The notes under the pieces are model-generated. The model saw only the letters and a list, made by a program, of their open reading frames with translations, made no database searches and was not told the origin of the DNA. Shown here piece after piece: positions 1 to 64,000 of a DNA stretch of 64,000 nucleotides. Within the stretch, counting starts at the first letter, position 1, and each line of letters opens with the position of its first letter. The translations under genes and the position numbers were made by a program. The stretch is taken from contig NZ_JAGSOH010000015.1 in NCBI RefSeq assembly GCF_018139625.1, forward strand, positions 1 through 64,000, given 5' to 3'. The stretch comes from Actinospica acidithermotolerans. Lineage in GTDB: Bacteria; Actinomycetota; Actinomycetes; Streptomycetales; Catenulisporaceae.

Positions 1-6
1 GCTTGG

Positions 7-38
7 GGCCGCCCCGGCCGTGAGGCGGCCGGGCGGCC
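7..38 (-). terminator. Hairpin downstream of CNNM/CBS gene
   Basis: A GC-only inverted repeat, positions 7-19 against 27-38 with one bulged C and a 7-nt loop, lies just beyond the stop of the minus-strand gene ending at 60. There is no clear T-run, so termination is inferred from position and stem strength. Confidence 0.4.
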
Positions 39-59
39 GGCCGGCCCGGGGCCGCGGCC

Positions 60-1394
60 CTAGCGGTCGGCTATCACCGGGGCCGCCGGGGCGGGCTGGC
101 TCGGCTGCTCGGCGGCCGGCTCGGCCTTCTCGATCCGCACCCGGGAGACGCGGCGGCCGTCCATCGACTGCACGGTGAAGCGCAGCCCGTCGTAGCCGAC
201 CTCGTCGCCCAGCGCCGGCAGCCGGCCGAGCTGCGCTATCAGGAAGCCGGCCAGCGTCTCGTACGGGCCCTCCGGCAGCGGCACGCCGACCACCTCGGCC
301 GCGTCCTCCAGGTTGATCAGGCCGGACAGGTCCAGGCCGCCGCCGCGCAGCCGGATCACGTCGGAGCGGGCGCTGTCGTACTCGTCGCGGATGTCGCCGA
401 TGACCTCCTCGACCAGGTCCTCCAGGGTGACGATGCCGGCGGTGCCGCCGTACTCGTCGACGACGATCGCCAGGTGGAAGGAGTCGCGGCGCATCTCGGA
501 CAGCGCGTCGAGCACGTGCTTGGTGCCGGGCAGGAAGAGCGCGGGCCTGGTCAGCTCGGAGACCCGTCCGGCGTTCTCCGCGGCGTCGGGGCTCAGCAGG
601 TCGCGCACGTGCACGAAGCCGACGACGTTGTCCGCGCTCTCGTCGATGACCGGGTAGCGCGAGTGCGGGTGGCGGCCTATCTCGGCGGCGGCCTCGGGGA
701 CCGGCGTGGCCGCGTCCAGGAAGACGACCTCGGTGCGCGGCACGAGCACCTCGCGCAGCTGCCGGTCGCCCGCGCCGAAGACCTCGTCGATCAGCCGGCG
801 CTCGTCCGTGCTGAGCGAGGTGTTGTCGGCGACCATGCGGCGCAGCTCGGACTCGCTGACCTGCTCGCGCGCGGCGGACGGGTCGCCGCCGAACATCCGC
901 ACGACCACGTCGGTGCACACCGAGAGCAGCCAGATGACCGGGCGGCAGATCGTCGACATGCCGTTCACGAACGGGCCGACGGCGCGCGCGGTGGCCTCGA
1001 TCCGCTGCATGGCCAGCCGCTTGGGCGCGAGCTCGCCGATCACCAGCGTGACGAAGGAGATCACCATGGTGACGCCGACCAGGCCGATGAATCCGGCCAG
1101 GCCGGAGCTCAGCCCGGTGGTCTCCAGAGCGCGCTTGGCGTCCTCGGAGAGCGTGGTCGCGCCGTACGCCGAGGAGAGCAGGGCGGTCAGCGTCACGCCG
1201 ATCTGCACCGTGGCCAGGAAGCGGTTGGGGTCGCGGACCAGCCGCGCGACGACGGCGCCGCGGCGGCCGGACTCGGCGAGTTCCTGCACCTGGGATTCGC
1301 GCAGCGAGACCAGCGCGATCTCAGAGGCGACGAACAGCGCCTCGACCAGGATGAGGGCGAGTACGACGAGGCAGGAGGTCAGTGTCTGGTTCAC
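60..1394 (-). CDS. CNNM/CorC-type hemolysin-family membrane protein with CBS pair
   Basis: 444 aa. Residues ~1-200 form the CNNM (DUF21) transmembrane domain; ~205-335 are two CBS repeats, with VDEYGGTAGIVTLEDLVEEV typical of the second; ~350-430 is the CorC/HlyC-associated domain. The last ~20 residues are Ala/Pro-rich. The family is linked to Mg2+/Co2+ homeostasis, with the CBS pair sensing nucleotides. I chose GTG at 1394 because GAGGAG sits about 8 nt upstream; an ATG 48 nt further upstream has no such site. The transported ion cannot be read from the sequence. Family is certain, physiological role is inferred. Confidence 0.9.
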   Translation of the reverse strand: MNQTLTSCLVVLALILVEALFVASEIALVSLRESQVQELAESGRRGAVVARLVRDPNRFLATVQIGVTLTALLSSAYGATTLSEDAKRALETTGLSSGLAGFIGLVGVTMVISFVTLVIGELAPKRLAMQRIEATARAVGPFVNGMSTICRPVIWLLSVCTDVVVRMFGGDPSAAREQVSESELRRMVADNTSLSTDERRLIDEVFGAGDRQLREVLVPRTEVVFLDAATPVPEAAAEIGRHPHSRYPVIDESADNVVGFVHVRDLLSPDAAENAGRVSELTRPALFLPGTKHVLDALSEMRRDSFHLAIVVDEYGGTAGIVTLEDLVEEVIGDIRDEYDSARSDVIRLRGGGLDLSGLINLEDAAEVVGVPLPEGPYETLAGFLIAQLGRLPALGDEVGYDGLRFTVQSMDGRRVSRVRIEKAEPAAEQPSQPAPAAPVIADR

Positions 1395-1553
1395 CGGCTC
1401 TGCTCCTCGGCTTTCGGGAGCGAGCCGCCGGGTCTGTTGCACTCCGACGGAGGCGATGGGGCCATGGCACCAGTCTACGATGCCCGGACCTGCCGCTCGG
1501 CGGCCCGGGCACCGGGTTCACCCCCTGGTCGGCGCGGCGTGTCGGGTGACCCG

Positions 1554-2348
1554 TCAGCTGACGTACGACGTGGTGAGGGTGGCGCTGTCCGCGGCGAGGG
1601 CGCAGATGAAGAAGTCCTGGCTGTCGAACGTGTCCGAGTCCTGCGGGAAGAAGTACTCGGTGCCGATCGAGGACGGGGCGTCCGCGGAGATCGCGGAGGT
1701 CGCGGAGTCCGCGTCGCAGTCGGCCTTCGCCTCGGTCTGCAGGGTGCTGACGCCCGGGAAGGTGCTCTCGCTGATCTTCGGCTCCGCGTAGACCTGCGAG
1801 TCGTGCGCCTGGGTGCACGGGATGGCCTTGACCGAGGAGATGCCCGAGGTGCCGCTGGGCGAGTCGAAGCAGTCGCCGACGGCCAGGTCGGTCGCGGCGA
1901 GCGAGCCGGACTGGGTGACCTGCCCGTTGGAGTTGCGCGTCGCGTTGTCGGAGGTGGCGAAGTGGTAGATCGCGACGCCGCCGGCGATCACCAGGAAGAT
2001 CACCAGCCGGCCGATCGCGCTGCGCAGGAACGCCGCCGCGACCAGGCCGCCGCGGCCGCGCTGCTTGACCGGCTGCATCGGCACGCCACCGGCGTACGGC
2101 TGCTGCTGGTAGGGGTTGCCCGCGGCGTACGGGTTCGCGTTCGGGTCCGGGTACGCGGCGGTCGGCTGGGTCGCGGGCTGGCCCCACGCGGGCGCGCCCT
2201 GCGGCTGCTGCGCGTACTGCGCGGGCTGCTGCGGAGCGACGGGCTGGACCGGCTGCTGCGGCTGGCCCTGCTGCGGGACCGGCGCGCCGAACTGCGGCGG
2301 CTGGCCGTACTGCTGCTGCCCTGGGTTCTGGTCGTACGGGCTTGACAT
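1554..2348 (-). CDS. Membrane-anchored septum-formation-like protein with Pro/Gln-rich tail
   Basis: 264 aa. Residues 1-~95 are rich in Gln, Pro, Gly, Tyr and Ala and probably disordered in the cytoplasm. One TM helix follows (RLVIFLVIAGGVAIYHFA), then an extracellular domain of ~130 residues with GDCFD and IPCTQAHDSQVYAE. The GDCF...PC..HD pattern matches the actinobacterial Septum_form domain (PF13845). ATG at 2348 is used because GGGGGAG precedes it; an upstream ATG would add a poorly conserved basic stretch. Cysteines in the outer domain could form a disulfide. A role at the septum or envelope is family-level inference. Confidence 0.75.
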   Translation of the reverse strand: MSSPYDQNPGQQQYGQPPQFGAPVPQQGQPQQPVQPVAPQQPAQYAQQPQGAPAWGQPATQPTAAYPDPNANPYAAGNPYQQQPYAGGVPMQPVKQRGRGGLVAAAFLRSAIGRLVIFLVIAGGVAIYHFATSDNATRNSNGQVTQSGSLAATDLAVGDCFDSPSGTSGISSVKAIPCTQAHDSQVYAEPKISESTFPGVSTLQTEAKADCDADSATSAISADAPSSIGTEYFFPQDSDTFDSQDFFICALAADSATLTTSYVS

Positions 2349-2452
2349 GAGAGTCCTGCTCCCCCGGTTTAAGTTCGATGTCTTCGAACGGACCGGGCTA
2401 GACAAACGCATCCGTACGCGCTACCGCAAGCGGAGTTACCGAACCGAGAGAG

Positions 2453-2500
2453 AGCGCGGCCCGCCTCGGTCCGGGGAAATCCGGAGAGGCGGGCCGCGCT
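2453..2500 (-). terminator. Strong hairpin downstream of mdh
   Basis: A perfect 15-bp inverted repeat (2453-2467 with 2486-2500) whose loop contains a further 5-bp pairing (2470-2474 with 2481-2485). It lies 32 nt past the mdh stop and upstream of the next minus-strand gene, as expected for a factor-independent terminator in GC-rich DNA without a U-tract. Confidence 0.7.
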
Positions 2501-2531
2501 CACGGAACGTCAGGCCGAACCGGGGGGATCG

Positions 2532-3650
<1,119 letters not shown>

Positions 3651-3741
3651 TCATCGCCCGCGAAATGACGCGGTGGATACGCCCGCGTGCGGATAGCATC
3701 AGGCCTCCGCAGGACTTCGGGAATCCCACACTGGAGGTCGC

Positions 3742-6700
3742 GTGCGCTTCGCGCTGCTCGGTCCGCTCTCGGTGCACGTTGGATCCGGCGAGATATCCGT
3801 GGCCGGACGGCTGCGGCGCACACTGCTCGCGGCGCTGCTCTTGGAGGCGGGCACGCCGGTGTCGACCGACCGGCTCGCCGCGCTGCTGTGGGGAGAAGAG
3901 GCGTCCGGCTCGTCGGCGCCGACGGCGTTGCACGTTCAGGTGATGCGGCTGCGTCACGCGCTCGGCGACGGGGAGCAGGAGCGGGTGCGCGCGGTGCCTC
4001 CCGGCTATCTGATCCAGGTGGAGCCCGGCGAGCTCGACCTGCACGTGTTCGCCGAGGAGTACGCGGCGGGCCGGCGGAAGCTGGGCGAGCAGGCGTGGGC
4101 GGAGGCGGCGAAGCGGTTCGGCGCGGCGCTGGAACTCTGGCGGGGTCGTCCGCTTGCGGATATACCCGCGCTCGCGGACGACGCACGGGTGCGCGAGCTG
4201 GAGGAGACCTACGTCCAGGCCTTGCAGGGCCGGATCGAGGCCGAGCTGAACCTTGGGCGGCACCATGAACTCGCCGACGAACTGGCCGCGCTCATTCGAG
4301 AGCACCCGCGCAACGAGACGTTCCACCGGCAGCTGATGCTCGCGTTGCACCGCGCCGGGCGATCCGGCGAAGCGGTCGGCGCCTACGACGCATATGAGAG
4401 GTCGCTGCTCGACGAGCTCGGCCTCGAACCGTCCGCCGAGCTCGCGGAGCTGCGCGAGGCTGTCGTCCGCGACGATGCCTCGCTCGCGCTTCGGCCGAAC
4501 CCCGACGCGCCGCGTCAACTGCCCGCCGACACGCGCCTGTTCACCGGCCGGGCCGCCGAGACGGCCGAGCTCGTCGCCGCGGCCGAGAAGTCCCCGGGCA
4601 CGCTGGTGATCTCCGCGCTCGACGGCCTCGGCGGCATCGGCAAGACCACGCTCGCCGTGCACGCCGCGCACCGCCTCGCCGACCGCTTCCCGGACGGCCA
4701 GCTGTTCATCGACCTGCGCGGGCACTCGGCGGGCACCGAACCCGTCTCGCCGGGGGACGCGCTGGCCTACCTGCTGCGCTCGCTCGGCGTGCCGCCGCGG
4801 GGCGTGCCGGACGAGGTGCCGGAGCGCTCGGCACTCTACCGGAGCAAGCTCGCCGACAGCAGGACCCTGATCGTGCTGGACAACGCGGCGAGCCCGGAGC
4901 AGGTCCGTCCGCTGCTGCCGGGCGCCCCCGGCTGCCTCGTGCTGATCACCAGCCGCAACCGGATGACGGGCCTCGAGCACGCCGAGGCGATGACCGTGGA
5001 CGTGCTGAGCGAGGCTGAGTCGCTGGCCCTGCTCGCCGTCGTCGCCGGTCCGCGGCGTGCGCTGACCGACTCTCCCGCCGTGCGCGAAGTGGCAGCGTTG
5101 TGCGGGCACCTCCCGCTCGCCTTGCGCATCGTCGCGGCACGGCTGCGGCATCAGGACACGTTGACGGTCGAGAGCCTGGTCGAAGAGCTCGCTGACGAGG
5201 ATCGACGGCTCGGCGGCCTCTCCGACGGCGAGCGCGATCTGCGGTCGGTGTTCGACTCCTCGCTCGCCGCGCTGCCCGCGCCGGAGCGCGACCTGCTGGT
5301 CCTGCTGGGCCAGATCACCGGCCCGGACGTCGACGTCTACGGCGCCGCGAACCTGGCGGACCTCGACCTGGCGACGGCCCGGCGTCTGCTGGACGCCTTG
5401 GTCGAGCACAATCTGCTGATCCGGCAGGCGGATCGCTACGGCCTGCACGATCTCGTGCGCTCGTATGTCCGTACCCTGATGGACCGGACCGGCGTCCGGG
5501 CGCGCGCCGCGCGGGAGCGGCTGCTCGACTACTACCAGCACACGGCGTGGATCGGCGCCATGCAGCAGGCAGCCGGGGTCCGGTGGCGCGCCCTTGCCTT
5601 CCCCGAGCCGTCGGGCCCGGTCCCCGAACTGCCGGACGTATCGGGCTCGCTGTCCTGGTTCCGGGCGGAGCGGGCGAACCTGCTCGCCGCCGTCTCGGAC
5701 GCCGGCATACCGCCGGAGCGGCGCATCGACCTGACCTCGGCGCTCGCGGGCTACCTGCTGCAGGACGGCCCGTGGTCGCAGACCGCTCAGTTGCACGAGA
5801 CCGCCGCGCGGATCGCCGAGGGGCTCGACGAGCCGCTCGCGCTGGCCGCCGCGCTGTGCAATCTGAGCCAGATCCTCCGTCAGATCGGGCGGAGCAGGTT
5901 CGACGAGGCCGTGGAATCGGCCGAGCGGGCGCTGCGGATCTGCCGCGAGCTCGGGCACCGACGCGGCGAGGCCGACGCGCTCTACCGGCTCGGGCAGATC
6001 TCCTACAACCAGGGCAGGCCAGCGGACACGGTCGCGACGCACATGCTGGCGCTGCCGATCGCTCAGGAGACCGGCGACCGGTATGCGGAGGCGCAGATCA
6101 GGCTGGCATTGGGCCAGAGCTGCGACCTGCTCGGCAAGCACGAGGAATCCCGCGTGCACCACGACATGTCCGTGCGGATCCTGCGCGAGCTCGGCCTTCC
6201 GCACATGGAAGCGCTGGCGCTCAGCTCGTCCACCCGCAAGCTGATCAGCGAGGGCGAATTCGCGGTCGCGGCCGAGAACTGCCGACGCGGCCTGGCCATC
6301 GGCCGCGAATACGGCCACCGCCAGGTCGAGGCGAGCTTCCTGACGAACCTGGGCTGGATCCTCGGCATGACCGGCCGGCACGAGCAGGCTCACGCGGAAT
6401 TCCGCAACGCGCTCCGGATCTACGAGGAGCTCGGCTACGAGACCGGCGTGACGATGGTGCTGGCCTTTCTCGGCCCGTCCCGAACCAACGCCGGCGACCC
6501 GGTCTCCGCGATCGGGTACCTCGAACGCGGCTACTCGGACACCGACGTCGCCGCGGCGGGCGCCCACCTCTATACGCAGGTCGAGCTGATGCGCGAGCTC
6601 GGCTACGCGCGCTACCTGACCGGCGATCCCCGGGGCCTGCCGCTGCTGGAGCGGGCCTTGGAGACGTACCGCGGGCCCCTGGACGACGATCAGGGCATGG

Positions 6701-6975
6701 GCGCGACGCTGAACCGCCTGGGCGCCGTCGCCCTCGACCAGGGCGAGACCGAGATCGCGATCGACCGCTTCGAGCAGGCGCTGCGACTCACCCGAACGGC
6801 GGGTATGCCGATCGACCAGGCTCACGCCCTGGACGGCCTGGCGCGCTGCCGGGAACGGCTCGGGGAGCGCGATTCGGCGCGGGAGAACCTGCGGGAGGCC
6901 GCGGAGCTCTACCGCCGGATGGGCGCCTTCGAGCTGGCCGACGCGGAGCGGCGTCTCGCGGCGCCAGGCGGCTGA
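3742..6975 (+). CDS. AfsR-type SARP transcriptional regulator with NB-ARC and TPR domains
   Basis: 1077 aa. Residues ~1-95 form the winged-helix DNA-binding domain typical of SARPs (MRFALLGPLSV, then LRRTLLAALLL). ~95-245 is the bacterial transcriptional activator domain (BTAD). ~265-500 is an NB-ARC/STAND ATPase with the P-loop GLGGIGKTTLA near residue 295 and TLIVLDNAA as Walker B. ~650-1070 are TPR repeats. This is the AfsR layout: TPRs sense a signal or partner, ATP drives a conformational switch, and the SARP head binds promoter repeats. GTG at 3742 has GGAGG four bases upstream. No secondary-metabolite cluster lies nearby, so its targets are unknown. Confidence 0.9.
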   Translation: MRFALLGPLSVHVGSGEISVAGRLRRTLLAALLLEAGTPVSTDRLAALLWGEEASGSSAPTALHVQVMRLRHALGDGEQERVRAVPPGYLIQVEPGELDLHVFAEEYAAGRRKLGEQAWAEAAKRFGAALELWRGRPLADIPALADDARVRELEETYVQALQGRIEAELNLGRHHELADELAALIREHPRNETFHRQLMLALHRAGRSGEAVGAYDAYERSLLDELGLEPSAELAELREAVVRDDASLALRPNPDAPRQLPADTRLFTGRAAETAELVAAAEKSPGTLVISALDGLGGIGKTTLAVHAAHRLADRFPDGQLFIDLRGHSAGTEPVSPGDALAYLLRSLGVPPRGVPDEVPERSALYRSKLADSRTLIVLDNAASPEQVRPLLPGAPGCLVLITSRNRMTGLEHAEAMTVDVLSEAESLALLAVVAGPRRALTDSPAVREVAALCGHLPLALRIVAARLRHQDTLTVESLVEELADEDRRLGGLSDGERDLRSVFDSSLAALPAPERDLLVLLGQITGPDVDVYGAANLADLDLATARRLLDALVEHNLLIRQADRYGLHDLVRSYVRTLMDRTGVRARAARERLLDYYQHTAWIGAMQQAAGVRWRALAFPEPSGPVPELPDVSGSLSWFRAERANLLAAVSDAGIPPERRIDLTSALAGYLLQDGPWSQTAQLHETAARIAEGLDEPLALAAALCNLSQILRQIGRSRFDEAVESAERALRICRELGHRRGEADALYRLGQISYNQGRPADTVATHMLALPIAQETGDRYAEAQIRLALGQSCDLLGKHEESRVHHDMSVRILRELGLPHMEALALSSSTRKLISEGEFAVAAENCRRGLAIGREYGHRQVEASFLTNLGWILGMTGRHEQAHAEFRNALRIYEELGYETGVTMVLAFLGPSRTNAGDPVSAIGYLERGYSDTDVAAAGAHLYTQVELMRELGYARYLTGDPRGLPLLERALETYRGPLDDDQGMGATLNRLGAVALDQGETEIAIDRFEQALRLTRTAGMPIDQAHALDGLARCRERLGERDSARENLREAAELYRRMGAFELADAERRLAAPGG

Positions 6976-7014
6976 GCCCCGGTACGCCGCGGGCCCGGGA
7001 CTGAGGTATCTTGA

Positions 7015-9279
<2,265 letters not shown>

Positions 9280-9320
9280 GCCTCGCCGACAGGCGGGCCC
9301 CGCGGCGCGGCACGAGCGCT

Positions 9321-9380
9321 TTCGAGAACGGCCCTCGACCCGGGTGTGCGGACCCGGGCCGAGGGCCGTTCGTTCTCGAA
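9321..9380. terminator. Long hairpin between icd and DUF3017 gene
   Basis: Positions 9321-9344 pair almost completely with 9351-9380 (TTCGAGAAC...GTTCTCGAA outside, CCCTCGACCCGGG/CCCGGGCCGAGGG inside). It lies between two convergent genes and could terminate transcription from both sides. Confidence 0.72.
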
Positions 9381-9500
9381 CCCGCTCCGCGGTGGCCGCG
9401 CCTGGCCGCTCGACGGCCTCGGGGCCGGTCTGCGGGAGGGCTTCAGTCGCTCGGCGGGACGGTGCCGGCCGGCGGGCTCGGGTCAGTCGGCCGGCCGGCC

Positions 9501-9761
9501 TCAGTTGGTCAGCGGGACGACCGAGAGAACCAGCATCACCAGGCCGAGCAGGCCCATGGTGACCACGTCCGCGCCGCGGCCGCGGATCGCCAGCAGCCCG
9601 GCGCGCGGGGTGGGCAGCGCGAACCTCAGCCCGGAGCCGAGCAGCAGCGCGCAGCCCAGGATGAGCACGCCGTGCTGCAGATTGCCGAGCGCGATCAGCG
9701 CCACTGCGGCGAGGGCCACCGCGAACACGGTGGCGAAGGGCCACTCACGCCGTACGTCCAT
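9501..9761 (-). CDS. DUF3017 family small membrane protein
   Basis: 86 aa with three hydrophobic segments (~9-26, ~30-46, ~66-84) separated by the short charged loop IRGRGADVV. The length, the topology and the neighbourhood of TCA genes match the actinobacterial DUF3017 family, usually found beside folD and mdh. Its function is unknown. The ATG at 9761 has GGAGG only one base upstream, which is unusually close, so either initiation is inefficient or the true start is uncertain. In this window it is separated from folD by about 5 kb. Confidence 0.8.
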
Positions 9762-9858
9762 ACCTCCATGGAACCACGCTTCCGGGCCTCGTGCGGAACG
9801 CTGCCGAGAGGCGGACGATTCATCGTGCCCTTATCCTGCTGTCCGAGAGGAGGCACAC

Positions 9859-10143
9859 ATGGGTGCGAACATCCCGCCGGTCGGTGCGGCGGAACCGGAA
9901 CGCAAGCGCGACCCGGGGCTGGCGGGGCGGCTGGCCTCGCCGAAGGTCTTCATCGGCGGCCTCGTCACGATCGCGGCCGTCTGGTTCATCATCGCCAACA
10001 ACGCGCAGGTCCGGATCCACCTGTGGGTGACCTGGGTCAGCGCGCCGCTGTGGCTGGTGCTGCTGCTGGTCTTCCTGGCCGGGGGCCTGGTCGGCTTCCT
10101 GGCCGGCCGCCGCAAGCGCAACCGCAAGCCGAAGCGCGACTAG
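9859..10143 (+). CDS. LapA/DUF1049-family membrane protein
   Basis: 94 aa. A ~25-residue polar N-terminus precedes two TM helices ([20 protein letters not shown] and [20 protein letters not shown]) and ends in the very basic tail [11 protein letters not shown]. The [19 protein letters not shown] stretch between the helices is typical of LapA-domain (DUF1049) proteins, which act in envelope or LPS assembly in Gram-negatives but are uncharacterised in actinomycetes. ATG at 9859 has an excellent GAGAGGAGG site five bases upstream. It diverges from the DUF3017 gene. Confidence 0.8.
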
Positions 10144-10498
10144 CGGGGCGCGAGCCGTCGCGAAACGATCCGCGAAGTGCGTCGCGAAGCGATCAGCGAA
10201 GTGGGTCGCGGGGCGATCCGCGCAGTGCGTCGCGGGGCGGCGCTCCGGCTCGTGCGGTTCGGAATACGGACCGCGCGATACCGGTCCCGAACGGCCGGCG
10301 GCTCTCGCGGCTCAGCGGGCGCGGGGCGCCGCGCCAGGGGCGCGCGACGTGCGCCGTGACGCCCGGATGGCTACGACGGCGGACGTCGGGCGCCGTATGC
10401 ACCGTGGTACTGCGGCGCCTTGTGATCTACCGTGAAGGTCACCGGCGGGCAGGCTCGGTACCCACACGCAGTGAGTCCACGTCTGGTGAGGTGCATCC
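10144..10498 (+). other. 355-nt intergenic stretch with tandem 24-mers
   Basis: No gene could be supported here. The left part holds 3.5 tandem copies of a 24-nt unit (annotated separately). The right part leads to the start at 10499. No confident promoter or terminator hairpin was identified. Confidence 0.6.
10157..10240 (+). repeat. Tandem 24-nt repeat, 3.5 units
   Basis: Units begin at 10157, 10181, 10205 and 10229 (partial), each starting GTCGCG(A/G)(A/G)(A/G)CGATC and ending in AGTG(C/G). They differ at only a few positions and sit immediately after the LapA-like gene. No spacers of the CRISPR kind are present. They could be a regulatory array or simple slippage DNA. Confidence 0.7.
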
Positions 10499-10774
10499 GT
10501 GGTCCCCGATCGTCATTCACCCGTACAGCGCAAGACCGTCCGAAATCCGGAGCTCTGCTCGATCCGCGTCTTCTGCGGGGACTGCAATTGCGGATGCCCC
10601 GAACTCTTCCTCGATCCCGAGGCCGACCTACCCCGCCGGATCGTGCTCGCCGACGACTTCGGGCAGCGCGTGCAGATGTCCGTGGAGCAGCTCGAAGAGC
10701 TGGTCAGCGACGCGAAGTCGGGTCTGCTCGACGAGCTGATCCGGCGGGCCACGGCCGGCCGCGGCCGCTCCTGA
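10499..10774 (+). CDS. Small cysteine-cluster protein, unknown function
   Basis: 91 aa. The N-terminal third carries four cysteines in the tight pattern CGDCNCGC plus one earlier Cys (ELCSIRVF), followed by [23 protein letters not shown] and an amphipathic acidic helix ([22 protein letters not shown]). The cluster suggests metal or Fe-S binding, or modified cysteines; no TM or signal peptide is seen. GTG at 10499 follows GGTGAGG by six bases, which supports translation. I do not recognise a characterised family. It lies 109 nt upstream of glgB on the same strand. Confidence 0.65.
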
Positions 10775-10882
10775 CACGGCATGGGATGCCCGCCCCGGCG
10801 TGGCCGCGCGTCCGCCACGCCGTGTGCATCCGGTAACGCAGTGGCCTCCCGTACCACCCTCGAACGTGGCAGTCTGGGACAG

Positions 10883-13123
10883 GTGACGGGAGAAAAGAAG
10901 AAGAATCCGGCGGCCCACGACGCCACCGCCGGCACCGCGGCCCCTGCCGAGCGCACCGACCGCGCCGCGTTCGAAGGCCTGCTCGGCGGCTCGTGCCACG
11001 ATCCGCACGCGCTGCTCGGCGCGCACCCGGCGGGAGAGGACTCCCGCGTCATCAGGGTGCTGCGGCCGTTCGCCGAGGGCGTGCGGGTGGTCCAGGCGGA
11101 CGGCGAGTACGCGCTGCGGGACCAGGGCGAGGGACTGTTCGCGGGAGTCGTGCCCGGGCGTCCGGACGAGGCCTACCGGCTGCGCGTCGACTACGGCGAG
11201 ACGGTGCACGAGCAGGACGACGCGTACCGCTTCCTGCCGCTGCCCGGCGAGGTCGACCTGCACCTGATCGGCGAGGGCCGGCACGAGCAGCTGTGGGAGG
11301 TGCTCGGCGCGCACGTGCGCACGGCCACCGCCCCGGACGGCACCGAGGTCGAGGGCACCGGCTTCGCGGTCTGGGCGCCGAACGCCCAGGGCGTCCGCGT
11401 GATCGGCGACTTCAACTACTGGGACGGCACCGGCTACCCGATGCGCTCGCTCGGCTCCAGCGGAGTCTGGGAGCTGTTCGTGCCGGGCATCGGCGCCGGG
11501 CAGCGGTACAAGTACGAGATCCTCGGCCGGGACGGGGTCTGGCGGCAGAAGGCCGACCCGCTCGCGCAGCAGACCGAGTGCCCGCCGGACACCGCGTCGG
11601 TGATCAGCGAGTCGCGCTACGAGTGGGGCGACGAGGAGTGGCTCAAGCGCCGCGCCGAGTCCGACCCGTACCGCGAGCCGCAGTCCGTGTACGAGCTGCA
11701 CCTCGCCTCCTGGCGGCCCGGCCTGACCTACCGCGGCCTGGCCGAGCAGCTGCCGCCCTACCTCAACGAGCTCGGATTCACCCATGTCGAGTTCCTGCCG
11801 CCGACCGAGCACCCCTTCGGCGGCTCGTGGGGATACCAGGTCTCTTCGTACTTCGCGCCCACCGCGCGGCTCGGCGGCCCCGACGACTTCAGGGCCCTGA
11901 TCGACGCGCTGCACGCGGCCGGGATCGGCGTGATCGTGGACTGGGTGCCGGCGCACTTCCCGAAGGACTCCTGGGCGCTGGCCCAGTTCGACGGGACGAA
12001 CCTGTACGAGCACCCGGACCCGTGGCGCGGCGAGCACCCGGACTGGGGCACGCTCGTGTTCGACTTCGGCCGCCGCGAGGTGCGCAACTTCCTGCTCGCC
12101 TCCGCGCTGTACTGGTGCGAGCAGATGCACATCGACGGCCTGCGCGTCGACGCCGTCGCCTCGATGCTCTACCTCGACTACTCGCGGCCCGCGGGCTCCT
12201 GGCACCCGAACGCGTTCGGCGGCCGGGAGAACCTGGAGGCGGTCTCCTTCCTGCAGGAGCTGACCGCGACCGTCTTCAAGCGGGTGCCCGGCGTGCTCAT
12301 GTACGCCGAGGAGTCCACCGCGTGGCCCGGCGTGACCAAGCCGACCGACAGCGACGGCCTCGGCTTCGGCTTCAAGTGGAACATGGGCTGGATGCACGAC
12401 ACGCTCGGCTACCTGGGCGAGGAGCCGATCAACCGCAGGTACCACCACCACCGGATGACGTTCTCGCTGGTCTACGCGTTCACCGAGAACTTCATCCTGC
12501 CGCTCAGCCACGACGAGGTCGTGCACGGCAAGCGCTCGCTGCTCAACAAGATGCCCGGCGACCGCTGGCAGCAGTTCGCGAATCTCAGGGCGCTGCTGGC
12601 CTACATGTGGGCGCACCCCGGCAAGCAGCTGCTGTTCTCCGGCGGCGAGTTCGCCCAGAGCGACGAGTGGTCCGAGCAGCACGGCCTCGACTGGTGGCTG
12701 CTCGACCACGCCGAGCACCGCGGCGTGTTCAAGACCGTCCAGGACCTGAACGCCGCGTACAAGGACCGCCCCGCCCTCTGGCAGCAGGACTTCGACCCGG
12801 CCGGCTTCACCTGGCTCTCCTCCGACGACGCCGACCACAACGTCTTCGCGTTCACCCGGTGGTCGGCCGACGGCAAGCCGCTCGTCTGCGTGGCCAACTT
12901 CGCCGGCAACCCCTGGGAGGACTTCCGCCTCCCGCTCCCCCTCCCCTACGACCGCGCCGCCCGCTGGACCGAGGTCCTCAACACCGACGCCCAGACCTAC
13001 GGCGGCAGCGGTGTGGGCAACATGGGCACCGTGCACGCCATCGACGAGCCGATGTGGGGCCAGCCCGCCCACGCCGCCCTGCGCCTGCCGCCGCTGGGCG
13101 TGCTGTGGCTGGAGCCTGAGTAG
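10883..13123 (+). CDS. glgB: 1,4-alpha-glucan branching enzyme
   Basis: 746 aa from the GTG chosen here. It moves alpha-1,4 chains to alpha-1,6 positions in glycogen. Residues ~25-110 are the N1 domain ([16 protein letters not shown]), ~120-225 the CBM48 domain, then the GH13 barrel with [20 protein letters not shown] (nucleophile D423), YAEEST (acid E476/E477) and SHDEVVHGK (D544), ending in a C-terminal beta domain. The start is uncertain: GTG 10883 has only a weak site but a CAGTCT -10-like hexamer lies 7 nt before it; an ATG at 10781 would add a poor-quality N-terminus. No other glycogen gene is adjacent. Confidence 0.93.
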
Positions 13124-13150
13124 ACCGGCTGATCGGTGGGGGTGGAGGTC

Positions 13151-13187
13151 GGGGCCGACGACGGCTTGCGGGTTCGTCGTCGGCCCC
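13151..13187 (+). terminator. Hairpin downstream of glgB
   Basis: Perfect 13-bp inverted repeat (13151-13163 with 13175-13187) with an 11-nt loop, 27 nt after the glgB stop and before the sigma-factor gene. Confidence 0.65.
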
Positions 13188-13390
13188 ACCTGTTTCGCCG
13201 ATGCTCCGCTGCGCTCCGCGTCCGCGACTACGTCCGGGGACGATTAGTAGCCTCACTCCTCTCATGAGGACTTCTCCCGCAGGCGTGTAGTCCTGCACGC
13301 ACAGGCTCGCGTCCTGGAATACGAGAAGGCACACGATGTGCGACCTCGTGATGCCGGGCGCAACGGCGTCCGGACCGGAAAGTGGGGGCC

Positions 13391-13981
13391 ATGGGGGACC
13401 ATGACGCATTCTTCGTCGGGCTCATCGAGTCCCGGTACAACGCGCTGGTCCGCAGCGCCTACCTGTTGACCGGCAACGTGGATTCGGCGCGGGACCTGGT
13501 GCAGGCAGCGTTGACCAAGGCCTACGCCAAGCGCGTCGGGATGCGTGATCCCGGCGCGATGGAGGGTTACGTGCGCCGCACCATCGTCAACCTGCACATC
13601 AGTTCGTGGCGTCGACACCGCGGGCGCGAGGCCACGGTCGCCCAGCCGCCAGAGCCGGTCTCGCGCCGCGTCGCAGGCGAACCGGAGCCGGCCCCCCTGG
13701 CCGACCAGGTGGCCGCGCAGGTGGACCTCTGGCGCGCACTCCAGACCCTGACACCACGTCAGCGCACCGCCGTCGTCCTGCGGTACTTCGAGGACCTGCC
13801 CGTCGCCGAGGTCGCCCGGCTCATGGACTGCGGGGAGCAGAGCGTGAAGACGCACACCGCGCGCGCCCTGGCGAATCTGCGCGACCGACTGGGCGCGCAC
13901 GAGGTCAGCCGGATCGAATCGGCGAGAGCTGCGAAGGCGTCCGCGGGAGTCAACATTCTGAAGGAGGCCGAGGCCGCATGA
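13391..13981 (+). CDS. ECF sigma factor, SigE (TIGR02983) family
   Basis: 196 aa. Region 2 is at ~5-80 (FVGLIESRYNALVRSAYLLTGNVDSARDLVQAALTKAY) and region 4 at ~115-170 (LTPRQRTAVVLRYFEDLPVAEVARLMDCGEQSVKTHTARAL), joined by a basic linker. Length and motifs match the actinobacterial SigE-like ECF family. ATG at 13391 is chosen; a GTG nine bases earlier and an ATG ten bases later are also possible. Its stop overlaps the start of the next gene (ATGA), so the two are translationally coupled, as is common for a sigma factor and its membrane partner. The signal sensed is unknown. Confidence 0.88.
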   Translation: MGDHDAFFVGLIESRYNALVRSAYLLTGNVDSARDLVQAALTKAYAKRVGMRDPGAMEGYVRRTIVNLHISSWRRHRGREATVAQPPEPVSRRVAGEPEPAPLADQVAAQVDLWRALQTLTPRQRTAVVLRYFEDLPVAEVARLMDCGEQSVKTHTARALANLRDRLGAHEVSRIESARAAKASAGVNILKEAEAA

Positions 13982-14763
13982 ACGAGCGCAGCGAGCACAG
14001 CGAGCACCACGAGCAGGCCGTCTTCGTCACCGACCCGTCCGGCCCGGGTGAGACCGGACTCGAGCAAGCCGTGCGGGCGACGCTGGAGCAGCACGCGGCG
14101 TGCATTGCGTTGCAGGATCCGCCTGCCGCACGACTTCTCAAGCGCGGCCGGGATCGTCGCCGCAGGCGCGACGCGCTGCGCGTCACCGGCGTGCTGGCGA
14201 TGGTGTGCGCGGGCGTGCTCGGCATCCACTCGGTGAGCGCGGCCGGGTCGGGCAGAGCTACTGCGGCGACGCCGCAGGTCGTCGGGGTGACCACGCGGCC
14301 GACCGGGAGCGCGAGCGCGGCGGCCGGCTATCACGCGATGTTGCCGAGGAACTGGAAGCCCGGCGCCAAGCTGCCGCTGAGCACCTACTCCTCGGTGCCG
14401 CGCTGGGTGACGGCGACGAACGCGGCCACCGAACTCGGCGGCGACAAGGCGAAGGGCCATCACGTCAACCTGGGCATGAGCCCCGACCCGACCACCTGTC
14501 TCACCCTCGGGTCCAACCCGATCGTGTGGCCCGAGGGCTATTACGCCGAGGGGACCCCCCTGGTGGTGTTCGACCCCAAGGGGCGGCCCGTGTACGTCGT
14601 GGACCAGGGCCTGACCGGTGTGGACGGACCGGCCGAACTCGGCTTCGGCGACGGGCTGCATCTTCTGCCCGGGCTCGACGTGAGCCACTGCACGGCCGAG
14701 GCGGCCAACGGGATGGAGCCGTACGCGCTAGCCATGATCTTCCCGGACACGCCACACCAGTGA
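13978..14763 (+). CDS. Single-TM protein coupled to ECF sigma factor, possible anti-sigma
   Basis: 261 aa. The cytoplasmic segment (~1-70) is acidic with His residues, then basic (RLLKRGRDRRRRRDALR). One TM segment at ~72-90 (VTGVLAMVCAGVLGIHSV) leads to an extracellular domain of ~170 residues with two cysteines (TTCLTLG and SHCTAE) and FDPKGRPVYVVDQGL. Position and topology fit a membrane anti-sigma or regulator for the sigma factor. However no zinc-type HxxxCxxC anti-sigma motif is visible, so this remains inference. AAGGAGG lies about 10 bases before ATG 13978, inside the sigma gene. Confidence 0.7.
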   Translation: MNERSEHSEHHEQAVFVTDPSGPGETGLEQAVRATLEQHAACIALQDPPAARLLKRGRDRRRRRDALRVTGVLAMVCAGVLGIHSVSAAGSGRATAATPQVVGVTTRPTGSASAAAGYHAMLPRNWKPGAKLPLSTYSSVPRWVTATNAATELGGDKAKGHHVNLGMSPDPTTCLTLGSNPIVWPEGYYAEGTPLVVFDPKGRPVYVVDQGLTGVDGPAELGFGDGLHLLPGLDVSHCTAEAANGMEPYALAMIFPDTPHQ

Positions 14764-14930
14764 GCACCGCGCTCAAGGCGAGCGATCCATCACAGCGCCG
14801 ACGTCGCGAACGACGCGCCGTGACCCGAATCGCGGCCTGGCTTCTGGGTATCGCACTCCTCGCCTTCGCGACGTTCGCGATCTACTTCATCGCGGCGGTG
14901 ATGTACGCCGCGGCAACGGCAAGTCGCTGA
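14760..14930 (+). CDS. 56-aa membrane microprotein
   Basis: The GTG at 14760 overlaps the stop of the preceding gene (GTGA), suggesting coupled translation. The product has a basic N-terminus (RRRRERRAVTR) and one TM helix (IAAWLLGIALLAFATFAIYFIAAVM). A later in-frame GTG at 14820 would give a 36-aa version. No family is recognised. As third gene of the sigma cassette it may modulate the TM regulator. Existence is supported by the overlap and the clean hydrophobic segment, not by homology. Confidence 0.5.
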   Translation: MSTALKASDPSQRRRRERRAVTRIAAWLLGIALLAFATFAIYFIAAVMYAAATASR

Positions 14931-14964
14931 ACAGCCCGGCCCGCGCCGCGGAACGCAGGGGCGA

Positions 14965-14984
14965 CGACCGGCTGCGGCCGGTCG
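14965..14984. terminator. Short hairpin between sigma cassette and folD
   Basis: Eight-bp inverted repeat (CGACCGGC at 14965-14972 with GCCGGTCG at 14977-14984) and a TGCG tetraloop, in the 70-nt gap between convergent genes. Confidence 0.4.
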
Positions 14985-15000
14985 CCGACCCTCAGCGCAC

Positions 15001-15861
15001 TTACCGCGGGGCGGCCGCGGCCCTCTCCGCCGCCTCGACCACGTTCGTCAGCAGCAGGGCCCTGGTCATCGGGCCGACGCCGCCGGGGTTCGGGGACAGG
15101 AAGCCGGCGACCTCGGCGACCTCGGGGTGGACGTCGCCGGTGAGCTTGCCGTCGACGTGGGAGACGCCCACGTCGAGGACGGCTGCGCCGGGCTTGACCA
15201 TGCCGGGGGTGATCATGTGCGGGACGCCCGCGGCGGCCACGACGATGTCGGCGCGCTTGACGTGGGCGGCGAGGTCGCGGGTGCCGGTGTGGCAGAGCGT
15301 CACGGTGGCGTTCTCGCTCTTGCGGCTGAGGATCAGGCCGAGGGGGCGGCCGACCGTGGTGCCGCGGCCGATGACGACCACTTCGGCGCCGTCGAGTTCC
15401 ACGCCGAAGCGGCGCAGCAGGACCACGCAGCCCCAGGGGGTGCACGGAAGCGGGGTGGGCTCGCCGAGCACGAGCTTCCCCAGGCTGAGCGGGTGCAGGC
15501 CGTCGGCGTCCTTGGCCTGGTCGACCCGCTCGAGTACGCGGTACTCGTCCAGGCCCTTGGGCAGCGGCAACTGCACCAGGTACGCGTGGCACGCCGGGTT
15601 CTCGTTGAGCTCCCTGACCGCGGCCTCGACCTCGGCCTGGGTCGCGGTGGCGGGCAGCCTGCGGTCGATCGAGTCGATGCCGATCAGACCGCTGTCACGG
15701 TGCTTCATCGACACGTACGCGTGCGAACCCGGGTCGTCGCCGACGAGGATGGTGCCCAGGCCCGGGGTGACGCCCCGCTCCTTGAGCCCGGCCACGCGCT
15801 CGGCGAGGTCGGCCCGGATCTCCTTGGCCGTGGCCCAGCCGTCCAATACGGTCGCTGTCAT
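15001..15861 (-). CDS. folD: Bifunctional methylenetetrahydrofolate dehydrogenase/cyclohydrolase
   Basis: 286 aa, normal FolD length. It interconverts 5,10-methylene-, methenyl- and 10-formyl-tetrahydrofolate, supplying formyl groups to PurN and PurH. Motifs are GSHAYVSMK (catalytic Lys region), [23 protein letters not shown], the NADP loop [14 protein letters not shown] and the C-terminal [18 protein letters not shown] at 15861 has GAGGA about eight bases upstream. It lies alone on this strand, convergent with the sigma cassette and divergent from a DUF4190-like gene. Confidence 0.96.
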
Positions 15862-15956
15862 GGTGTCATCCTCGCATTTGCTCTACGCTCATTCGGTGAT
15901 CAGCCGAAATCCAAGGGCGTCATCTAATTCTTCAGATTCCGAAGGGTGAGGATCAG

Positions 15957-16439
15957 GTGTCCGAGCAGTGGGGGCAGCAGCCGCAGGACCAGCCGGATCA
16001 AGGTCAGACCCAAGCGCAGTTCCCGCAGTACTCTGAGCAGCAGTACCCGTCGGCGCCGCCGCTCGGGGGAGGCTTCGGCGGCGCTCCGGGCTACGGCGTT
16101 CCCGGGCAGCCCTACGGGCCGCCGCGTAACAGCAAGCTCGCCATCGCGTCGCTGATCCTCGGCATCGTCTCGCTCCCGCTGGTGCTGATCGCCGTCATCG
16201 GCCCGATCGCCGCGTTCGTCGGGCTGGTGCTCGGCGTCATCGGCATCGCGGGCGCGTCGCGCAAGAACCTCAAGCGCGGCGTCGGCATCGCCGGGATCGT
16301 GCTGAGCCTGATCGGGCTGATCGGCGGCGGCCTGGTGACCACCGTCGAGCTGCACGCGGTCAACGCCTGCAAGTCGATCGACAGCAAGACCGATCCGACG
16401 GCGTACAACGACTGCGTCCGGCACAACCTGAAGTTCTAG
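15957..16439 (+). CDS. DUF4190-like membrane protein with Gln/Pro-rich tail
   Basis: 160 aa. Residues ~1-58 are Gln/Pro/Gly/Tyr-rich and predicted disordered. Two TM helices follow, separated by KNLKRG (LAIASLILGIVSLPLVLIAVIGPIAAF... and GVGIAGIVLSLIGLIGGGLV), then a ~35-residue outer tail with two cysteines (NACKSID, NDCVRH). The SLILGI/GIAGIVLS repeat pattern is that of DUF4190. GTG at 15957 follows GGTGAGG. Function unknown; it shares its design with several other genes in the next 7 kb. Confidence 0.78.
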   Translation: MSEQWGQQPQDQPDQGQTQAQFPQYSEQQYPSAPPLGGGFGGAPGYGVPGQPYGPPRNSKLAIASLILGIVSLPLVLIAVIGPIAAFVGLVLGVIGIAGASRKNLKRGVGIAGIVLSLIGLIGGGLVTTVELHAVNACKSIDSKTDPTAYNDCVRHNLKF

Positions 16440-16480
16440 GCCGGAGGCTGCGGTGCCGTGCCTTGCCTGGCCCGGCGCTT

Positions 16481-16519
16481 CGCGGCGGCGGCCCGATCGC
16501 GGATCGGGCCGCCGCCGCG
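16481..16519. terminator. Perfect 18-bp hairpin between DUF4190-like gene and purH
   Basis: Positions 16481-16498 pair perfectly with 16502-16519 around a GCG loop. It lies between convergent stops and probably works in both directions. Confidence 0.75.
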
Positions 16520-16526
16520 CTTCGGG

Positions 16527-18107
16527 TCAGTGCGCGAAGTGCCGCGTGCCCGTCAGGTACATCGTCACGCCGGCCGCGTCGGCGGCCGCGATCGAGTCGG
16601 CGTCGCGCACGGAGCCGCCGGGCTGGACGACCGCGCGCACCCCCGCGTCGATCAGCACCTGCAGGCCGTCGGCGAACGGGAAGTAGGCGTCCGAGGCGAC
16701 GACCGAGCCCGCCGCCCGCTCGCCGGCCCTGGCCACCGCCAGGCGGGCCGAGTCGACCCGGTTCACCTGGCCCATGCCGACGCCGACCGAGGCCTGCCCC
16801 GCGGCCAGCAGGATCGCGTTGGACTTGACCGCGCGCACCGCCCGCCAGGCGAAGGCCAGGTCGGCCAGCACCTCGTCGGACGCCGCCGGGCCCGCGGCGA
16901 GCTGCCAGGCCTCGGGCGCGTCGCCGGGCGCCTGGTAGAGGTCGCCCTGCTGCACCAGCAGGCCGCCGCAGATCTGCCGGAACTCGACGTGCCGGCGGGC
17001 CCGGGCCGGGGTGCGCAGCAGCCGGATGTTCTTGCGGGCGGCCAGGATCTCGACGGCGCCGTCCTCGTACTCGGGGGCGATCAGCACCTCGGTGAACACC
17101 TCGGCGACCTGGCGCGCCATCTCGACGCTGACCGGCCGGTTCACGGCGATGACCCCGCCGAACGCGGAGACCGGGTCGCAGGCGTGCGCCTTGCGGTGCG
17201 CGTCGGCGATGTCCACGCCGGAGACCGCGATGCCGCACGGGTTCGCGTGCTTCATGATCGCGACGCACGGCTCCTCGAAGTCGTACGCGGCCCGCAGCGC
17301 GGCGTCGGAGTCGACGTAGTTGTTGAACGACATCTCCTTGCCGTGCAGCTGCTCGGCCTCGGCGAGCGTGCCGGCGCTGTGCTGCGCGAGGTAGAGCGCC
17401 GCACCCTGGTGCGGGTTCTCGCCGTAGCGCAGCACCGAGGAGCGCACGTACGGCATCGCCAGGAACTCGGGGAACGGCGAGTCGTCGGCGGGCGCGTAGT
17501 CCCGGGCGAACCAGGAGGCGACGGCCGCGTCGTACGCCGCGGTGTGCGCGAAGGCCTCGGCGGCCAGCCGCTTGCGCTGGGCCAGGGTGAAGCCGCCATC
17601 GGCCGAGTTCGCGGTGGCCAGCACGTCGGCGTAGCGCTCGGGGTTGACCACGACCGCGACGCTCGGGTGGTTCTTCGCGGCGGCGCGGACCATGGACGGC
17701 CCGCCGATGTCGATCTGCTCCACGCACTCGTCCGGGGCGGCGCCGGAGGCGACCGTCTGGGTGAACGGGTAGAGGTTGACCACGACCAGGTCGAAGGGCT
17801 CGACGCCGAGCTCCTCGAGCTGCGCGACGTGCTCGGGCAGCCGGCGGTCGGCGAGGATGCCGGCGTGCACCTTCGGGTGCAGCGTCTTGACCCGGCCGTC
17901 CAGGCACTCGGGGAAGCCGGTGAGCTCGGCGACCTCGGTGACCGGCACGCCCGCCTCGCGGATCCGCGCGGCCGTGCTGCCGGTGGAGACGATGGCGACG
18001 CCGGCCGCGTGCAGGCCGGTGGCCAGCTCGGCCAGGCCGGTCTTGTCGTAGACGCTGACCAGCGCCCGGCGGATCCTCACGGCCTGCTCTGCGTTGTTCT
18101 CGGTCAT
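16527..18107 (-). CDS. purH: AICAR formyltransferase/IMP cyclohydrolase
   Basis: 526 aa, typical of PurH. It performs the last two steps of IMP synthesis. Residues ~10-150 form the MGS-like cyclohydrolase domain ([33 protein letters not shown]) and ~150-526 the AICAR transformylase domain ([43 protein letters not shown]). ATG 18107 overlaps the purN stop as ATGA, so the pair is co-translated. Its formyl donor comes from the FolD pathway encoded 700 nt away. Confidence 0.97.
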
Positions 18108-18745
18108 TTCACGGTCACCTTTCGCTCCGCGTCGATGGTCCAGCCGCCGCGGGCCATCCGGCCCACGTAGTCCACGAGCAGCGCGCGTTCCGCGACCTTG
18201 ATGCGCTCGTGCAGGGAGTTCTCGTCGTCGTCCGCCTCCACGGGGACCGCGCTCTGCGCGATCACCGGGCCGTCGTCCACGCCCTCGGTCACCGCGAACA
18301 GCGTGCAGCCGGTGACCTTCACGCCGTACGCGAGCGCGTCGCGCGCCGCGTGCATGCCGGGGAAGGAGGGCAGCAGGGCCGGGTGCGTGTTCACCACCCG
18401 GCCGGGGAACGCGGCGAGGAAGTCGGGGCCGAGCAGCTTCATGAACCCGGCGCTGACCACCAGGTCGGGCTCGTAGCCGGCGACGGTGTCGCGGATCGCC
18501 AGGTCCCAGGCCCGGCGGTCCGGGTGGTCCTTGACCCGGTGGACGAAGGTGGGCACGCCCGCGCCCTCGGCCCTGGCCAGGCCTTGGATCGCGTCCCGGT
18601 CGGCCCCGACGGCGACGACCCGCGCGCCGTACGCGGGGTCCCGGCTCGCGTCGAGCAGAGCTTGGAGGTTGGTTCCCGAGCCGGAGACCAGCACGACGAG
18701 GCGCGCCGGCGCATGGCCGGGTAAGAGGTCCAGAGTGGAGGCCAC
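18104..18745 (-). CDS. purN: Phosphoribosylglycinamide formyltransferase
   Basis: 213 aa. It transfers a formyl group from 10-formyl-THF to GAR in purine synthesis. The phosphate-binding [12 protein letters not shown] and the catalytic [12 protein letters not shown] (Asn, His) and [10 protein letters not shown] (Asp) are all present. The start is GTG at 18745 with GGGAG about nine bases upstream. It is first gene of the purN-purH operon; the ~145-nt gap to the divergent gene should hold the promoter. Confidence 0.95.
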
Positions 18746-18915
18746 GACCGCGGCTCCCTTTCTGTGAGATTCTGGCTGCAGAATTCGAACCGCGTCGTCC
18801 GTCCGGACGGTGTGTAACGGGCGGGACGCGGATTCGCGGCCAACGATATCTATGGATACCGTGAGAGGGCCAATCAGCGACTGACGACGATATGACGACG
18901 GAACCTGAGGAGAAC

Positions 18916-19878
18916 GTGACCGACGCCTCGCCCAGCCAGACCGAGCCGGACAGCGGACTCGAGCCGTCGGGCGAGGGCCCCGGCGACGCTGCGCACGACG
19001 GCGCCCCGAAGCCCCCGCGCTGGTCGGACAGCCAGCCGGCGCCCGCGCCGTGGTTCGTCGGCCAGCCCGGCGGCGGTCCGCAGGCGCCTGCGCAGGCGGG
19101 CTGGGGCGTGGCGATGCCCCCGCAGCAGCCGATGCCCCCGCAGCAGCCCGCGCCGCCGCGCGAGTCGTCCGCGGCGCCGGGCGCGTCGCAGGATGCTCCG
19201 GCGCAGCACGCTCCGTCGCAGGACACGGATTCGGCGGACGCGCAGGCTTCGGCGGGCCCTGAGGATCAGTCCCCTGAGGCGCAGGGCGCTGCGGAGCCGC
19301 AGCAGCCGCCGATCGCGCCGCCGCCGCAGGGCCCGTACGGCCAGCCGCTGCCGCCGCCGATGCCGCCGTGGCACGGGCCGAGCCCGTACGGCCCGCCGCA
19401 GCACCGGCAGCAGCCCCCGCCGAACCGGCAGGACGATCCGTGGCAGCGGCAGCGCCAGCCGCGTCCGCCGGCCGAGGAGGACAAGCGCGCGCCGCTGGAC
19501 CTGCGCACCCGCTGGGCCCGCGGCCTGGCGCTCGGCGCGATCGCCTGCACGATGGCGTCGATCTGGTACAGCGTCTCGAACTTCCCGACCTGGATGGTCG
19601 GGGCCGGGGCCGGGCTCGTGCTCGGCCTGGTCGGCCTGTGGCTCGGCGTGTTCGCGCAGCGCGCGGCGCTGGCGCGCAACAAGCGCGCGCCGGAGGCCGT
19701 CGGCGCGATCGTGTGGAGCTCGATCGCGGCGCTGCTCTCGCTGATGATCCTGGCGTTCTCGCTGATCTTCTACACGCAGCTCTCGCAGCTCTCGACCTGC
19801 CTGCGCTCGGCGACCACGATCTCCGCGCAGAACCAGTGCGAGACGAGCTTCCAGCACGATTTCGGGACCAGAGGCTGA
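18916..19878 (+). CDS. Membrane protein with long Pro/Gln-rich N-terminus
   Basis: 320 aa. Residues ~1-190 are low-complexity (Pro, Gln, Ala, Ser, Asp), with [14 protein letters not shown]-type runs. The C-terminal ~125 residues hold three TM helices ([58 protein letters not shown]) and an outer tail with two Cys (STCLRS, NQCETS), similar to DUF4190 proteins. GTG 18916 is preferred because GAGGAG precedes it closely; an in-frame ATG at 18892 has no site. The stop overlaps the next start (TGATG). Function unknown. Confidence 0.72.
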
Positions 19879-20327
19879 TGTACGCGGCCGGGGCGCCGTC
19901 GCCGAACCGGCTCGTGCGCCTCGCGCCGCGCCGGATGCCGGGGCGGCTGCGCTCGTGCGCCGCACGCCTCGGCCTGGCGGCGGCCTGCTCGCTCGGCGCC
20001 GCCTGGATCCACGAGCACCACGATCCGGGTGCGCTCTGCCCGCTGCGCCGGCTGACCGGCGTCCCGTGCCCGATGTGCGGGTCGACGACGGTGTTCATGG
20101 AGGCCGGCGCCGGGCACTGGACCGCGGCGCTGATGGCCAACCCGGTCACCGTGCTCGCGTTCATCGTCTTCCTCGCCGCGCCGCTCGCGCTCGTCGACCC
20201 GGTCGCGTCCTGGGCGAGCCTGCCCGCGCGGCGGCGCAACGCGCTGCTCGGCGTCGTGCTGGCGATCTCCTGGGCGTGGCAGCTGCACCGCTTCGGCTTC
20301 CTCCTCGGCGGCACGCGGTTGGAGTAG
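19878..20327 (+). CDS. DUF2752 family membrane protein
   Basis: 149 aa. The family signature CPLRRLTGVPCPMCGSTTVFMEA carries paired cysteines and is followed by an Asn-Pro motif (LMANPVTVLAF) and two more TM helices. ATG 19878 overlaps the previous stop and has GAGG just upstream, so the two genes are coupled. DUF2752 proteins are widespread and uncharacterised; the CPxCG pair suggests metal binding or a disulfide near the membrane. Confidence 0.85.
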   Translation: MYAAGAPSPNRLVRLAPRRMPGRLRSCAARLGLAAACSLGAAWIHEHHDPGALCPLRRLTGVPCPMCGSTTVFMEAGAGHWTAALMANPVTVLAFIVFLAAPLALVDPVASWASLPARRRNALLGVVLAISWAWQLHRFGFLLGGTRLE

Positions 20328-20396
20328 CCCGAGAGGCGGAACGCCCGCGCTCGTCACATGATCTGTTTGACGGACGGACAGATCTGGGAGGCCACG

Positions 20397-21464
20397 GTGA
20401 GCACGCCCGAGAACCCGAGTTCGCAGGACCCGCGACCGCCCGAGGAGCAGCGGTCCGAGGCGGCCGGCCAGGGCGGGGTCACGCCTGAGGACGCGCTGCG
20501 CGAACTGCACCAGCAGCCGCGGGTGGACGAGCAGGGCAATCCGACGGCGTTCACCGCGGTGCCGCCGCCGCTCAACCAGCAGCTGGGCCGGCCGGGACAG
20601 CATCCCGGTCCCCAGCAGCCGTGGGAGCCGCCGCCCGAGGGCGCTCAGCAGCAGCAACAGCAGCCCTACGGCCAGCAGTTCCAGCAGCCGCAGTACGGCC
20701 AGCCGCAGCAGCCCTCGTACGCGCAGCAGCAGCAACCCGGCTACGGCCAGCAGGGGCAGGGCGGCCAGTCCGGCTACGGCCAGCAGGCGCAGGGCGGGCA
20801 GCCCGGCTACGGCGAGCAGAGCCAGGGCGGGCAGCCCGGCTACGGCGAGCAGGGGCAGGGCGGGCAGCCCGGCTACGGACAGGGCCGGCAGGAACCGCAG
20901 CAGCCCTACGACCAGCCTCCGCCGCCGTACGGCCAGCAGGCTCCGTACGGCCAGCAGCAGCCGGGCTACGGCTATCCCCCGCCACCCGGCTATCCGCAGT
21001 ACAGCGGTCAGCAGCAGCCCTACGGCGCCGAGGCGCTGCCGCCGGGGATGCCGCCGTTCGCCTCCTGGGGTCAGCGCGCCGGCGCGTGGATCATCGACAA
21101 CCTGCTCGCGGTCATCGGAGGCTGGCTGACCGAGATCGCCTACTACGACTGGGGCGGCGGGCCGCGGGCGGTCGGCCTGGTGATCCTGGTCGTCGGACTG
21201 GTGTGGTCGATCTACAACGCGTACCTGGCCGGGAAGACCGGGCAGTCCACCGGGAAGCGGATGACCGGGATCCGGCTCGCGCGCTTCCGGGACGGGCAGG
21301 TGGTGGGTCCGGCGTACGGACTGCTGCGGCTGTTCATGAACGGGGTCTTCTGGGCGATCTGCGCGATCCCCGGGGTGCTCAACTACCTGTGGCCGCTGTG
21401 GGACCGGAAATCGCAGACCTGGAGCGACAAGATCGCGTCCTCGGTGGTGGTCCAGGCCAGGTGA
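20397..21464 (+). CDS. RDD family membrane protein with repetitive Gln/Gly tail
   Basis: 355 aa. Residues ~1-215 are disordered: acidic at first, then Gln/Tyr/Gly/Pro-rich with four tandem 11-residue units of the type GYG(Q/E)Q-QGGQP. The C-terminal ~135 residues are the RDD domain (FASWGQRAGAWIIDNLLAVIGG, TGQSTGKRMTGIRL, WSDKIASSVVV) with 3-4 TM helices; the Arg and Asp that name the family are in GQRAGAWIID. GTG 20397 has GGGAGG five bases upstream. RDD proteins are suspected transporters or antiporters; the substrate here is unknown. Confidence 0.85.
   Translation: MSTPENPSSQDPRPPEEQRSEAAGQGGVTPEDALRELHQQPRVDEQGNPTAFTAVPPPLNQQLGRPGQHPGPQQPWEPPPEGAQQQQQQPYGQQFQQPQYGQPQQPSYAQQQQPGYGQQGQGGQSGYGQQAQGGQPGYGEQSQGGQPGYGEQGQGGQPGYGQGRQEPQQPYDQPPPPYGQQAPYGQQQPGYGYPPPPGYPQYSGQQQPYGAEALPPGMPPFASWGQRAGAWIIDNLLAVIGGWLTEIAYYDWGGGPRAVGLVILVVGLVWSIYNAYLAGKTGQSTGKRMTGIRLARFRDGQVVGPAYGLLRLFMNGVFWAICAIPGVLNYLWPLWDRKSQTWSDKIASSVVVQAR
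20739..20870 (+). repeat. Four tandem 33-nt units inside RDD gene
   Basis: Units start at 20739, 20772, 20805 and 20838, each beginning GGCTACGGC and encoding 11 residues. Near-identity at DNA level, including third positions, implies recent slippage-type expansion. Confidence 0.8.
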
Positions 21465-21536
21465 ACGCGCGGTTGGCGTTGACCACGATCAGGTGACAAG
21501 TACGGACCCGGGGTTACCTGACGTCCCATCGTCGGA

Positions 21537-21542
21537 TAAATT
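21537..21542 (+). promoter_or_regulatory. Candidate -10 (TAAATT) for RDD gene 2
   Basis: TAAATT ends eight bases before the ATG at 21551, which has no convincing Shine-Dalgarno site. This spacing would put the transcript start at or next to the ATG, i.e. a leaderless mRNA. No good -35 is seen. Confidence 0.35.
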
Positions 21543-21550
21543 GCGGAACC

Positions 21551-23173
21551 ATGTCCGACCCCTCTTCCGAGTCCGCCAACGCGCCGTCCGACGCGCCCTC
21601 CGACGCGCAGTCAGCGCAGCCGGCGCCGCAGGCCGAGCCGACCCAGTGGGCGATTCCCACCCTGGGGAATCAGAACCCGAGCACCGAATCGGCACCGGAG
21701 CCGGCGGCCGCGCAGCCGTCGTCCGCGCAGGCCGAGCCGACGCAGTGGGCGATCCCGACGCTGGGCGGCCAGCCGGGCGCCGCTCCGCGGCCCGGCGCGG
21801 GCGACGCGCCGAGCCCCGCCGAGCCGACCAGGCTGACCTGGGGTCCGGGCCACGAGGGGACGGGCGCGCCGCAGCCGGCTCAGAACCCGCAGTTCGGTGC
21901 GCCGCAGCAGGGACAGCAGCAGTTCGGCGCGCCGGGGCAGCAGCCGCAGCAGGGCCAGAACCCGCAGTTCGGTGCGCCGCAGGGGCAGCAGCCGGGTCAG
22001 CCGCAGTTCGGACAGCAGCCGGGTCAGCTGCCCGGCCAGCAGAACCAGTTCGGCGTACCGCCGCAGGGGCAGAACCCTCAGTTCGGCGCCCCGCAGCAGG
22101 GACAGCAGCAGTTCGGCGCTCCCGGCCAGCAGCCGCAGTACGGCCAGCCCGGCCAGCCGCAGTACGGTCAGCAGCCGGGTCAGAACCCGCAGTTCGGCGT
22201 GCCGCCGCAGGGTCAGCAGCCGCAGTACGGCGCCCCGCAGCAGGCGCCGTACGGTCAGCCGCAGCAGCCGTACGGCCAGCCGGGCCAGCCGCAGTACGGC
22301 CAGCAGCCCGCGTTCGGCGCCCCGCAGCAGCAGGGCCAGCCGCAGTACGGCGCCCCGCAGGGACAGCAGCAGTTCGGCGCTCCCGGCCAGCAGCCGCAGT
22401 ACGGCCAGCCCGGCCAGCCGCAGTACGGTCAGCAGACCTCGAGCACGCCGCCCGGCGGCTCGCCGACCTCGGCCCCGGCGACGCCGTGGGGTGCGCCGCA
22501 GGACCAGCAGCAGGGACAGCCGCAATACGGCATCCCGCAGCAGGGACAGCCGCAGTTCGGACAGCCCGGACCGCAGCAGCAGTACGGCCAGCCGGGGCAG
22601 CCGCAGTTCGGCGGACCGCAGGGACAGCCGCAATACGGGGCCCCTGGCCAGTACGGCGCCCCCCAGCAGGGCTACCCGGGCATGCCACAGGGCGCGTACG
22701 CGGGCGTGCCCGGCGCCGGTGCGGGGTCAGGCGCCCTCGCCAGCTGGGGGCAGCGGTTCGCCGCCGGGCTCATCGACTACGTCGCCCTGATGATCCCCTT
22801 CTGGATCTGCTACGCCTACTACGTCAGCGGCCTGCTCACTCCCATCACCGTCGACCCCACCACCGGTACCACCAGCGGCGGCCCCTCCGGCGGCGCCGTC
22901 ATCGCCCTGCTCCTCGGCATGGTCTACATCATCGCCATCGGGCTCTGGAACGCCCACAAGCAGGGCACCACCGGCCAGTCCGTCGGCAAGGGCGTCATGC
23001 ACATCCGGGTAATTCGGGAGGCTGACGGTCAGGTCACCGGCTTCGGCGGGGCCATCGGCCGGTACTTCTGCCACATCCTCGAGTTCGGCATCGGCTACTT
23101 CGCCCCGCTCTGGGACGCCAAGAACCAGACCTTCGCCGACAAGATCGTCCACACGGTCGTCGTCCAGGCCTGA
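21551..23173 (+). CDS. RDD family membrane protein with very long Gln/Phe/Gly repeat tail
   Basis: 540 aa. About 395 N-terminal residues are disordered: two early copies of EPTQWAIPTLG, then dozens of QFGAPQ / QYGQPGQP-type repeats. The C-terminal ~140 residues are an RDD domain (LASWGQRFAAGLIDYVALMIPF, TGQSVGKGVMHIRVI, FADKIVHTVVVQ). The RDD part resembles that of the preceding gene, so the two are probably paralogues with independently expanded tails. Start ATG 21551 lacks a ribosome site and may be leaderless. Its 3' end is overlapped antisense by the DUF6350 frame. Confidence 0.83.
   Translation: MSDPSSESANAPSDAPSDAQSAQPAPQAEPTQWAIPTLGNQNPSTESAPEPAAAQPSSAQAEPTQWAIPTLGGQPGAAPRPGAGDAPSPAEPTRLTWGPGHEGTGAPQPAQNPQFGAPQQGQQQFGAPGQQPQQGQNPQFGAPQGQQPGQPQFGQQPGQLPGQQNQFGVPPQGQNPQFGAPQQGQQQFGAPGQQPQYGQPGQPQYGQQPGQNPQFGVPPQGQQPQYGAPQQAPYGQPQQPYGQPGQPQYGQQPAFGAPQQQGQPQYGAPQGQQQFGAPGQQPQYGQPGQPQYGQQTSSTPPGGSPTSAPATPWGAPQDQQQGQPQYGIPQQGQPQFGQPGPQQQYGQPGQPQFGGPQGQPQYGAPGQYGAPQQGYPGMPQGAYAGVPGAGAGSGALASWGQRFAAGLIDYVALMIPFWICYAYYVSGLLTPITVDPTTGTTSGGPSGGAVIALLLGMVYIIAIGLWNAHKQGTTGQSVGKGVMHIRVIREADGQVTGFGGAIGRYFCHILEFGIGYFAPLWDAKNQTFADKIVHTVVVQA
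22100..22435 (+). repeat. Exact 75-nt direct repeat in RDD tail
   Basis: Positions 22100-22174 and 22361-22435 are identical over 75 bases within the low-complexity tail, pointing to recent duplication or gene conversion inside the gene. Confidence 0.8.
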
Positions 23174-24496
23174 CGACGCCGGCACCACCCGCTCATCGCG
23201 CCCGCGCAGCCGTTCGGCCAGCGCGGGCGCCACGTACCAGGCCCCGAACGTGGCGGCGGCGGCCAGCAGCACCTCCGCGGACACGAGCGCGCCGACGAGC
23301 CACGCCGTCGAGCCGACCACGGACATCGCGCCGAAGGCCACCGGGCCGCCCGCGTACATCTCGGCCACGGCCAGGATCAGCCCGGCCGCCGCCGCCATCG
23401 CCGCGGTCGCGGTGATCCGGTCGGGCCACGACGCGGCCCGCCGCCCGACCAGCAGCGCGCCGAGCGCTCCGGCCGCCGCGGGCACGAGCAGGAGTGCGAG
23501 CCAGCCCATCGCAGGCTGCTGGGACGCCGGGGTCGCGGAGAGCAGCGGAAGGCCCGGCAGCGGGCCGCGCACCACGGAGAACAGCGATACGTCCGTGCCG
23601 GTGCCGAGTGCGAACCCGGGCCCCGCGAGCACGCCGATCACCCACAGCACCGCGTTCGGCACCAACGCGACGTCGATCAGGAACAGGCCGGCCTCGCCGG
23701 CCGGTCCCGCGCCGATCTGCTGCTGCGCCGTCAGTGCCGCGTCGGCGTGCGTGACGACGAGGGACGCCGCGAGCAAGGCCGCCGCCCCGAGGTAGACGCA
23801 GAGCGCGGCCGCCGTCCCGCGCGCGGCCGCCGGAAGCCACGGTGCTTCCGTACGCGGCAGCAGCTCCCTGATCGACCCGGCCGCGCCCGCCGCGTGGCCC
23901 GCGAGCGCGATTCCGGCGGGATACAGCAGCACCTGCGCGTACTCGGGAGTCAGGCCGTCGCCGGTCGCGCCCGCCGCGATGATGCATGCGCACGCCGCGT
24001 ATCCCACCGCCGCGCCGACCGACGCCCGTACCGCGAAGCCGGGCACCTTCCGCGCTGTCCGCTGCCCCGCGGCGTACAGGCCGACCACCGGCAGCAGCGT
24101 GAATCCCAGGGGGCTGAGACCGAAGGGGCCGTCCGGGGCGTGGAGCATCACGTGATGCGCCGCCAGCCAGAGCTCGGCGCTCACCCGCAGCGGGATCGAC
24201 GGGTCCGAGCCGGCGGGCGCCGCCGTGGCCCACAGCAGCAGCGTGAGCGACGCGGCGACCAGCCAGCCGCCCGCCGCCACCACCGCCGCCGCGCGCACGC
24301 CGGAGAGGTACGCGGAGCCGTTCTCGGCGAAGTCCCGGCGCACCCGCGAGGGCAGCGCCCGCACGGTCTCCGGGAGCGGCGGGAGCTGGGCGAGCTGATC
24401 GGCGATCAGCCGCGCGAGAGGCGGCCGGGCCCGGCCCGGCCCGAGCTCCTCCGGCTCGGCCGCGGACCCGGCGGCCGCTTGTTCGGTCTCGGCCAT
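22727..24496 (-). CDS. DUF6350-like multi-pass membrane protein
   Basis: Up to 589 aa. A ~60-residue cytoplasmic N-terminus (LADQLAQLPPLP-like acidic/Pro region) is followed by roughly nine to ten TM segments to residue ~425. The remainder (LDDDRVDDLV...GEGA), encoded left of 23174, lies entirely antisense to the RDD gene and has no TM or conserved look. Streptomyces homologues sit near purN and sucCD, which fits here. ATG 24496 has a G-run directly in front. The true C-terminus may lie near 23180 if a stop was lost by mutation or sequencing error. Function unknown. Confidence 0.7.
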   Translation of the reverse strand: MAETEQAAAGSAAEPEELGPGRARPPLARLIADQLAQLPPLPETVRALPSRVRRDFAENGSAYLSGVRAAAVVAAGGWLVAASLTLLLWATAAPAGSDPSIPLRVSAELWLAAHHVMLHAPDGPFGLSPLGFTLLPVVGLYAAGQRTARKVPGFAVRASVGAAVGYAACACIIAAGATGDGLTPEYAQVLLYPAGIALAGHAAGAAGSIRELLPRTEAPWLPAAARGTAAALCVYLGAAALLAASLVVTHADAALTAQQQIGAGPAGEAGLFLIDVALVPNAVLWVIGVLAGPGFALGTGTDVSLFSVVRGPLPGLPLLSATPASQQPAMGWLALLLVPAAAGALGALLVGRRAASWPDRITATAAMAAAAGLILAVAEMYAGGPVAFGAMSVVGSTAWLVGALVSAEVLLAAAATFGAWYVAPALAERLRGRDERVVPASSGLDDDRVDDLVGEGLVLGVPERGEVADAELEDVAEVPADGPAEAGDLTVSLPNYPDVHDALADGLAGGALLVGVPEPDGDDVDHAEEQGDDGAAGGAAAGGTGGGVDGDGSEQAADVVGVADPEGDHQGDVVDEPGGEPLPPAGEGA

Positions 24497-24566
24497 CCCC
24501 CCATGCTGGCGCGGGCGCCCGCGCGGCCGGGAAAGGCTCGCCAGCTCGTCACTCTAAAGAGAAAAC

Positions 24567-24599
24567 GAGCTCCCTGCCCGCGTAACGGGCAGGGAGCTC
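24567..24599 (-). terminator. Intrinsic terminator of sucCD
   Basis: Perfect 14-bp stem (24567-24580 with 24586-24599), 5-nt loop. On the minus strand it is followed by GTTTTCTCTTT, a real T-rich tail, rare in this window. Confidence 0.78.
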
Positions 24600-24683
24600 A
24601 CGTAAGCACCCGGCTGCGAAAGTCGACCGTACTACGGTCCCGACTGTCGTCTTACCGCAACCAACAACGGGCCTGAAACCGAT

Positions 24684-25565
24684 TTACAGCGCTTCCACGA
24701 TTTCGCGCATCAGCTTGGCGGTCTCGGACGGCGTCTTGCCGACCTTGACGCCGACGGCCTCGAGGGCCTCCTTCTTCGCCTGCGCGGTGCCGGAGGAACC
24801 GGACACGATGGCGCCGGCGTGGCCCATCGTCTTGCCCTCGGGCGCGGTGAAGCCGGCCACGTAGCCCACCACCGGCTTGGTGATGTGCTCCTTGATGTAG
24901 GCCGCGGCCCGCTCCTCGGCGTCGCCGCCGATCTCGCCGATCATCACGATCGCCGCGGTCTCCGGGTCGTCCTGGAAGGCCTGCAGCGCGTCGATGTGCG
25001 TGGTGCCGATGACCGGGTCGCCGCCGATGCCCACGGCGCTGGAGAAGCCCAGGTCGCGCAGCTCGTACATCATCTGGTAGGTCAGCGTGCCGGACTTCGA
25101 GACCAGGCCGATCTTGCCGGGCTTGGTGATGTCCGCCGGGATGATGCCCGCGTTGGACTTCCCGGGGCTGATCAGGCCGGGGCAGTTCGGGCCGACGATG
25201 CGGGTCTTCTTGCCCTGCGCGTGCGCCCAGAAGACGGTCGAGTCGTGCACCGGGATGCCCTCGGTGATGACGACGGCGAGCGGGATCTCGGCGTCGATCG
25301 CCTCGATGACGGCGCTCTTGGCGAAGGCCGGCGGCACGAAGATGACGGAGACGTTCGCGCCGGTCTCGGCGATCGCGTCGGCCACGGTGCCGAACACCGG
25401 GATGGACGCGCCGTCGATCTCGACCTTCTCGCCCGCCTTGCGCGGGTTGACGCCGCCGACGATCTTGGAGCCCGAAGCCAGCATGCGCTTCGTGTGCTTC
25501 ATGCCCTCGGAGCCGGTCATGCCCTGGACGATGATCTTCGAGTCCTCGTTGAGGAAGATAGCCAT
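24684..25565 (-). CDS. sucD: Succinyl-CoA synthetase alpha subunit
   Basis: 293 aa. With SucC it makes succinate and ATP/GTP from succinyl-CoA in the TCA cycle. The CoA-binding Rossmann part is N-terminal ([11 protein letters not shown]), [11 protein letters not shown] and [12 protein letters not shown] follow, and the active His is in the conserved GHAGAIVSG near residue 245. ATG 25565 has GAGGA seven bases upstream, 15 nt after the sucC stop, so the two form an operon. Confidence 0.97.
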
Positions 25566-25580
25566 GATCAGTCCTCTTCC

Positions 25581-26753
25581 TTACTTCGCGGCCAGCTCGG
25601 CGGCCCGCGCTGCGGCGCCGTCCATGGTGTCGACCTGCTCGAGCCGCGGCAGCGCCGCCTCGGTCAGGATCTTGCGGCCGAGCTCGGCGTTGTTGCCGTC
25701 GAGCCGGACCACGAGCGGCTTCGTGACGGCCTCGCCGCGCGACTCGAGCAGCGCGAAGGCCTGCACGATGCCGTTGGCGACCGCGTCGCACGCGGTGATG
25801 CCGCCGAAGACGTTGACGAACACGGACTTGACGTCGGTGTCGCCGAGAATGATCTCCAGGCCGTTGGCCATGACCTCGGCCGAGGCGCCGCCGCCGATGT
25901 CCAGGAAGTTGGCGGGCTTGACGCCGCCGTGGTTCTCGCCCGCGTACGCGACCACGTCCAGCGTGGACATGACCAGGCCGGCGCCGTTGCCGATGATGCC
26001 GACCTCGCCGTCCAGCTTCACGTAGTTGAGGTGCTTCTCCTTGGCCGCCGCCTCGAGCGGGTTGGCCGCGGCCTTGTCCTCGAGCTCGGCGTGGCCGGCC
26101 TGGCGGAACGCGGCGTTCTCGTCCAGCGAGACCTTGCCGTCGAGCGCCAGGATGTCGCCGGCCGGAGTCTTGACCAGCGGGTTGACCTCGACCAGGAGGG
26201 CGTCCTCCTGGACGAAGACCTGCCAGAGCTTGACCAGCACGTCGGCGACCTGGTCGGCGACGTCGGCCGGGAAGTTCGCGGCCGCGACGATCTCGGCCGC
26301 CTTCTCCGGGGTCACGCCCACGGTCGCGTCCACCGGGACCTTGGCCAGCGCCTCGGGCTTGGTGACGGCGATCTCCTCGATCTCCATACCGCCCTCGACG
26401 GAGGCCATCGCCAGGAAGGTGCGGTTGGAGCGGTCGAGCAGGAAGGAGACGTAGTACTCGGTCTCGATGTCGGCGGTCTGCGCCAGCATCAGACGGCGCA
26501 CCACGTGCCCCTTGATGTCCAGGCCGAGGATGCCCTCGGCCTTGGCGCGCGCGTCGGCCGGGTCCTCGGCCAGCTTCACGCCGCCGGCCTTGCCGCGGCC
26601 GCCGGTCTTGACCTGGGCCTTGACGACGACCTTGCCGCCGAGCTCGGCGGCGACGGCCTCGGCTTCCTCGGGAGTGTCAGCGATCTTGGCCGAGAGTACG
26701 GGTACGCCGTGCTTGGCGAACAGGTCCCTCGCCTGGTATTCGAAAAGATCCAC
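25581..26753 (-). CDS. sucC: Succinyl-CoA synthetase beta subunit
   Basis: 390 aa, standard SucC length. The ATP-grasp domain occupies ~1-235 ([57 protein letters not shown]) and the CoA-ligase domain the rest ([41 protein letters not shown]). The start is GTG 26753 with AGGA about nine bases before. A -35/-10 pair lies at 26868-26896. Confidence 0.97.
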
Positions 26754-26867
26754 GCTCGTCCGTCCTCAATGACGTGCTGCGGCTCGGGGCACGGGGTCCC
26801 CGTCCTGGACTAGATTCTCGTCCGAGGTTATCCCGTCCGCGATGCGAGGGCGGAATCCGCGGAGTGT

Positions 26868-26896
26868 GAGCTACGCCGCTTGTGGGCATGTGTCAA
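26868..26896 (-). promoter_or_regulatory. Candidate sucCD promoter
   Basis: On the minus strand, a consensus -35 TTGACA (26896-26891) is followed after 17 nt by TAGCTC (26873-26868). Predicted transcription would start about 105 nt upstream of the sucC GTG. The -35 is perfect, the -10 imperfect. Confidence 0.45.
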
Positions 26897-27008
26897 TGAA
26901 TTATCGCCGCCCGCAAGATCGTCCGCAGCCGCTCCGCCCGACAGCCCGCACCACCCGTCCGGTTATCGGAACGAGCGTGGATCTCTCCGTCTGCCGGAAC
27001 GCGCCGCG

Positions 27009-27302
27009 CTAGACCCGCTCGACGAGCCCGGCCAGCAGCCGTCCGACGGCCAGGTAGACGACGGCCGCGAGGCCATAGTCGAGCAGCGTGTTCCATTTCG
27101 CGCTGGACGTGGTGAACAGCCCGTCGAACCAGGCCGCGAGGTGCCGCGCCCAGGTGGCGTCCGTCGAGACGATGCTGTTGCCGGGGTTCGCGCCGATGAG
27201 CACGAACAGGATGTGCAGCACCAGAATCAGGACGATGACGCCGACGATGAGCATGATGACAGCGGCGAGGCCGCTGTACCGTCTCCGCAATGCTTCAGCC
27301 AT
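27009..27302 (-). CDS. Small two-TM membrane protein
   Basis: 97 aa. TM1 is LAAVIMLIVGVIVLILVLHILFVLI (residues ~12-35), followed by a ~35-residue loop (NPGNSIVSTDATWARHLAAWFDGLF) and TM2 near the end (LLDYGLAAVVYLAVGRLLAGLV). No characterised family is recognised; similar small proteins occur next to sucCD and B12-binding genes in actinomycetes. ATG 27302 has only a weak ribosome site (CGGCGG). It follows the B12-binding gene on the same strand, past a hairpin. Confidence 0.65.
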   Translation of the reverse strand: MAEALRRRYSGLAAVIMLIVGVIVLILVLHILFVLIGANPGNSIVSTDATWARHLAAWFDGLFTTSSAKWNTLLDYGLAAVVYLAVGRLLAGLVERV

Positions 27303-27346
27303 ACCGCCGAGTGCCCGCGAATCGCAGTGCTCATGCGTGCGAGAAT

Positions 27347-27367
27347 CCCCCGGCGCGCAGCCGGGGG
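27347..27367 (-). terminator. Hairpin after B12-binding gene
   Basis: CCCCCGGC (27347-27354) pairs with GCCGGGGG (27360-27367) around a 5-nt loop, 25 nt past the stop at 27392; on the minus strand ATTCTC follows. Confidence 0.5.
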
Positions 27368-27391
27368 CGTTCGGCGGCAGGCGATCCGGGC

Positions 27392-27826
27392 TCAGCCGAG
27401 GTTGGCGTACGCCCAGTCCACGATCTCCTGGGTCGGGGTGCCCGGGGTGAACACGGCCGCGATGCCCGCGTCGAGCAGCGAGCGGATGTCGCCCTCGGGG
27501 ATGATCCCGCCGACGAAGACCTTGATGTCCGCGGCGTCCTGGGCCTTGAGCAGCTCGACGACCTTCGGGCAGAGGGTCATGTGCGCGCCGGAGAGGATCG
27601 ACATGCCGATGCCGTCCGCGTCCTCCTGGATGGCGGTGGCCACGATCTGCTCGGGCATCTGGTGCAGCCCCGTGTAGACGACCTCGACGCCGGCGTCGCG
27701 CAGGGCGCGGGCGACGACCTTGGCGCCGCGGTCGTGGCCGTCGAGGCCGGGCTTGGCGATGACGACGCGGATCGGCGCAGATCCGGGGGCGGGCGTGTGG
27801 GCAGCCTTGATCTCGGTCTCGCTCAT
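27392..27826 (-). CDS. Stand-alone cobalamin-binding protein, methylmalonyl-CoA mutase C-terminal type
   Basis: 144 aa. A single B12-binding Rossmann domain carries the base-off/His-on motif [18 protein letters not shown], then SILSGAH and VGGIIPEGD-type loops (TIGR00640 family). The protein resembles the small cobalamin subunit of acyl-CoA mutases, but no large substrate subunit gene is in the window, so its partner is unknown. ATG 27826 has AAGGAG six bases upstream, an excellent site. A perfect dyad lies at 27851-27866, near the expected promoter. It diverges from the ABC module. Confidence 0.9.
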
Positions 27827-27850
27827 GCTCACTCCTTCGTGAGGCCGATG

Positions 27851-27866
27851 GAGTACCCGCGTACTC
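27851..27866. promoter_or_regulatory. Dyad GAGTAC-N4-GTACTC upstream of B12-binding gene
   Basis: A perfect six-base dyad with a 4-nt spacer, 25-40 nt before the start codon at 27826, where it would overlap a promoter or the transcription start. Possible operator; no regulator is assigned. Confidence 0.35.
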
Positions 27867-28018
27867 GACACTTTCGGCCAGTCGCAGCGTAGCCGAGGCC
27901 GCCGCGGACGGCGCGCCGGCGGGGCTGTGATCTCCGGCACGGGGTGGGGCTGGCACCACCACGGACCCGGGTGCCCGCGCCCTCGTGCCGGACGGGTCCG
28001 GAGCGCGACGCTGGATCC

Positions 28019-28822
28019 ATGCCGAAGAACACTGAGAACCTCCGCCGGGGCCACGCCCCCGCGATCGAGGCGCGCGGGCTGACCAAGTCCTACGGAAGCA
28101 AGACCGTGGTCGACGGGCTCGACTTCCAGGTGCACGCCGGCCGGGTGACCGGCTTCCTCGGGCCGAACGGCGCCGGGAAGTCGACCACGATGCGGCTGCT
28201 GCTCGGCCTCGAGCGCCCCGACTCGGGGCAGGCGCTGATCGAGGGCCGCCCGTACGCCGAGCTGACCGCGCCGCTCTCGCACGTCGGCGCGCTGCTCGAG
28301 GCGAAGGCCTTCCATAAGGGCCGCAGCGCGCGCAACCACCTGCTGGCGCTCGCGCAGTCCCAGGCGCTGCCCGAGCGGCGGGTCGACGAGGTGCTCGACC
28401 TGGTCGGGCTGCACGACGTGGCCGGCAAGCGGGCCGGCGGCTACTCGCTGGGCATGGCGCAGCGCCTCGGCATCGCGGCGGCGCTGCTCGGCGACCCGCG
28501 GATCGTGCTGCTGGACGAGCCGGTCAACGGCCTCGACCCCGAGGGGGTCTTCTGGATCAGGAACCTGATGAAGCGGCTGGCCGCCGAGGGCCGCGCGGTG
28601 CTCGTCTCCTCGCACCTGATGAACGAGATGGCGGTGACCGCGGACCACCTGATGGTGATCGGCCGCGGCCGGCTGCTGGCCGACTGCGGCACCGCCGAGT
28701 TCATCGAGCGGCACACCGATCCCGCCGTCTACGCGGCGACCCCGGACGTCGCCAGGCCCGCGCTGCTCGAAGAGGCCTTCATGCGGCTGACCGCGAGCGC
28801 CGTCGAGTACTCCGCCCGATAA
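28019..28822 (+). CDS. ABC transporter ATP-binding protein
   Basis: 267 aa. Walker [10 protein letters not shown] near residue 50, signature YSLGMAQR (SLGM-type variant of LSGGQ), Walker [17 protein letters not shown] and the H-loop [10 protein letters not shown] are all present. The subfamily is that of DrrA/CcmA-like exporters with a separate permease. ATG 28019 gives the N-terminus MPKNTENL; the ribosome site is weak. The permease, a histidine kinase and a response regulator follow on the same strand with short gaps, forming one module. Substrate unknown. Confidence 0.92.
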
Positions 28823-28853
28823 GTCCGACTCCACGAGAACAGGGGATCCCACG

Positions 28854-29687
28854 ATGACGACCGCCACCCTCACCCGCGCCGGGGACGCCGTGCGTCCCAC
28901 GCACCGGCCCGGCATGACCGACCTGATGCGCAGCGAGTGGACCAAGCTCAGGTCCCTGCGCTCGACCTGGTGGTCGCTGGCCGCGATGATCGCGGTCAGC
29001 GTCGGCTTCACCGTCGCCGCGTGCGCCGTCTACACGCACGACTTCACCCATCTGGACGCGGCGACCCAGACCGAGTTCCGGCAGGACACGATCGGCCTGA
29101 TCCTGCAGCCGGGCGTGCAGTTCGCCAGCCTGGCCGTGAGCGTGCTCGGGGCGATGCTGATCACCTCCGAGTACTCCACCGGGATGATCCGCGCGACGAT
29201 GCTCGCCGAGCCGCGCCGGACCCGCGCGCTGCTGGCCAAGGCGGCGACCTTCGCGCTGTTCGTGTACGTCTTCTCGGAGCTGATCGCGATCCCGTCCTTC
29301 TTCATCGGCTCCGCGATCACCAGCGCGCACGCGTCCGTCTCCATCAGCGATCCGACGAACATCCGGGCGATCCTCAGCTTCGGACTGTTCATGACCGCGA
29401 TGGGCCTGATCGCGCTGTCCATCGGCGCGATCGTCCGGCACACGGCCGCGGCCGTCAGCCTGGTGCTGGCGCTGCACTTCGTGCTGCCGGGCGTGCTCAG
29501 CCTGATCCCCGGCACCGTCGGCAAGCACCTCTCGGCGGCGATGCCGCAGGGCACGAGCGTGGTGGTCAGCAGCGGGCACAACGCGGGCAACCTGTACACG
29601 CCGGCGCAGGCCGGTCTGATCCTGGCGGCCTGGGTGGTCGTGCTCGGCGGCGCGGCGCTCGTGTCCGTCAAGCGCCGTGACGTGTAG
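28854..29687 (+). CDS. ABC transporter permease
   Basis: 277 aa with six predicted TM helices and the N-terminal [18 protein letters not shown] motif typical of ABC-2-type permeases that pair with CcmA/DrrA-like ATPases. [21 protein letters not shown] stretch follows TM2, as in that family. ATG 28854 has GGGGA seven bases upstream, 31 nt after the ATPase stop. Role is export with the upstream ATPase; substrate unknown. Confidence 0.9.
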
Positions 29688-29693
29688 GTTCCG

Positions 29694-30953
29694 ATGAGTG
29701 AGAATGCTGTGACGATGGAGACGAACCCGGTCACGGCGGTGGTCAGGCGCGTGCTGCGTGAGCCGTTCACCGCACGCGCCTGGCGCACGTTCGTGTTCTG
29801 CTTCTGCCAGCCCTTCCTCGACCTGGTCTGCCTGATCGCCATCGGGATCGCGGTGGCGGTGTCGATCGTGACCGGCGGCCTGGCCTCTCCGGTGCTGCTG
29901 CCGCCGCTGCTCGGCCTCTCCCGCGGCCTCGGCGGGCTGCGCCGGGCGATGACCCGGCAGCTGCTCGGCGTGGACATCCCGGAGCCGGTCAGGGCGCCGC
30001 GGCGGCCCGGCGCGCTCGGCTTCATCGCGTACCACTTCGGCGAGGCGGTCGGCTGGCGCGGGATCGGCTACGTGCTGATCAGACTGCTGATGATCTTCGA
30101 GTTCGTGGTCGGCGTCGGCTTCCGGCTCGGCCTGCCGCTGGTCTTCATGGGCGCGATCCACGACCGGGGCGTCAACTCGGTCACGCTGGTGGCGGTGTGG
30201 ACCGCGATGTTCCTGGCCGCGCCCCCGCTGACCGAGCTGATCCTCCAGCTGGACGTATGGCTGATGCGGCGGCTGCTCGGCCCCTCCGAGGACTCGCTGC
30301 GTATCAGGGAGCTGGAGCAGACCCGCTCGCACGCGATCAACGAGGCGGCGGCCACGCTGCGCCGGATCGAGCGCGACCTGCACGACGGGGCCCAGGCCCG
30401 GCTCGTGGCCCTCGGCATGCAGCTGGGAAGGGCGGAGCGGCAGTTCGAGCGCGGCGAGAGCGAAGCCGGGCTCTCGCTCATCCGCGAGACGCGGGCCGAG
30501 GCGAAGGCGATCGTGCAGGAGCTGCGCGACCTCGTCCGCGGCATCCACCCGCCCGCGCTCGACAGCGGCCTGGAGCCAGCGCTGCGCACCCTCGCCGCGA
30601 AGACGCCGATCCCGACGTCGGTGCGCGTGGGCCTGCGGTCGCGGCTGCCCGCCGCCACCGAGACGATCCTGTACTTCACCGCCGCCGAACTGCTGACCAA
30701 CGCCGCCAAGCACAGCGGCGCCCAGGCGATCGCCGTCACCGTGATCGGCGACATCCGCGAGGACGCCGTCCAGCTCATCGTCACCGACGACGGACGCGGC
30801 GGCGCCCGGATGGACGGCGCGGGCACCGGCCTGCGCGGGCTGGCCGAGCGGATCCGGACCATGGACGGGCACCTCACGGTCCTCAGCCCCGTCGGCGGCC
30901 CGACGACCGTGACCGTGCAACTTCCGACGATGAAGGCCGACGAGGGGAACTGA
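29694..30953 (+). CDS. Sensor histidine kinase, NarL/DesK type
   Basis: 419 aa. An N-terminal membrane sensor domain (~25-190) contains about four TM helices. The HisKA_3 dimerisation/phosphoacceptor segment is RIERDLHDGAQARLVALGMQ, and the HATPase part has AAELLTNAAKHSG, DDGRGGA and GTGLRGLAERI. It starts 6 nt after the permease stop and lies just before its cognate response regulator. The organisation suggests that the kinase controls expression of the exporter, perhaps in response to an antibiotic or envelope signal, which is inference from context. Confidence 0.93.
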   Translation: MSENAVTMETNPVTAVVRRVLREPFTARAWRTFVFCFCQPFLDLVCLIAIGIAVAVSIVTGGLASPVLLPPLLGLSRGLGGLRRAMTRQLLGVDIPEPVRAPRRPGALGFIAYHFGEAVGWRGIGYVLIRLLMIFEFVVGVGFRLGLPLVFMGAIHDRGVNSVTLVAVWTAMFLAAPPLTELILQLDVWLMRRLLGPSEDSLRIRELEQTRSHAINEAAATLRRIERDLHDGAQARLVALGMQLGRAERQFERGESEAGLSLIRETRAEAKAIVQELRDLVRGIHPPALDSGLEPALRTLAAKTPIPTSVRVGLRSRLPAATETILYFTAAELLTNAAKHSGAQAIAVTVIGDIREDAVQLIVTDDGRGGARMDGAGTGLRGLAERIRTMDGHLTVLSPVGGPTTVTVQLPTMKADEGN

Positions 30954-30957
30954 GGGA

Positions 30958-31602
30958 ATGCGCATCGTGGTGGCGGAGGACTCCCCGATCCTGCGGGCCG
31001 GGCTGGTGGGCCTGCTCGAGGACGAGGGGCACGAGGTGGTCGCGGCGCTACCCGACGCGACCCGGCTGCGCGAGGCGGTCGAGGAGCACCGCCCGCAGAT
31101 CGTGGTCTCCGACATCCGGATGCCCCCCACCCACACCGACGAGGGCCTGCGCGCCGCCATCGAGCTGCGCGCCGCCGACCCGAGCCTCAGAATCCTGATC
31201 TTCTCGCAGTACGTCGAGACCCAGTACGCGAGCCGCCTCCTGGCCGGCAACTCGGCCGGCGTCGGCTACCTGCTCAAGGAGCGCGTTATGGACACCAAGG
31301 ACTTCATGGACGCACTGGAGCGCGTCGCATCCGGCGGCACCGCCCTGGACCCGGAGGTCGTCTCCCAACTCGTGGGCGCCAGCAACTCGCGCAACGCCCT
31401 GGAGACCCTCACCCCCCGCGAACGCGAGGTGCTGGGCCTCATGGCCGAAGGCCGCTCCAACGCCGCCATCGCGGCGGCGCTGTTCGTCACGGAACGCGCG
31501 GTCGAGAAGCACGTGGCGAGCATCTTCACGAAGCTGGACCTGCCGGTCTCCGGCGCCGACCACCGCCGGGTGCTCGCGGTGCTGAGGTATCTGGGCGTGT
31601 AG
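30958..31602 (+). CDS. LuxR-family response regulator
   Basis: 214 aa. The receiver domain has acidic residues EDS near the N-terminus, the phospho-acceptor in IVVSDIRMPP (~residue 51) and a conserved Lys in YLLKERV. The C-terminal NarL/LuxR helix-turn-helix is LTPREREVLGLMAEGRSNAAIAAALFVTERAVEKHVASIF. ATG 30958 lies four bases after the kinase stop and has TGAGGG just upstream. It is the last gene of the ABC/two-component module. Confidence 0.95.
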   Translation: MRIVVAEDSPILRAGLVGLLEDEGHEVVAALPDATRLREAVEEHRPQIVVSDIRMPPTHTDEGLRAAIELRAADPSLRILIFSQYVETQYASRLLAGNSAGVGYLLKERVMDTKDFMDALERVASGGTALDPEVVSQLVGASNSRNALETLTPREREVLGLMAEGRSNAAIAAALFVTERAVEKHVASIFTKLDLPVSGADHRRVLAVLRYLGV

Positions 31603-31670
31603 CCGCGTCTCGCAATCAGGCTGACGGCACTTCGGCTCGATGCCGAGGACCCCTCGCGTCCAGCAGGCGT

Positions 31671-31782
31671 GACGATGGCGATGACGGAGGCCACTGCTTC
31701 ATCTGCGAGCTCGCTGACGAGCCAACGACACCTGAGCACGAGACCGTGCTCTACCGCGATGAGCACTGGGCAGCGCAAACCA
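31671..31782 (+). pseudogene. Remnant of a HIT-family gene
   Basis: One frame reads GDDGGHCFICELADEPTTPE then HETVLYRDEHWAAQ, which resembles the N-terminus of actinobacterial HIT proteins (C-x-x-C followed by an acidic DEHW segment). After about 35 residues the resemblance ends abruptly in Arg/Pro-rich noise near the end of pcrA. No start codon with a ribosome site precedes it and the catalytic HIT triad is absent, so it looks like a truncated relic. Confidence 0.45.
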
Positions 31783-31802
31783 CGGGGTGCGACAGCACCC
31801 CG
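31783..31802 (-). terminator. Hairpin downstream of pcrA
   Basis: CGGGGTGC (31783-31790) pairs with GCACCCCG (31795-31802), loop GACA. On the minus strand TGGTTTG follows. It lies about 50 nt past the pcrA stop. Confidence 0.5.
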
Positions 31803-31850
31803 AACCCCAGCCGTCCACCGCGACGCCGGCCCCGAGCTGAATCAGGACGG

Positions 31851-34259
31851 TCACAGCTTCTGCAGCGGTGCGAAGGCGAGCACCAGCTTCCTGACTCCCT
31901 CGGATCCGAAGTCCACCGTCGCGTGCTCGCCGGTGCGGCCCTCGACGGAGACGACCGTCCCCAGTCCGTAGGTGTCGTGGATGACGCGGTCGCCGGGGGC
32001 GACGGAGATCGGCTCGCGGCCGAAGGCGCCGAGGGACTTGAAGCCGGTCTTGCGCGTCTTGCTGGCGGACGCGGTCAGCTGCGGGGTCTGGGTGCCGAAC
32101 GCGGTGGAGCTCGGGGCGGGGGCCTCGCGCTCCCATTGGACCAGATCCTTCGGGACCTCGCTGACGAAGCGGCTCTCGGGGTTGTAGGCGGGGGCGCCCC
32201 AGGCGGAGCGGAGGACGGCGCGGCTGAAGTACAGGCGCTGGCGGGCCCGGGTGATACCCACGTAGGCGAGCCGGCGCTCCTCCTCCAGCTCCTGCGTGTT
32301 GCCGAGGGCGCGGGTGTGCGGGAAGACGCCCTCCTCCAGGCCGGTCAGGAAGACGACCGGGAACTCGAGGCCCTTGGCCGTGTGCAGCGTCATCAGGGTG
32401 ATGAGGCCGTCTTCGTGCTCGCCGGGGATCTGGTCGGCGTCGGCGACGAGGGCGACGCGCTCGAGGAAGCCGTCTATCCCCTCGTTGCCCTCGGTGCTCT
32501 CGTACTCGTGGGCGACGGCGACGAGCTCCTGGAGGTTCTCGGCGCGGCTCTCGTCCTGCGGGTCGGTGGACTCCTGCAGGTCGGCGAGGTAGCCGGTGCG
32601 CTCCAGGATCGCTTCGAGCACCTCGGCCGGGCCGGCGCCGTCCTCGACCTTCTCGCGCAGGCCGGCCATGAGCGCGGCGAATCCCTTGACGGCGTTGAGG
32701 GAGCGGGCGGCCATGCCGTAGGCCTCGTCGGCGCGGTCGACGGCCGCGCCGAAGGAGATGCGCTCGCGGTTGGCGAGCGCGTCGAGCATCGCCTCGGCGC
32801 GGTCGCCGATGCCGCGCTTGGGCACGTTGATGATGCGCTTCAGGGAGACGGAGTCGTCCGGGTTCGCCAGCGACCTGAGGTAGGCCAGGACATCCTTGAC
32901 CTCCTTGCGCTCGTAGAAGCGCACGCCGCCGACCACGCGGTAGGGCAGGCCGACCCGGATGAAGCACTCCTCGAACGCGCGGGACTGCGCGTTGGTCCGG
33001 TAGAACACGGCCACGTCGCCGGGCTTGGCCAGCCCCTCGTCGGTGAGCCGGTCCACCTCGTTGGCGACGAAGGCGGCCTCGTCGTGCTCGGAGTCGGCGA
33101 CGTAGCCGATGATCCGCTCGCCGGCGCCGGAGTCGGTCCACAGGTTCTTCGGCTTGCGGCCGCGGTTCTTCTCGATCACCGCGTTCGCGGCGGTCAGGAT
33201 GGTCTGGGTGGAGCGGTAGTTCTGCTCAAGCAGGATCGTCTTGGCGTTCGGGTAGTCCGCCTCGAACTCGAGGATGTTGCGGATCGTGGCGCCGCGGAAG
33301 GCGTAGATCGACTGGTCCGCGTCGCCGACGACGCACAGCTCGGCGGGCGGGAGCTCGCCGTCCGCCGGGCCGACGAGTTCGCGGACCAGCACGTACTGCG
33401 CGTGGTTGGTGTCCTGGTACTCGTCGACCAGCACGTGCCGGAAGCGGCGGCGGTAGCTCTCGGCGACGGCCGGGAACGCCTGGAAGAGGTTGACCGTCGT
33501 CATGATCAGGTCGTCGAAGTCCAGCGCCTTCGCCGCGATGAGCCGGTTCTGGTAGACGCCGTAGACCTCGGCGATCAGCTGCTCGCGGTCCGACTGCGCG
33601 GCGTCGCGCGCCGACTCGTGGTCGACCAGCTCGTTCTTGAGCGCGGAGACCGCGGCGAGCAGGCCGCGCGGCGGGTGCCGCTTGACGTCCAGGTCGAGGT
33701 CCCTGGCCACCTGCGTCATCAGCCGGCGCGAGTCGTCCGCGTCGTAGATGGTGAAGGAGGACGGCAGGCCCAGGTGCTCGTGCTCGCGGCGCAGGATGCG
33801 CACGCAGGCGGAGTGGAACGTGGAGACCCACATCATCCGGGCGCGCGGGCCGATCAGCGCCTCGACCCGCTCGCGCATCTCGGCGGCGGCCTTGTTGGTG
33901 AAGGTGATCGCCAGGATCTCGCCGGGGTGCACGCCGCGCTCGCCGAGCAGGTAGGCGATGCGGTTGGTGAGCACCCGGGTCTTGCCGGAGCCGGCGCCGG
34001 CGACGATGAGCAGCGGGGCGCCGCTGTGCACGACGGCCTCGCGCTGGGCCGGGTTGAGGCCGTCCAGCATCGCGGTCATGTCCCGCGCGGCGGCGGGCGC
34101 GAACGGCGGCGCCCCCGCAGACGACGGGGCCGGCAGATCGCCGCGCTCCTGCTCACGGGGCGCCGGGCGGCCGAGACCGGGCAGCGCGGACTCCGCCCGG
34201 TGCCGCGCGGGGGCGGGAGGCTTGGGCAGATCGAACAGGGGGGTCTCGTAGCCGCTCAT
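31851..34259 (-). CDS. pcrA: UvrD/PcrA-family ATP-dependent DNA helicase
   Basis: 802 aa. Superfamily 1A helicase acting in repair and replication-fork processing. After a ~60-residue disordered N-terminus come LNPAQREAVVH (Q motif), AGAGSGKTRVL (I), TFTNKAAAEMRERV (Ia), VDEYQDTNHAQ (II), GDADQSIYAFRGA (III), QNYRSTQTIL (IV), TLHTAKGLEFPVVFLTG (V) and YVGITRARQRLYFSRA (VI). The C-terminal ~50 residues (GDRVIHDTYGLGTVVSVEG) are the Tudor-like RNA polymerase-binding domain. ATG 34259 gives MSGYETPLFD, the normal start; an ATG 75 nt upstream is less likely. Confidence 0.97.
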   Translation of the reverse strand: MSGYETPLFDLPKPPAPARHRAESALPGLGRPAPREQERGDLPAPSSAGAPPFAPAAARDMTAMLDGLNPAQREAVVHSGAPLLIVAGAGSGKTRVLTNRIAYLLGERGVHPGEILAITFTNKAAAEMRERVEALIGPRARMMWVSTFHSACVRILRREHEHLGLPSSFTIYDADDSRRLMTQVARDLDLDVKRHPPRGLLAAVSALKNELVDHESARDAAQSDREQLIAEVYGVYQNRLIAAKALDFDDLIMTTVNLFQAFPAVAESYRRRFRHVLVDEYQDTNHAQYVLVRELVGPADGELPPAELCVVGDADQSIYAFRGATIRNILEFEADYPNAKTILLEQNYRSTQTILTAANAVIEKNRGRKPKNLWTDSGAGERIIGYVADSEHDEAAFVANEVDRLTDEGLAKPGDVAVFYRTNAQSRAFEECFIRVGLPYRVVGGVRFYERKEVKDVLAYLRSLANPDDSVSLKRIINVPKRGIGDRAEAMLDALANRERISFGAAVDRADEAYGMAARSLNAVKGFAALMAGLREKVEDGAGPAEVLEAILERTGYLADLQESTDPQDESRAENLQELVAVAHEYESTEGNEGIDGFLERVALVADADQIPGEHEDGLITLMTLHTAKGLEFPVVFLTGLEEGVFPHTRALGNTQELEEERRLAYVGITRARQRLYFSRAVLRSAWGAPAYNPESRFVSEVPKDLVQWEREAPAPSSTAFGTQTPQLTASASKTRKTGFKSLGAFGREPISVAPGDRVIHDTYGLGTVVSVEGRTGEHATVDFGSEGVRKLVLAFAPLQKL

Positions 34260-34396
34260 CGCACCCGAGTGTAGAACCGTCCGCCGACAACGGCCGGATC
34301 CGTGAGTTCGCTCACAGGCCGTGCGGGGGCGCACGGGGGCGGAGCGTGATTTGGATTACGGTTGAATAACGAGACGAGTCTGACCTCTGGAGACCG

Positions 34397-35347
34397 ATGA
34401 GCGAGCGAGACAACGCGCGGGAACCGCAGGACGACAGGAAGCCGCGACTGAATCTGACCACGAGTCAGGTCGCGGCTTCCGCGTTGGCGGCCTGCTGCGC
34501 CTCGGTCGTCGCCTCGTACCTCGGCGTGGCCGGCACGGTGATCGGCGCGGCGGTCGGCTCGATCGTGGCGACGACCGGCGCGGCGGTCTGGGCCCACCTG
34601 TTCCGCACGGGCGGGGACAAGATCAAGCAGACGCTGCTGGTGAACGGTCAGCTGATCGAGGTCGAGACGGACGCGGAGGATGCGAAGCGGGCGGAGAAGG
34701 CACAGCAGGCGGAGCGGGCGCGGGCCGGAGCGCAGGACGCAGGGCAGGCGGCGCGGCCGGTGCCGGCCGGACGTTTCTACAGCGCGGCGGCAGCGCCCGC
34801 GGTAGCGCTGTGGACGCCCAAGGAGGCCACGGCCGAGACCGAGGTCGTCCGGGACGAGACGAAGCTGATCCTGCCGCCCGGGGTGGACGCGGACCGGACC
34901 CGGCTGCTCACTCCGCCGGCGACCGGGGACGAGCCGAGCCCCGTGCGCCGCAACCGCCTCGCCCGGATCCTCAAGTACCGCAAGCCGATGGGCATAGCCG
35001 CGGCCATCCTCGCGGTCTTCAGCGTCTCGATCGTCGTCGGCATGTTCGCCGGCGCCCCGGTGCGCGACGCGGGCTCGAACACGACGCCCTCGACGACCAC
35101 GACGACGACCGTGACCGAGACGACCCGGAAGGCGACCGGTGACGGCTCGTCAGCGTCGCCGGATTCCACGCAGTCGCAGGGATCCGAGGCCACGTCATCG
35201 GCGTCGGCGTCCTCCTCAGGCTCGGCCTCGTCCTCACCCTCGGCGAGTTCCTCGGCGTCGCCCGGGGCCTCCGCGTCGGCCGGCTCCACGGGGACCGCGA
35301 GCGGTTCGCCTCAGGCCCAGGGCGCGACCAGCACCGGATCTCCCTGA
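34397..35347 (+). CDS. Membrane protein with Ser/Ala/Thr-rich extracellular tail
   Basis: 316 aa. Residues ~24-70 hold two hydrophobic segments (QVAASALAACCASVVASYLG, GTVIGAAVGSIVATTGAAVW). A charged middle region (~75-195) follows, then a TM helix (MGIAAAILAVFSVSIVVGMF), then a ~100-residue tail made almost only of Ser, Thr, Ala, Gly and Pro. Such a tail suggests a wall-spanning or glycosylated stalk. It diverges from pcrA; ATG 34397 has GGAG four bases upstream. Proteins of this type sit next to pcrA in other actinomycetes but have no assigned function. Confidence 0.72.
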   Translation: MSERDNAREPQDDRKPRLNLTTSQVAASALAACCASVVASYLGVAGTVIGAAVGSIVATTGAAVWAHLFRTGGDKIKQTLLVNGQLIEVETDAEDAKRAEKAQQAERARAGAQDAGQAARPVPAGRFYSAAAAPAVALWTPKEATAETEVVRDETKLILPPGVDADRTRLLTPPATGDEPSPVRRNRLARILKYRKPMGIAAAILAVFSVSIVVGMFAGAPVRDAGSNTTPSTTTTTTVTETTRKATGDGSSASPDSTQSQGSEATSSASASSSGSASSSPSASSSASPGASASAGSTGTASGSPQAQGATSTGSP

Positions 35348-35756
35348 ATTACCTCGACACACACCGTTGACCGGCGGATATCGGAGCGTGCACACTATGC
35401 ACGACTCATGAGAATGAGAACCCGACTTCTTGCCGACGCTCTGTCGGAAACCCTTCCTCCGCTTGGCGCATCACGAAACGGCTCGCATGCCGGTCCGTTT
35501 GGTCCGGTTCGCCCGACCGGCAAAACGGACAGAGCACGGCAGACTCCGACCATTCGCCACCGCCCGGCGGCCCGCGTACGGCCACGGTTCGATCACGACG
35601 GGGGCAAAGAGAACTTAAAGAGCGGGGCCGAAAAATCGATGCCCCGCATGCACATGGCTAGAGTCCACAATCAGATAACCGCCCCACGCGGGGTCGCCAG
35701 ACCCCCGGCGGATATCCGCGCCGAGTCCAATCGGCGGGGCCTCGAAGGGCCGTGCA
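35348..35756 (+). other. ~400-nt gap upstream of c-di-AMP riboswitch
   Basis: No credible gene; the open frames overlapping it lack codon bias and run into the riboswitch. A weak TTGACC (35367-35372) with CACACT 18 nt later could be a promoter, but it would imply a ~560-nt leader. Confidence 0.4.
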
Positions 35757-35927
35757 GCGCGACTGCCGCGCGATACGGACCGCCGGGGAACCGTCGCGGA
35801 GCCGGGGACCCACCCGCAGCACCGGGGTGAATCACCGCGCCCGACCGGATCGCACCCGCGACCCGCGAAGGCAAGGTGTAGGGCGAACACTTCCCGCCCG
35901 AACCCGTCAGCTAACCCGGTAGGCGCC
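35757..35927 (+). ncRNA. c-di-AMP (ydaO-yuaA) riboswitch
   Basis: The conserved blocks GGAGCCGGGGACCCAC (from ~35799), GGGGTGAATC (35823-35833 area) and CCCGAACCCGTCAGCTAACC (35896-35915 area) occur in the right order and spacing for the ydaO class. An outer P1 stem pairs CTGCCG (35763-35768) with CGGTAG (35917-35922), extended by GCG/CGC past an A-G mismatch. It ends 17 nt before the start of a secreted NlpC/P60 hydrolase, the classic target in actinomycetes. Ligand binding is normally an OFF signal for wall hydrolases, so high c-di-AMP should reduce expression. Confidence 0.88.
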
Positions 35928-35943
35928 ACCGGAAGAGGAACGC

Positions 35944-36957
35944 ATGCCGTCTCACCGCGCCCCGAAACTCTCGCCGCGCAAGGCGTCGGCCGTCGCCCTG
36001 GTGGGCGTCGCCGCCGGATCCACCCTCCTGATGCAGGGCAGCGCACACGCCGAGACCCTGTCGCAGGCCAAGGCCGACTACAACACCAAGATGCAGCAGT
36101 CGGAGGTCGCGACCGAGGCCTACAACGCGGCGAACGAGCAGGCCGCGACGCTGCAGGCGAAGGTCAACAGCCTTCAGGCGCAGATCTCCACCGCGACCGC
36201 CGAGATGAGCTCGCTGCAGCGCACGATGGGCCTGCAGGCCGCGCAGCAGTACGAGAACGCGGGCATGTCCTCGACCCTGGAGCTCGCCCTCGAGTCCAGC
36301 CCCGAGACCTACCTGAACAAGGCGCTGGCCAGCAACGAGATCTCGCAGAAGGAGGCGCAGCTGCTCAAGCAGCTGGCCACCGACAAGGCGCAGATCGCCG
36401 CCGACCAGAAGCTCGCGCAGACCGAGCTGGCCCAGCAGCAGGCGGCCGTGGCCACGGCGCAGAAGCAGAAGACCGCGGCCCTCGCCGCCGCCAGCCAGGC
36501 GAAGTCCGTGATCAGTACGCTGAGCGCGGCGCAGCAGGCCACGATCACCTCGGGCGGCGGCAGCACCACGAACACCGTCAAGGTGGTCGCGTCGAACTCC
36601 CGCGCCGCAACAGCCGTCGCGTACGCGGAGTCGAAGCTCGGCGACAGCTATGTCTACGCCGCCTCCGGGCCGAGCACGTTCGACTGCTCCGGCCTGACGA
36701 TGGCCGCCTGGGCCGCCGCGGGCGTCACGCTGCCGCACAACGCCGCCGAGCAGATGAGCGTCACGCAGTCCGTCAGCGAGTCTCAGGCCCAGCCCGGCGA
36801 CCTGGTCTTCTTCTACGACGGCCCCGGCTACGTCGGCCACGTCGGCATTTACCTGGGCAACGGCATGCTGATCGACGCCCCGCACACCGGAGCCTGGGTG
36901 CGCGAGATCTCCCTGAGCAACATAGGCATGCAGGTCGCCGGCTTCGGCCGCGTGTAG
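35944..36957 (+). CDS. Secreted NlpC/P60 peptidoglycan hydrolase
   Basis: 337 aa. A Sec signal peptide (KASAVALVGVAAGSTLLMQGSAHA, cleavage probably after AHA) is followed by two long coiled-coil stretches (~40-115 and ~130-195). The NlpC/P60 domain (~215-337) has the catalytic Cys in FDCSGL (C248) and His in GHVGIY (H299). It is predicted to cleave D-Glu-mDAP-type bonds in peptidoglycan during growth or germination. ATG 35944 has GAAGAGGAA just upstream. It is under the c-di-AMP riboswitch directly preceding it. Confidence 0.95.
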   Translation: MPSHRAPKLSPRKASAVALVGVAAGSTLLMQGSAHAETLSQAKADYNTKMQQSEVATEAYNAANEQAATLQAKVNSLQAQISTATAEMSSLQRTMGLQAAQQYENAGMSSTLELALESSPETYLNKALASNEISQKEAQLLKQLATDKAQIAADQKLAQTELAQQQAAVATAQKQKTAALAAASQAKSVISTLSAAQQATITSGGGSTTNTVKVVASNSRAATAVAYAESKLGDSYVYAASGPSTFDCSGLTMAAWAAAGVTLPHNAAEQMSVTQSVSESQAQPGDLVFFYDGPGYVGHVGIYLGNGMLIDAPHTGAWVREISLSNIGMQVAGFGRV

Positions 36958-37036
36958 CCGCTCACCAGAACACCTCAGGCCATGTGACCTGGCGGCGTTC
37001 TCAACCCCCCTCCCCCTCGTGAGGACGCTGCCTTCC

Positions 37037-37124
37037 AGCGCCCGGATCGCCGGGGCCTTCGCGACCCGCAACCTCTCCCCCCTGTGCGGATCGCGGAGCC
37101 CTACCCACCGGCGATCCGGGCGCT
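37037..37124. terminator. Large nested inverted repeat between convergent genes
   Basis: Perfect 17-bp arms (37037-37053 and 37108-37124) enclose a second 10-bp imperfect pair (37061-37070 with 37085-37094). The structure lies between the NlpC/P60 and ABC exporter stops and may be a bidirectional terminator, though the 54-nt separation of the outer arms is long for one. Confidence 0.4.
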
Positions 37125-37200
37125 AATACCTCTGCCCGGGTGCCGCCGCCTCGGCGAGCCGGTCCGCGGAGACGATGCTGAATCAACCACCTGACACAGG

Positions 37201-40200
37201 CTACGCGGACTGGGGCGCGCCCTCCGAGCTCGCGTGCATGAAGCTGTTCCACAGCCGCGCGTAGGCGCCTTCGGCGGCGAGCAGGTCGTCGTGCGTGCCG
37301 TCCTCGACGATGAGGCCGCCGTCGAGCACGAGGATGCGGTCGGCGCGGGCGGCGGTGGTGAGCCGGTGCGCGACGACGAGGGTCGTGCGGGATCGGGACA
37401 CCTCGTCCATGGCGCGCGTGACGGCGGCCTCGCTGGCGAGGTCGAGGGCCGCGGTGGCCTCGTCGAGCAGCAGGATGTCCGGGTCCACGAGGTAGGCCCG
37501 GGCCAGCGCGAGCAGCTGCCGCTGACCGGCCGACAGGCTCCGCCCGCGCTCGCCGACCTGGTGCAGGTAGCCGCCGGAAAGCTTGGCGACCATCTCGTGC
37601 GCGCCGACGGCCCGGGCCGCGGCCTCGATCTCGGCGTCGGACGCGCCGGGCCGGCCGTAGGCGATGGCCTCGGCGACCGTGCCCGGGAACAGGTACGCCT
37701 CCTGCGGGACGACGCCGAGCCGTCCGCGGTACTCGCTGAGGTCGTAATCGCGCAGGTCGACGCCGTCGACCAGCACCGCGCCCGAGGTCGGGTCGTAGTA
37801 CCGGGCGACCATCTTGACCATGGTGGACTTGCCCGCGCCGGTCTCGCCGACCAGGGCCACGGTCGTGCCCGGGTCGATCACGACGTTGACGCCCGCCGCG
37901 TCCTCGCCGCGGCCGCCGAGCGCCGGGTTCGCGCTGGTCGTGTAGCCGAAGCGCAGGTCCCTGAACTCGATCAGCCCGGTCAGCCCGGTCACCGGCGCCG
38001 GCTTCTCGCGCTCCGGCGTGTTCGTGCGCGTACGCAGCAGGTCGGTGATCCGGCGCAGGCCGACGGCCGCCTGCTGGTAGCTGTCGAACACCTGCGAGAG
38101 GTTCTGCACCGGCGCGAAGAACATGTCCACGTACAGCAGGTACGCGATCAGCGCGCCCGCCGTCATCGAACCCTGATGGATCAGGTGGGCGCCGTAGACG
38201 ATCGCGAACGCGGCGGTCAGGTCCGCCAGCAGCTGCACGAACGGGAAGTACGTGGCGATGTACTTCTGCGCCCTGAGCCGGGAGACGCGGTAGGCGTCGG
38301 TCTTGCCCGCGTAGCGCGTGCGGTTGACGCCCTCGCGGCGGAAGGCCTGGGTCACCCGCATGCCCGCGACGTTCTCCTGGAGGTCCGCGTTCACGGCGCT
38401 GATCCGGTCGCGCGCCTCGCTGTAGGCCTTCGAGGAGCGCCGCTTGAAGATCACCGTGGCCACGATCAGGATCGGGATCACCGCGAAGACCACCAGCGAC
38501 ATCCGCCAGTTCACCACGATCAGCGCGCCGGCGATGCCGAAGAACGTCAGGATCGAGACGACCGTGGTGGACACGCCGTTCTGCAGGAACGTGGAGAGCG
38601 CGTCGATGTCCGAGGTCATCCGGGTCATCAGCCGCCCGGCCATCTCCTTCTCGTAGAAGTCGAGGCCGAGGCGCTGCAGGTGCGCGAAGGCCTTGAGCCG
38701 CAGCGTGTAGAGCAGCCGCTCGCCCATCCGGCCGGTGACCATCGTCTGGATCGCCTCGACGACCCAGTCCGCGAGCACGAGGCAGAATCCGACGATCGCC
38801 ATCGCGGCGATGACGTGGTACGCCGCGCCCTGGATGCCCTCGTCGACGCCGGTGCGGATCAGGGCCGGGATCGCCAGCGAGGCGAGCGCGTCGGCGCTCT
38901 CCAGGAGCAGGCCGAAGACGAGCACGACGAGGAAGGGCCGCAGCAGACGCTTGAGCGAGAACGCGTAGTCGGGCGCGGTGACGGCGGCCTTGTCCAGATC
39001 AGGCTTGTCGTTGGCCGGCGGCAGCGCCGCGACCTTGGCGAGCAGCTCCGGTGTGGCCGGGAGCGCGGCGATCATGTTGCGGCCGCCGCCACCTCCGCCG
39101 CCTCCGCCGCCCTGCGGCACGCGGTTGGCCGCTGCTGCCGCCGCCTGCGCCGATTCGCTGTACTGCGGGAGCTTCGAGTGGTCCCACAGCGCCGGGGTGA
39201 CGCCGTCGACCTGCACCATCGCGTTGTCGACCGGCAGTTCGCCGGCGTCCACGCCCTCGGCGTCGTCGCCCGGGCCGGACAGCAGCAGCCGGTAGAGCGG
39301 GCAGTCGCGCTCGAGCTCCTCGGCCGTGCCGACGGCGACCAGGCGGCCGTGGTCCAGTACCGCGATCCGGTCGGCGAGCTGCAGGGTGGAGCGGCGGTGG
39401 GCGATCAGGAGGGTCGTGCGGTTCTCCATCACGCGGTGCAGCGTCGCGTGTATCTCGGCCTCGGTGGCGGCGTCCACGGCCGAGGTCGCATCGTCCAGCA
39501 GCAGGATCTGCGGGTCGGTGATCAGCGCTCGGGCGAGGGCGACCCGCTGGCGCTGGCCGCCGGAGAGGGTGAGGCCCTGCTCGCCGACGACCGTGTCGTA
39601 GCCGTCCGGCAGCTCCTCGATGAAGCGGTCGGCCTCGGCGGCCCGCGCGGCGGCGCGGACCTGCTCGTCGGTGGCGTTCGGCGCGCCGTAGGCGATGTTC
39701 GCGCGCACGGAGTCGGAGAAGAGGAACGCCTCCTCCATGACCAGCCCGATCGACGCGCGCACCGACTCGGTCGTCACGTCGCGCAGGTCCTGGCCGCCGA
39801 TGCGCACGCCGCCGCCCTGTGGGTCGTAGAAGCGCGGCAGCAGCATGGCGAGCGTGGACTTGCCGGAACCCGAGGTGCCGATCACCGCCATCGTCTCGCC
39901 GTGCCGCACGCTCAGGTCCAGGCCGTGCAGCACCGGCTCGGAGGCGAGGTAGCCGAAGGTCACGTCGCGGAACTCGACGTCCAGCGCCTCGTGCGGGATC
40001 GAGCCCGCGCCGGGCCTGTCCTGGATGTCGGGCTTCGAATCGATGACCTCGAACACGCGGATGGCGCTGGCGCGGACCTGCTGGCCGAAGGTGATCAGCG
40101 TGGTGAGCATCCGGACCGGGCCGACGAACGCGGCCAGGTAGCTGGAGAAGGCGAAGAAGGTGCCGATGGTGATCTGGCCGTTCAGCGCCATCCAGCCGCC

Positions 40201-40998
40201 GAGCGCCAGGATGCCGATCTGGCCGAGCGTCGGGATCGCGCCGAGCGTCGGGTTGTAGCGCGCCGTCAGCCGCACCTGCCGCATCCGCGCGGCGAACAGC
40301 GTGCTCGCGGCACGGTCGAGCTTGTCGACCTCCTGCCGCTCCTGGCCGAACCCCTTGACCACGCGCACGCCGGTGACGGCTGACTCGACCACGCCGGCCA
40401 GCGCGCCGGTCTTCTGCTGCGAGTCCCACGTCGCCGGGAACAGCTTGCGCCGGGCCAGGATGTTCACCGCCAGCAGCCCCGGGCCGACGGCGAGGCCGAC
40501 CAGCGTGAGCGCCGGGGACAGAAAGAGCATCGCGACGATCGAGCTGAAGAACATCAGGATCGTGCCGGCCATCATCGGGGCCATGCCGATCAGCTGGGAC
40601 ACCATGTTGATGTCGGAGGAGGAGCGGGAGACGATCTGCCCGGTCTCCAGGTTGTCCTGGCCGCGCCCGTCGAGCCGGGAGAGCGAGTCGAAGACCTCCG
40701 TGCGCAGGTCGTTCTGCACCTCGATGCCGATGGAGCCGCCGAGGTAGCGCCGGGTGCGCGAGACGACGAAGTTGAGCAGCGCGATGCCGATCAGCGCGAT
40801 CGCCCAGGGCAGCACCGGGCCCTTGCCGCTGATGATCACGCTGTCGATGATGCTGCGCTGGACCAGCGGCACCACGACGCCGATGCCGGCGATCGCGACC
40901 GAGCTGGCCGAGGCGATCAGCACGATCTTCTTGTAACGCCAGATGTATCCGACCAGTCTCCGCAGCCAGGCGTCCTCGCTCTTCACCTTCGCGACCAC
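37201..40998 (-). CDS. Fused double ABC exporter (TMD-NBD-TMD-NBD) with one degenerate site
   Basis: 1265 aa, two type IV (MsbA-like) half-transporters in one chain. Half 1 spans ~1-600: TMD, Walker A GTSGSGKST (K380), signature LSGGQ, Walker B ILLLDDATSAVD with Asp503 in place of the catalytic Glu. A linker with ten glycines (~640) follows. Half 2 spans ~690-1265: TMD, Walker A GETGAGKST (K1057), altered signature LSAGQ, Walker B ILLLDEATAALD (E1180). This is the asymmetric pattern of heterodimeric exporters such as TM287/288 or BmrCD. The start is GTG 40998 with AAGGGGG upstream. It diverges from a condensation-fold gene. Substrate unknown, probably lipid or drug-like. Confidence 0.95.
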   Translation of the reverse strand: MVAKVKSEDAWLRRLVGYIWRYKKIVLIASASSVAIAGIGVVVPLVQRSIIDSVIISGKGPVLPWAIALIGIALLNFVVSRTRRYLGGSIGIEVQNDLRTEVFDSLSRLDGRGQDNLETGQIVSRSSSDINMVSQLIGMAPMMAGTILMFFSSIVAMLFLSPALTLVGLAVGPGLLAVNILARRKLFPATWDSQQKTGALAGVVESAVTGVRVVKGFGQERQEVDKLDRAASTLFAARMRQVRLTARYNPTLGAIPTLGQIGILALGGWMALNGQITIGTFFAFSSYLAAFVGPVRMLTTLITFGQQVRASAIRVFEVIDSKPDIQDRPGAGSIPHEALDVEFRDVTFGYLASEPVLHGLDLSVRHGETMAVIGTSGSGKSTLAMLLPRFYDPQGGGVRIGGQDLRDVTTESVRASIGLVMEEAFLFSDSVRANIAYGAPNATDEQVRAAARAAEADRFIEELPDGYDTVVGEQGLTLSGGQRQRVALARALITDPQILLLDDATSAVDAATEAEIHATLHRVMENRTTLLIAHRRSTLQLADRIAVLDHGRLVAVGTAEELERDCPLYRLLLSGPGDDAEGVDAGELPVDNAMVQVDGVTPALWDHSKLPQYSESAQAAAAAANRVPQGGGGGGGGGGRNMIAALPATPELLAKVAALPPANDKPDLDKAAVTAPDYAFSLKRLLRPFLVVLVFGLLLESADALASLAIPALIRTGVDEGIQGAAYHVIAAMAIVGFCLVLADWVVEAIQTMVTGRMGERLLYTLRLKAFAHLQRLGLDFYEKEMAGRLMTRMTSDIDALSTFLQNGVSTTVVSILTFFGIAGALIVVNWRMSLVVFAVIPILIVATVIFKRRSSKAYSEARDRISAVNADLQENVAGMRVTQAFRREGVNRTRYAGKTDAYRVSRLRAQKYIATYFPFVQLLADLTAAFAIVYGAHLIHQGSMTAGALIAYLLYVDMFFAPVQNLSQVFDSYQQAAVGLRRITDLLRTRTNTPEREKPAPVTGLTGLIEFRDLRFGYTTSANPALGGRGEDAAGVNVVIDPGTTVALVGETGAGKSTMVKMVARYYDPTSGAVLVDGVDLRDYDLSEYRGRLGVVPQEAYLFPGTVAEAIAYGRPGASDAEIEAAARAVGAHEMVAKLSGGYLHQVGERGRSLSAGQRQLLALARAYLVDPDILLLDEATAALDLASEAAVTRAMDEVSRSRTTLVVAHRLTTAARADRILVLDGGLIVEDGTHDDLLAAEGAYARLWNSFMHASSEGAPQSA

Positions 40999-41079
40999 GG
41001 CGCCCCCTTCAGGTTCGGTTAATGCAGGCTCAGCATAAGTGAGACTACCTCATCAACGCCACTCGTTTGTCCCGCCGGA

Positions 41080-41085
41080 TACAAT
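41080..41085 (+). promoter_or_regulatory. -10 element TACAAT for condensation-fold gene
   Basis: A near-consensus -10 hexamer 47 nt before the GTG at 41132. It supports that start over the upstream open frame beginning at 41039, which would begin before the promoter. No good -35 is visible. Confidence 0.4.
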
Positions 41086-41131
41086 CTGGTCTCAGCTTGG
41101 CGGTCGAAGGCGCAACGCGAGATGGGACGTC

Positions 41132-42343
41132 GTGCACACCGAAGCATGCTCCGCGGTCGACGAGATCAACCTGCTCTCCGAACGTCCCGAGGAGCCGAAC
41201 CTGCACTACGTCGAGGCGGCCCTGACCGGCAAGCTGGAGATGCCGCGGCTGCGCGAGGCGGTCGCCGCGGTGCTCGAGGCGCACCCCGCCGCCCGCGCCA
41301 GGATCGCCACCTCGTCACCCATGCGGCTGTGGACGCAGTGGGCCGTGCCCGGCATCGCGGAGACCGATCCGGTCCAGGACCGCGCCGCCGGCGGCCGCAC
41401 CGACCTGACCGAGGCGCGCGAGGAGATATTCGCCACCGCGCTACCCGTGCGCACCGGGCCGCTGTTCCGCCTGCACGTGCTGCGCCAGCCGCGGGTGACG
41501 AACCTCATCCTGGCGGCCCACGCCGCCCGCTTCGACGCGTACTCCGCGCTCGGCCTGCTGCGCGCCATCGCCTCGGCGTACACCGGCGGCAAGGCCTCGG
41601 CCCCGCCGCACGACCAGGCGCCGCTGCTGCGCGGCAACTCCCGTCCGCCGCGCATCCAGGGCCCGCCGCTGCGCATCGAGCCCGGCCGCACCCCCCAGGA
41701 CGCCAAGGCGCCGAAGAGCGGCTACCACTTCCGCCATGTCGCCATGGACATGCGCGACCTGTCGAACGCCATCTCCTACTACGCCGACGCCTCGATCGAG
41801 GACGCCCTGCTGGCCGAGGTCGCGCGCGCCGTCTACGAGTGGAACGCCTCGAAGGGCAAAGGCTGGGGCCAGATCAGGGTCATGATGCCGATCGACCGCA
41901 GGTCCGTGATGGACGAGACCCTGCAGATGGGCAACCTGGCCGCGTACGGCACCGTCGCCCTCGACCTCGCGGACATCGCCCAGAACCCGCTGCCCGCCGT
42001 CTCCGCGCAGACCAAGTGGCTGCGCAGGAACGCGGTGGAGCTCGACGGCGTGGCCCGCACCTTCGCCGAGCCCTGGGCCCCCTACGGCATCCGCAGGGCC
42101 CTGAAGATCCCCGTCGACCGCCGCACCGCCTCCCGCGTGCCCAGCACCATGCTCGCCAACCTCGGCGAGATCGACCAGCTCTGGTTCGGCGCCGTGCGCA
42201 CCGGCGCCGTCTGGTACGCCCCGCCGGCTCCGCTGCCGATGGGCCTGGCAGTCGGCGCGATCGCGTACAACCGCCGCATGCACCTGACGCTGCGGTACCG
42301 GAGGGCGATGTTCACGACGCCGCCGTTCTGGGGGCGCGGGTGA
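41132..42343 (+). CDS. Condensation/acyltransferase-fold protein lacking the catalytic His
   Basis: 403 aa. The overall layout is that of the BAHD/NRPS condensation superfamily: N-terminal VEAALTGKLEMPRLREAVAAVLEAHPAARARI, the HHxxxDG position, a central RHVAMDMRDL and a C-terminal SMGNL/AAYGTVALD-like floor loop (QMGNLAAYGTVALDLA). At the active-site motif the sequence is HAARFDA (H130 to A136), so the second, catalytic His is Ala and the Gly is Ala. The protein may bind or present an acyl substrate, or work by another mechanism. GTG 41132 has GGGA five bases upstream. It is divergent from the fused ABC exporter. Confidence 0.72.
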   Translation: MHTEACSAVDEINLLSERPEEPNLHYVEAALTGKLEMPRLREAVAAVLEAHPAARARIATSSPMRLWTQWAVPGIAETDPVQDRAAGGRTDLTEAREEIFATALPVRTGPLFRLHVLRQPRVTNLILAAHAARFDAYSALGLLRAIASAYTGGKASAPPHDQAPLLRGNSRPPRIQGPPLRIEPGRTPQDAKAPKSGYHFRHVAMDMRDLSNAISYYADASIEDALLAEVARAVYEWNASKGKGWGQIRVMMPIDRRSVMDETLQMGNLAAYGTVALDLADIAQNPLPAVSAQTKWLRRNAVELDGVARTFAEPWAPYGIRRALKIPVDRRTASRVPSTMLANLGEIDQLWFGAVRTGAVWYAPPAPLPMGLAVGAIAYNRRMHLTLRYRRAMFTTPPFWGRG

Positions 42344-42352
42344 GGTTCGCCC

Positions 42353-43099
42353 TCACAACCGCCGGTCGTTGGCCCACCTCGAGAGCTCGTACCTGTTCGA
42401 GAGCTGCAGCTTGCGCAGGACCGAGGAGACGTGCGTCTCGACGGTCTTGACCGAGATGACGAGCTCGCGGGCGATCTCCTTGTAGGCGTAGCCGCGTGCG
42501 ATCAGGCGGAGGACCTCGCGTTCGCGGGCGGTGAGGCGGTCTAGTTCCTCGTCCACGGAGGCGGCAGGGGCCGTGGTGGCGGGGGCCGCGCCGGAGAAGG
42601 CGTCCAGGACGAAGCCGGCCAGCTTCGGGGAGAACACGGCGTCGTTCTCGGCTACGCGCCTAAGCGCGTCGACGAGGTCGGTGCCGGAGATGGACTTCGT
42701 GACGTAGCCGCGGGCGCCGGCGCGGATGACGCCGATGACGTCCTCGGCGGCGTCGGAGACGGACAGGGCCAGGAACCGCGTGTCCGCCGCCTTGCCGGGG
42801 CCGCCGCCGGTGAGCAGGCATTGGCGCAGCACCTCGACGCCGCCGCCCCCGGGGAGGTGCACGTCCAGCAGCACCACGTCGGGCCGCCGCTCGACGATGA
42901 CGGCTACGGCGCTCGGCGCGTCGGCCGCCTCGCCGACGATCTCGACGGTGCCGCGGGCGGCCTCGTCCAGTTCCGCGCGCACGCCGGTGCGGAACAGCTT
43001 GTGGTCGTCGACCAGCACCACCCGGATCGGACGTGCGGTCGCGGCCGCGGCTGCCGCCACGACCGTGATCTCAGGACTCGACGACGCTTCGCTCTGCAC
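42353..43099 (-). CDS. LuxR-family response regulator of PspC kinase
   Basis: 248 aa. After a ~20-residue Ala-rich lead, the receiver domain has VLVDDHKLFR, phospho-Asp in DVVLLDVHLPGGG and Lys in YVTKSISG. The LuxR helix-turn-helix is LTAREREVLRLIARGYAYKEIARELVISVKTVETHVSSVLRKL. GTG 43099 lies inside the 3' end of the kinase gene (29-nt overlap), so the pair is translationally coupled. It probably controls envelope-stress genes, to judge from its PspC-bearing partner. Confidence 0.93.
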   Translation of the reverse strand: MQSEASSSPEITVVAAAAAATARPIRVVLVDDHKLFRTGVRAELDEAARGTVEIVGEAADAPSAVAVIVERRPDVVLLDVHLPGGGGVEVLRQCLLTGGGPGKAADTRFLALSVSDAAEDVIGVIRAGARGYVTKSISGTDLVDALRRVAENDAVFSPKLAGFVLDAFSGAAPATTAPAASVDEELDRLTAREREVLRLIARGYAYKEIARELVISVKTVETHVSSVLRKLQLSNRYELSRWANDRRL

Positions 43100-44342
43100 C
43101 GGTGGACCTTTCCTCGTTCACATCGTTGCCGTTGCCCGCACCGCCGGCGCCCGGCTGCGGCACGCGCTTGGCCGTCAGACGCACCTCGGTGCCCTCGCCG
43201 GGCCCCGTGCGGATCTCGGCCTGGCCGCCGTGCCGGCGCATGCGGCCGAGGATCGACTCGCGCACGCCCATCCGGTCCGGGGCCACGGCGTCCGGGTCGA
43301 AGCCGGGGCCGCGGTCCTTCACGAACACCTCGACGCGGTCCTCCGCGAGCTCCGCGTAAACCGAGATCGGCGCTTCGGGTGCGTACTTCGCCGCATTGAC
43401 CATAGCCTCCCGCGCGGCCGCGACGCACGCCTCCAGCTGCGCGTCGAGGGGCGCGTCGCCGACCGAGACGACGTCGAGGCGCGCCCCGTGGCGGTCTTCG
43501 ACCTCGGCGGCCGCCGCGCGAATCGCCTCGGCGAAGCTCTCCGTCGCGGACTTGCGGGCACCGTAGAGCCATTCGCGCAGCTCGCGCTCCTGGGCGCGGG
43601 CCAGCCTGGCCACCTGCGCGGGGTCTTCGTGGTGACGCTGGATCAGGGTCAGGGTGTGCAGGACGGAGTCGTGCATCATCGCCGCCACCTCCGCGCGCTC
43701 CTGGGAGCGTGCGCGCTCGGTGCGCTCGTGCGCGAGGTCCCGCAGAATCCTGAGGAAGAACGGCAGGCCGATCAGGCCCGCGCCGACGAGCAGCGCGAGT
43801 GCGGCCAGCAGGGTGCGGCCGGTCTCGGCCCAGCTGTTGTTGCCGTCGGCTAGCGCGATCATGCCGCCGATCGCCACGGCGGCGCCGAGGCCCGCGCGTG
43901 CGAGGTGCGTCGTGGAGCGGGTGCGGGTCCTCGGTCCCTCGCCTGCGCGCTGCGCGTCGTCCGCCTGGCGCCACAGGACGGCGAGCCCCAGGGCGACGGC
44001 GGCGAGCGGGAGGATCGTGCGCCAGTCGGTCGGGTGGGTCGTGGGTACGCCGAACAGCAGGAGCAGGCCCAGCGCGACCAGTCCCAGCAGGACGAGGCGC
44101 ACCTGGCTGCGCGGTTCGGAGCGCTCCTGCTCGGGCACGTCGCCGAGCGGCACGAATATCCAGAACGCGGCGTAGGCCAGTACGCCAAGGCCGCTGACCC
44201 AGGTGAAGATCGCGAAGAGCGCGCGCACCAGCCACACGTTCACGCCGAGGTGCAGCGAAAGCCCCCGGCAGATACCGCCCGCGAGCCGTCCCTTGCGGGA
44301 GCGGCGCAGCCGGCGGGTGTCCTCGGGCAGGGGCGGCGACAT
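43071..44342 (-). CDS. PspC-domain sensor histidine kinase
   Basis: 423 aa. An N-terminal PspC domain (~8-70, RLRRSRKGRLAGGICRGLSLHLGV) is followed by four further TM helices, a dimerisation segment with the phospho-His in AAMMHDSVLHTLTLIQRH, and an HATPase with REAMVNAAKYAP, DRGPGFDP and GEGTEVRL. The layout is common in actinomycetes and resembles LiaS-type systems. ATG 44342 is used; AGGGGG is only two bases away, so the start is moderately sure. It diverges from a second PspC gene with a shared 150-nt promoter region. Confidence 0.92.
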   Translation of the reverse strand: MSPPLPEDTRRLRRSRKGRLAGGICRGLSLHLGVNVWLVRALFAIFTWVSGLGVLAYAAFWIFVPLGDVPEQERSEPRSQVRLVLLGLVALGLLLLFGVPTTHPTDWRTILPLAAVALGLAVLWRQADDAQRAGEGPRTRTRSTTHLARAGLGAAVAIGGMIALADGNNSWAETGRTLLAALALLVGAGLIGLPFFLRILRDLAHERTERARSQERAEVAAMMHDSVLHTLTLIQRHHEDPAQVARLARAQERELREWLYGARKSATESFAEAIRAAAAEVEDRHGARLDVVSVGDAPLDAQLEACVAAAREAMVNAAKYAPEAPISVYAELAEDRVEVFVKDRGPGFDPDAVAPDRMGVRESILGRMRRHGGQAEIRTGPGEGTEVRLTAKRVPQPGAGGAGNGNDVNEERSTGAERSVVES

Positions 44343-44491
44343 CACCCCCTCATCGTCACACGTCCGCTCGCCGCCGGGCATCGGGGATTGACCCGGACCC
44401 GTACCCTGAGAGCGCGGGCGGCGGAATCCAGGGTGCGATCAGGGCGCTGCCCGATGGTGCCGAGCGCCCCCGATCCAGAATCCTGGACACC

Positions 44492-45748
44492 ATGAGCGAA
44501 GAGACGACGAGAGGCCACGCCACGCGTGGCCCGCTGCGCCGGGACCGGCGCTCGAAGGTCATCGCGGGAGTGTGCGGGGGGCTCGGCCGTCATCTGGACA
44601 TCGACCCCGTCGTCTTCCGCATCCTGTTCGCGGTGCTCTCCTTCGTCGGGGGCATCGGCCTGCTGGCGTACGCAGCCGCATGGCTGTTCGTGGCGCAGGA
44701 CGGCACCGACCGCTCGATCGTGCACCGGCTGCTGACGGGCAAGAATCCGCTGGTCGCCGTGCTGGCCACGGTCGGGCTGGTGCTGGGCGCGCTGATCTCG
44801 GCCCGGGCGCTGTTCAACGGCGTGTCGAACCTGTGGCCGATGTTCATGCTGGCGGCCGCGGTCGCCGCGGTGCTGATCTGGCGCGGCGACCTCAAGCTCG
44901 GCCGCGGCGAGAGCACGCGCGCCGTGCGGCAGCCGCCGACCTGGTGGCAGCAGCCGATGGAGGAATCGCAGGGCACGTCGACGGGCGGCGGGGAGCCGTC
45001 GGCCGCGCCCGGGTTCGCCACCGTCACGGGCGAGCCGCAGGACGCCCCGCCGCCCTTTCCCGGCGTCACGATGCCGACTGCCGCGGCGCCCGGGCGGGGG
45101 CGGCGGCGCGGCTACGGCGGACTGGTGCTCGCCAGCCTGCTCGCGGCGACCGGCGTGCTCGGCGTCCTGGACGCGGCCGGCCTGATCAGCCTCGGCTGGC
45201 TCTCCGGCGGCGCGCTGGTGCTGGTGCTGCTCGGCACGGGCATGGTGATCGGCGGCGTGTTCGGCAAGACGACCGCGCTGGTCCCGATCGGCCTCGTGGT
45301 GGCGATCCCGCTGATCGCGCTCGCCGCGATCGGGGTTCCGCTGCACGGGACGATCGGCGACGAGAACTGGGCGCCGCCCACCGCGTCCGCCGTGCAGCCC
45401 TCCTACCAGCTCGCGGTCGGCGACGGCACCCTGGACCTGTCCAACGTGACGCCGGGTGCCGGCAAGACGGTCGTCGTGACGGCGCAGGTCGGGGTCGGGC
45501 AGCTGGAGGTGACGGTGCCGGCGGACGTGACCGTGAAGGTCCGCAGCCACGCCGGAGCCGGCACGATCGCCGACCTCGACCAGCCGGGGCTGACCGACGG
45601 CCACGGCAGCTACGGCACGCGCCGGAACGACGGCGTGAACGTGGACAAGAACTTCACCGTGGCGTCGCAGGGCACGCCCCAGGGCACCATCGTGCTCGAC
45701 CTGAGGGTCGGCGTCGGTGCCATCCACATCCAGACGGAGGGACCGTGA
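44492..45748 (+). CDS. PspC-domain/LiaF-like membrane protein
   Basis: 418 aa. An N-terminal PspC domain (~17-75, RDRRSKVIAGVCGGLGRHLDID) precedes two TM helices and a Pro/Gly-rich linker (~150-200). Three more TM helices follow, then an extracellular beta-rich domain (~295-418) with LAVGDGTLDLSNVTPGAG and GVGQLEVTVPADVTVKV, like the C-terminal domain of LiaF/DUF2154 proteins. With the divergent PspC kinase and its regulator this gives a Lia-like set: sensor, regulator and accessory LiaF-like protein. The stop overlaps the next start (TGATG). Confidence 0.87.
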   Translation: MSEETTRGHATRGPLRRDRRSKVIAGVCGGLGRHLDIDPVVFRILFAVLSFVGGIGLLAYAAAWLFVAQDGTDRSIVHRLLTGKNPLVAVLATVGLVLGALISARALFNGVSNLWPMFMLAAAVAAVLIWRGDLKLGRGESTRAVRQPPTWWQQPMEESQGTSTGGGEPSAAPGFATVTGEPQDAPPPFPGVTMPTAAAPGRGRRRGYGGLVLASLLAATGVLGVLDAAGLISLGWLSGGALVLVLLGTGMVIGGVFGKTTALVPIGLVVAIPLIALAAIGVPLHGTIGDENWAPPTASAVQPSYQLAVGDGTLDLSNVTPGAGKTVVVTAQVGVGQLEVTVPADVTVKVRSHAGAGTIADLDQPGLTDGHGSYGTRRNDGVNVDKNFTVASQGTPQGTIVLDLRVGVGAIHIQTEGP

Positions 45749-45963
45749 TGACGGAGACGGAGACCGGGCGCAGGACCCGGCCGCGGTTCCGGCCGGACGC
45801 CGCGTCGATCACGGCGGGCCTGGTGTTCATCGGGATCGGCCTGGTGTACCTGCTCGCCGGGTCGGCGAGCCTGCAGGACGCGGCCCGCTGGACCGGCTCG
45901 GTGCTGGTACTGGGGCTCGGCCTGGCCTGGGTGGTCGGCGCGATCACCCGGCGGCGGCGCTGA
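45748..45963 (+). CDS. 71-aa membrane protein coupled to LiaF-like gene
   Basis: 71 aa. A basic N-terminus (ETGRRTRPRFRPD) is followed by two TM helices (ITAGLVFIGIGLVYLLAG and WTGSVLVLGLGLAWVVGAI) and an RRRR tail. ATG 45748 overlaps the previous stop, with GGAGG six bases upstream. It probably co-operates with the LiaF-like protein; resemblance to LiaI or PspB-like small proteins is only topological. Confidence 0.75.
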   Translation: MTETETGRRTRPRFRPDAASITAGLVFIGIGLVYLLAGSASLQDAARWTGSVLVLGLGLAWVVGAITRRRR

Positions 45964-45973
45964 TCCGGCGGTA

Positions 45974-47215
45974 TCAGTACTCTTCCGCCGAGGCGATGTC
46001 CAGCGCGTAGTCGTCGGTCTCGAGGCCGGCGGCCGTGACGACGCGGACTATCCACGGACCCGGATCCACGTCGTAGGGGACGGGCACGGTGATCGAGCTG
46101 TCCGTCGGGTTGCTGAAGCCGCCCTCGGGGCCGGGCACCAGCGGCACGTGGATGTGGATCGGCCCGAGCTTGACCACGATCCGGGCGAGCTGGTCCGGGT
46201 CGGCGGCGGCCGGGGGCACGAAGCCCAGGCCCCTGATCTCGATGTCGTCGCCCTGCCGGATCGGCCCGTCCAGGCCGCCCGGCGGGCGCACCCGGACCAC
46301 CGAGACGAGCACCGGCCGGCGCGCCTCGACCAGCCGGACCACGGCGTAGAGCACCGCGGCGGCCAGCGAGATCCACACCACGATCGCCGGGATCGGCGGG
46401 AGCCCGTAAGGGTTCTTCGCCAGCCCGGCGATCAGGAACAGCGCCGCGGCCAGGTAGGACGGCAGCCAGACCGCCGAGGCGAGCGAGCCGAAGCCGGTCT
46501 CGTCCAGCACCAGGTCCCGCACCTGCGAGCGCTGGCCCGGCAGGTACGGCACCGCGCGGCGGCGCATCCGCATCGCGGCGACCGCGTTCGTGACGACCGA
46601 GACCAGTATCGGCACGGCGAGCAGGACCAGATACTCCCAGCGCGGGTGCGAGATCGCGTCGCCGACGGCGGAGCGCTCCGACGCGGTCCCGGCCGCGAAG
46701 TCCTCGACCGCGAAGTAGACCAGCGCCGTGCTCAGCGCCGCGCCCCAGAACAGGCCAAGCGCCTTCGCCGGGGAGAGCCGTCCGTCCGCGCCGACCATGA
46801 AGCACAGCACGCCGCCCACCTCGCTGTGCACCAGGCTCAGCCCGGTGATCAGCGCGGCCAGAGCTGCGAAGGCGAACAGCACCGCCGTATGCGGCAGCGT
46901 CCAGGATCCGGAGACCGGCAGCGTAGCCAGGTCGATCACCAGGACGAGCCCGAACAGCATCCAGCTGCCGCGCATCGTCCAGCGCCCGACGAGCGCCAGC
47001 CAGGCGGAGTTCTCGGCGCGCGCGGTGACCGCGAGCCGCTGCGCGCGGCGGGTCAGCTCATCGGATATCCACTGCCGCGCGCCGCTCTCCGAATGGGAGA
47101 GCGCGGCGGGCACACCCTCGTTCTGCGCGAATTCACGGCAGCGCTCGGCGAACTCGCTCAGCTCCCGTTCGTACTCCTGCCGCGCGCCGGCGTGGCTCTC
47201 CGGGCCTTGCACCAC
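45974..47215 (-). CDS. Multi-TM protein with C-terminal beta-sandwich-like domain
   Basis: 413 aa. A soluble helical N-terminus (~1-70, rich in Glu/Arg) is followed by about eight TM helices (~75-310), then a ~110-residue outer domain starting VLVSVVRVRPPGGLDGPIRQ, with GDDIEIRGLGFVPP, which recalls IPT/TIG-type Ig-like folds. GTG 47215 is chosen because GGAGGGG precedes it by about eight bases; a GTG at 47251 has a poorer context. It follows guaA with a 61-nt gap. I do not recognise the family; function unknown. Confidence 0.65.
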   Translation of the reverse strand: MVQGPESHAGARQEYERELSEFAERCREFAQNEGVPAALSHSESGARQWISDELTRRAQRLAVTARAENSAWLALVGRWTMRGSWMLFGLVLVIDLATLPVSGSWTLPHTAVLFAFAALAALITGLSLVHSEVGGVLCFMVGADGRLSPAKALGLFWGAALSTALVYFAVEDFAAGTASERSAVGDAISHPRWEYLVLLAVPILVSVVTNAVAAMRMRRRAVPYLPGQRSQVRDLVLDETGFGSLASAVWLPSYLAAALFLIAGLAKNPYGLPPIPAIVVWISLAAAVLYAVVRLVEARRPVLVSVVRVRPPGGLDGPIRQGDDIEIRGLGFVPPAAADPDQLARIVVKLGPIHIHVPLVPGPEGGFSNPTDSSITVPVPYDVDPGPWIVRVVTAAGLETDDYALDIASAEEY

Positions 47216-47276
47216 CGCGAAATCCCCTCCACCGGCGACAGCTGGATACACCCCTTAGGGAGCTGAGATGCTACAC

Positions 47277-48854
47277 CTATTCCCACTCGATGGTTGCCGG
47301 GGGCTTCGACGTCGCGTCGAGCACGACGCGGTTCACGCCGGGCACCTCGTTGGTGATCCGGGTGGAGATCCTCGCGAGCACCTCGTACGGCAGCCGCGTC
47401 CAGTCCGCGGTCATCGCGTCCTCCGAGGAGACCGGCCGCAGCACGATCGGGTGGCCGTAGGTGCGGCCGTCGCCCTGCACGCCCACCGAGCGCACGTCGG
47501 CGAGCAGCACGACCGGGCACTGCCAGATCTCGTCGTCCAGGCCGGCCGCGGTCAGCTCCTCGCGGGCGATCGCGTCCGCGTCGCGCAGCAGCTCGAGCCG
47601 CTCCTCGGTGACCTCGCCGACGATCCGGATGCCGAGGCCCGGGCCGGGGAAGGGCTGGCGCTGCACGATCTCGCGCGGCAGGCCGAGCTCGGCGCCGACC
47701 TTGCGCACCTCGTCCTTGAACAGCTTGCGCAGCGGCTCGATCAGCTTGAACTGCAGGTCCTCCGGCAGGCCGCCGACGTTGTGGTGCGATTTGATGTTCG
47801 CGGTGCCCGCGCCGCCGCCGGACTCGACGACGTCCGGGTAGAGCGTGCCCTGCACGAGGAACTCCACCGGCTCGCCCTCGGCCGCGGCCTCCGCCAGGAT
47901 CTCCCGCTCGGCCTGCTCGAAGACGCGGATGAACTCGCGCCCGATGATCTTGCGCTTCTGCTCCGGGTCGCTGACGCCCTCGAGCGCGGCCAGGAAGCGG
48001 GCGCGCGCGTCCACGGTCTTGAGCGAGACGCCGGTGGCCGCGACGAAGTCGCGCTCGACCTGCTCGACCTCGCCCTTGCGCAACAGCCCGTGGTCGACGA
48101 AGACGCAGGTCAGCTGGTCGCCGACGGCGCGCTGCACGAGCGCGGCGGCCACCGCGGAGTCGACCCCGCCGGACAGCCCGCAGATCACCCGCCTGCCGCC
48201 GACCTGCTCGCGGATCGCGGCGACCTGCTCCTCGACCACGTTCTCGGTGGTCCACTCGGGCTTGATCCCGGCCGCGTGGTACAGGAAGTTCTCCAGCATC
48301 CGCTGGCCGAACTCGGAGTGCAGCACCTCGGGGTGGTGCTGGACGCCGTAGAGCCGGCGCTCGTCGTCCTCGAACGCGGCGACCGGCGTGCCGGCCGTGG
48401 ACGCGGTGACCTTGAACCCGTCCGGCGCCGCCACGACCGCGTCGCCGTGCGACATCCACACGGTCTGCTGGGCCGGGCTGCCCTCGAACAGCGTCGAGGC
48501 GGTGTCCGAGACGGCGAGCGCGGTGCGGCCGTACTCCCGGGTGTTCGTGTGGTCGACGACGCCGCCGAGCGCCCGCGCCATGGCCTGGAAGCCGTAGCAC
48601 ATGCCGAACGTCGGCACACCGGAGCCGAACAGCTCGGCGCCGACGTTGGGCGCGCCCTCGGCGTACACCGACGAGGGGCCGCCGCTGAGGATCACCGCGG
48701 CGGGCTTGCGCTCCAGGATCTGCTCGGCCGTCCACGTGTGCGGGACGATCTCGCTGTAGACCCGGGCCTCGCGCACGCGGCGCGCGATGAGCTGGGCGTA
48801 CTGCGCACCGAAGTCGACGACCAGGACGAGGGGGGAGGTGGAGGCGTCATCCAT
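47277..48854 (-). CDS. guaA: GMP synthase (glutamine-hydrolysing)
   Basis: 525 aa. It converts XMP to GMP using glutamine and ATP. The class I amidotransferase domain (~1-200) has the nucleophile in GMCYGFQAM and the His/Glu pair in GVQHHPEV. The PP-loop ATP pyrophosphatase has [14 protein letters not shown], and the C-terminal dimerisation domain ends [13 protein letters not shown], the conserved GuaA terminus. No clear ribosome site precedes ATG 48854, but a good -10 TAGAAT lies ten bases upstream (48865-48870), implying a very short leader. Confidence 0.97.
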
Positions 48855-49101
48855 GATGGGGACGATTCTACCGGCCGTCGGGGCGCTCCTTCGCCGGTGG
48901 ACGGCCTGCGCCCCGCGCGCGGGCAGCGGCGGGGCGCAGGTCCTGGCGAATGGGCGGGGCCGTCGGGCAATCCGTCGCGAGGTCCCACAGCCGGGGCCGG
49001 CGACCGGACGCGCCGGACCCGAGCCGATCGCTCGGGATCCATTCAGCGGGGATAACGACCCAGCGGACCGCCGGTTACGCGCAACAGCGCCGGTGCGAGC
49101 C

Positions 49102-49548
49102 TCACACCCTCCCGCGGCCCAGTTCGAGCAGAGCCATCGCGACAGTCGTACCGGGGCGGCCCAGCTCGCGGGTGTAGCGGCCGATGACCTCGGTCTCCCG
49201 GCGCAGGTCGACGCGGCGGCCGCCGTCGGCCATTCGCGCGGCCTGGATCTCGGCGGACACCGCCATCCGCCGCCGGATCAGCGCGACGAGCTCGGCGTCG
49301 ATGGCGTCGATCCGCTCCCGGCCGCCAGGCACGCCGTCGGGCGCGGGCGGCGCTGAGGGAGCGGGGACCGCGGCGGCCGGCTGCGGCGGGACGGTATCCG
49401 TCGGCGCCGGGCCGCCCGCGGCGGGTGCGGCTGTGGGCGTCGCAGTCGCTACGGGTGCGGTGGCCGCGGGTGCGGCTGCGGGCGTCGCAGTCGCTACGGG
49501 TGCGGTGGCTGCGGGGACAGCTGCTGCGGGGACGGCGGTGTCTGCCAT
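49102..49548 (-). CDS. AroQ-type chorismate mutase with Ala/Pro/Thr-rich N-terminal tail
   Basis: 148 aa. The C-terminal ~75 residues are the AroQ fold: [30 protein letters not shown], then [19 protein letters not shown], with the expected Arg, Lys/Arg and Glu positions. It converts chorismate to prephenate for Phe and Tyr. Residues ~1-72 are an unusual tail of Ala, Pro, Thr and Val with an internal duplication (see repeat at 49421). ATG 49548 has GAGGAG about seven bases upstream. Short stand-alone chorismate mutases are common in actinomycetes; the long tail is not. Confidence 0.88.
49421..49510 (-). repeat. Tandem 45-nt duplication in chorismate mutase tail
   Basis: 49421-49465 and 49466-49510 differ at only a few bases; each encodes 15 residues of the type [15 protein letters not shown]. 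The DNA similarity, including silent sites, implies a recent duplication. Confidence 0.75.
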
Positions 49549-49633
49549 GGGGCTCTCCTCGGTTCGGCGGTCGGCGGCCGGCGTTCCGCGACCTACCCCG
49601 TCCCGGGGGGCTTTATCAGCATCGTGAGAAACG

Positions 49634-49670
49634 ACGGCGCCCCGGACCGGGGATCGGTCCGGGGCGCCGT
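49634..49670 (-). terminator. Terminator of WXG100 operon
   Basis: 15-bp stem (49634-49648 with 49656-49670) and a 7-nt loop, about 160 nt past the stop of the second WXG100 gene. Confidence 0.6.
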
Positions 49671-49833
49671 ACGGGTCTCGGCTGAGCTCTCAGCGCGCGA
49701 CGTCGTGGCCGGCCGGAACGATCCGGTGGCCATAGCTAAATCGACGGGCGCTCGTGCTCACGGGCGCAACCCTAGCAGCTCCACCCGCCGCACCGTGCCG
49801 GAATCCGGCAGGAGGACGGCTCGCGGCGCGCTC

Positions 49834-50130
49834 CTAGCTCCAGGCCGCGGCGTTCGCGTTCTCGGTGGAGGTGTAGGCGTCGTGCGCGGCCTCGACGGCC
49901 TTGCCGATCGCCTGCAGCACCTGGTTGATGTCCGACTGGGCCTGGTCCCACTTGCGCTGCTGGACCTGGTAGTTCTCGGAGGCCTTACCCTGCCAGCTCG
50001 CGGCGATCGGGTTCAGCATCGACTTCAGGTCGTCCAGCTTCTGGTTCAGGTTGTTCGACGTCTGCTGGATGGTCTGCGCCGCGTTCGCCAGCTCGGCGAA
50101 CGTCACGAGCATCATTCCGTCTTGCGCCAT
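49834..50130 (-). CDS. WXG100 family protein (ESAT-6-like)
   Basis: 98 aa. Two helices are joined by the turn ASWQGKAS with the WxG motif at ~residues 45-47, the standard ESAT-6/CFP-10 hairpin. The C-terminus has Y-T-S-T-E, a YxxxD/E-type signal for type VII secretion. ATG 50130 follows GGGGAG by six bases. It is the second gene of a pair, 88 nt after the other WXG100 gene; the two products probably form a heterodimer. No EccC ATPase or other ESX gene is in the window. Confidence 0.93.
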   Translation of the reverse strand: MAQDGMMLVTFAELANAAQTIQQTSNNLNQKLDDLKSMLNPIAASWQGKASENYQVQQRKWDQAQSDINQVLQAIGKAVEAAHDAYTSTENANAAAWS

Positions 50131-50218
50131 GGTTTTCTCCCCTCAAAGGTTTTACGCTTCGCCGCCGCACGGTCTCGACGGGACCGCGGGCGGAAGGTGG
50201 CCTCGACGGCCGGACGGC

Positions 50219-50527
50219 TTACTGCAGGCCGCTGAGCAGCTTCGAGATCGAAGACTGGTTCTGCTCTTCCGTGGCCTGGTAGTTCTTGTTGTTCGAATCG
50301 ATGGCCTGGCCGATGGCGTCCAGAGCCTGGGTCAGCTTGGTGCCGTCGTCCTGGAAGCGCTGCATCAGCTGCTGGAAGGCCTGGTAGGCAGAGCCCTTCC
50401 AGGACGAGCCGAGCGGCTCGACGGCGCTCTGCAGGGAGCGCATCTCCGCCTGGATGTCCTGCACGGTCTGCTGGACGGCCTGAGCGGCCTTCGCCATATC
50501 GGCCGACGTAGTCGAAAAGCTAGACAT
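50219..50527 (-). CDS. WXG100 family protein (ESAT-6-like)
   Basis: 102 aa. The helix-turn-helix hairpin has SSWKGSAYQ as the WxG turn (~residues 42-44) and Y-Q-A-T-E near the end as a possible YxxxE secretion signal. ATG 50527 has AAGGTGG six bases upstream. It is the first gene of the WXG100 pair; the 287-nt gap before it holds no other gene and should carry the promoter. Confidence 0.93.
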   Translation of the reverse strand: MSSFSTTSADMAKAAQAVQQTVQDIQAEMRSLQSAVEPLGSSWKGSAYQAFQQLMQRFQDDGTKLTQALDAIGQAIDSNNKNYQATEEQNQSSISKLLSGLQ

Positions 50528-50814
50528 GTGTCGCCACCTTCCCCGTTCTTAGGAATGGTCTTATCTCCGTGAACACCGCCGGCCCGGCAACTCCACGGCC
50601 TGGCAGTGGCCTGCGAGTCCCGCCCCGCCCGACGCACCCCGCTGCGCAGTCTGTGCCCAGAGGTGTCGACCGCGGTTTCTCCCGCAGCACCAAGCTACTT
50701 GGCGAGCGCTCGGGAACGGTAGTCGAGAAGCCGATATTACCCCGGCTTTACGTTTCGGGCGGCGCCGGGGTCACGTCCCGGGGCCGCCCGAACACGTGCG
50801 ATATGCGCGCCCTG

Positions 50815-52476
50815 CTATCGGACTCGCAGCGTTTTGAGCACGCGCAGCGCCTTGCCGAGGACCTTCGTGTAGCGCGCCGCGTCCAGCCCCATCGAGGGCG
50901 CGATCGGCATCAGCGTCTGGCGCGCCACGGTCTGGATCTCGGTGTAGCGCCAGATGCCCTCGGAGCCGCTACGCCGCCCGACGCCGGAGTCGCCCATGCC
51001 GCCCGTGGCCGCCGCGACCGAGCCGAAGGCCGCCGCGTACGCCTCGTTCACGTTCACCATGCCGGAGTGCACGCGCAGCGCCGCCTCCTTGGCGCGCTTC
51101 GCGTCGCGGGTCCAGATCGACGAGCTCAGGCCGAACCGCGTGTCGTTGGCCGCCCCGAGCACCTCGGCCTCGTTCTCGAAGCGGTAGAGCGAGACGACCG
51201 GGCCGAAGGTCTCGTCCGCGTAGAGCGTCATGCCGGGGGCCACGTCGGTCAGCACGGTCGGCTCGTAGAACAGCGGGCCGACGTCCGGCCGGCGGCGGCC
51301 GCCGGCGAGCACGCGGGCGCCCTTGATCCGCGCGTCCTCGACCTGCTGGGTGACGGTCTCCAGCTGCTTCGTGTTGGTCAGCGAGCCGACGTCCGCGGCG
51401 AAGTCGAGGGTCGAGCCGAGCTTGAGCGCCTTGACCTCGGTGACGAAGCGGTCGACGAACCGGTCGTAGACCGCGTGGTGCACGTACATCCGCTCGATCG
51501 AGATGCACAGCTGGCCGGCCGAGGTGAAGCAGGCGCGGATCGCGCCGGCCACGGTCTTGTCGAGGTCGGCGTCCTCGAACACGATCATCGCGTTCTTGCC
51601 GCCGAGCTCCAGGGAGCAGCCGATCAGGCGACCGGCCGCCTGCTGCGCCACCTGCCGTCCGGTGCGGGTCGAGCCGGTGAACGCGACGTAGTCCGCGTGG
51701 TCGACCACGGCCGGGCCGGTGACCGGGCCGTCGCCGGTGACGACCTGCCACAGCTCGGCCGGCAGCCCGGCCTGGACGGCGAGCTGACGCAGGTAGAGGC
51801 CGCTGAGCACGGTCTGGTTGTCCGGCTTGTGCACGACGCCGTTGCCCGCGACCAGGGCGGGCAGGATGTCCATCGCGGCCAGCGCGAGCGGGTAGTTCCA
51901 CGGGGTGATCACCCCGACCACGCCCTTGGGATGCCGGTACTCGGTGACCCTGGTCAGGACCGGCAGCACGCCGATCTTGCGCCGCGGCCTGAGGTAGCCG
52001 CGCGCGGCGTGCGCGTAGTGCCGCGCGGTCGCCACCGAGACGCCGATCTCGTCGAACGCGTGCAGCCGGGTCTTGCCGGTCTCCACCTGGATCAGGCTCA
52101 GCAGGTGCTCGGAGTTGTCGAGCACCAGGTCGTGCAGCCGGCGCAGCACGGCGGCGCGCTCGCCCACCGGCCGCGCGGCCCAGGCGGCCTGCGCGGCGCG
52201 GGCCTTCTCGAAGGCGTGCCGCACGTCGCCGGGGCCGGACTGCGGCAGGTCCACGATCGTCTCGCCGGTCAGCGGCGCGACGATCTCCACCGACTGCGGG
52301 TTCGAGCCCACGGTCAGCTGGTCCACCAGCCGCGCCGTGAACTCGCGCGGCAGGTACGGGCGGATGGATTCGAGCCGCTCGGTCGGCCCGGTGGCCCGGG
52401 GGGCGGAGCCTTCGGCGGGCGCGGCCTGCGTCTGCTCGCCGGTCGCGGAAGCGTTCGTCGTGTCGCCTGCGGTCAT
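50815..52476 (-). CDS. gabD2: Succinate-semialdehyde dehydrogenase, GabD2-like
   Basis: 553 aa, slightly long because of a ~35-residue Ala/Thr-rich N-terminus. Aldehyde dehydrogenase motifs are TPWNYPLALAAMDILPAL, FTGSTRTGRQVAQ, LELGGKNAMIVFEDADL, the catalytic Cys in FTSAGQLCIS (C324) and ETFGPVVSLY. It is closest in look to actinobacterial SSADH/GabD2 enzymes, which feed succinate to the TCA cycle. ATG 52476 has no ribosome site; a -10 TAGTCT seven bases upstream suggests a leaderless transcript. Substrate is inferred from family. Confidence 0.88.
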   Translation of the reverse strand: MTAGDTTNASATGEQTQAAPAEGSAPRATGPTERLESIRPYLPREFTARLVDQLTVGSNPQSVEIVAPLTGETIVDLPQSGPGDVRHAFEKARAAQAAWAARPVGERAAVLRRLHDLVLDNSEHLLSLIQVETGKTRLHAFDEIGVSVATARHYAHAARGYLRPRRKIGVLPVLTRVTEYRHPKGVVGVITPWNYPLALAAMDILPALVAGNGVVHKPDNQTVLSGLYLRQLAVQAGLPAELWQVVTGDGPVTGPAVVDHADYVAFTGSTRTGRQVAQQAAGRLIGCSLELGGKNAMIVFEDADLDKTVAGAIRACFTSAGQLCISIERMYVHHAVYDRFVDRFVTEVKALKLGSTLDFAADVGSLTNTKQLETVTQQVEDARIKGARVLAGGRRRPDVGPLFYEPTVLTDVAPGMTLYADETFGPVVSLYRFENEAEVLGAANDTRFGLSSSIWTRDAKRAKEAALRVHSGMVNVNEAYAAAFGSVAAATGGMGDSGVGRRSGSEGIWRYTEIQTVARQTLMPIAPSMGLDAARYTKVLGKALRVLKTLRVR

Positions 52477-52483
52477 AACGCAA

Positions 52484-52489
52484 AGACTA
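52484..52489 (-). promoter_or_regulatory. Candidate -10 (TAGTCT) for leaderless gabD2-like gene
   Basis: TAGTCT ends seven bases before the ATG at 52476, placing transcription start on the A of the start codon. No -35 match. Confidence 0.38.
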
Positions 52490-52536
52490 GGCCCGGGCCA
52501 GGGGCCGGGGAAACCGCGCTGGGCGCGCCGGACCTG

Positions 52537-52582
52537 GGACGGCCCGCAAAACTCCGGTCAAAGACCGGGCCCCGGGCCGTCC
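52537..52582 (-). terminator. Double hairpin after mre-rodA-radical SAM operon
   Basis: GGACGGCCCG (52537-52546) pairs with CGGGCCGTCC (52573-52582) around an inner stem CCGGTC/GACCGG (52554-52559 with 52563-52568). It lies just downstream of the last operon gene. Confidence 0.6.
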
Positions 52583-52592
52583 GCCGACCGGG

Positions 52593-54539
<1,947 letters not shown>

Positions 54540-54585
54540 GTTCCCAGCGTAGCCGCCCCCGCGAGCGGCGCCGACAAGTCGCAGG

Positions 54586-55824
54586 TCAGCGCGCGGTCGA
54601 GCGGAGCCGGACGTTCTCCAGGATGCCGATGGCGATGAAGTTGGCGAACATCGAGGAGCCGCCGTAGGAGACGAAGGGCAGCGGGATGCCGGCGACGGGC
54701 ATGATGCCCATGGTCATGCCGACGTTCTCGAACATCTGGAAGGCGAACCAGCAGACCACGCCGCCGGCCAGCAGCATCGGGAAGGTCTCGGTGGCCTGGC
54801 GGGCGATGACGCAGCCGCGCCAGAGCACGATCGCGAACAGGGCGAGCACGGCGAGGCCGCCGACCAGGCCGAGTTCCTCGCCGATGACGGTGAAGACGAA
54901 GTCGGTCTGCTGCTCGGGGACGAACTGGCCGTTGGTCTGGGTGCCCTTGAACAGGCCCTGGCCGAAGACGCCGCCCGCGCCGATCGCGAGGCGGGCCTGG
55001 TGGGTGTTGTAGCCGACGCCCTGGGGGTCGAGGTTGGGGTCGGCGAAGGCGGCGAAGCGGTTGATCTGGTGCTGGGCGAGCAGGTGCAGCTTCACGGCGG
55101 CGAAGGCGCCCGCGCCGACCACGGCCGTGAGCAGCGCCAGCCTGCGCAGGCGTACGCCGGACAGGACGACCATGCCGCCGGTGATGGCGAGGATGACCAT
55201 GGTGCTGCCGAGGTCCGGGAGCATGCTGATGACGCCCATCGGCACGGCCGCGGCCAGCAGGGCGAGCACGAGCGCGCGGCCGCCGGGACGCGTGTCGTCG
55301 ATGCGGCGGTCCTCGATCTGCGCGAGCATGCCCTTGCTGCGGCGCACGGCGGGCCGGTAGGCGAGGATCATCGCCAGCGCCATCACGATGCCGAGCTTGG
55401 CGAACTCGGCGGGCTGGATGGAGAAGCCGCCGCCGAGCTCGATCCAGGAGCGCGCGCCGTTGACGACCGTGCCGAGCGGGGAGAGCACGGCGAGCAGGCC
55501 GATGAACGAGAGCACGTAGACGGTGGGTGTCAGGGCCCGCAGCCTCTTGTGGTCGAGCGCGGTGACGCCGATGGCGAGGGCCATGCCGACGATCGCGTTC
55601 AGGATGTGCCGCTTGAGGAAGTACTGCGGGTCGCCGCCGGTCAGCTCGGTGCGGTCGCGGGTGGCCGACCACACCATGACCGCGCCGACCACGGCGAGCG
55701 CCGTGGACGCGCCGAACAGCGGCCAGTCGAAGCGCCGCAGCACGCCGCCCTCGCGCAGGGCGGCCTTGCGCCGGGACTCGGCCGGGCCGACCGGGGGCAG
55801 GCCCGCCGTCTCTCCGATGATCAT
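54586..55824 (-). CDS. rodA: Rod-shape-determining SEDS glycosyltransferase
   Basis: 412 aa with about ten TM helices. SEDS family peptidoglycan polymerase working with PBP2. Motifs are RSWIELGGGFSIQPAEFAKL, LPDLGSTMVILAI (with the essential Asp), QQTDFVFTVIGEELGLVG and the C-terminal GIPLPFVSYGGSSMFANF. ATG 55824 has GGAG six bases upstream and overlaps the pbp2 stop (ATGA), so the partners are co-translated. Confidence 0.96.
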   Translation of the reverse strand: MIIGETAGLPPVGPAESRRKAALREGGVLRRFDWPLFGASTALAVVGAVMVWSATRDRTELTGGDPQYFLKRHILNAIVGMALAIGVTALDHKRLRALTPTVYVLSFIGLLAVLSPLGTVVNGARSWIELGGGFSIQPAEFAKLGIVMALAMILAYRPAVRRSKGMLAQIEDRRIDDTRPGGRALVLALLAAAVPMGVISMLPDLGSTMVILAITGGMVVLSGVRLRRLALLTAVVGAGAFAAVKLHLLAQHQINRFAAFADPNLDPQGVGYNTHQARLAIGAGGVFGQGLFKGTQTNGQFVPEQQTDFVFTVIGEELGLVGGLAVLALFAIVLWRGCVIARQATETFPMLLAGGVVCWFAFQMFENVGMTMGIMPVAGIPLPFVSYGGSSMFANFIAIGILENVRLRSTAR

Positions 55825-58019
55825 GGCTTGCTCCGGGCGGCTCCCGCGACCGTCGCGCCCGGGGAGGCGGGCGGCGGCGCGACCGGCGGCCACTGCTGGG
55901 GGTAGGGGAAGGTGACCGGCAGCAGCCCGTCCGCGGTGATCACCGGCAGGCCGGCCGGGGGCGTCGGGAGCAGGGCTGCGTTCGCCAGCTGCGCGCCGCC
56001 CTGCACGCCGTACATCGCCTCTTCGATCTTCTCGACCGCCGGGCCGGAGATCTGCGCGCCCTGGCCGCCCTGCGGAACCATCATCACGATCGCGTACTGC
56101 GGGTGGTTCGCCGGGACGACGGAGGCGAACACCGAGGTCGGGTTCTGGCCGTACACGTCCGCGGTACCGGTCTTCGCGCCGACCGGGATCGTGTTCTGCG
56201 GCCAGGCTCCGTACACCCCGGAGGCCGTGCCCGCCTGGGCCACGCCCTCGAGCGCGTTCATCAGGAAGCTGCGGGTGGCCGAGTCGATCGGCACGTGCGC
56301 GACGACCTTCGGCTGGTAGGTCGAGACGACCTTGCCGCCCGGGGTCATCACGGCCTGCAGCAGGTGCGGCTGGTAGAGCGTGCCGCCGTTGGCGATCGTC
56401 GCGTACGCGCGGGCCAGCTGAAGCGGCGTCACCTCGACGCCGCCCTGGCCGATCGCCTCGAGCACCGCGTCGCCGGCCCGGAACTGCCAGCCGTCCAGGC
56501 AGTTCTCGTACGCGATCTGCTTGAGGTAGGCGGCGCGGGCCGGGTCGGTCCTGGCGACGTCCGGGTAGCCGTCCTTGCCGTGCGCGCACCAGTCGGCCTT
56601 GTTCGCCTGCCAGGACGCGAGCTTCTCCTGCCGGGTCTGGATCAGGCCGGGCGACTCGCCCGGCAGGTCGATCCCGGTGTCCTTGCCGAGCCCGAGTTCC
56701 GTCGACATCGTCTGCACCGGGTCGCTCGGGTGGGCGACGGGGTTGTTGCCGCCGTCCTTGAGCCACATCTGGTAGGCGACGCGGTAGAACACGGTGTCGC
56801 AGGAGACCTCGATGGCCTGCTTGAGGGTGATCGGGCCGAACGCCTCGCCCTCGAAGTTGTGGAAGTCCTGGTTGCCGACCGGGAAGTCGGTCGAGCAGTC
56901 GTAGGTGCCGTCCGCGGGGAAGCCGTCCTGCAGCATCGCCGAGGTGGTCACGGCCTTGAACGTCGAACCGGGCGGGTACTCGCCCTGGTATCCGCGGTCC
57001 AGCAGCGGGGTGCCGGCGGCGGCGCTGGTCAGCCGCGCGTAGGTCTGCGCGTTGATACCGCCGGTCCACACGTTCGGGTCGTAGGTCGGGTAGCTCGCCA
57101 TCGCGACGACGCCGCCGGTCTGGACGTTGAGCACGACGACGGCCCCCGAGTCGGCCTTGCCGTAGCTGTGGGTCTCCGTGTCCCAGACGCCGTGCGCGGA
57201 CTGGATCGCGGCGGCGAGCTGCTGCTCGGCGACCGCCTGAACGTGCGCGTCGATGGTGGTCACGATGTCGTCGCCGGGCACGGGGGCGGTCTGCGAGACG
57301 GTCCGCACCGCGCGGCCCAGGTTGTCCACCGCGACCTCGGACACGCCGGCTTCGCCGCGCAGGATCGAGTCGTACTCCTGCTCGAGCCCGGCGCGCCCGA
57401 CCATGTCGGTGGGCTGGTAGTCGTTGCCCGCCTTGGAGAGCTCGGACGAGCTGACCGGCGAGAGGTAGCCGAGCATCTGCGCCGCGTTGACGCCGAACGG
57501 CGCGGGGTAGGTGCGCGTGGCGGCGGCCTGCGCGGTGACCCCGGGGAACTTGTCGTGGTCCTCCAGGATCTCCATGCCGATCGACTGCGCGACGTCGGTG
57601 GCCACCGGCACCGGCTGGTACGGCGAGCCGGGCCAGCAGGGCTGTTTGACCTTCGAGGAGCACAGCCGGATCTTCTGCGCGATCTGCGACTCCGGCACGC
57701 CGAGCACCGAGGCCAGCCGGTCGAGAACGGCGATCCCGCCGTGCGGCTGCTGCTGCAGGGTGCTGAGGTCGACGGTGACCTCCAGCGTGGGCTTGTTCGC
57801 CACGAGCGGGTGGCCCTGGTCGTCGAGGATGTCGCCGCGCACGGCCGGGGTGCTCACCGAGCGCAGGTCGTTGGCCGCGGCCGCGGCCTGGAACTGGGCG
57901 CCGGAGCGCACCTGGAGGTACCAGAGCCGGCCGCCGAGCGTGGCGAGCAGCGCGAGCACGAGGACCTGGACCACGCCCAGGCGGGCGCGGGCGCCCTCGA
58001 GACGTTGCGGGCGGTACAT
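55821..58019 (-). CDS. mrdA: Penicillin-binding protein 2 (class B transpeptidase)
   Basis: 732 aa. One N-terminal TM helix (VVQVLVLALLATLGGRLWYLQV), a PBP dimerisation domain (~60-240) and a transpeptidase domain with SxxK in PGSTFK (S352, K355), SxD in VSCDTVF (S406-D408) and KTGT in AKTGTAD (K616). It crosslinks lateral-wall peptidoglycan together with RodA. The last ~50 residues are Pro-rich. ATG 58019 has GGGAG six bases upstream. Confidence 0.96.
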   Translation of the reverse strand: MYRPQRLEGARARLGVVQVLVLALLATLGGRLWYLQVRSGAQFQAAAAANDLRSVSTPAVRGDILDDQGHPLVANKPTLEVTVDLSTLQQQPHGGIAVLDRLASVLGVPESQIAQKIRLCSSKVKQPCWPGSPYQPVPVATDVAQSIGMEILEDHDKFPGVTAQAAATRTYPAPFGVNAAQMLGYLSPVSSSELSKAGNDYQPTDMVGRAGLEQEYDSILRGEAGVSEVAVDNLGRAVRTVSQTAPVPGDDIVTTIDAHVQAVAEQQLAAAIQSAHGVWDTETHSYGKADSGAVVVLNVQTGGVVAMASYPTYDPNVWTGGINAQTYARLTSAAAGTPLLDRGYQGEYPPGSTFKAVTTSAMLQDGFPADGTYDCSTDFPVGNQDFHNFEGEAFGPITLKQAIEVSCDTVFYRVAYQMWLKDGGNNPVAHPSDPVQTMSTELGLGKDTGIDLPGESPGLIQTRQEKLASWQANKADWCAHGKDGYPDVARTDPARAAYLKQIAYENCLDGWQFRAGDAVLEAIGQGGVEVTPLQLARAYATIANGGTLYQPHLLQAVMTPGGKVVSTYQPKVVAHVPIDSATRSFLMNALEGVAQAGTASGVYGAWPQNTIPVGAKTGTADVYGQNPTSVFASVVPANHPQYAIVMMVPQGGQGAQISGPAVEKIEEAMYGVQGGAQLANAALLPTPPAGLPVITADGLLPVTFPYPQQWPPVAPPPASPGATVAGAARSKP

Positions 58020-58064
58020 GGCGTTCTCCCGGGTGTTCGGCTTCCGCGTGCTACGGCAGGGTGC

Positions 58065-58640
58065 TCACTGGCCGGCGGTGCGCACGGCGACGGGGTCGCC
58101 TATCGCGTTGCCGACCGGGGCGAGGAGCAGGGTCCGGCGGCCCTCGGCGCGGCGGGCGAGCGCGGCCAGGCCGGGCAGGATGAACGGCGTGGCGATCGCC
58201 GTGTAGAGCGCGCAGGCCGCGGCGCAGGCCGGCAGGCCGGCGCTGCCGATCGTGCCGCCTTCGCCGAGCAGCGAGCCGAGCACGGCGTTGCCGAGCGTGG
58301 CGAGGCCGGCGAGGATCCCGGCGATCGCGCTGGTGCGCAGCGCGGAGCGCTTCAGGTCGGGTGCGAGACGGCCGGCGAGCGCGCCGACGAGCGTGAGGAC
58401 GATGGCGTGCCGGCCGGTCGCGGTGACGGACGGCGGCGCGAGGTCCACGGCCAGCCCGGCGGCGAACCCGGCGACCGCCCCGAGGTTCTGCCCCCAGGCG
58501 ACGCCGAGGGAGACCACGACGAGCAGCACCAGGTCCGGCACGGCGTACGGCAGGCGCACCTGCGGCAGGACGCTGAGCTGCAGGGCCAGCGCCAGGGTGA
58601 CGGCGGCCGCGGCGAGCAGGAAGCGGAGGAACGCACGCAT
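58065..58640 (-). CDS. mreD: Rod-shape protein MreD
   Basis: 191 aa with about five TM helices (LRFLLAAAAVTLALALQL, VPDLVLLVVVSLGVAWGQN...). Sequence conservation is low as usual for MreD, so identity rests on topology and position between mreC and pbp2. It links MreC to the membrane complex. The start overlaps the mreC stop (TGATG). Confidence 0.9.
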   Translation of the reverse strand: MRAFLRFLLAAAAVTLALALQLSVLPQVRLPYAVPDLVLLVVVSLGVAWGQNLGAVAGFAAGLAVDLAPPSVTATGRHAIVLTLVGALAGRLAPDLKRSALRTSAIAGILAGLATLGNAVLGSLLGEGGTIGSAGLPACAAACALYTAIATPFILPGLAALARRAEGRRTLLLAPVGNAIGDPVAVRTAGQ

Positions 58641-59518
58641 CAGCGGCTCGCCTCCGCCTGCAGCATCACGTCGCCCGGATCCGCGCCGACCGGCTTGACC
58701 ACGATGCCGACGGTGTCCACGGAGGTCTCGTCGACGTACGTCGTCACCAGCACGGTCCGGGTCAGCCGGCCGGGCGTGGCCAGCACCTTCGAGATCCTGC
58801 CGACGGGGACGCCGGGCACGCTGGTCGCGGCGTCCGCGGTGCCGAGGGTCAGCACCGGCTGGCCGACCGTCAGCTTCAGCTGCGGGTCGAAGAACTCGAC
58901 GCGCAGCGTGTGCGTGTCCTGTCCGACGGCGGTGCCGATCGGGCCGGATCCGGACAGCCGCACGCCGATCACCGAGTCGGGGTCGATCGCCAGCAGCACG
59001 GTGGACGTGGTCGGGCCGACGCTCGCGATCCGGCCGACCAGTCCCGCGCCGGTCAGCACGGTCTGGTCGACGGCCACGCCCTGCTTGCTGCCGGCGTCCA
59101 GCGTCGCGGACCAGCTGCCGTCCTGCGTCGGGGACAGGGCCACGAGCTGCGCGGAGACGGTCGTGAGCCCGCCGAGCGAGGTCGCGTCGTGCAGCGCCGC
59201 CAGCTCCGCGGCCTCGGCCTTGGTCTGCGCGCTCGTCTCGACCTGGCCCTTGAGCGCGTCCACCTGCGCCTGCAGGCTCTTGATCCGCGCCTGGTCGGCG
59301 GAGGAGTGCCCCCAGCCGGAGAACAGCGAGCGCACCGAGTGCGTCGCGTCCGAGGCGCCGCGCTCGACCGGCCCGAAGACGGTCGCGGCGACGGAGCGCG
59401 CCTTGCCCAGCGCCCCCCGCTCCCCCGGCTTCTCGCCGTGGGCGTCCACGGTGACGAGGATGAATCCGGTCAGCAGCAGCAGGCCGAGGACGACGCGGGT
59501 ACGGCGGGTGTCTCGCAT
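58640..59518 (-). CDS. mreC: Rod-shape protein MreC
   Basis: 292 aa. One TM helix near the N-terminus (RVVLGLLLLTGFILVTVDA), a coiled coil (~75-110, RIKSLQAQVDALKGQVETSAQTK) and two beta-barrel subdomains with VTAQLVALSPTQDGSW, GVAVDQTVLTGAGLVGRIASVGP and LTLGTADAATSVPGVPVG. It scaffolds the elongation complex outside the membrane. ATG 59518 is preceded by GAGGA about eleven bases away; mreB ends 67 nt upstream. Confidence 0.95.
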   Translation of the reverse strand: MRDTRRTRVVLGLLLLTGFILVTVDAHGEKPGERGALGKARSVAATVFGPVERGASDATHSVRSLFSGWGHSSADQARIKSLQAQVDALKGQVETSAQTKAEAAELAALHDATSLGGLTTVSAQLVALSPTQDGSWSATLDAGSKQGVAVDQTVLTGAGLVGRIASVGPTTSTVLLAIDPDSVIGVRLSGSGPIGTAVGQDTHTLRVEFFDPQLKLTVGQPVLTLGTADAATSVPGVPVGRISKVLATPGRLTRTVLVTTYVDETSVDTVGIVVKPVGADPGDVMLQAEASR

Positions 59519-59585
59519 TGGTCTTCGATCCTCAATCGACGGCTCGGCCCGGCACGTCGCCTCGTCGCTGGTTCATGTCCGCCCG

Positions 59586-60611
59586 CTAGCGCCGCGATCC
59601 GGCGCCGAGCACCGGCTGCAGCGCGTCGAAGTCCTCGACGCAGCGGCCGGAGCCGAGGACCACCGAGTCCAGCGGGTTCTCCGCGACCAGCACCGGCATC
59701 CCGGTCTCCCGGCGCAGCCGCTGGTCGAGACCGCGCAGCAGGGCTCCGCCGCCGGTCAGCACGATGCCGCGGTCCATGATGTCGCCGGACAGCTCGGGCG
59801 GGCACTTGTCCAGCGTGTCGCGCACCGCGTCGATGATCTGGGTGACCGGCTCCTCCATCGCGCGGCGGATCTCGGTCGAGGTCAGCACGATGATCTTGGG
59901 CAGTCCGGAGACCAGGTCGCGGCCGCGCACCTCGGCGTGCAGCTCGCTGTCCGTCTCGTCGGCCGAGCCGATCGCCAGCTTGATCTCCTCCGCGGTGCGG
60001 TCGCCGAGCAGGATCGAGTACTCCTTCTTGGCGTACTGGATGATCGCGTTGTCCAGCTCGTCCCCGGCCACCCGCACCGAGTTGGCGGTGACGATGCCGG
60101 CGTACGAGATCACCGCGACCTCGGTGGTGCCGCCGCCGATGTCGACCACCATGTTGCCGGTGGCCTCCTGGATCGGCAGGCCCACGCCGATCGCCGCGGC
60201 CATCGGCTCCTCGATCAGGTGCACCTGCCGGGCCCCGGCCGCGTCCGCGGCGTCCTCCACGGCGCGCCGCTCGACGCCGGTGATCCCGCTCGGCACGCAG
60301 ATGACCACGCGCGGCTGGGCGAACACCCGGCGCGGGTGCACCTTGCGGATGAAGTAGCGCAGCATCCGCTCGGCGATCTCGAAGTCGGCGATCACGCCGT
60401 CCTTGAGCGGCCGGATGGCGACGATGTTGCCGGGGGTGCGCCCCATCATCTTCTTGGCCTCGGCGCCCACCGCGAGCACCGAACCGTTGTGCGTGTTGAC
60501 CGCGACGACGGAGGGTTCGTTGAGCACGATCCCCCGCCCGCGGACGTACACCAGGGTGTTAGCGGTACCGAGGTCCACCGCGATGTCCCGGCCGACGACC
60601 GACATGCCCAT
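59586..60611 (-). CDS. mreB: Actin-like rod-shape protein MreB
   Basis: 341 aa. Actin-fold ATPase with phosphate-1 motif [19 protein letters not shown], connect-1/phosphate-2 [19 protein letters not shown] and the adenosine motif [19 protein letters not shown] 60611 gives [12 protein letters not shown], the usual MreB N-terminus; a second ATG two codons later is equally plausible. In actinomycetes MreB acts mainly in spore-wall and aerial hyphae synthesis. It is first gene of the mreBCD-pbp2-rodA-radical SAM operon; a TAGGAT -10-like hexamer lies at 60714-60719. Confidence 0.97.
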
Positions 60612-60833
60612 GTGCTGACTTACCTTCCGCGAGAGCGCGACTGGCCGGCCGCGGCGGCGCGGCGCAATCACTCCGGGCGAAGGCTTGCTGACGCCGAGTG
60701 AGGTTTCCCGCCGATCCTAACCGTTGGCGCGGCCGTGTTCGGTGACGGTTGGGGTCGTTCCCTCCCGGCGTGTCGTAAGAAACGATCGTTCGCCCGGAAA
60801 GGTGACCCCGGAGGTCCCCGGAAGGAGTGGCTG

Positions 60834-62099
60834 TCAGTCCTCGGCGACGTAGTCGCGGTAGCCGGGCACGAGCACGGCCAGCGCGATCATCCCGATCACG
60901 ACGAGGACGCCGCCGCAGGTGATGGCGGCGCGGGTGCCGAGCGCGGCGCCGCCGACGCCGTGCACCAGGTCGGCCAGCCGCGGTCCGCCCGCGACGACGA
61001 CCGTGAACACGCCCTGCATGCGGCCCTTGAGCTCGTCGGTGACGACGGTCTGCAGGATGGACTGCCGGAAGACCATGGACATCAGGTCGGCCGCGCCGCC
61101 GAGGCCGAGGAAGACGACGGCGAGCGCGAGATCTCCGGTCAGGCCGAAAGCGGTGATCGCCACGCCCCAGCAGCCGACCGCGATGATCGTCATCAGGCCG
61201 TGCCGCCGCATCCGGGAGAAGGTGCCGGAGAGCAGGCCGCCGACGAGCGAGCCGAGCGGGATCGCCGCGTAGAGCCAGCCGAGCGCGAGGTGCTGGTGCG
61301 CGAAGGTGGTGTCCGCGAGCTGCGGGAACAGCGCACGCGGCATGCCGAAGACCATGGCGATCAGGTCGACGCCGAACGACCAGGCGAGCAGCGAGTTCGC
61401 CATGCCGACCTTGAAGCCCTCGGCTATGTTGCCGAATCCGGCGCGGCGCGGAGCGCTGCCCAGCGGCGGCAGCGCGGGCAGCCGGATGACGGCCCACAGC
61501 ACGACGACCAGGCCGCACGCGTCGATCAGGTAGAGCGCGGACAGGCCGGTGATCGGGATCAGCGCGCCGCCGAGCATGGGGCCGACGAGCGAGCCGATGG
61601 ACATGACCGTGCCGCCGAGCGCGTTGGCCGCGGCCAGCTCCTCGGCCGGCACCAGGCGCGGGATGGTCGCCTGCCGCGCCGGCGAGTTCATCCCGAACAT
61701 GCCCTGCTGGACCATCAGCAGGACGATCAGCAGCGCGACGGAGTCCACGTGCAGCGCGGCCTGCACCCACAGGGCGAGGGACGCGACGGCGACACCGGTG
61801 TTCGTCAGCATCATCAGCGTGCGACGGTCCATGGTGTCGGCGATGGCGCCGCCCCAGAGCCCGAACACGATGAGCGGCAGCAGTCCGCAGAAGCTGGCGA
61901 TGCCGACCCAGCCGGACGAGTTCGTCAGCTGGTAGATCTGGTAGGGCACGGCCACGGCCGTCATCTGGCTGCCCATCGCCGTGACGATGCTGGAGGTCCA
62001 GAGGCGGCGGTACGGGGCGTGCTTGAGCGGCCGGGTGTCGACGGCCATGCGGCGGAGCCGTCCGGGACGGCGTTCCGCTCGCGGTTCGGCAGTCGTCAC
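60834..62099 (-). CDS. MFS transporter
   Basis: 421 aa with twelve predicted TM helices in two halves. Motif A-like sequence GGAIADTMDRRTLMMLTN lies between TM2 and TM3, with GMNSPARQATIPRLVP after TM4, typical of the enterobactin-exporter (EntS/MFS_3) subfamily. GTG 62099 is preferred: a -10-like TACCGT ends seven bases before it, consistent with a leaderless transcript. An ATG at 62048 (MAVDTRPLKHAP) is the alternative start. It diverges from a phosphatase gene. Substrate unknown, possibly a siderophore or drug. Confidence 0.88.
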   Translation of the reverse strand: MTTAEPRAERRPGRLRRMAVDTRPLKHAPYRRLWTSSIVTAMGSQMTAVAVPYQIYQLTNSSGWVGIASFCGLLPLIVFGLWGGAIADTMDRRTLMMLTNTGVAVASLALWVQAALHVDSVALLIVLLMVQQGMFGMNSPARQATIPRLVPAEELAAANALGGTVMSIGSLVGPMLGGALIPITGLSALYLIDACGLVVVLWAVIRLPALPPLGSAPRRAGFGNIAEGFKVGMANSLLAWSFGVDLIAMVFGMPRALFPQLADTTFAHQHLALGWLYAAIPLGSLVGGLLSGTFSRMRRHGLMTIIAVGCWGVAITAFGLTGDLALAVVFLGLGGAADLMSMVFRQSILQTVVTDELKGRMQGVFTVVVAGGPRLADLVHGVGGAALGTRAAITCGGVLVVIGMIALAVLVPGYRDYVAED

Positions 62100-62106
62100 G
62101 GGGGGC

Positions 62107-62112
62107 ACGGTA
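62107..62112 (-). promoter_or_regulatory. Candidate -10 (TACCGT) for MFS gene
   Basis: TACCGT ends seven bases before the GTG start at 62099, which lacks a ribosome site; leaderless start inferred. Confidence 0.35.
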
Positions 62113-62208
62113 TGGAATGGTACCGAGACGCAGTCCTTACGTGAGGTCTGTCCGCATTCCGATCGGATCACGGAGCGCTGCGTGCATCCGCAGTTCACCG
62201 GGAGTGGT

Positions 62209-62214
62209 TAGCGT
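62209..62214 (+). promoter_or_regulatory. Candidate -10 (TAGCGT) for phosphatase gene
   Basis: TAGCGT ends six bases before the ATG at 62221; no ribosome site is well placed. Leaderless start inferred. Confidence 0.35.
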
Positions 62215-62220
62215 GGCCGC

Positions 62221-62970
62221 ATGAGCATCGGCGTGGAAGTGATACCGGACCCGGAGCCGCTCAGCGATCCGGAGCGAATCTACCTGGAGCTGGTCGGCCC
62301 GGAGCGGGCGCTGCGGATCGACGGCGTGATGAACGCGCGCGACATCGGCGGCCTGATCGGCGAGCGCGGCCCGGTGCGCGCCGGCCGGCTCCTGCGCTCG
62401 GCCCGGCTGCAGCATCTCTCGCCGCAGGGCGGCGCGACGCTGACCGGCCTCGACCTGCGCACGGTGATCGACCTGCGCACCCCGCGCGAGCGCGTGGAGT
62501 ACCCGAACGACCTGACCGGGCTCGACGGCGTCACCGAGATCCGCGTCGAACTGCTCGAGACGCTGGACGACGTGGACGCGCTCCCCGGCAACGCGCAGCG
62601 CGAGCTGTACCGGTACCTCGTGGACACCTGCGGCGCGGGCATCGTCGCCGTGCTCGAACACCTCGCGAAGCCGGACGCGCTGCCCGCTCTCGTGCACTGC
62701 CACGTCGGCAAGGACCGCACCGGGCTGACCGTCGCACTGCTGCTGGAGCTGCTCGGCGTGCCGCGCGATGTCATCGCGGCCGACTACGTCATGAGCAACG
62801 CGGGGCTCGGCGCGATCCGGCACAACGACGTGCAGGCCGAGGTGCTCGTCTGGACGCTCGCCGGGCTCGACGAGCGCTTCGGCGGGCCGCAGGCCTACCT
62901 GGCCGCGCACGGCCTGCGCGACGAGACGGTCGACGCGCTGCGCGCGGCCTTCCTCGACTCGTCCGCCTGA
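62221..62970 (+). CDS. Protein-tyrosine phosphatase, Y_phosphatase3 type
   Basis: 249 aa. The P-loop is HCHVGKDRTG with catalytic Cys160 and Arg166, the HCxxGKDRTG signature of the PtpB-like/Y_phosphatase3 family. Family features are also seen in NARDIGGLIG at the N-terminus and VIDLRTPRERVEY. The family includes phosphotyrosine and phosphoinositide phosphatases; the substrate cannot be deduced. No signal peptide is seen. Confidence 0.92.
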   Translation: MSIGVEVIPDPEPLSDPERIYLELVGPERALRIDGVMNARDIGGLIGERGPVRAGRLLRSARLQHLSPQGGATLTGLDLRTVIDLRTPRERVEYPNDLTGLDGVTEIRVELLETLDDVDALPGNAQRELYRYLVDTCGAGIVAVLEHLAKPDALPALVHCHVGKDRTGLTVALLLELLGVPRDVIAADYVMSNAGLGAIRHNDVQAEVLVWTLAGLDERFGGPQAYLAAHGLRDETVDALRAAFLDSSA

Positions 62971-63012
62971 TCCCGCTCCCGATCCCGCGCTCCCGATCCA
63001 AGGCGCCGGCGA

Positions 63013-63660
63013 TCAGTCCTTGCGGCCGCTGAACGCCAGCGCCGTGCCGAGGCCGATCATCGCGAGACCGCCCGCGCCGCCGACCAGTTCGAGGCGGCGC
63101 GGGGACTTGGCGAACCAGTCGCGCGCCGTCCCGGCGACGAAGCCCCACGCGCTGTCGGAGACGAGGGCGATGCTGGAGAAGATCAGCGCCAGCAGCGCCA
63201 TCTGCACCGGCACGTAGCCCGCCTGGCGGTTGACGAACTGCGGCAGGATCGCGCCGAAGAACACGATCGCCTTCGGATTCGCGAAACCGACCACGAAGCC
63301 GTCGCGGATCGTGCGCAGCGCCGAGATCCCCTCCGGCGCGCCCACCGTGGCGTCCATCGCGTCGCGCAGCTTGTACCGCTGCCGGAAGGCGGTGATCCCC
63401 AGGTAGACGAGGTACGCGGCGCCGGCGAGCTTCAGCGCCGTGAAGACGAGGATCGACTGCTCGACGAGCGCGCCGAGGCCGATCGCGACCAGCAGTGCCT
63501 GCACGTACACGCCGGAGGTGTTCCCGACGACGGTGATGACGGCCGTGCGCCGTCCGTACGTCAGGGCCCTGCTGATGGTGAACAGCACGCTCGGGCCCGG
63601 TATCACGATGATGACGAAGGCGAAGGCCGCGAACGTGAGCAGCCGGTCGGGCGAGACCAT
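63013..63660 (-). CDS. LysE/RhtB-family amino-acid exporter
   Basis: 215 aa with about six TM helices. The LysE signature IPGPSVLFTISRALTYGRR near residue 20 and GFVVGFANPKAIVFFGAILPQF in the middle are clear. It exports amino acids or derivatives. ATG 63660 abuts the stop of the upstream gene (TAG then ATG), so they are co-translated. Substrate unknown. Confidence 0.92.
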   Translation of the reverse strand: MVSPDRLLTFAAFAFVIIVIPGPSVLFTISRALTYGRRTAVITVVGNTSGVYVQALLVAIGLGALVEQSILVFTALKLAGAAYLVYLGITAFRQRYKLRDAMDATVGAPEGISALRTIRDGFVVGFANPKAIVFFGAILPQFVNRQAGYVPVQMALLALIFSSIALVSDSAWGFVAGTARDWFAKSPRRLELVGGAGGLAMIGLGTALAFSGRKD

Positions 63661-64000
63661 CTACTGCGTCCCCCGCTTCCTGATCTCGGCGAATTGGGCC
63701 GCCAGCTTGGGATCGCCGGTCGAGCGCACGACGCGGTCATCCATTCGGCCCCACAGCCACAACAGCATCTCACCCGGCTCGCCGCTGATCCGCGCCGCCT
63801 CGTTCCGCACGTAGGCGGACTCGTCCGGCACCAGGAACTCCCCGACCGAGACGCCCTCCGGCTTGGCGGTGACGGTCCACGCGCGGTGTCCCGCCGCGAT
63901 CGCGACCGGCCGCGGATCGGCGTCGGCCAGCGCCTCGGCGTAGTGGTCCGGCCAGACCTCGCTCATGAAGGCGAGGAACAAGGTCAGGAACTCGTCGACG
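63661..64000 (-). CDS. Mycothiol-dependent maleylpyruvate isomerase family protein (C-terminal part)
   Basis: The reading frame stays open to the window edge, so only the last ~113 residues are seen. They end MLLWLWGRMDDRVVRSTGDPKLAAQFAEIRKRG and include HRAWTVTAKPEGVSV, matching the MDMPI C-terminal domain (PF07398). The N-terminal metal-binding DinB-like domain would lie outside the window. Members use mycothiol, an actinobacterial thiol. It is directly coupled to the LysE gene downstream. Confidence 0.8.
   Translation of the reverse strand, partial: VDEFLTLFLAFMSEVWPDHYAEALADADPRPVAIAAGHRAWTVTAKPEGVSVGEFLVPDESAYVRNEAARISGEPGEMLLWLWGRMDDRVVRSTGDPKLAAQFAEIRKRGTQ

Follow-up and report, generated by a model that had tools for sequence, protein, structure and literature searches.

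Replacement of the catalytic His in a stand-alone condensation-superfamily protein of one Actinospica species: probably a recent loss of catalysis rather than a new type of system

The window, i.e. the whole stretch of 64,000 nucleotides analyzed here from a soil actinomycete, encodes a stand-alone condensation-superfamily protein of 403 aa (P0001; 41132..42343, plus strand; intact open frame with a GTG start) that carries Ala in place of the catalytic His of its active site. As far as the sequences tell, this is probably a recent loss in one species and no new kind of system. With moderate confidence, we take catalysis to have been lost or much weakened in the window species while the protein stayed under some constraint; its full-length frame under weakened purifying selection points to a lineage-specific pseudoenzyme or a very slow enzyme. 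The evidence behind this reading is as follows: i) of the 25 sequences read at the motif, 24 retain the His; ii) the orthologues within the genus have it; iii) the locus is syntenic among them; iv) constraint is weaker on the window branch.

At the HHxxxDG position (residues 130-136; 41519..41539, plus strand), the window protein reads HAARFDA, encoded by CAC GCC GCC CGC TTC GAC GCG: the second, catalytic His is replaced by Ala131 (41522-41524) and the Gly by Ala136, and the Asp is present as Asp135. Codons and alignments together confirmed what the initial annotation had proposed on this point, namely Ala for the catalytic His in a condensation-fold protein. The corresponding motifs in the same genus are HHARFDG in Actinospica durhamensis CSCA 57 and HHARFDA in a second species (G002); aligning the motif across orthologues, as had been suggested, thus left the window protein without the second His, but both genus orthologues with it. 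Outside the genus, 18 relatives from another genus of the same order (g4, which is probably Streptomyces) carry NHTALDG (16/18) or HHTALDG (2/18), and four relatives in family f20 (loci L119 to L122, spread over two genera) carry HHVALDG or HHLALDG. Across these 25 sequences (three genus members, 18 from g4 and four from f20; the count omits partial matches embedded in NRPSs), the Asp is invariant (25/25) and the window protein is the sole one to lack the second His. The alignment of relatives took nine of the 18 g4 proteins and left out one weak match (L123).

Frame, length and C-terminus are intact in the window gene, whose orthologues, likewise of 403 aa, are 73% and 72% identical to it; a frameshift at the 3' end was ruled out, as all three genus orthologues end in FTTPPFWGRG. 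As a single sequence, the window protein matched Pfam Condensation (PF00668) below the curated cut-off (E 5.9e-5), and only over residues 29-158 in the N-terminal half. A 16-row family profile that includes the window protein matched segments of both lobes in the condensation domains of the NRPS PvdL (E 9.4e-19), as well as the PapA5 structure 1q9j (E 3.5e-4); similarity to condensation domains over both lobes was therefore found with the family profile, but not with the single sequence. Searches of the PDB with the single window protein and with a three-row genus profile returned no match, and the structure predicted from a two-row alignment was unusable (mean pLDDT 34.7), so that the fold assignment rests on homology to the wider family. 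The claim that the rest of the condensation fold is kept stood with one exception: the last C-terminal helix region of the relatives is absent in all three genus members.

Compared with the condensation domains of NRPSs (PF00668; PvdL, tyrocidine synthetase), the window protein is alike in its both-lobe profile match, its HHxxxDG position and its Asp, but differs in that it stands alone with no carrier or adenylation domain, has its His replaced, lacks the last helix region and scores, as a single sequence, under the Pfam cut-off. It resembles PapA5-type acyltransferases (1q9j, NF006787) in free-standing size and weak profile similarity, whereas its score against the NCBIfam PapA5 model (E 0.0023; 16.9 bits) lies far under the cut-off of 396 bits, and PapA5 membership was rejected on this score. 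No part of the protein is strongly hydrophobic (the highest mean over 19 residues is 1.23), suggesting that it is probably cytoplasmic. A role in defence was dropped as PADLOC gave no match, and no relatives of the window protein were found in viral contigs.

The gene is indeed divergent from an exporter, as the initial annotation had stated: a fused double-half ABC exporter of 1265 aa (37201..40998, minus strand; two Pfam ABC_membrane and two ABC_tran domains, with MsbA-related NCBIfam matches) lies across a gap of 133 bp. On the other side are a LuxR-type response regulator (42353..43099, minus strand; Pfam Response_reg and GerE), a PspC-fused sensor histidine kinase (43071..44381, minus strand; PspC and HATPase_c) and a PspC / LiaF-C-terminal-like membrane protein (44492..45748, plus strand; PspC and LiaF-like_C), all three conserved in loci L031, L032 and L117. 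Exporter, gene, regulator, kinase and PspC protein are grouped in both other genus members, and each of the three genus genomes examined holds one orthologue of the window protein; the proposed check on synteny of the exporter-gene pair was thereby positive in 3/3 genus genomes. The regulator and the condensation-like gene are separated in G002 by an alpha/beta hydrolase and by a frame of 192 aa without an assigned family (L032:7688-9117), and the regulator-to-gene gap thus takes up extra genes. Elsewhere in the window, two adjacent WXG100 proteins (by Pfam; 49834-50130 and 50219-50527, minus strand) are candidates for type VII secretion, and a radical SAM protein with a Radical_SAM_N2 domain (52593-54539, minus strand) adjoins an aldehyde dehydrogenase frame (50815-52476).

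The divergent promoter region contains a palindrome, TGAG-N5-CTCA (41040..41052), a putative operator with one match each in the window, L031, L032 and L117; its longer form GTGAGN5CTCAY occurs once in the window versus 0.25 expected. Since the palindrome always stands at the exporter promoter, including that of L117 where the condensation-like gene is absent, it would belong to the exporter and is probably its operator; the divergent condensation-like gene may share it. A promoter scan found none.

At the scale of the family, the exporter family was present in 14/14 genomes, while full-length relatives of the gene were present in 3/14 (the remaining matches were partial and mostly within very long frames), leaving the exporter without the gene in 11/14; an obligate gene-exporter unit was rejected on these counts. 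The sister genus G004 has the kinase-regulator-exporter row (exporter 71% by tblastn) without the condensation-like gene, and a search of the G004 genome with the genus profile gave no match to that gene anywhere. The sensor-kinase homologue at G004:C333:31006-32268 (L077) has one TGA inside the match, which could be a draft error or a two-frame match. Judged by this distribution, the pairing of gene and exporter is an arrangement at the level of the genus. Most simply, an existing kinase-regulator-exporter row would have received the gene in the genus ancestor; a loss in G004 would leave an identical pattern. The initial annotation had put this protein and the exporter forward as the best candidate in the window for an undescribed system, and a system built around a His-less protein was not supported: orthologues keep the His beside the same exporter, A. 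durhamensis doing so with a fully intact HHARFDG, which is the finding that the annotation itself had named as a refutation, and the sister genus has the exporter row without the gene.

The window branch had a Nei-Gojobori dN/dS of 0.46 (bootstrap 95% 0.34-0.64), versus 0.19 (0.13-0.26) for the sister pair. The ratio of the two was about 2.5 for this gene versus 0.7 to 1.7 for five neighbours, the largest rise of the six, with the exporter entering this comparison over only 242 codons. Since the stem of the two sisters is counted within the window branch, timing is uncertain. Where g4 is strongly conserved, the window protein alone deviates at 10 positions and alone agrees at five; 75 strongly conserved positions are common to g4 and the three genus members. 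On the other hand, the frame is intact, the relative-rate counts were only mildly uneven (14 vs 10 and 15 vs 10), and the 73% and 72% identities to the orthologues match the genome-wide amino-acid identities between species of 72.6% and 71.8% in the accessible part of PMC9308616 (taking the window species to be the one compared there), so the window protein is not unusually fast-evolving. Constraint on the window protein is weaker but present.

The g4 proteins are the nearest relatives outside the genus: their full-length similarity is about 30% identity (26-31%), covering residues 8-394 of the window protein with E down to 5.8e-28. They share conserved positions with the genus members, but differ in their motif (NHTALDG or HHTALDG), in about 30 additional C-terminal residues and in standing beside AftD and not beside the window exporter. 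A large membrane protein is encoded directly upstream of the relative in 17/18 g4 loci (the eighteenth starts at the contig end), with a glycosyltransferase-like gene further upstream in 16/18; in the two g4 loci scanned by Pfam, the large protein is an AftD-type arabinofuranosyltransferase, and a GT4 glycosyltransferase, a PorA-family protein and methyltransferases are encoded nearby. Loci L033-L050 show a conserved row of PorA-family protein, GT4, AftD-type arabinofuranosyltransferase and condensation-like protein, the last mostly with NHTALDG, and the AftD and condensation-like frames overlap by four bases in L035 and L043. The AftD-type gene beside these relatives suggests that the condensation-like family acylates an envelope glycan or lipid; against an envelope role, the argument rests on distant relatives, and AftD (PF11847) was found in 0/14 genomes of the window's family. 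A role linked to AftD in the window genus was dropped on the latter ground. None of the papers listed in a literature search dealt with the AftD-adjacent condensation-like family.

Loss of activity is weighed against an active window protein, which we consider unlikely yet worth keeping in mind. Here the His would be dispensable, either because Asp135 and the rest of the site position the substrate or because the acceptor is already nucleophilic. Retention of Asp135 and of most other strongly conserved family positions, the 75 common with g4 among them, agrees with such activity, as do condensation domains in which a mutated second His is tolerated and an HQxxxDM enzyme that occurs naturally, both described in the accessible part of a review (PMC11546977). 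According to the same part of this review, not every condensation domain loses its activity when the second His is mutated, which counts against lost activity in the window protein. However, every other sequence in the family sample (24 of 25) has the second His, and constraint is weaker on the window branch.

By analogy with the X domain of glycopeptide NRPSs, the protein might instead have been repurposed to bind or partner the exporter or its substrate without catalysis, which we regard as quite unlikely. The X domain, as covered in the accessible part of PMC11546977, sets a precedent: its condensation fold has HRxxxDD at the motif, where the second His has been replaced, and it recruits P450s. 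An intact frame under purifying selection and a divergent promoter with a conserved palindrome would also fit a binder. Yet the X domain is embedded in NRPSs and its replacement is class-wide, whereas the window protein stands alone and is confined to one species, and its orthologues retain the His beside the same exporter; moreover, the exporter does without the gene in most family genomes and the structure model was too poor to use. Doubtful to a slightly greater degree is the fuller version, in which a condensation-fold acyltransferase of one Actinospica species would have given up catalysis to bind or sense as the partner of an ABC exporter under envelope-stress control, with HHARFDG, HHARFDA and HAARFDA as a part-way series. 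Finally, an assembly or base-calling error hiding a true HH is highly improbable: the genome is a draft of 422 contigs, but two adjacent base differences separate GCC (Ala131) from the CAC (His) of the G002 orthologue, so a single base-call error cannot explain Ala131, and ordinary divergence suffices, since Ala131 is one of 74 replacements unique to the window protein versus its two sisters.

Under the preferred reading, i.e. loss or strong weakening of catalysis in the window species, the ancestral protein would have been a stand-alone condensation-superfamily acyltransferase of actinomycetes, from a family that most likely transfers acyl groups in cell-envelope building. In the genus ancestor, an envelope-stress regulator pair and an ABC exporter would already have stood side by side when the gene came to lie between them, and their operator may serve the gene as well. 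In the window species, the change of the catalytic His to Ala would have been added to an already altered Gly, with activity presumably lost or much weakened. The full-length frame would since have been kept under weakened purifying selection, perhaps nearing loss or perhaps retained for binding of a substrate or partner.

The AftD-adjacent acyltransferase-like family is little studied and makes a better target than the window locus. For the Actinospica protein itself, sister species offer a natural series, HHARFDG, HHARFDA and HAARFDA, that could help to gauge the importance of the second His.
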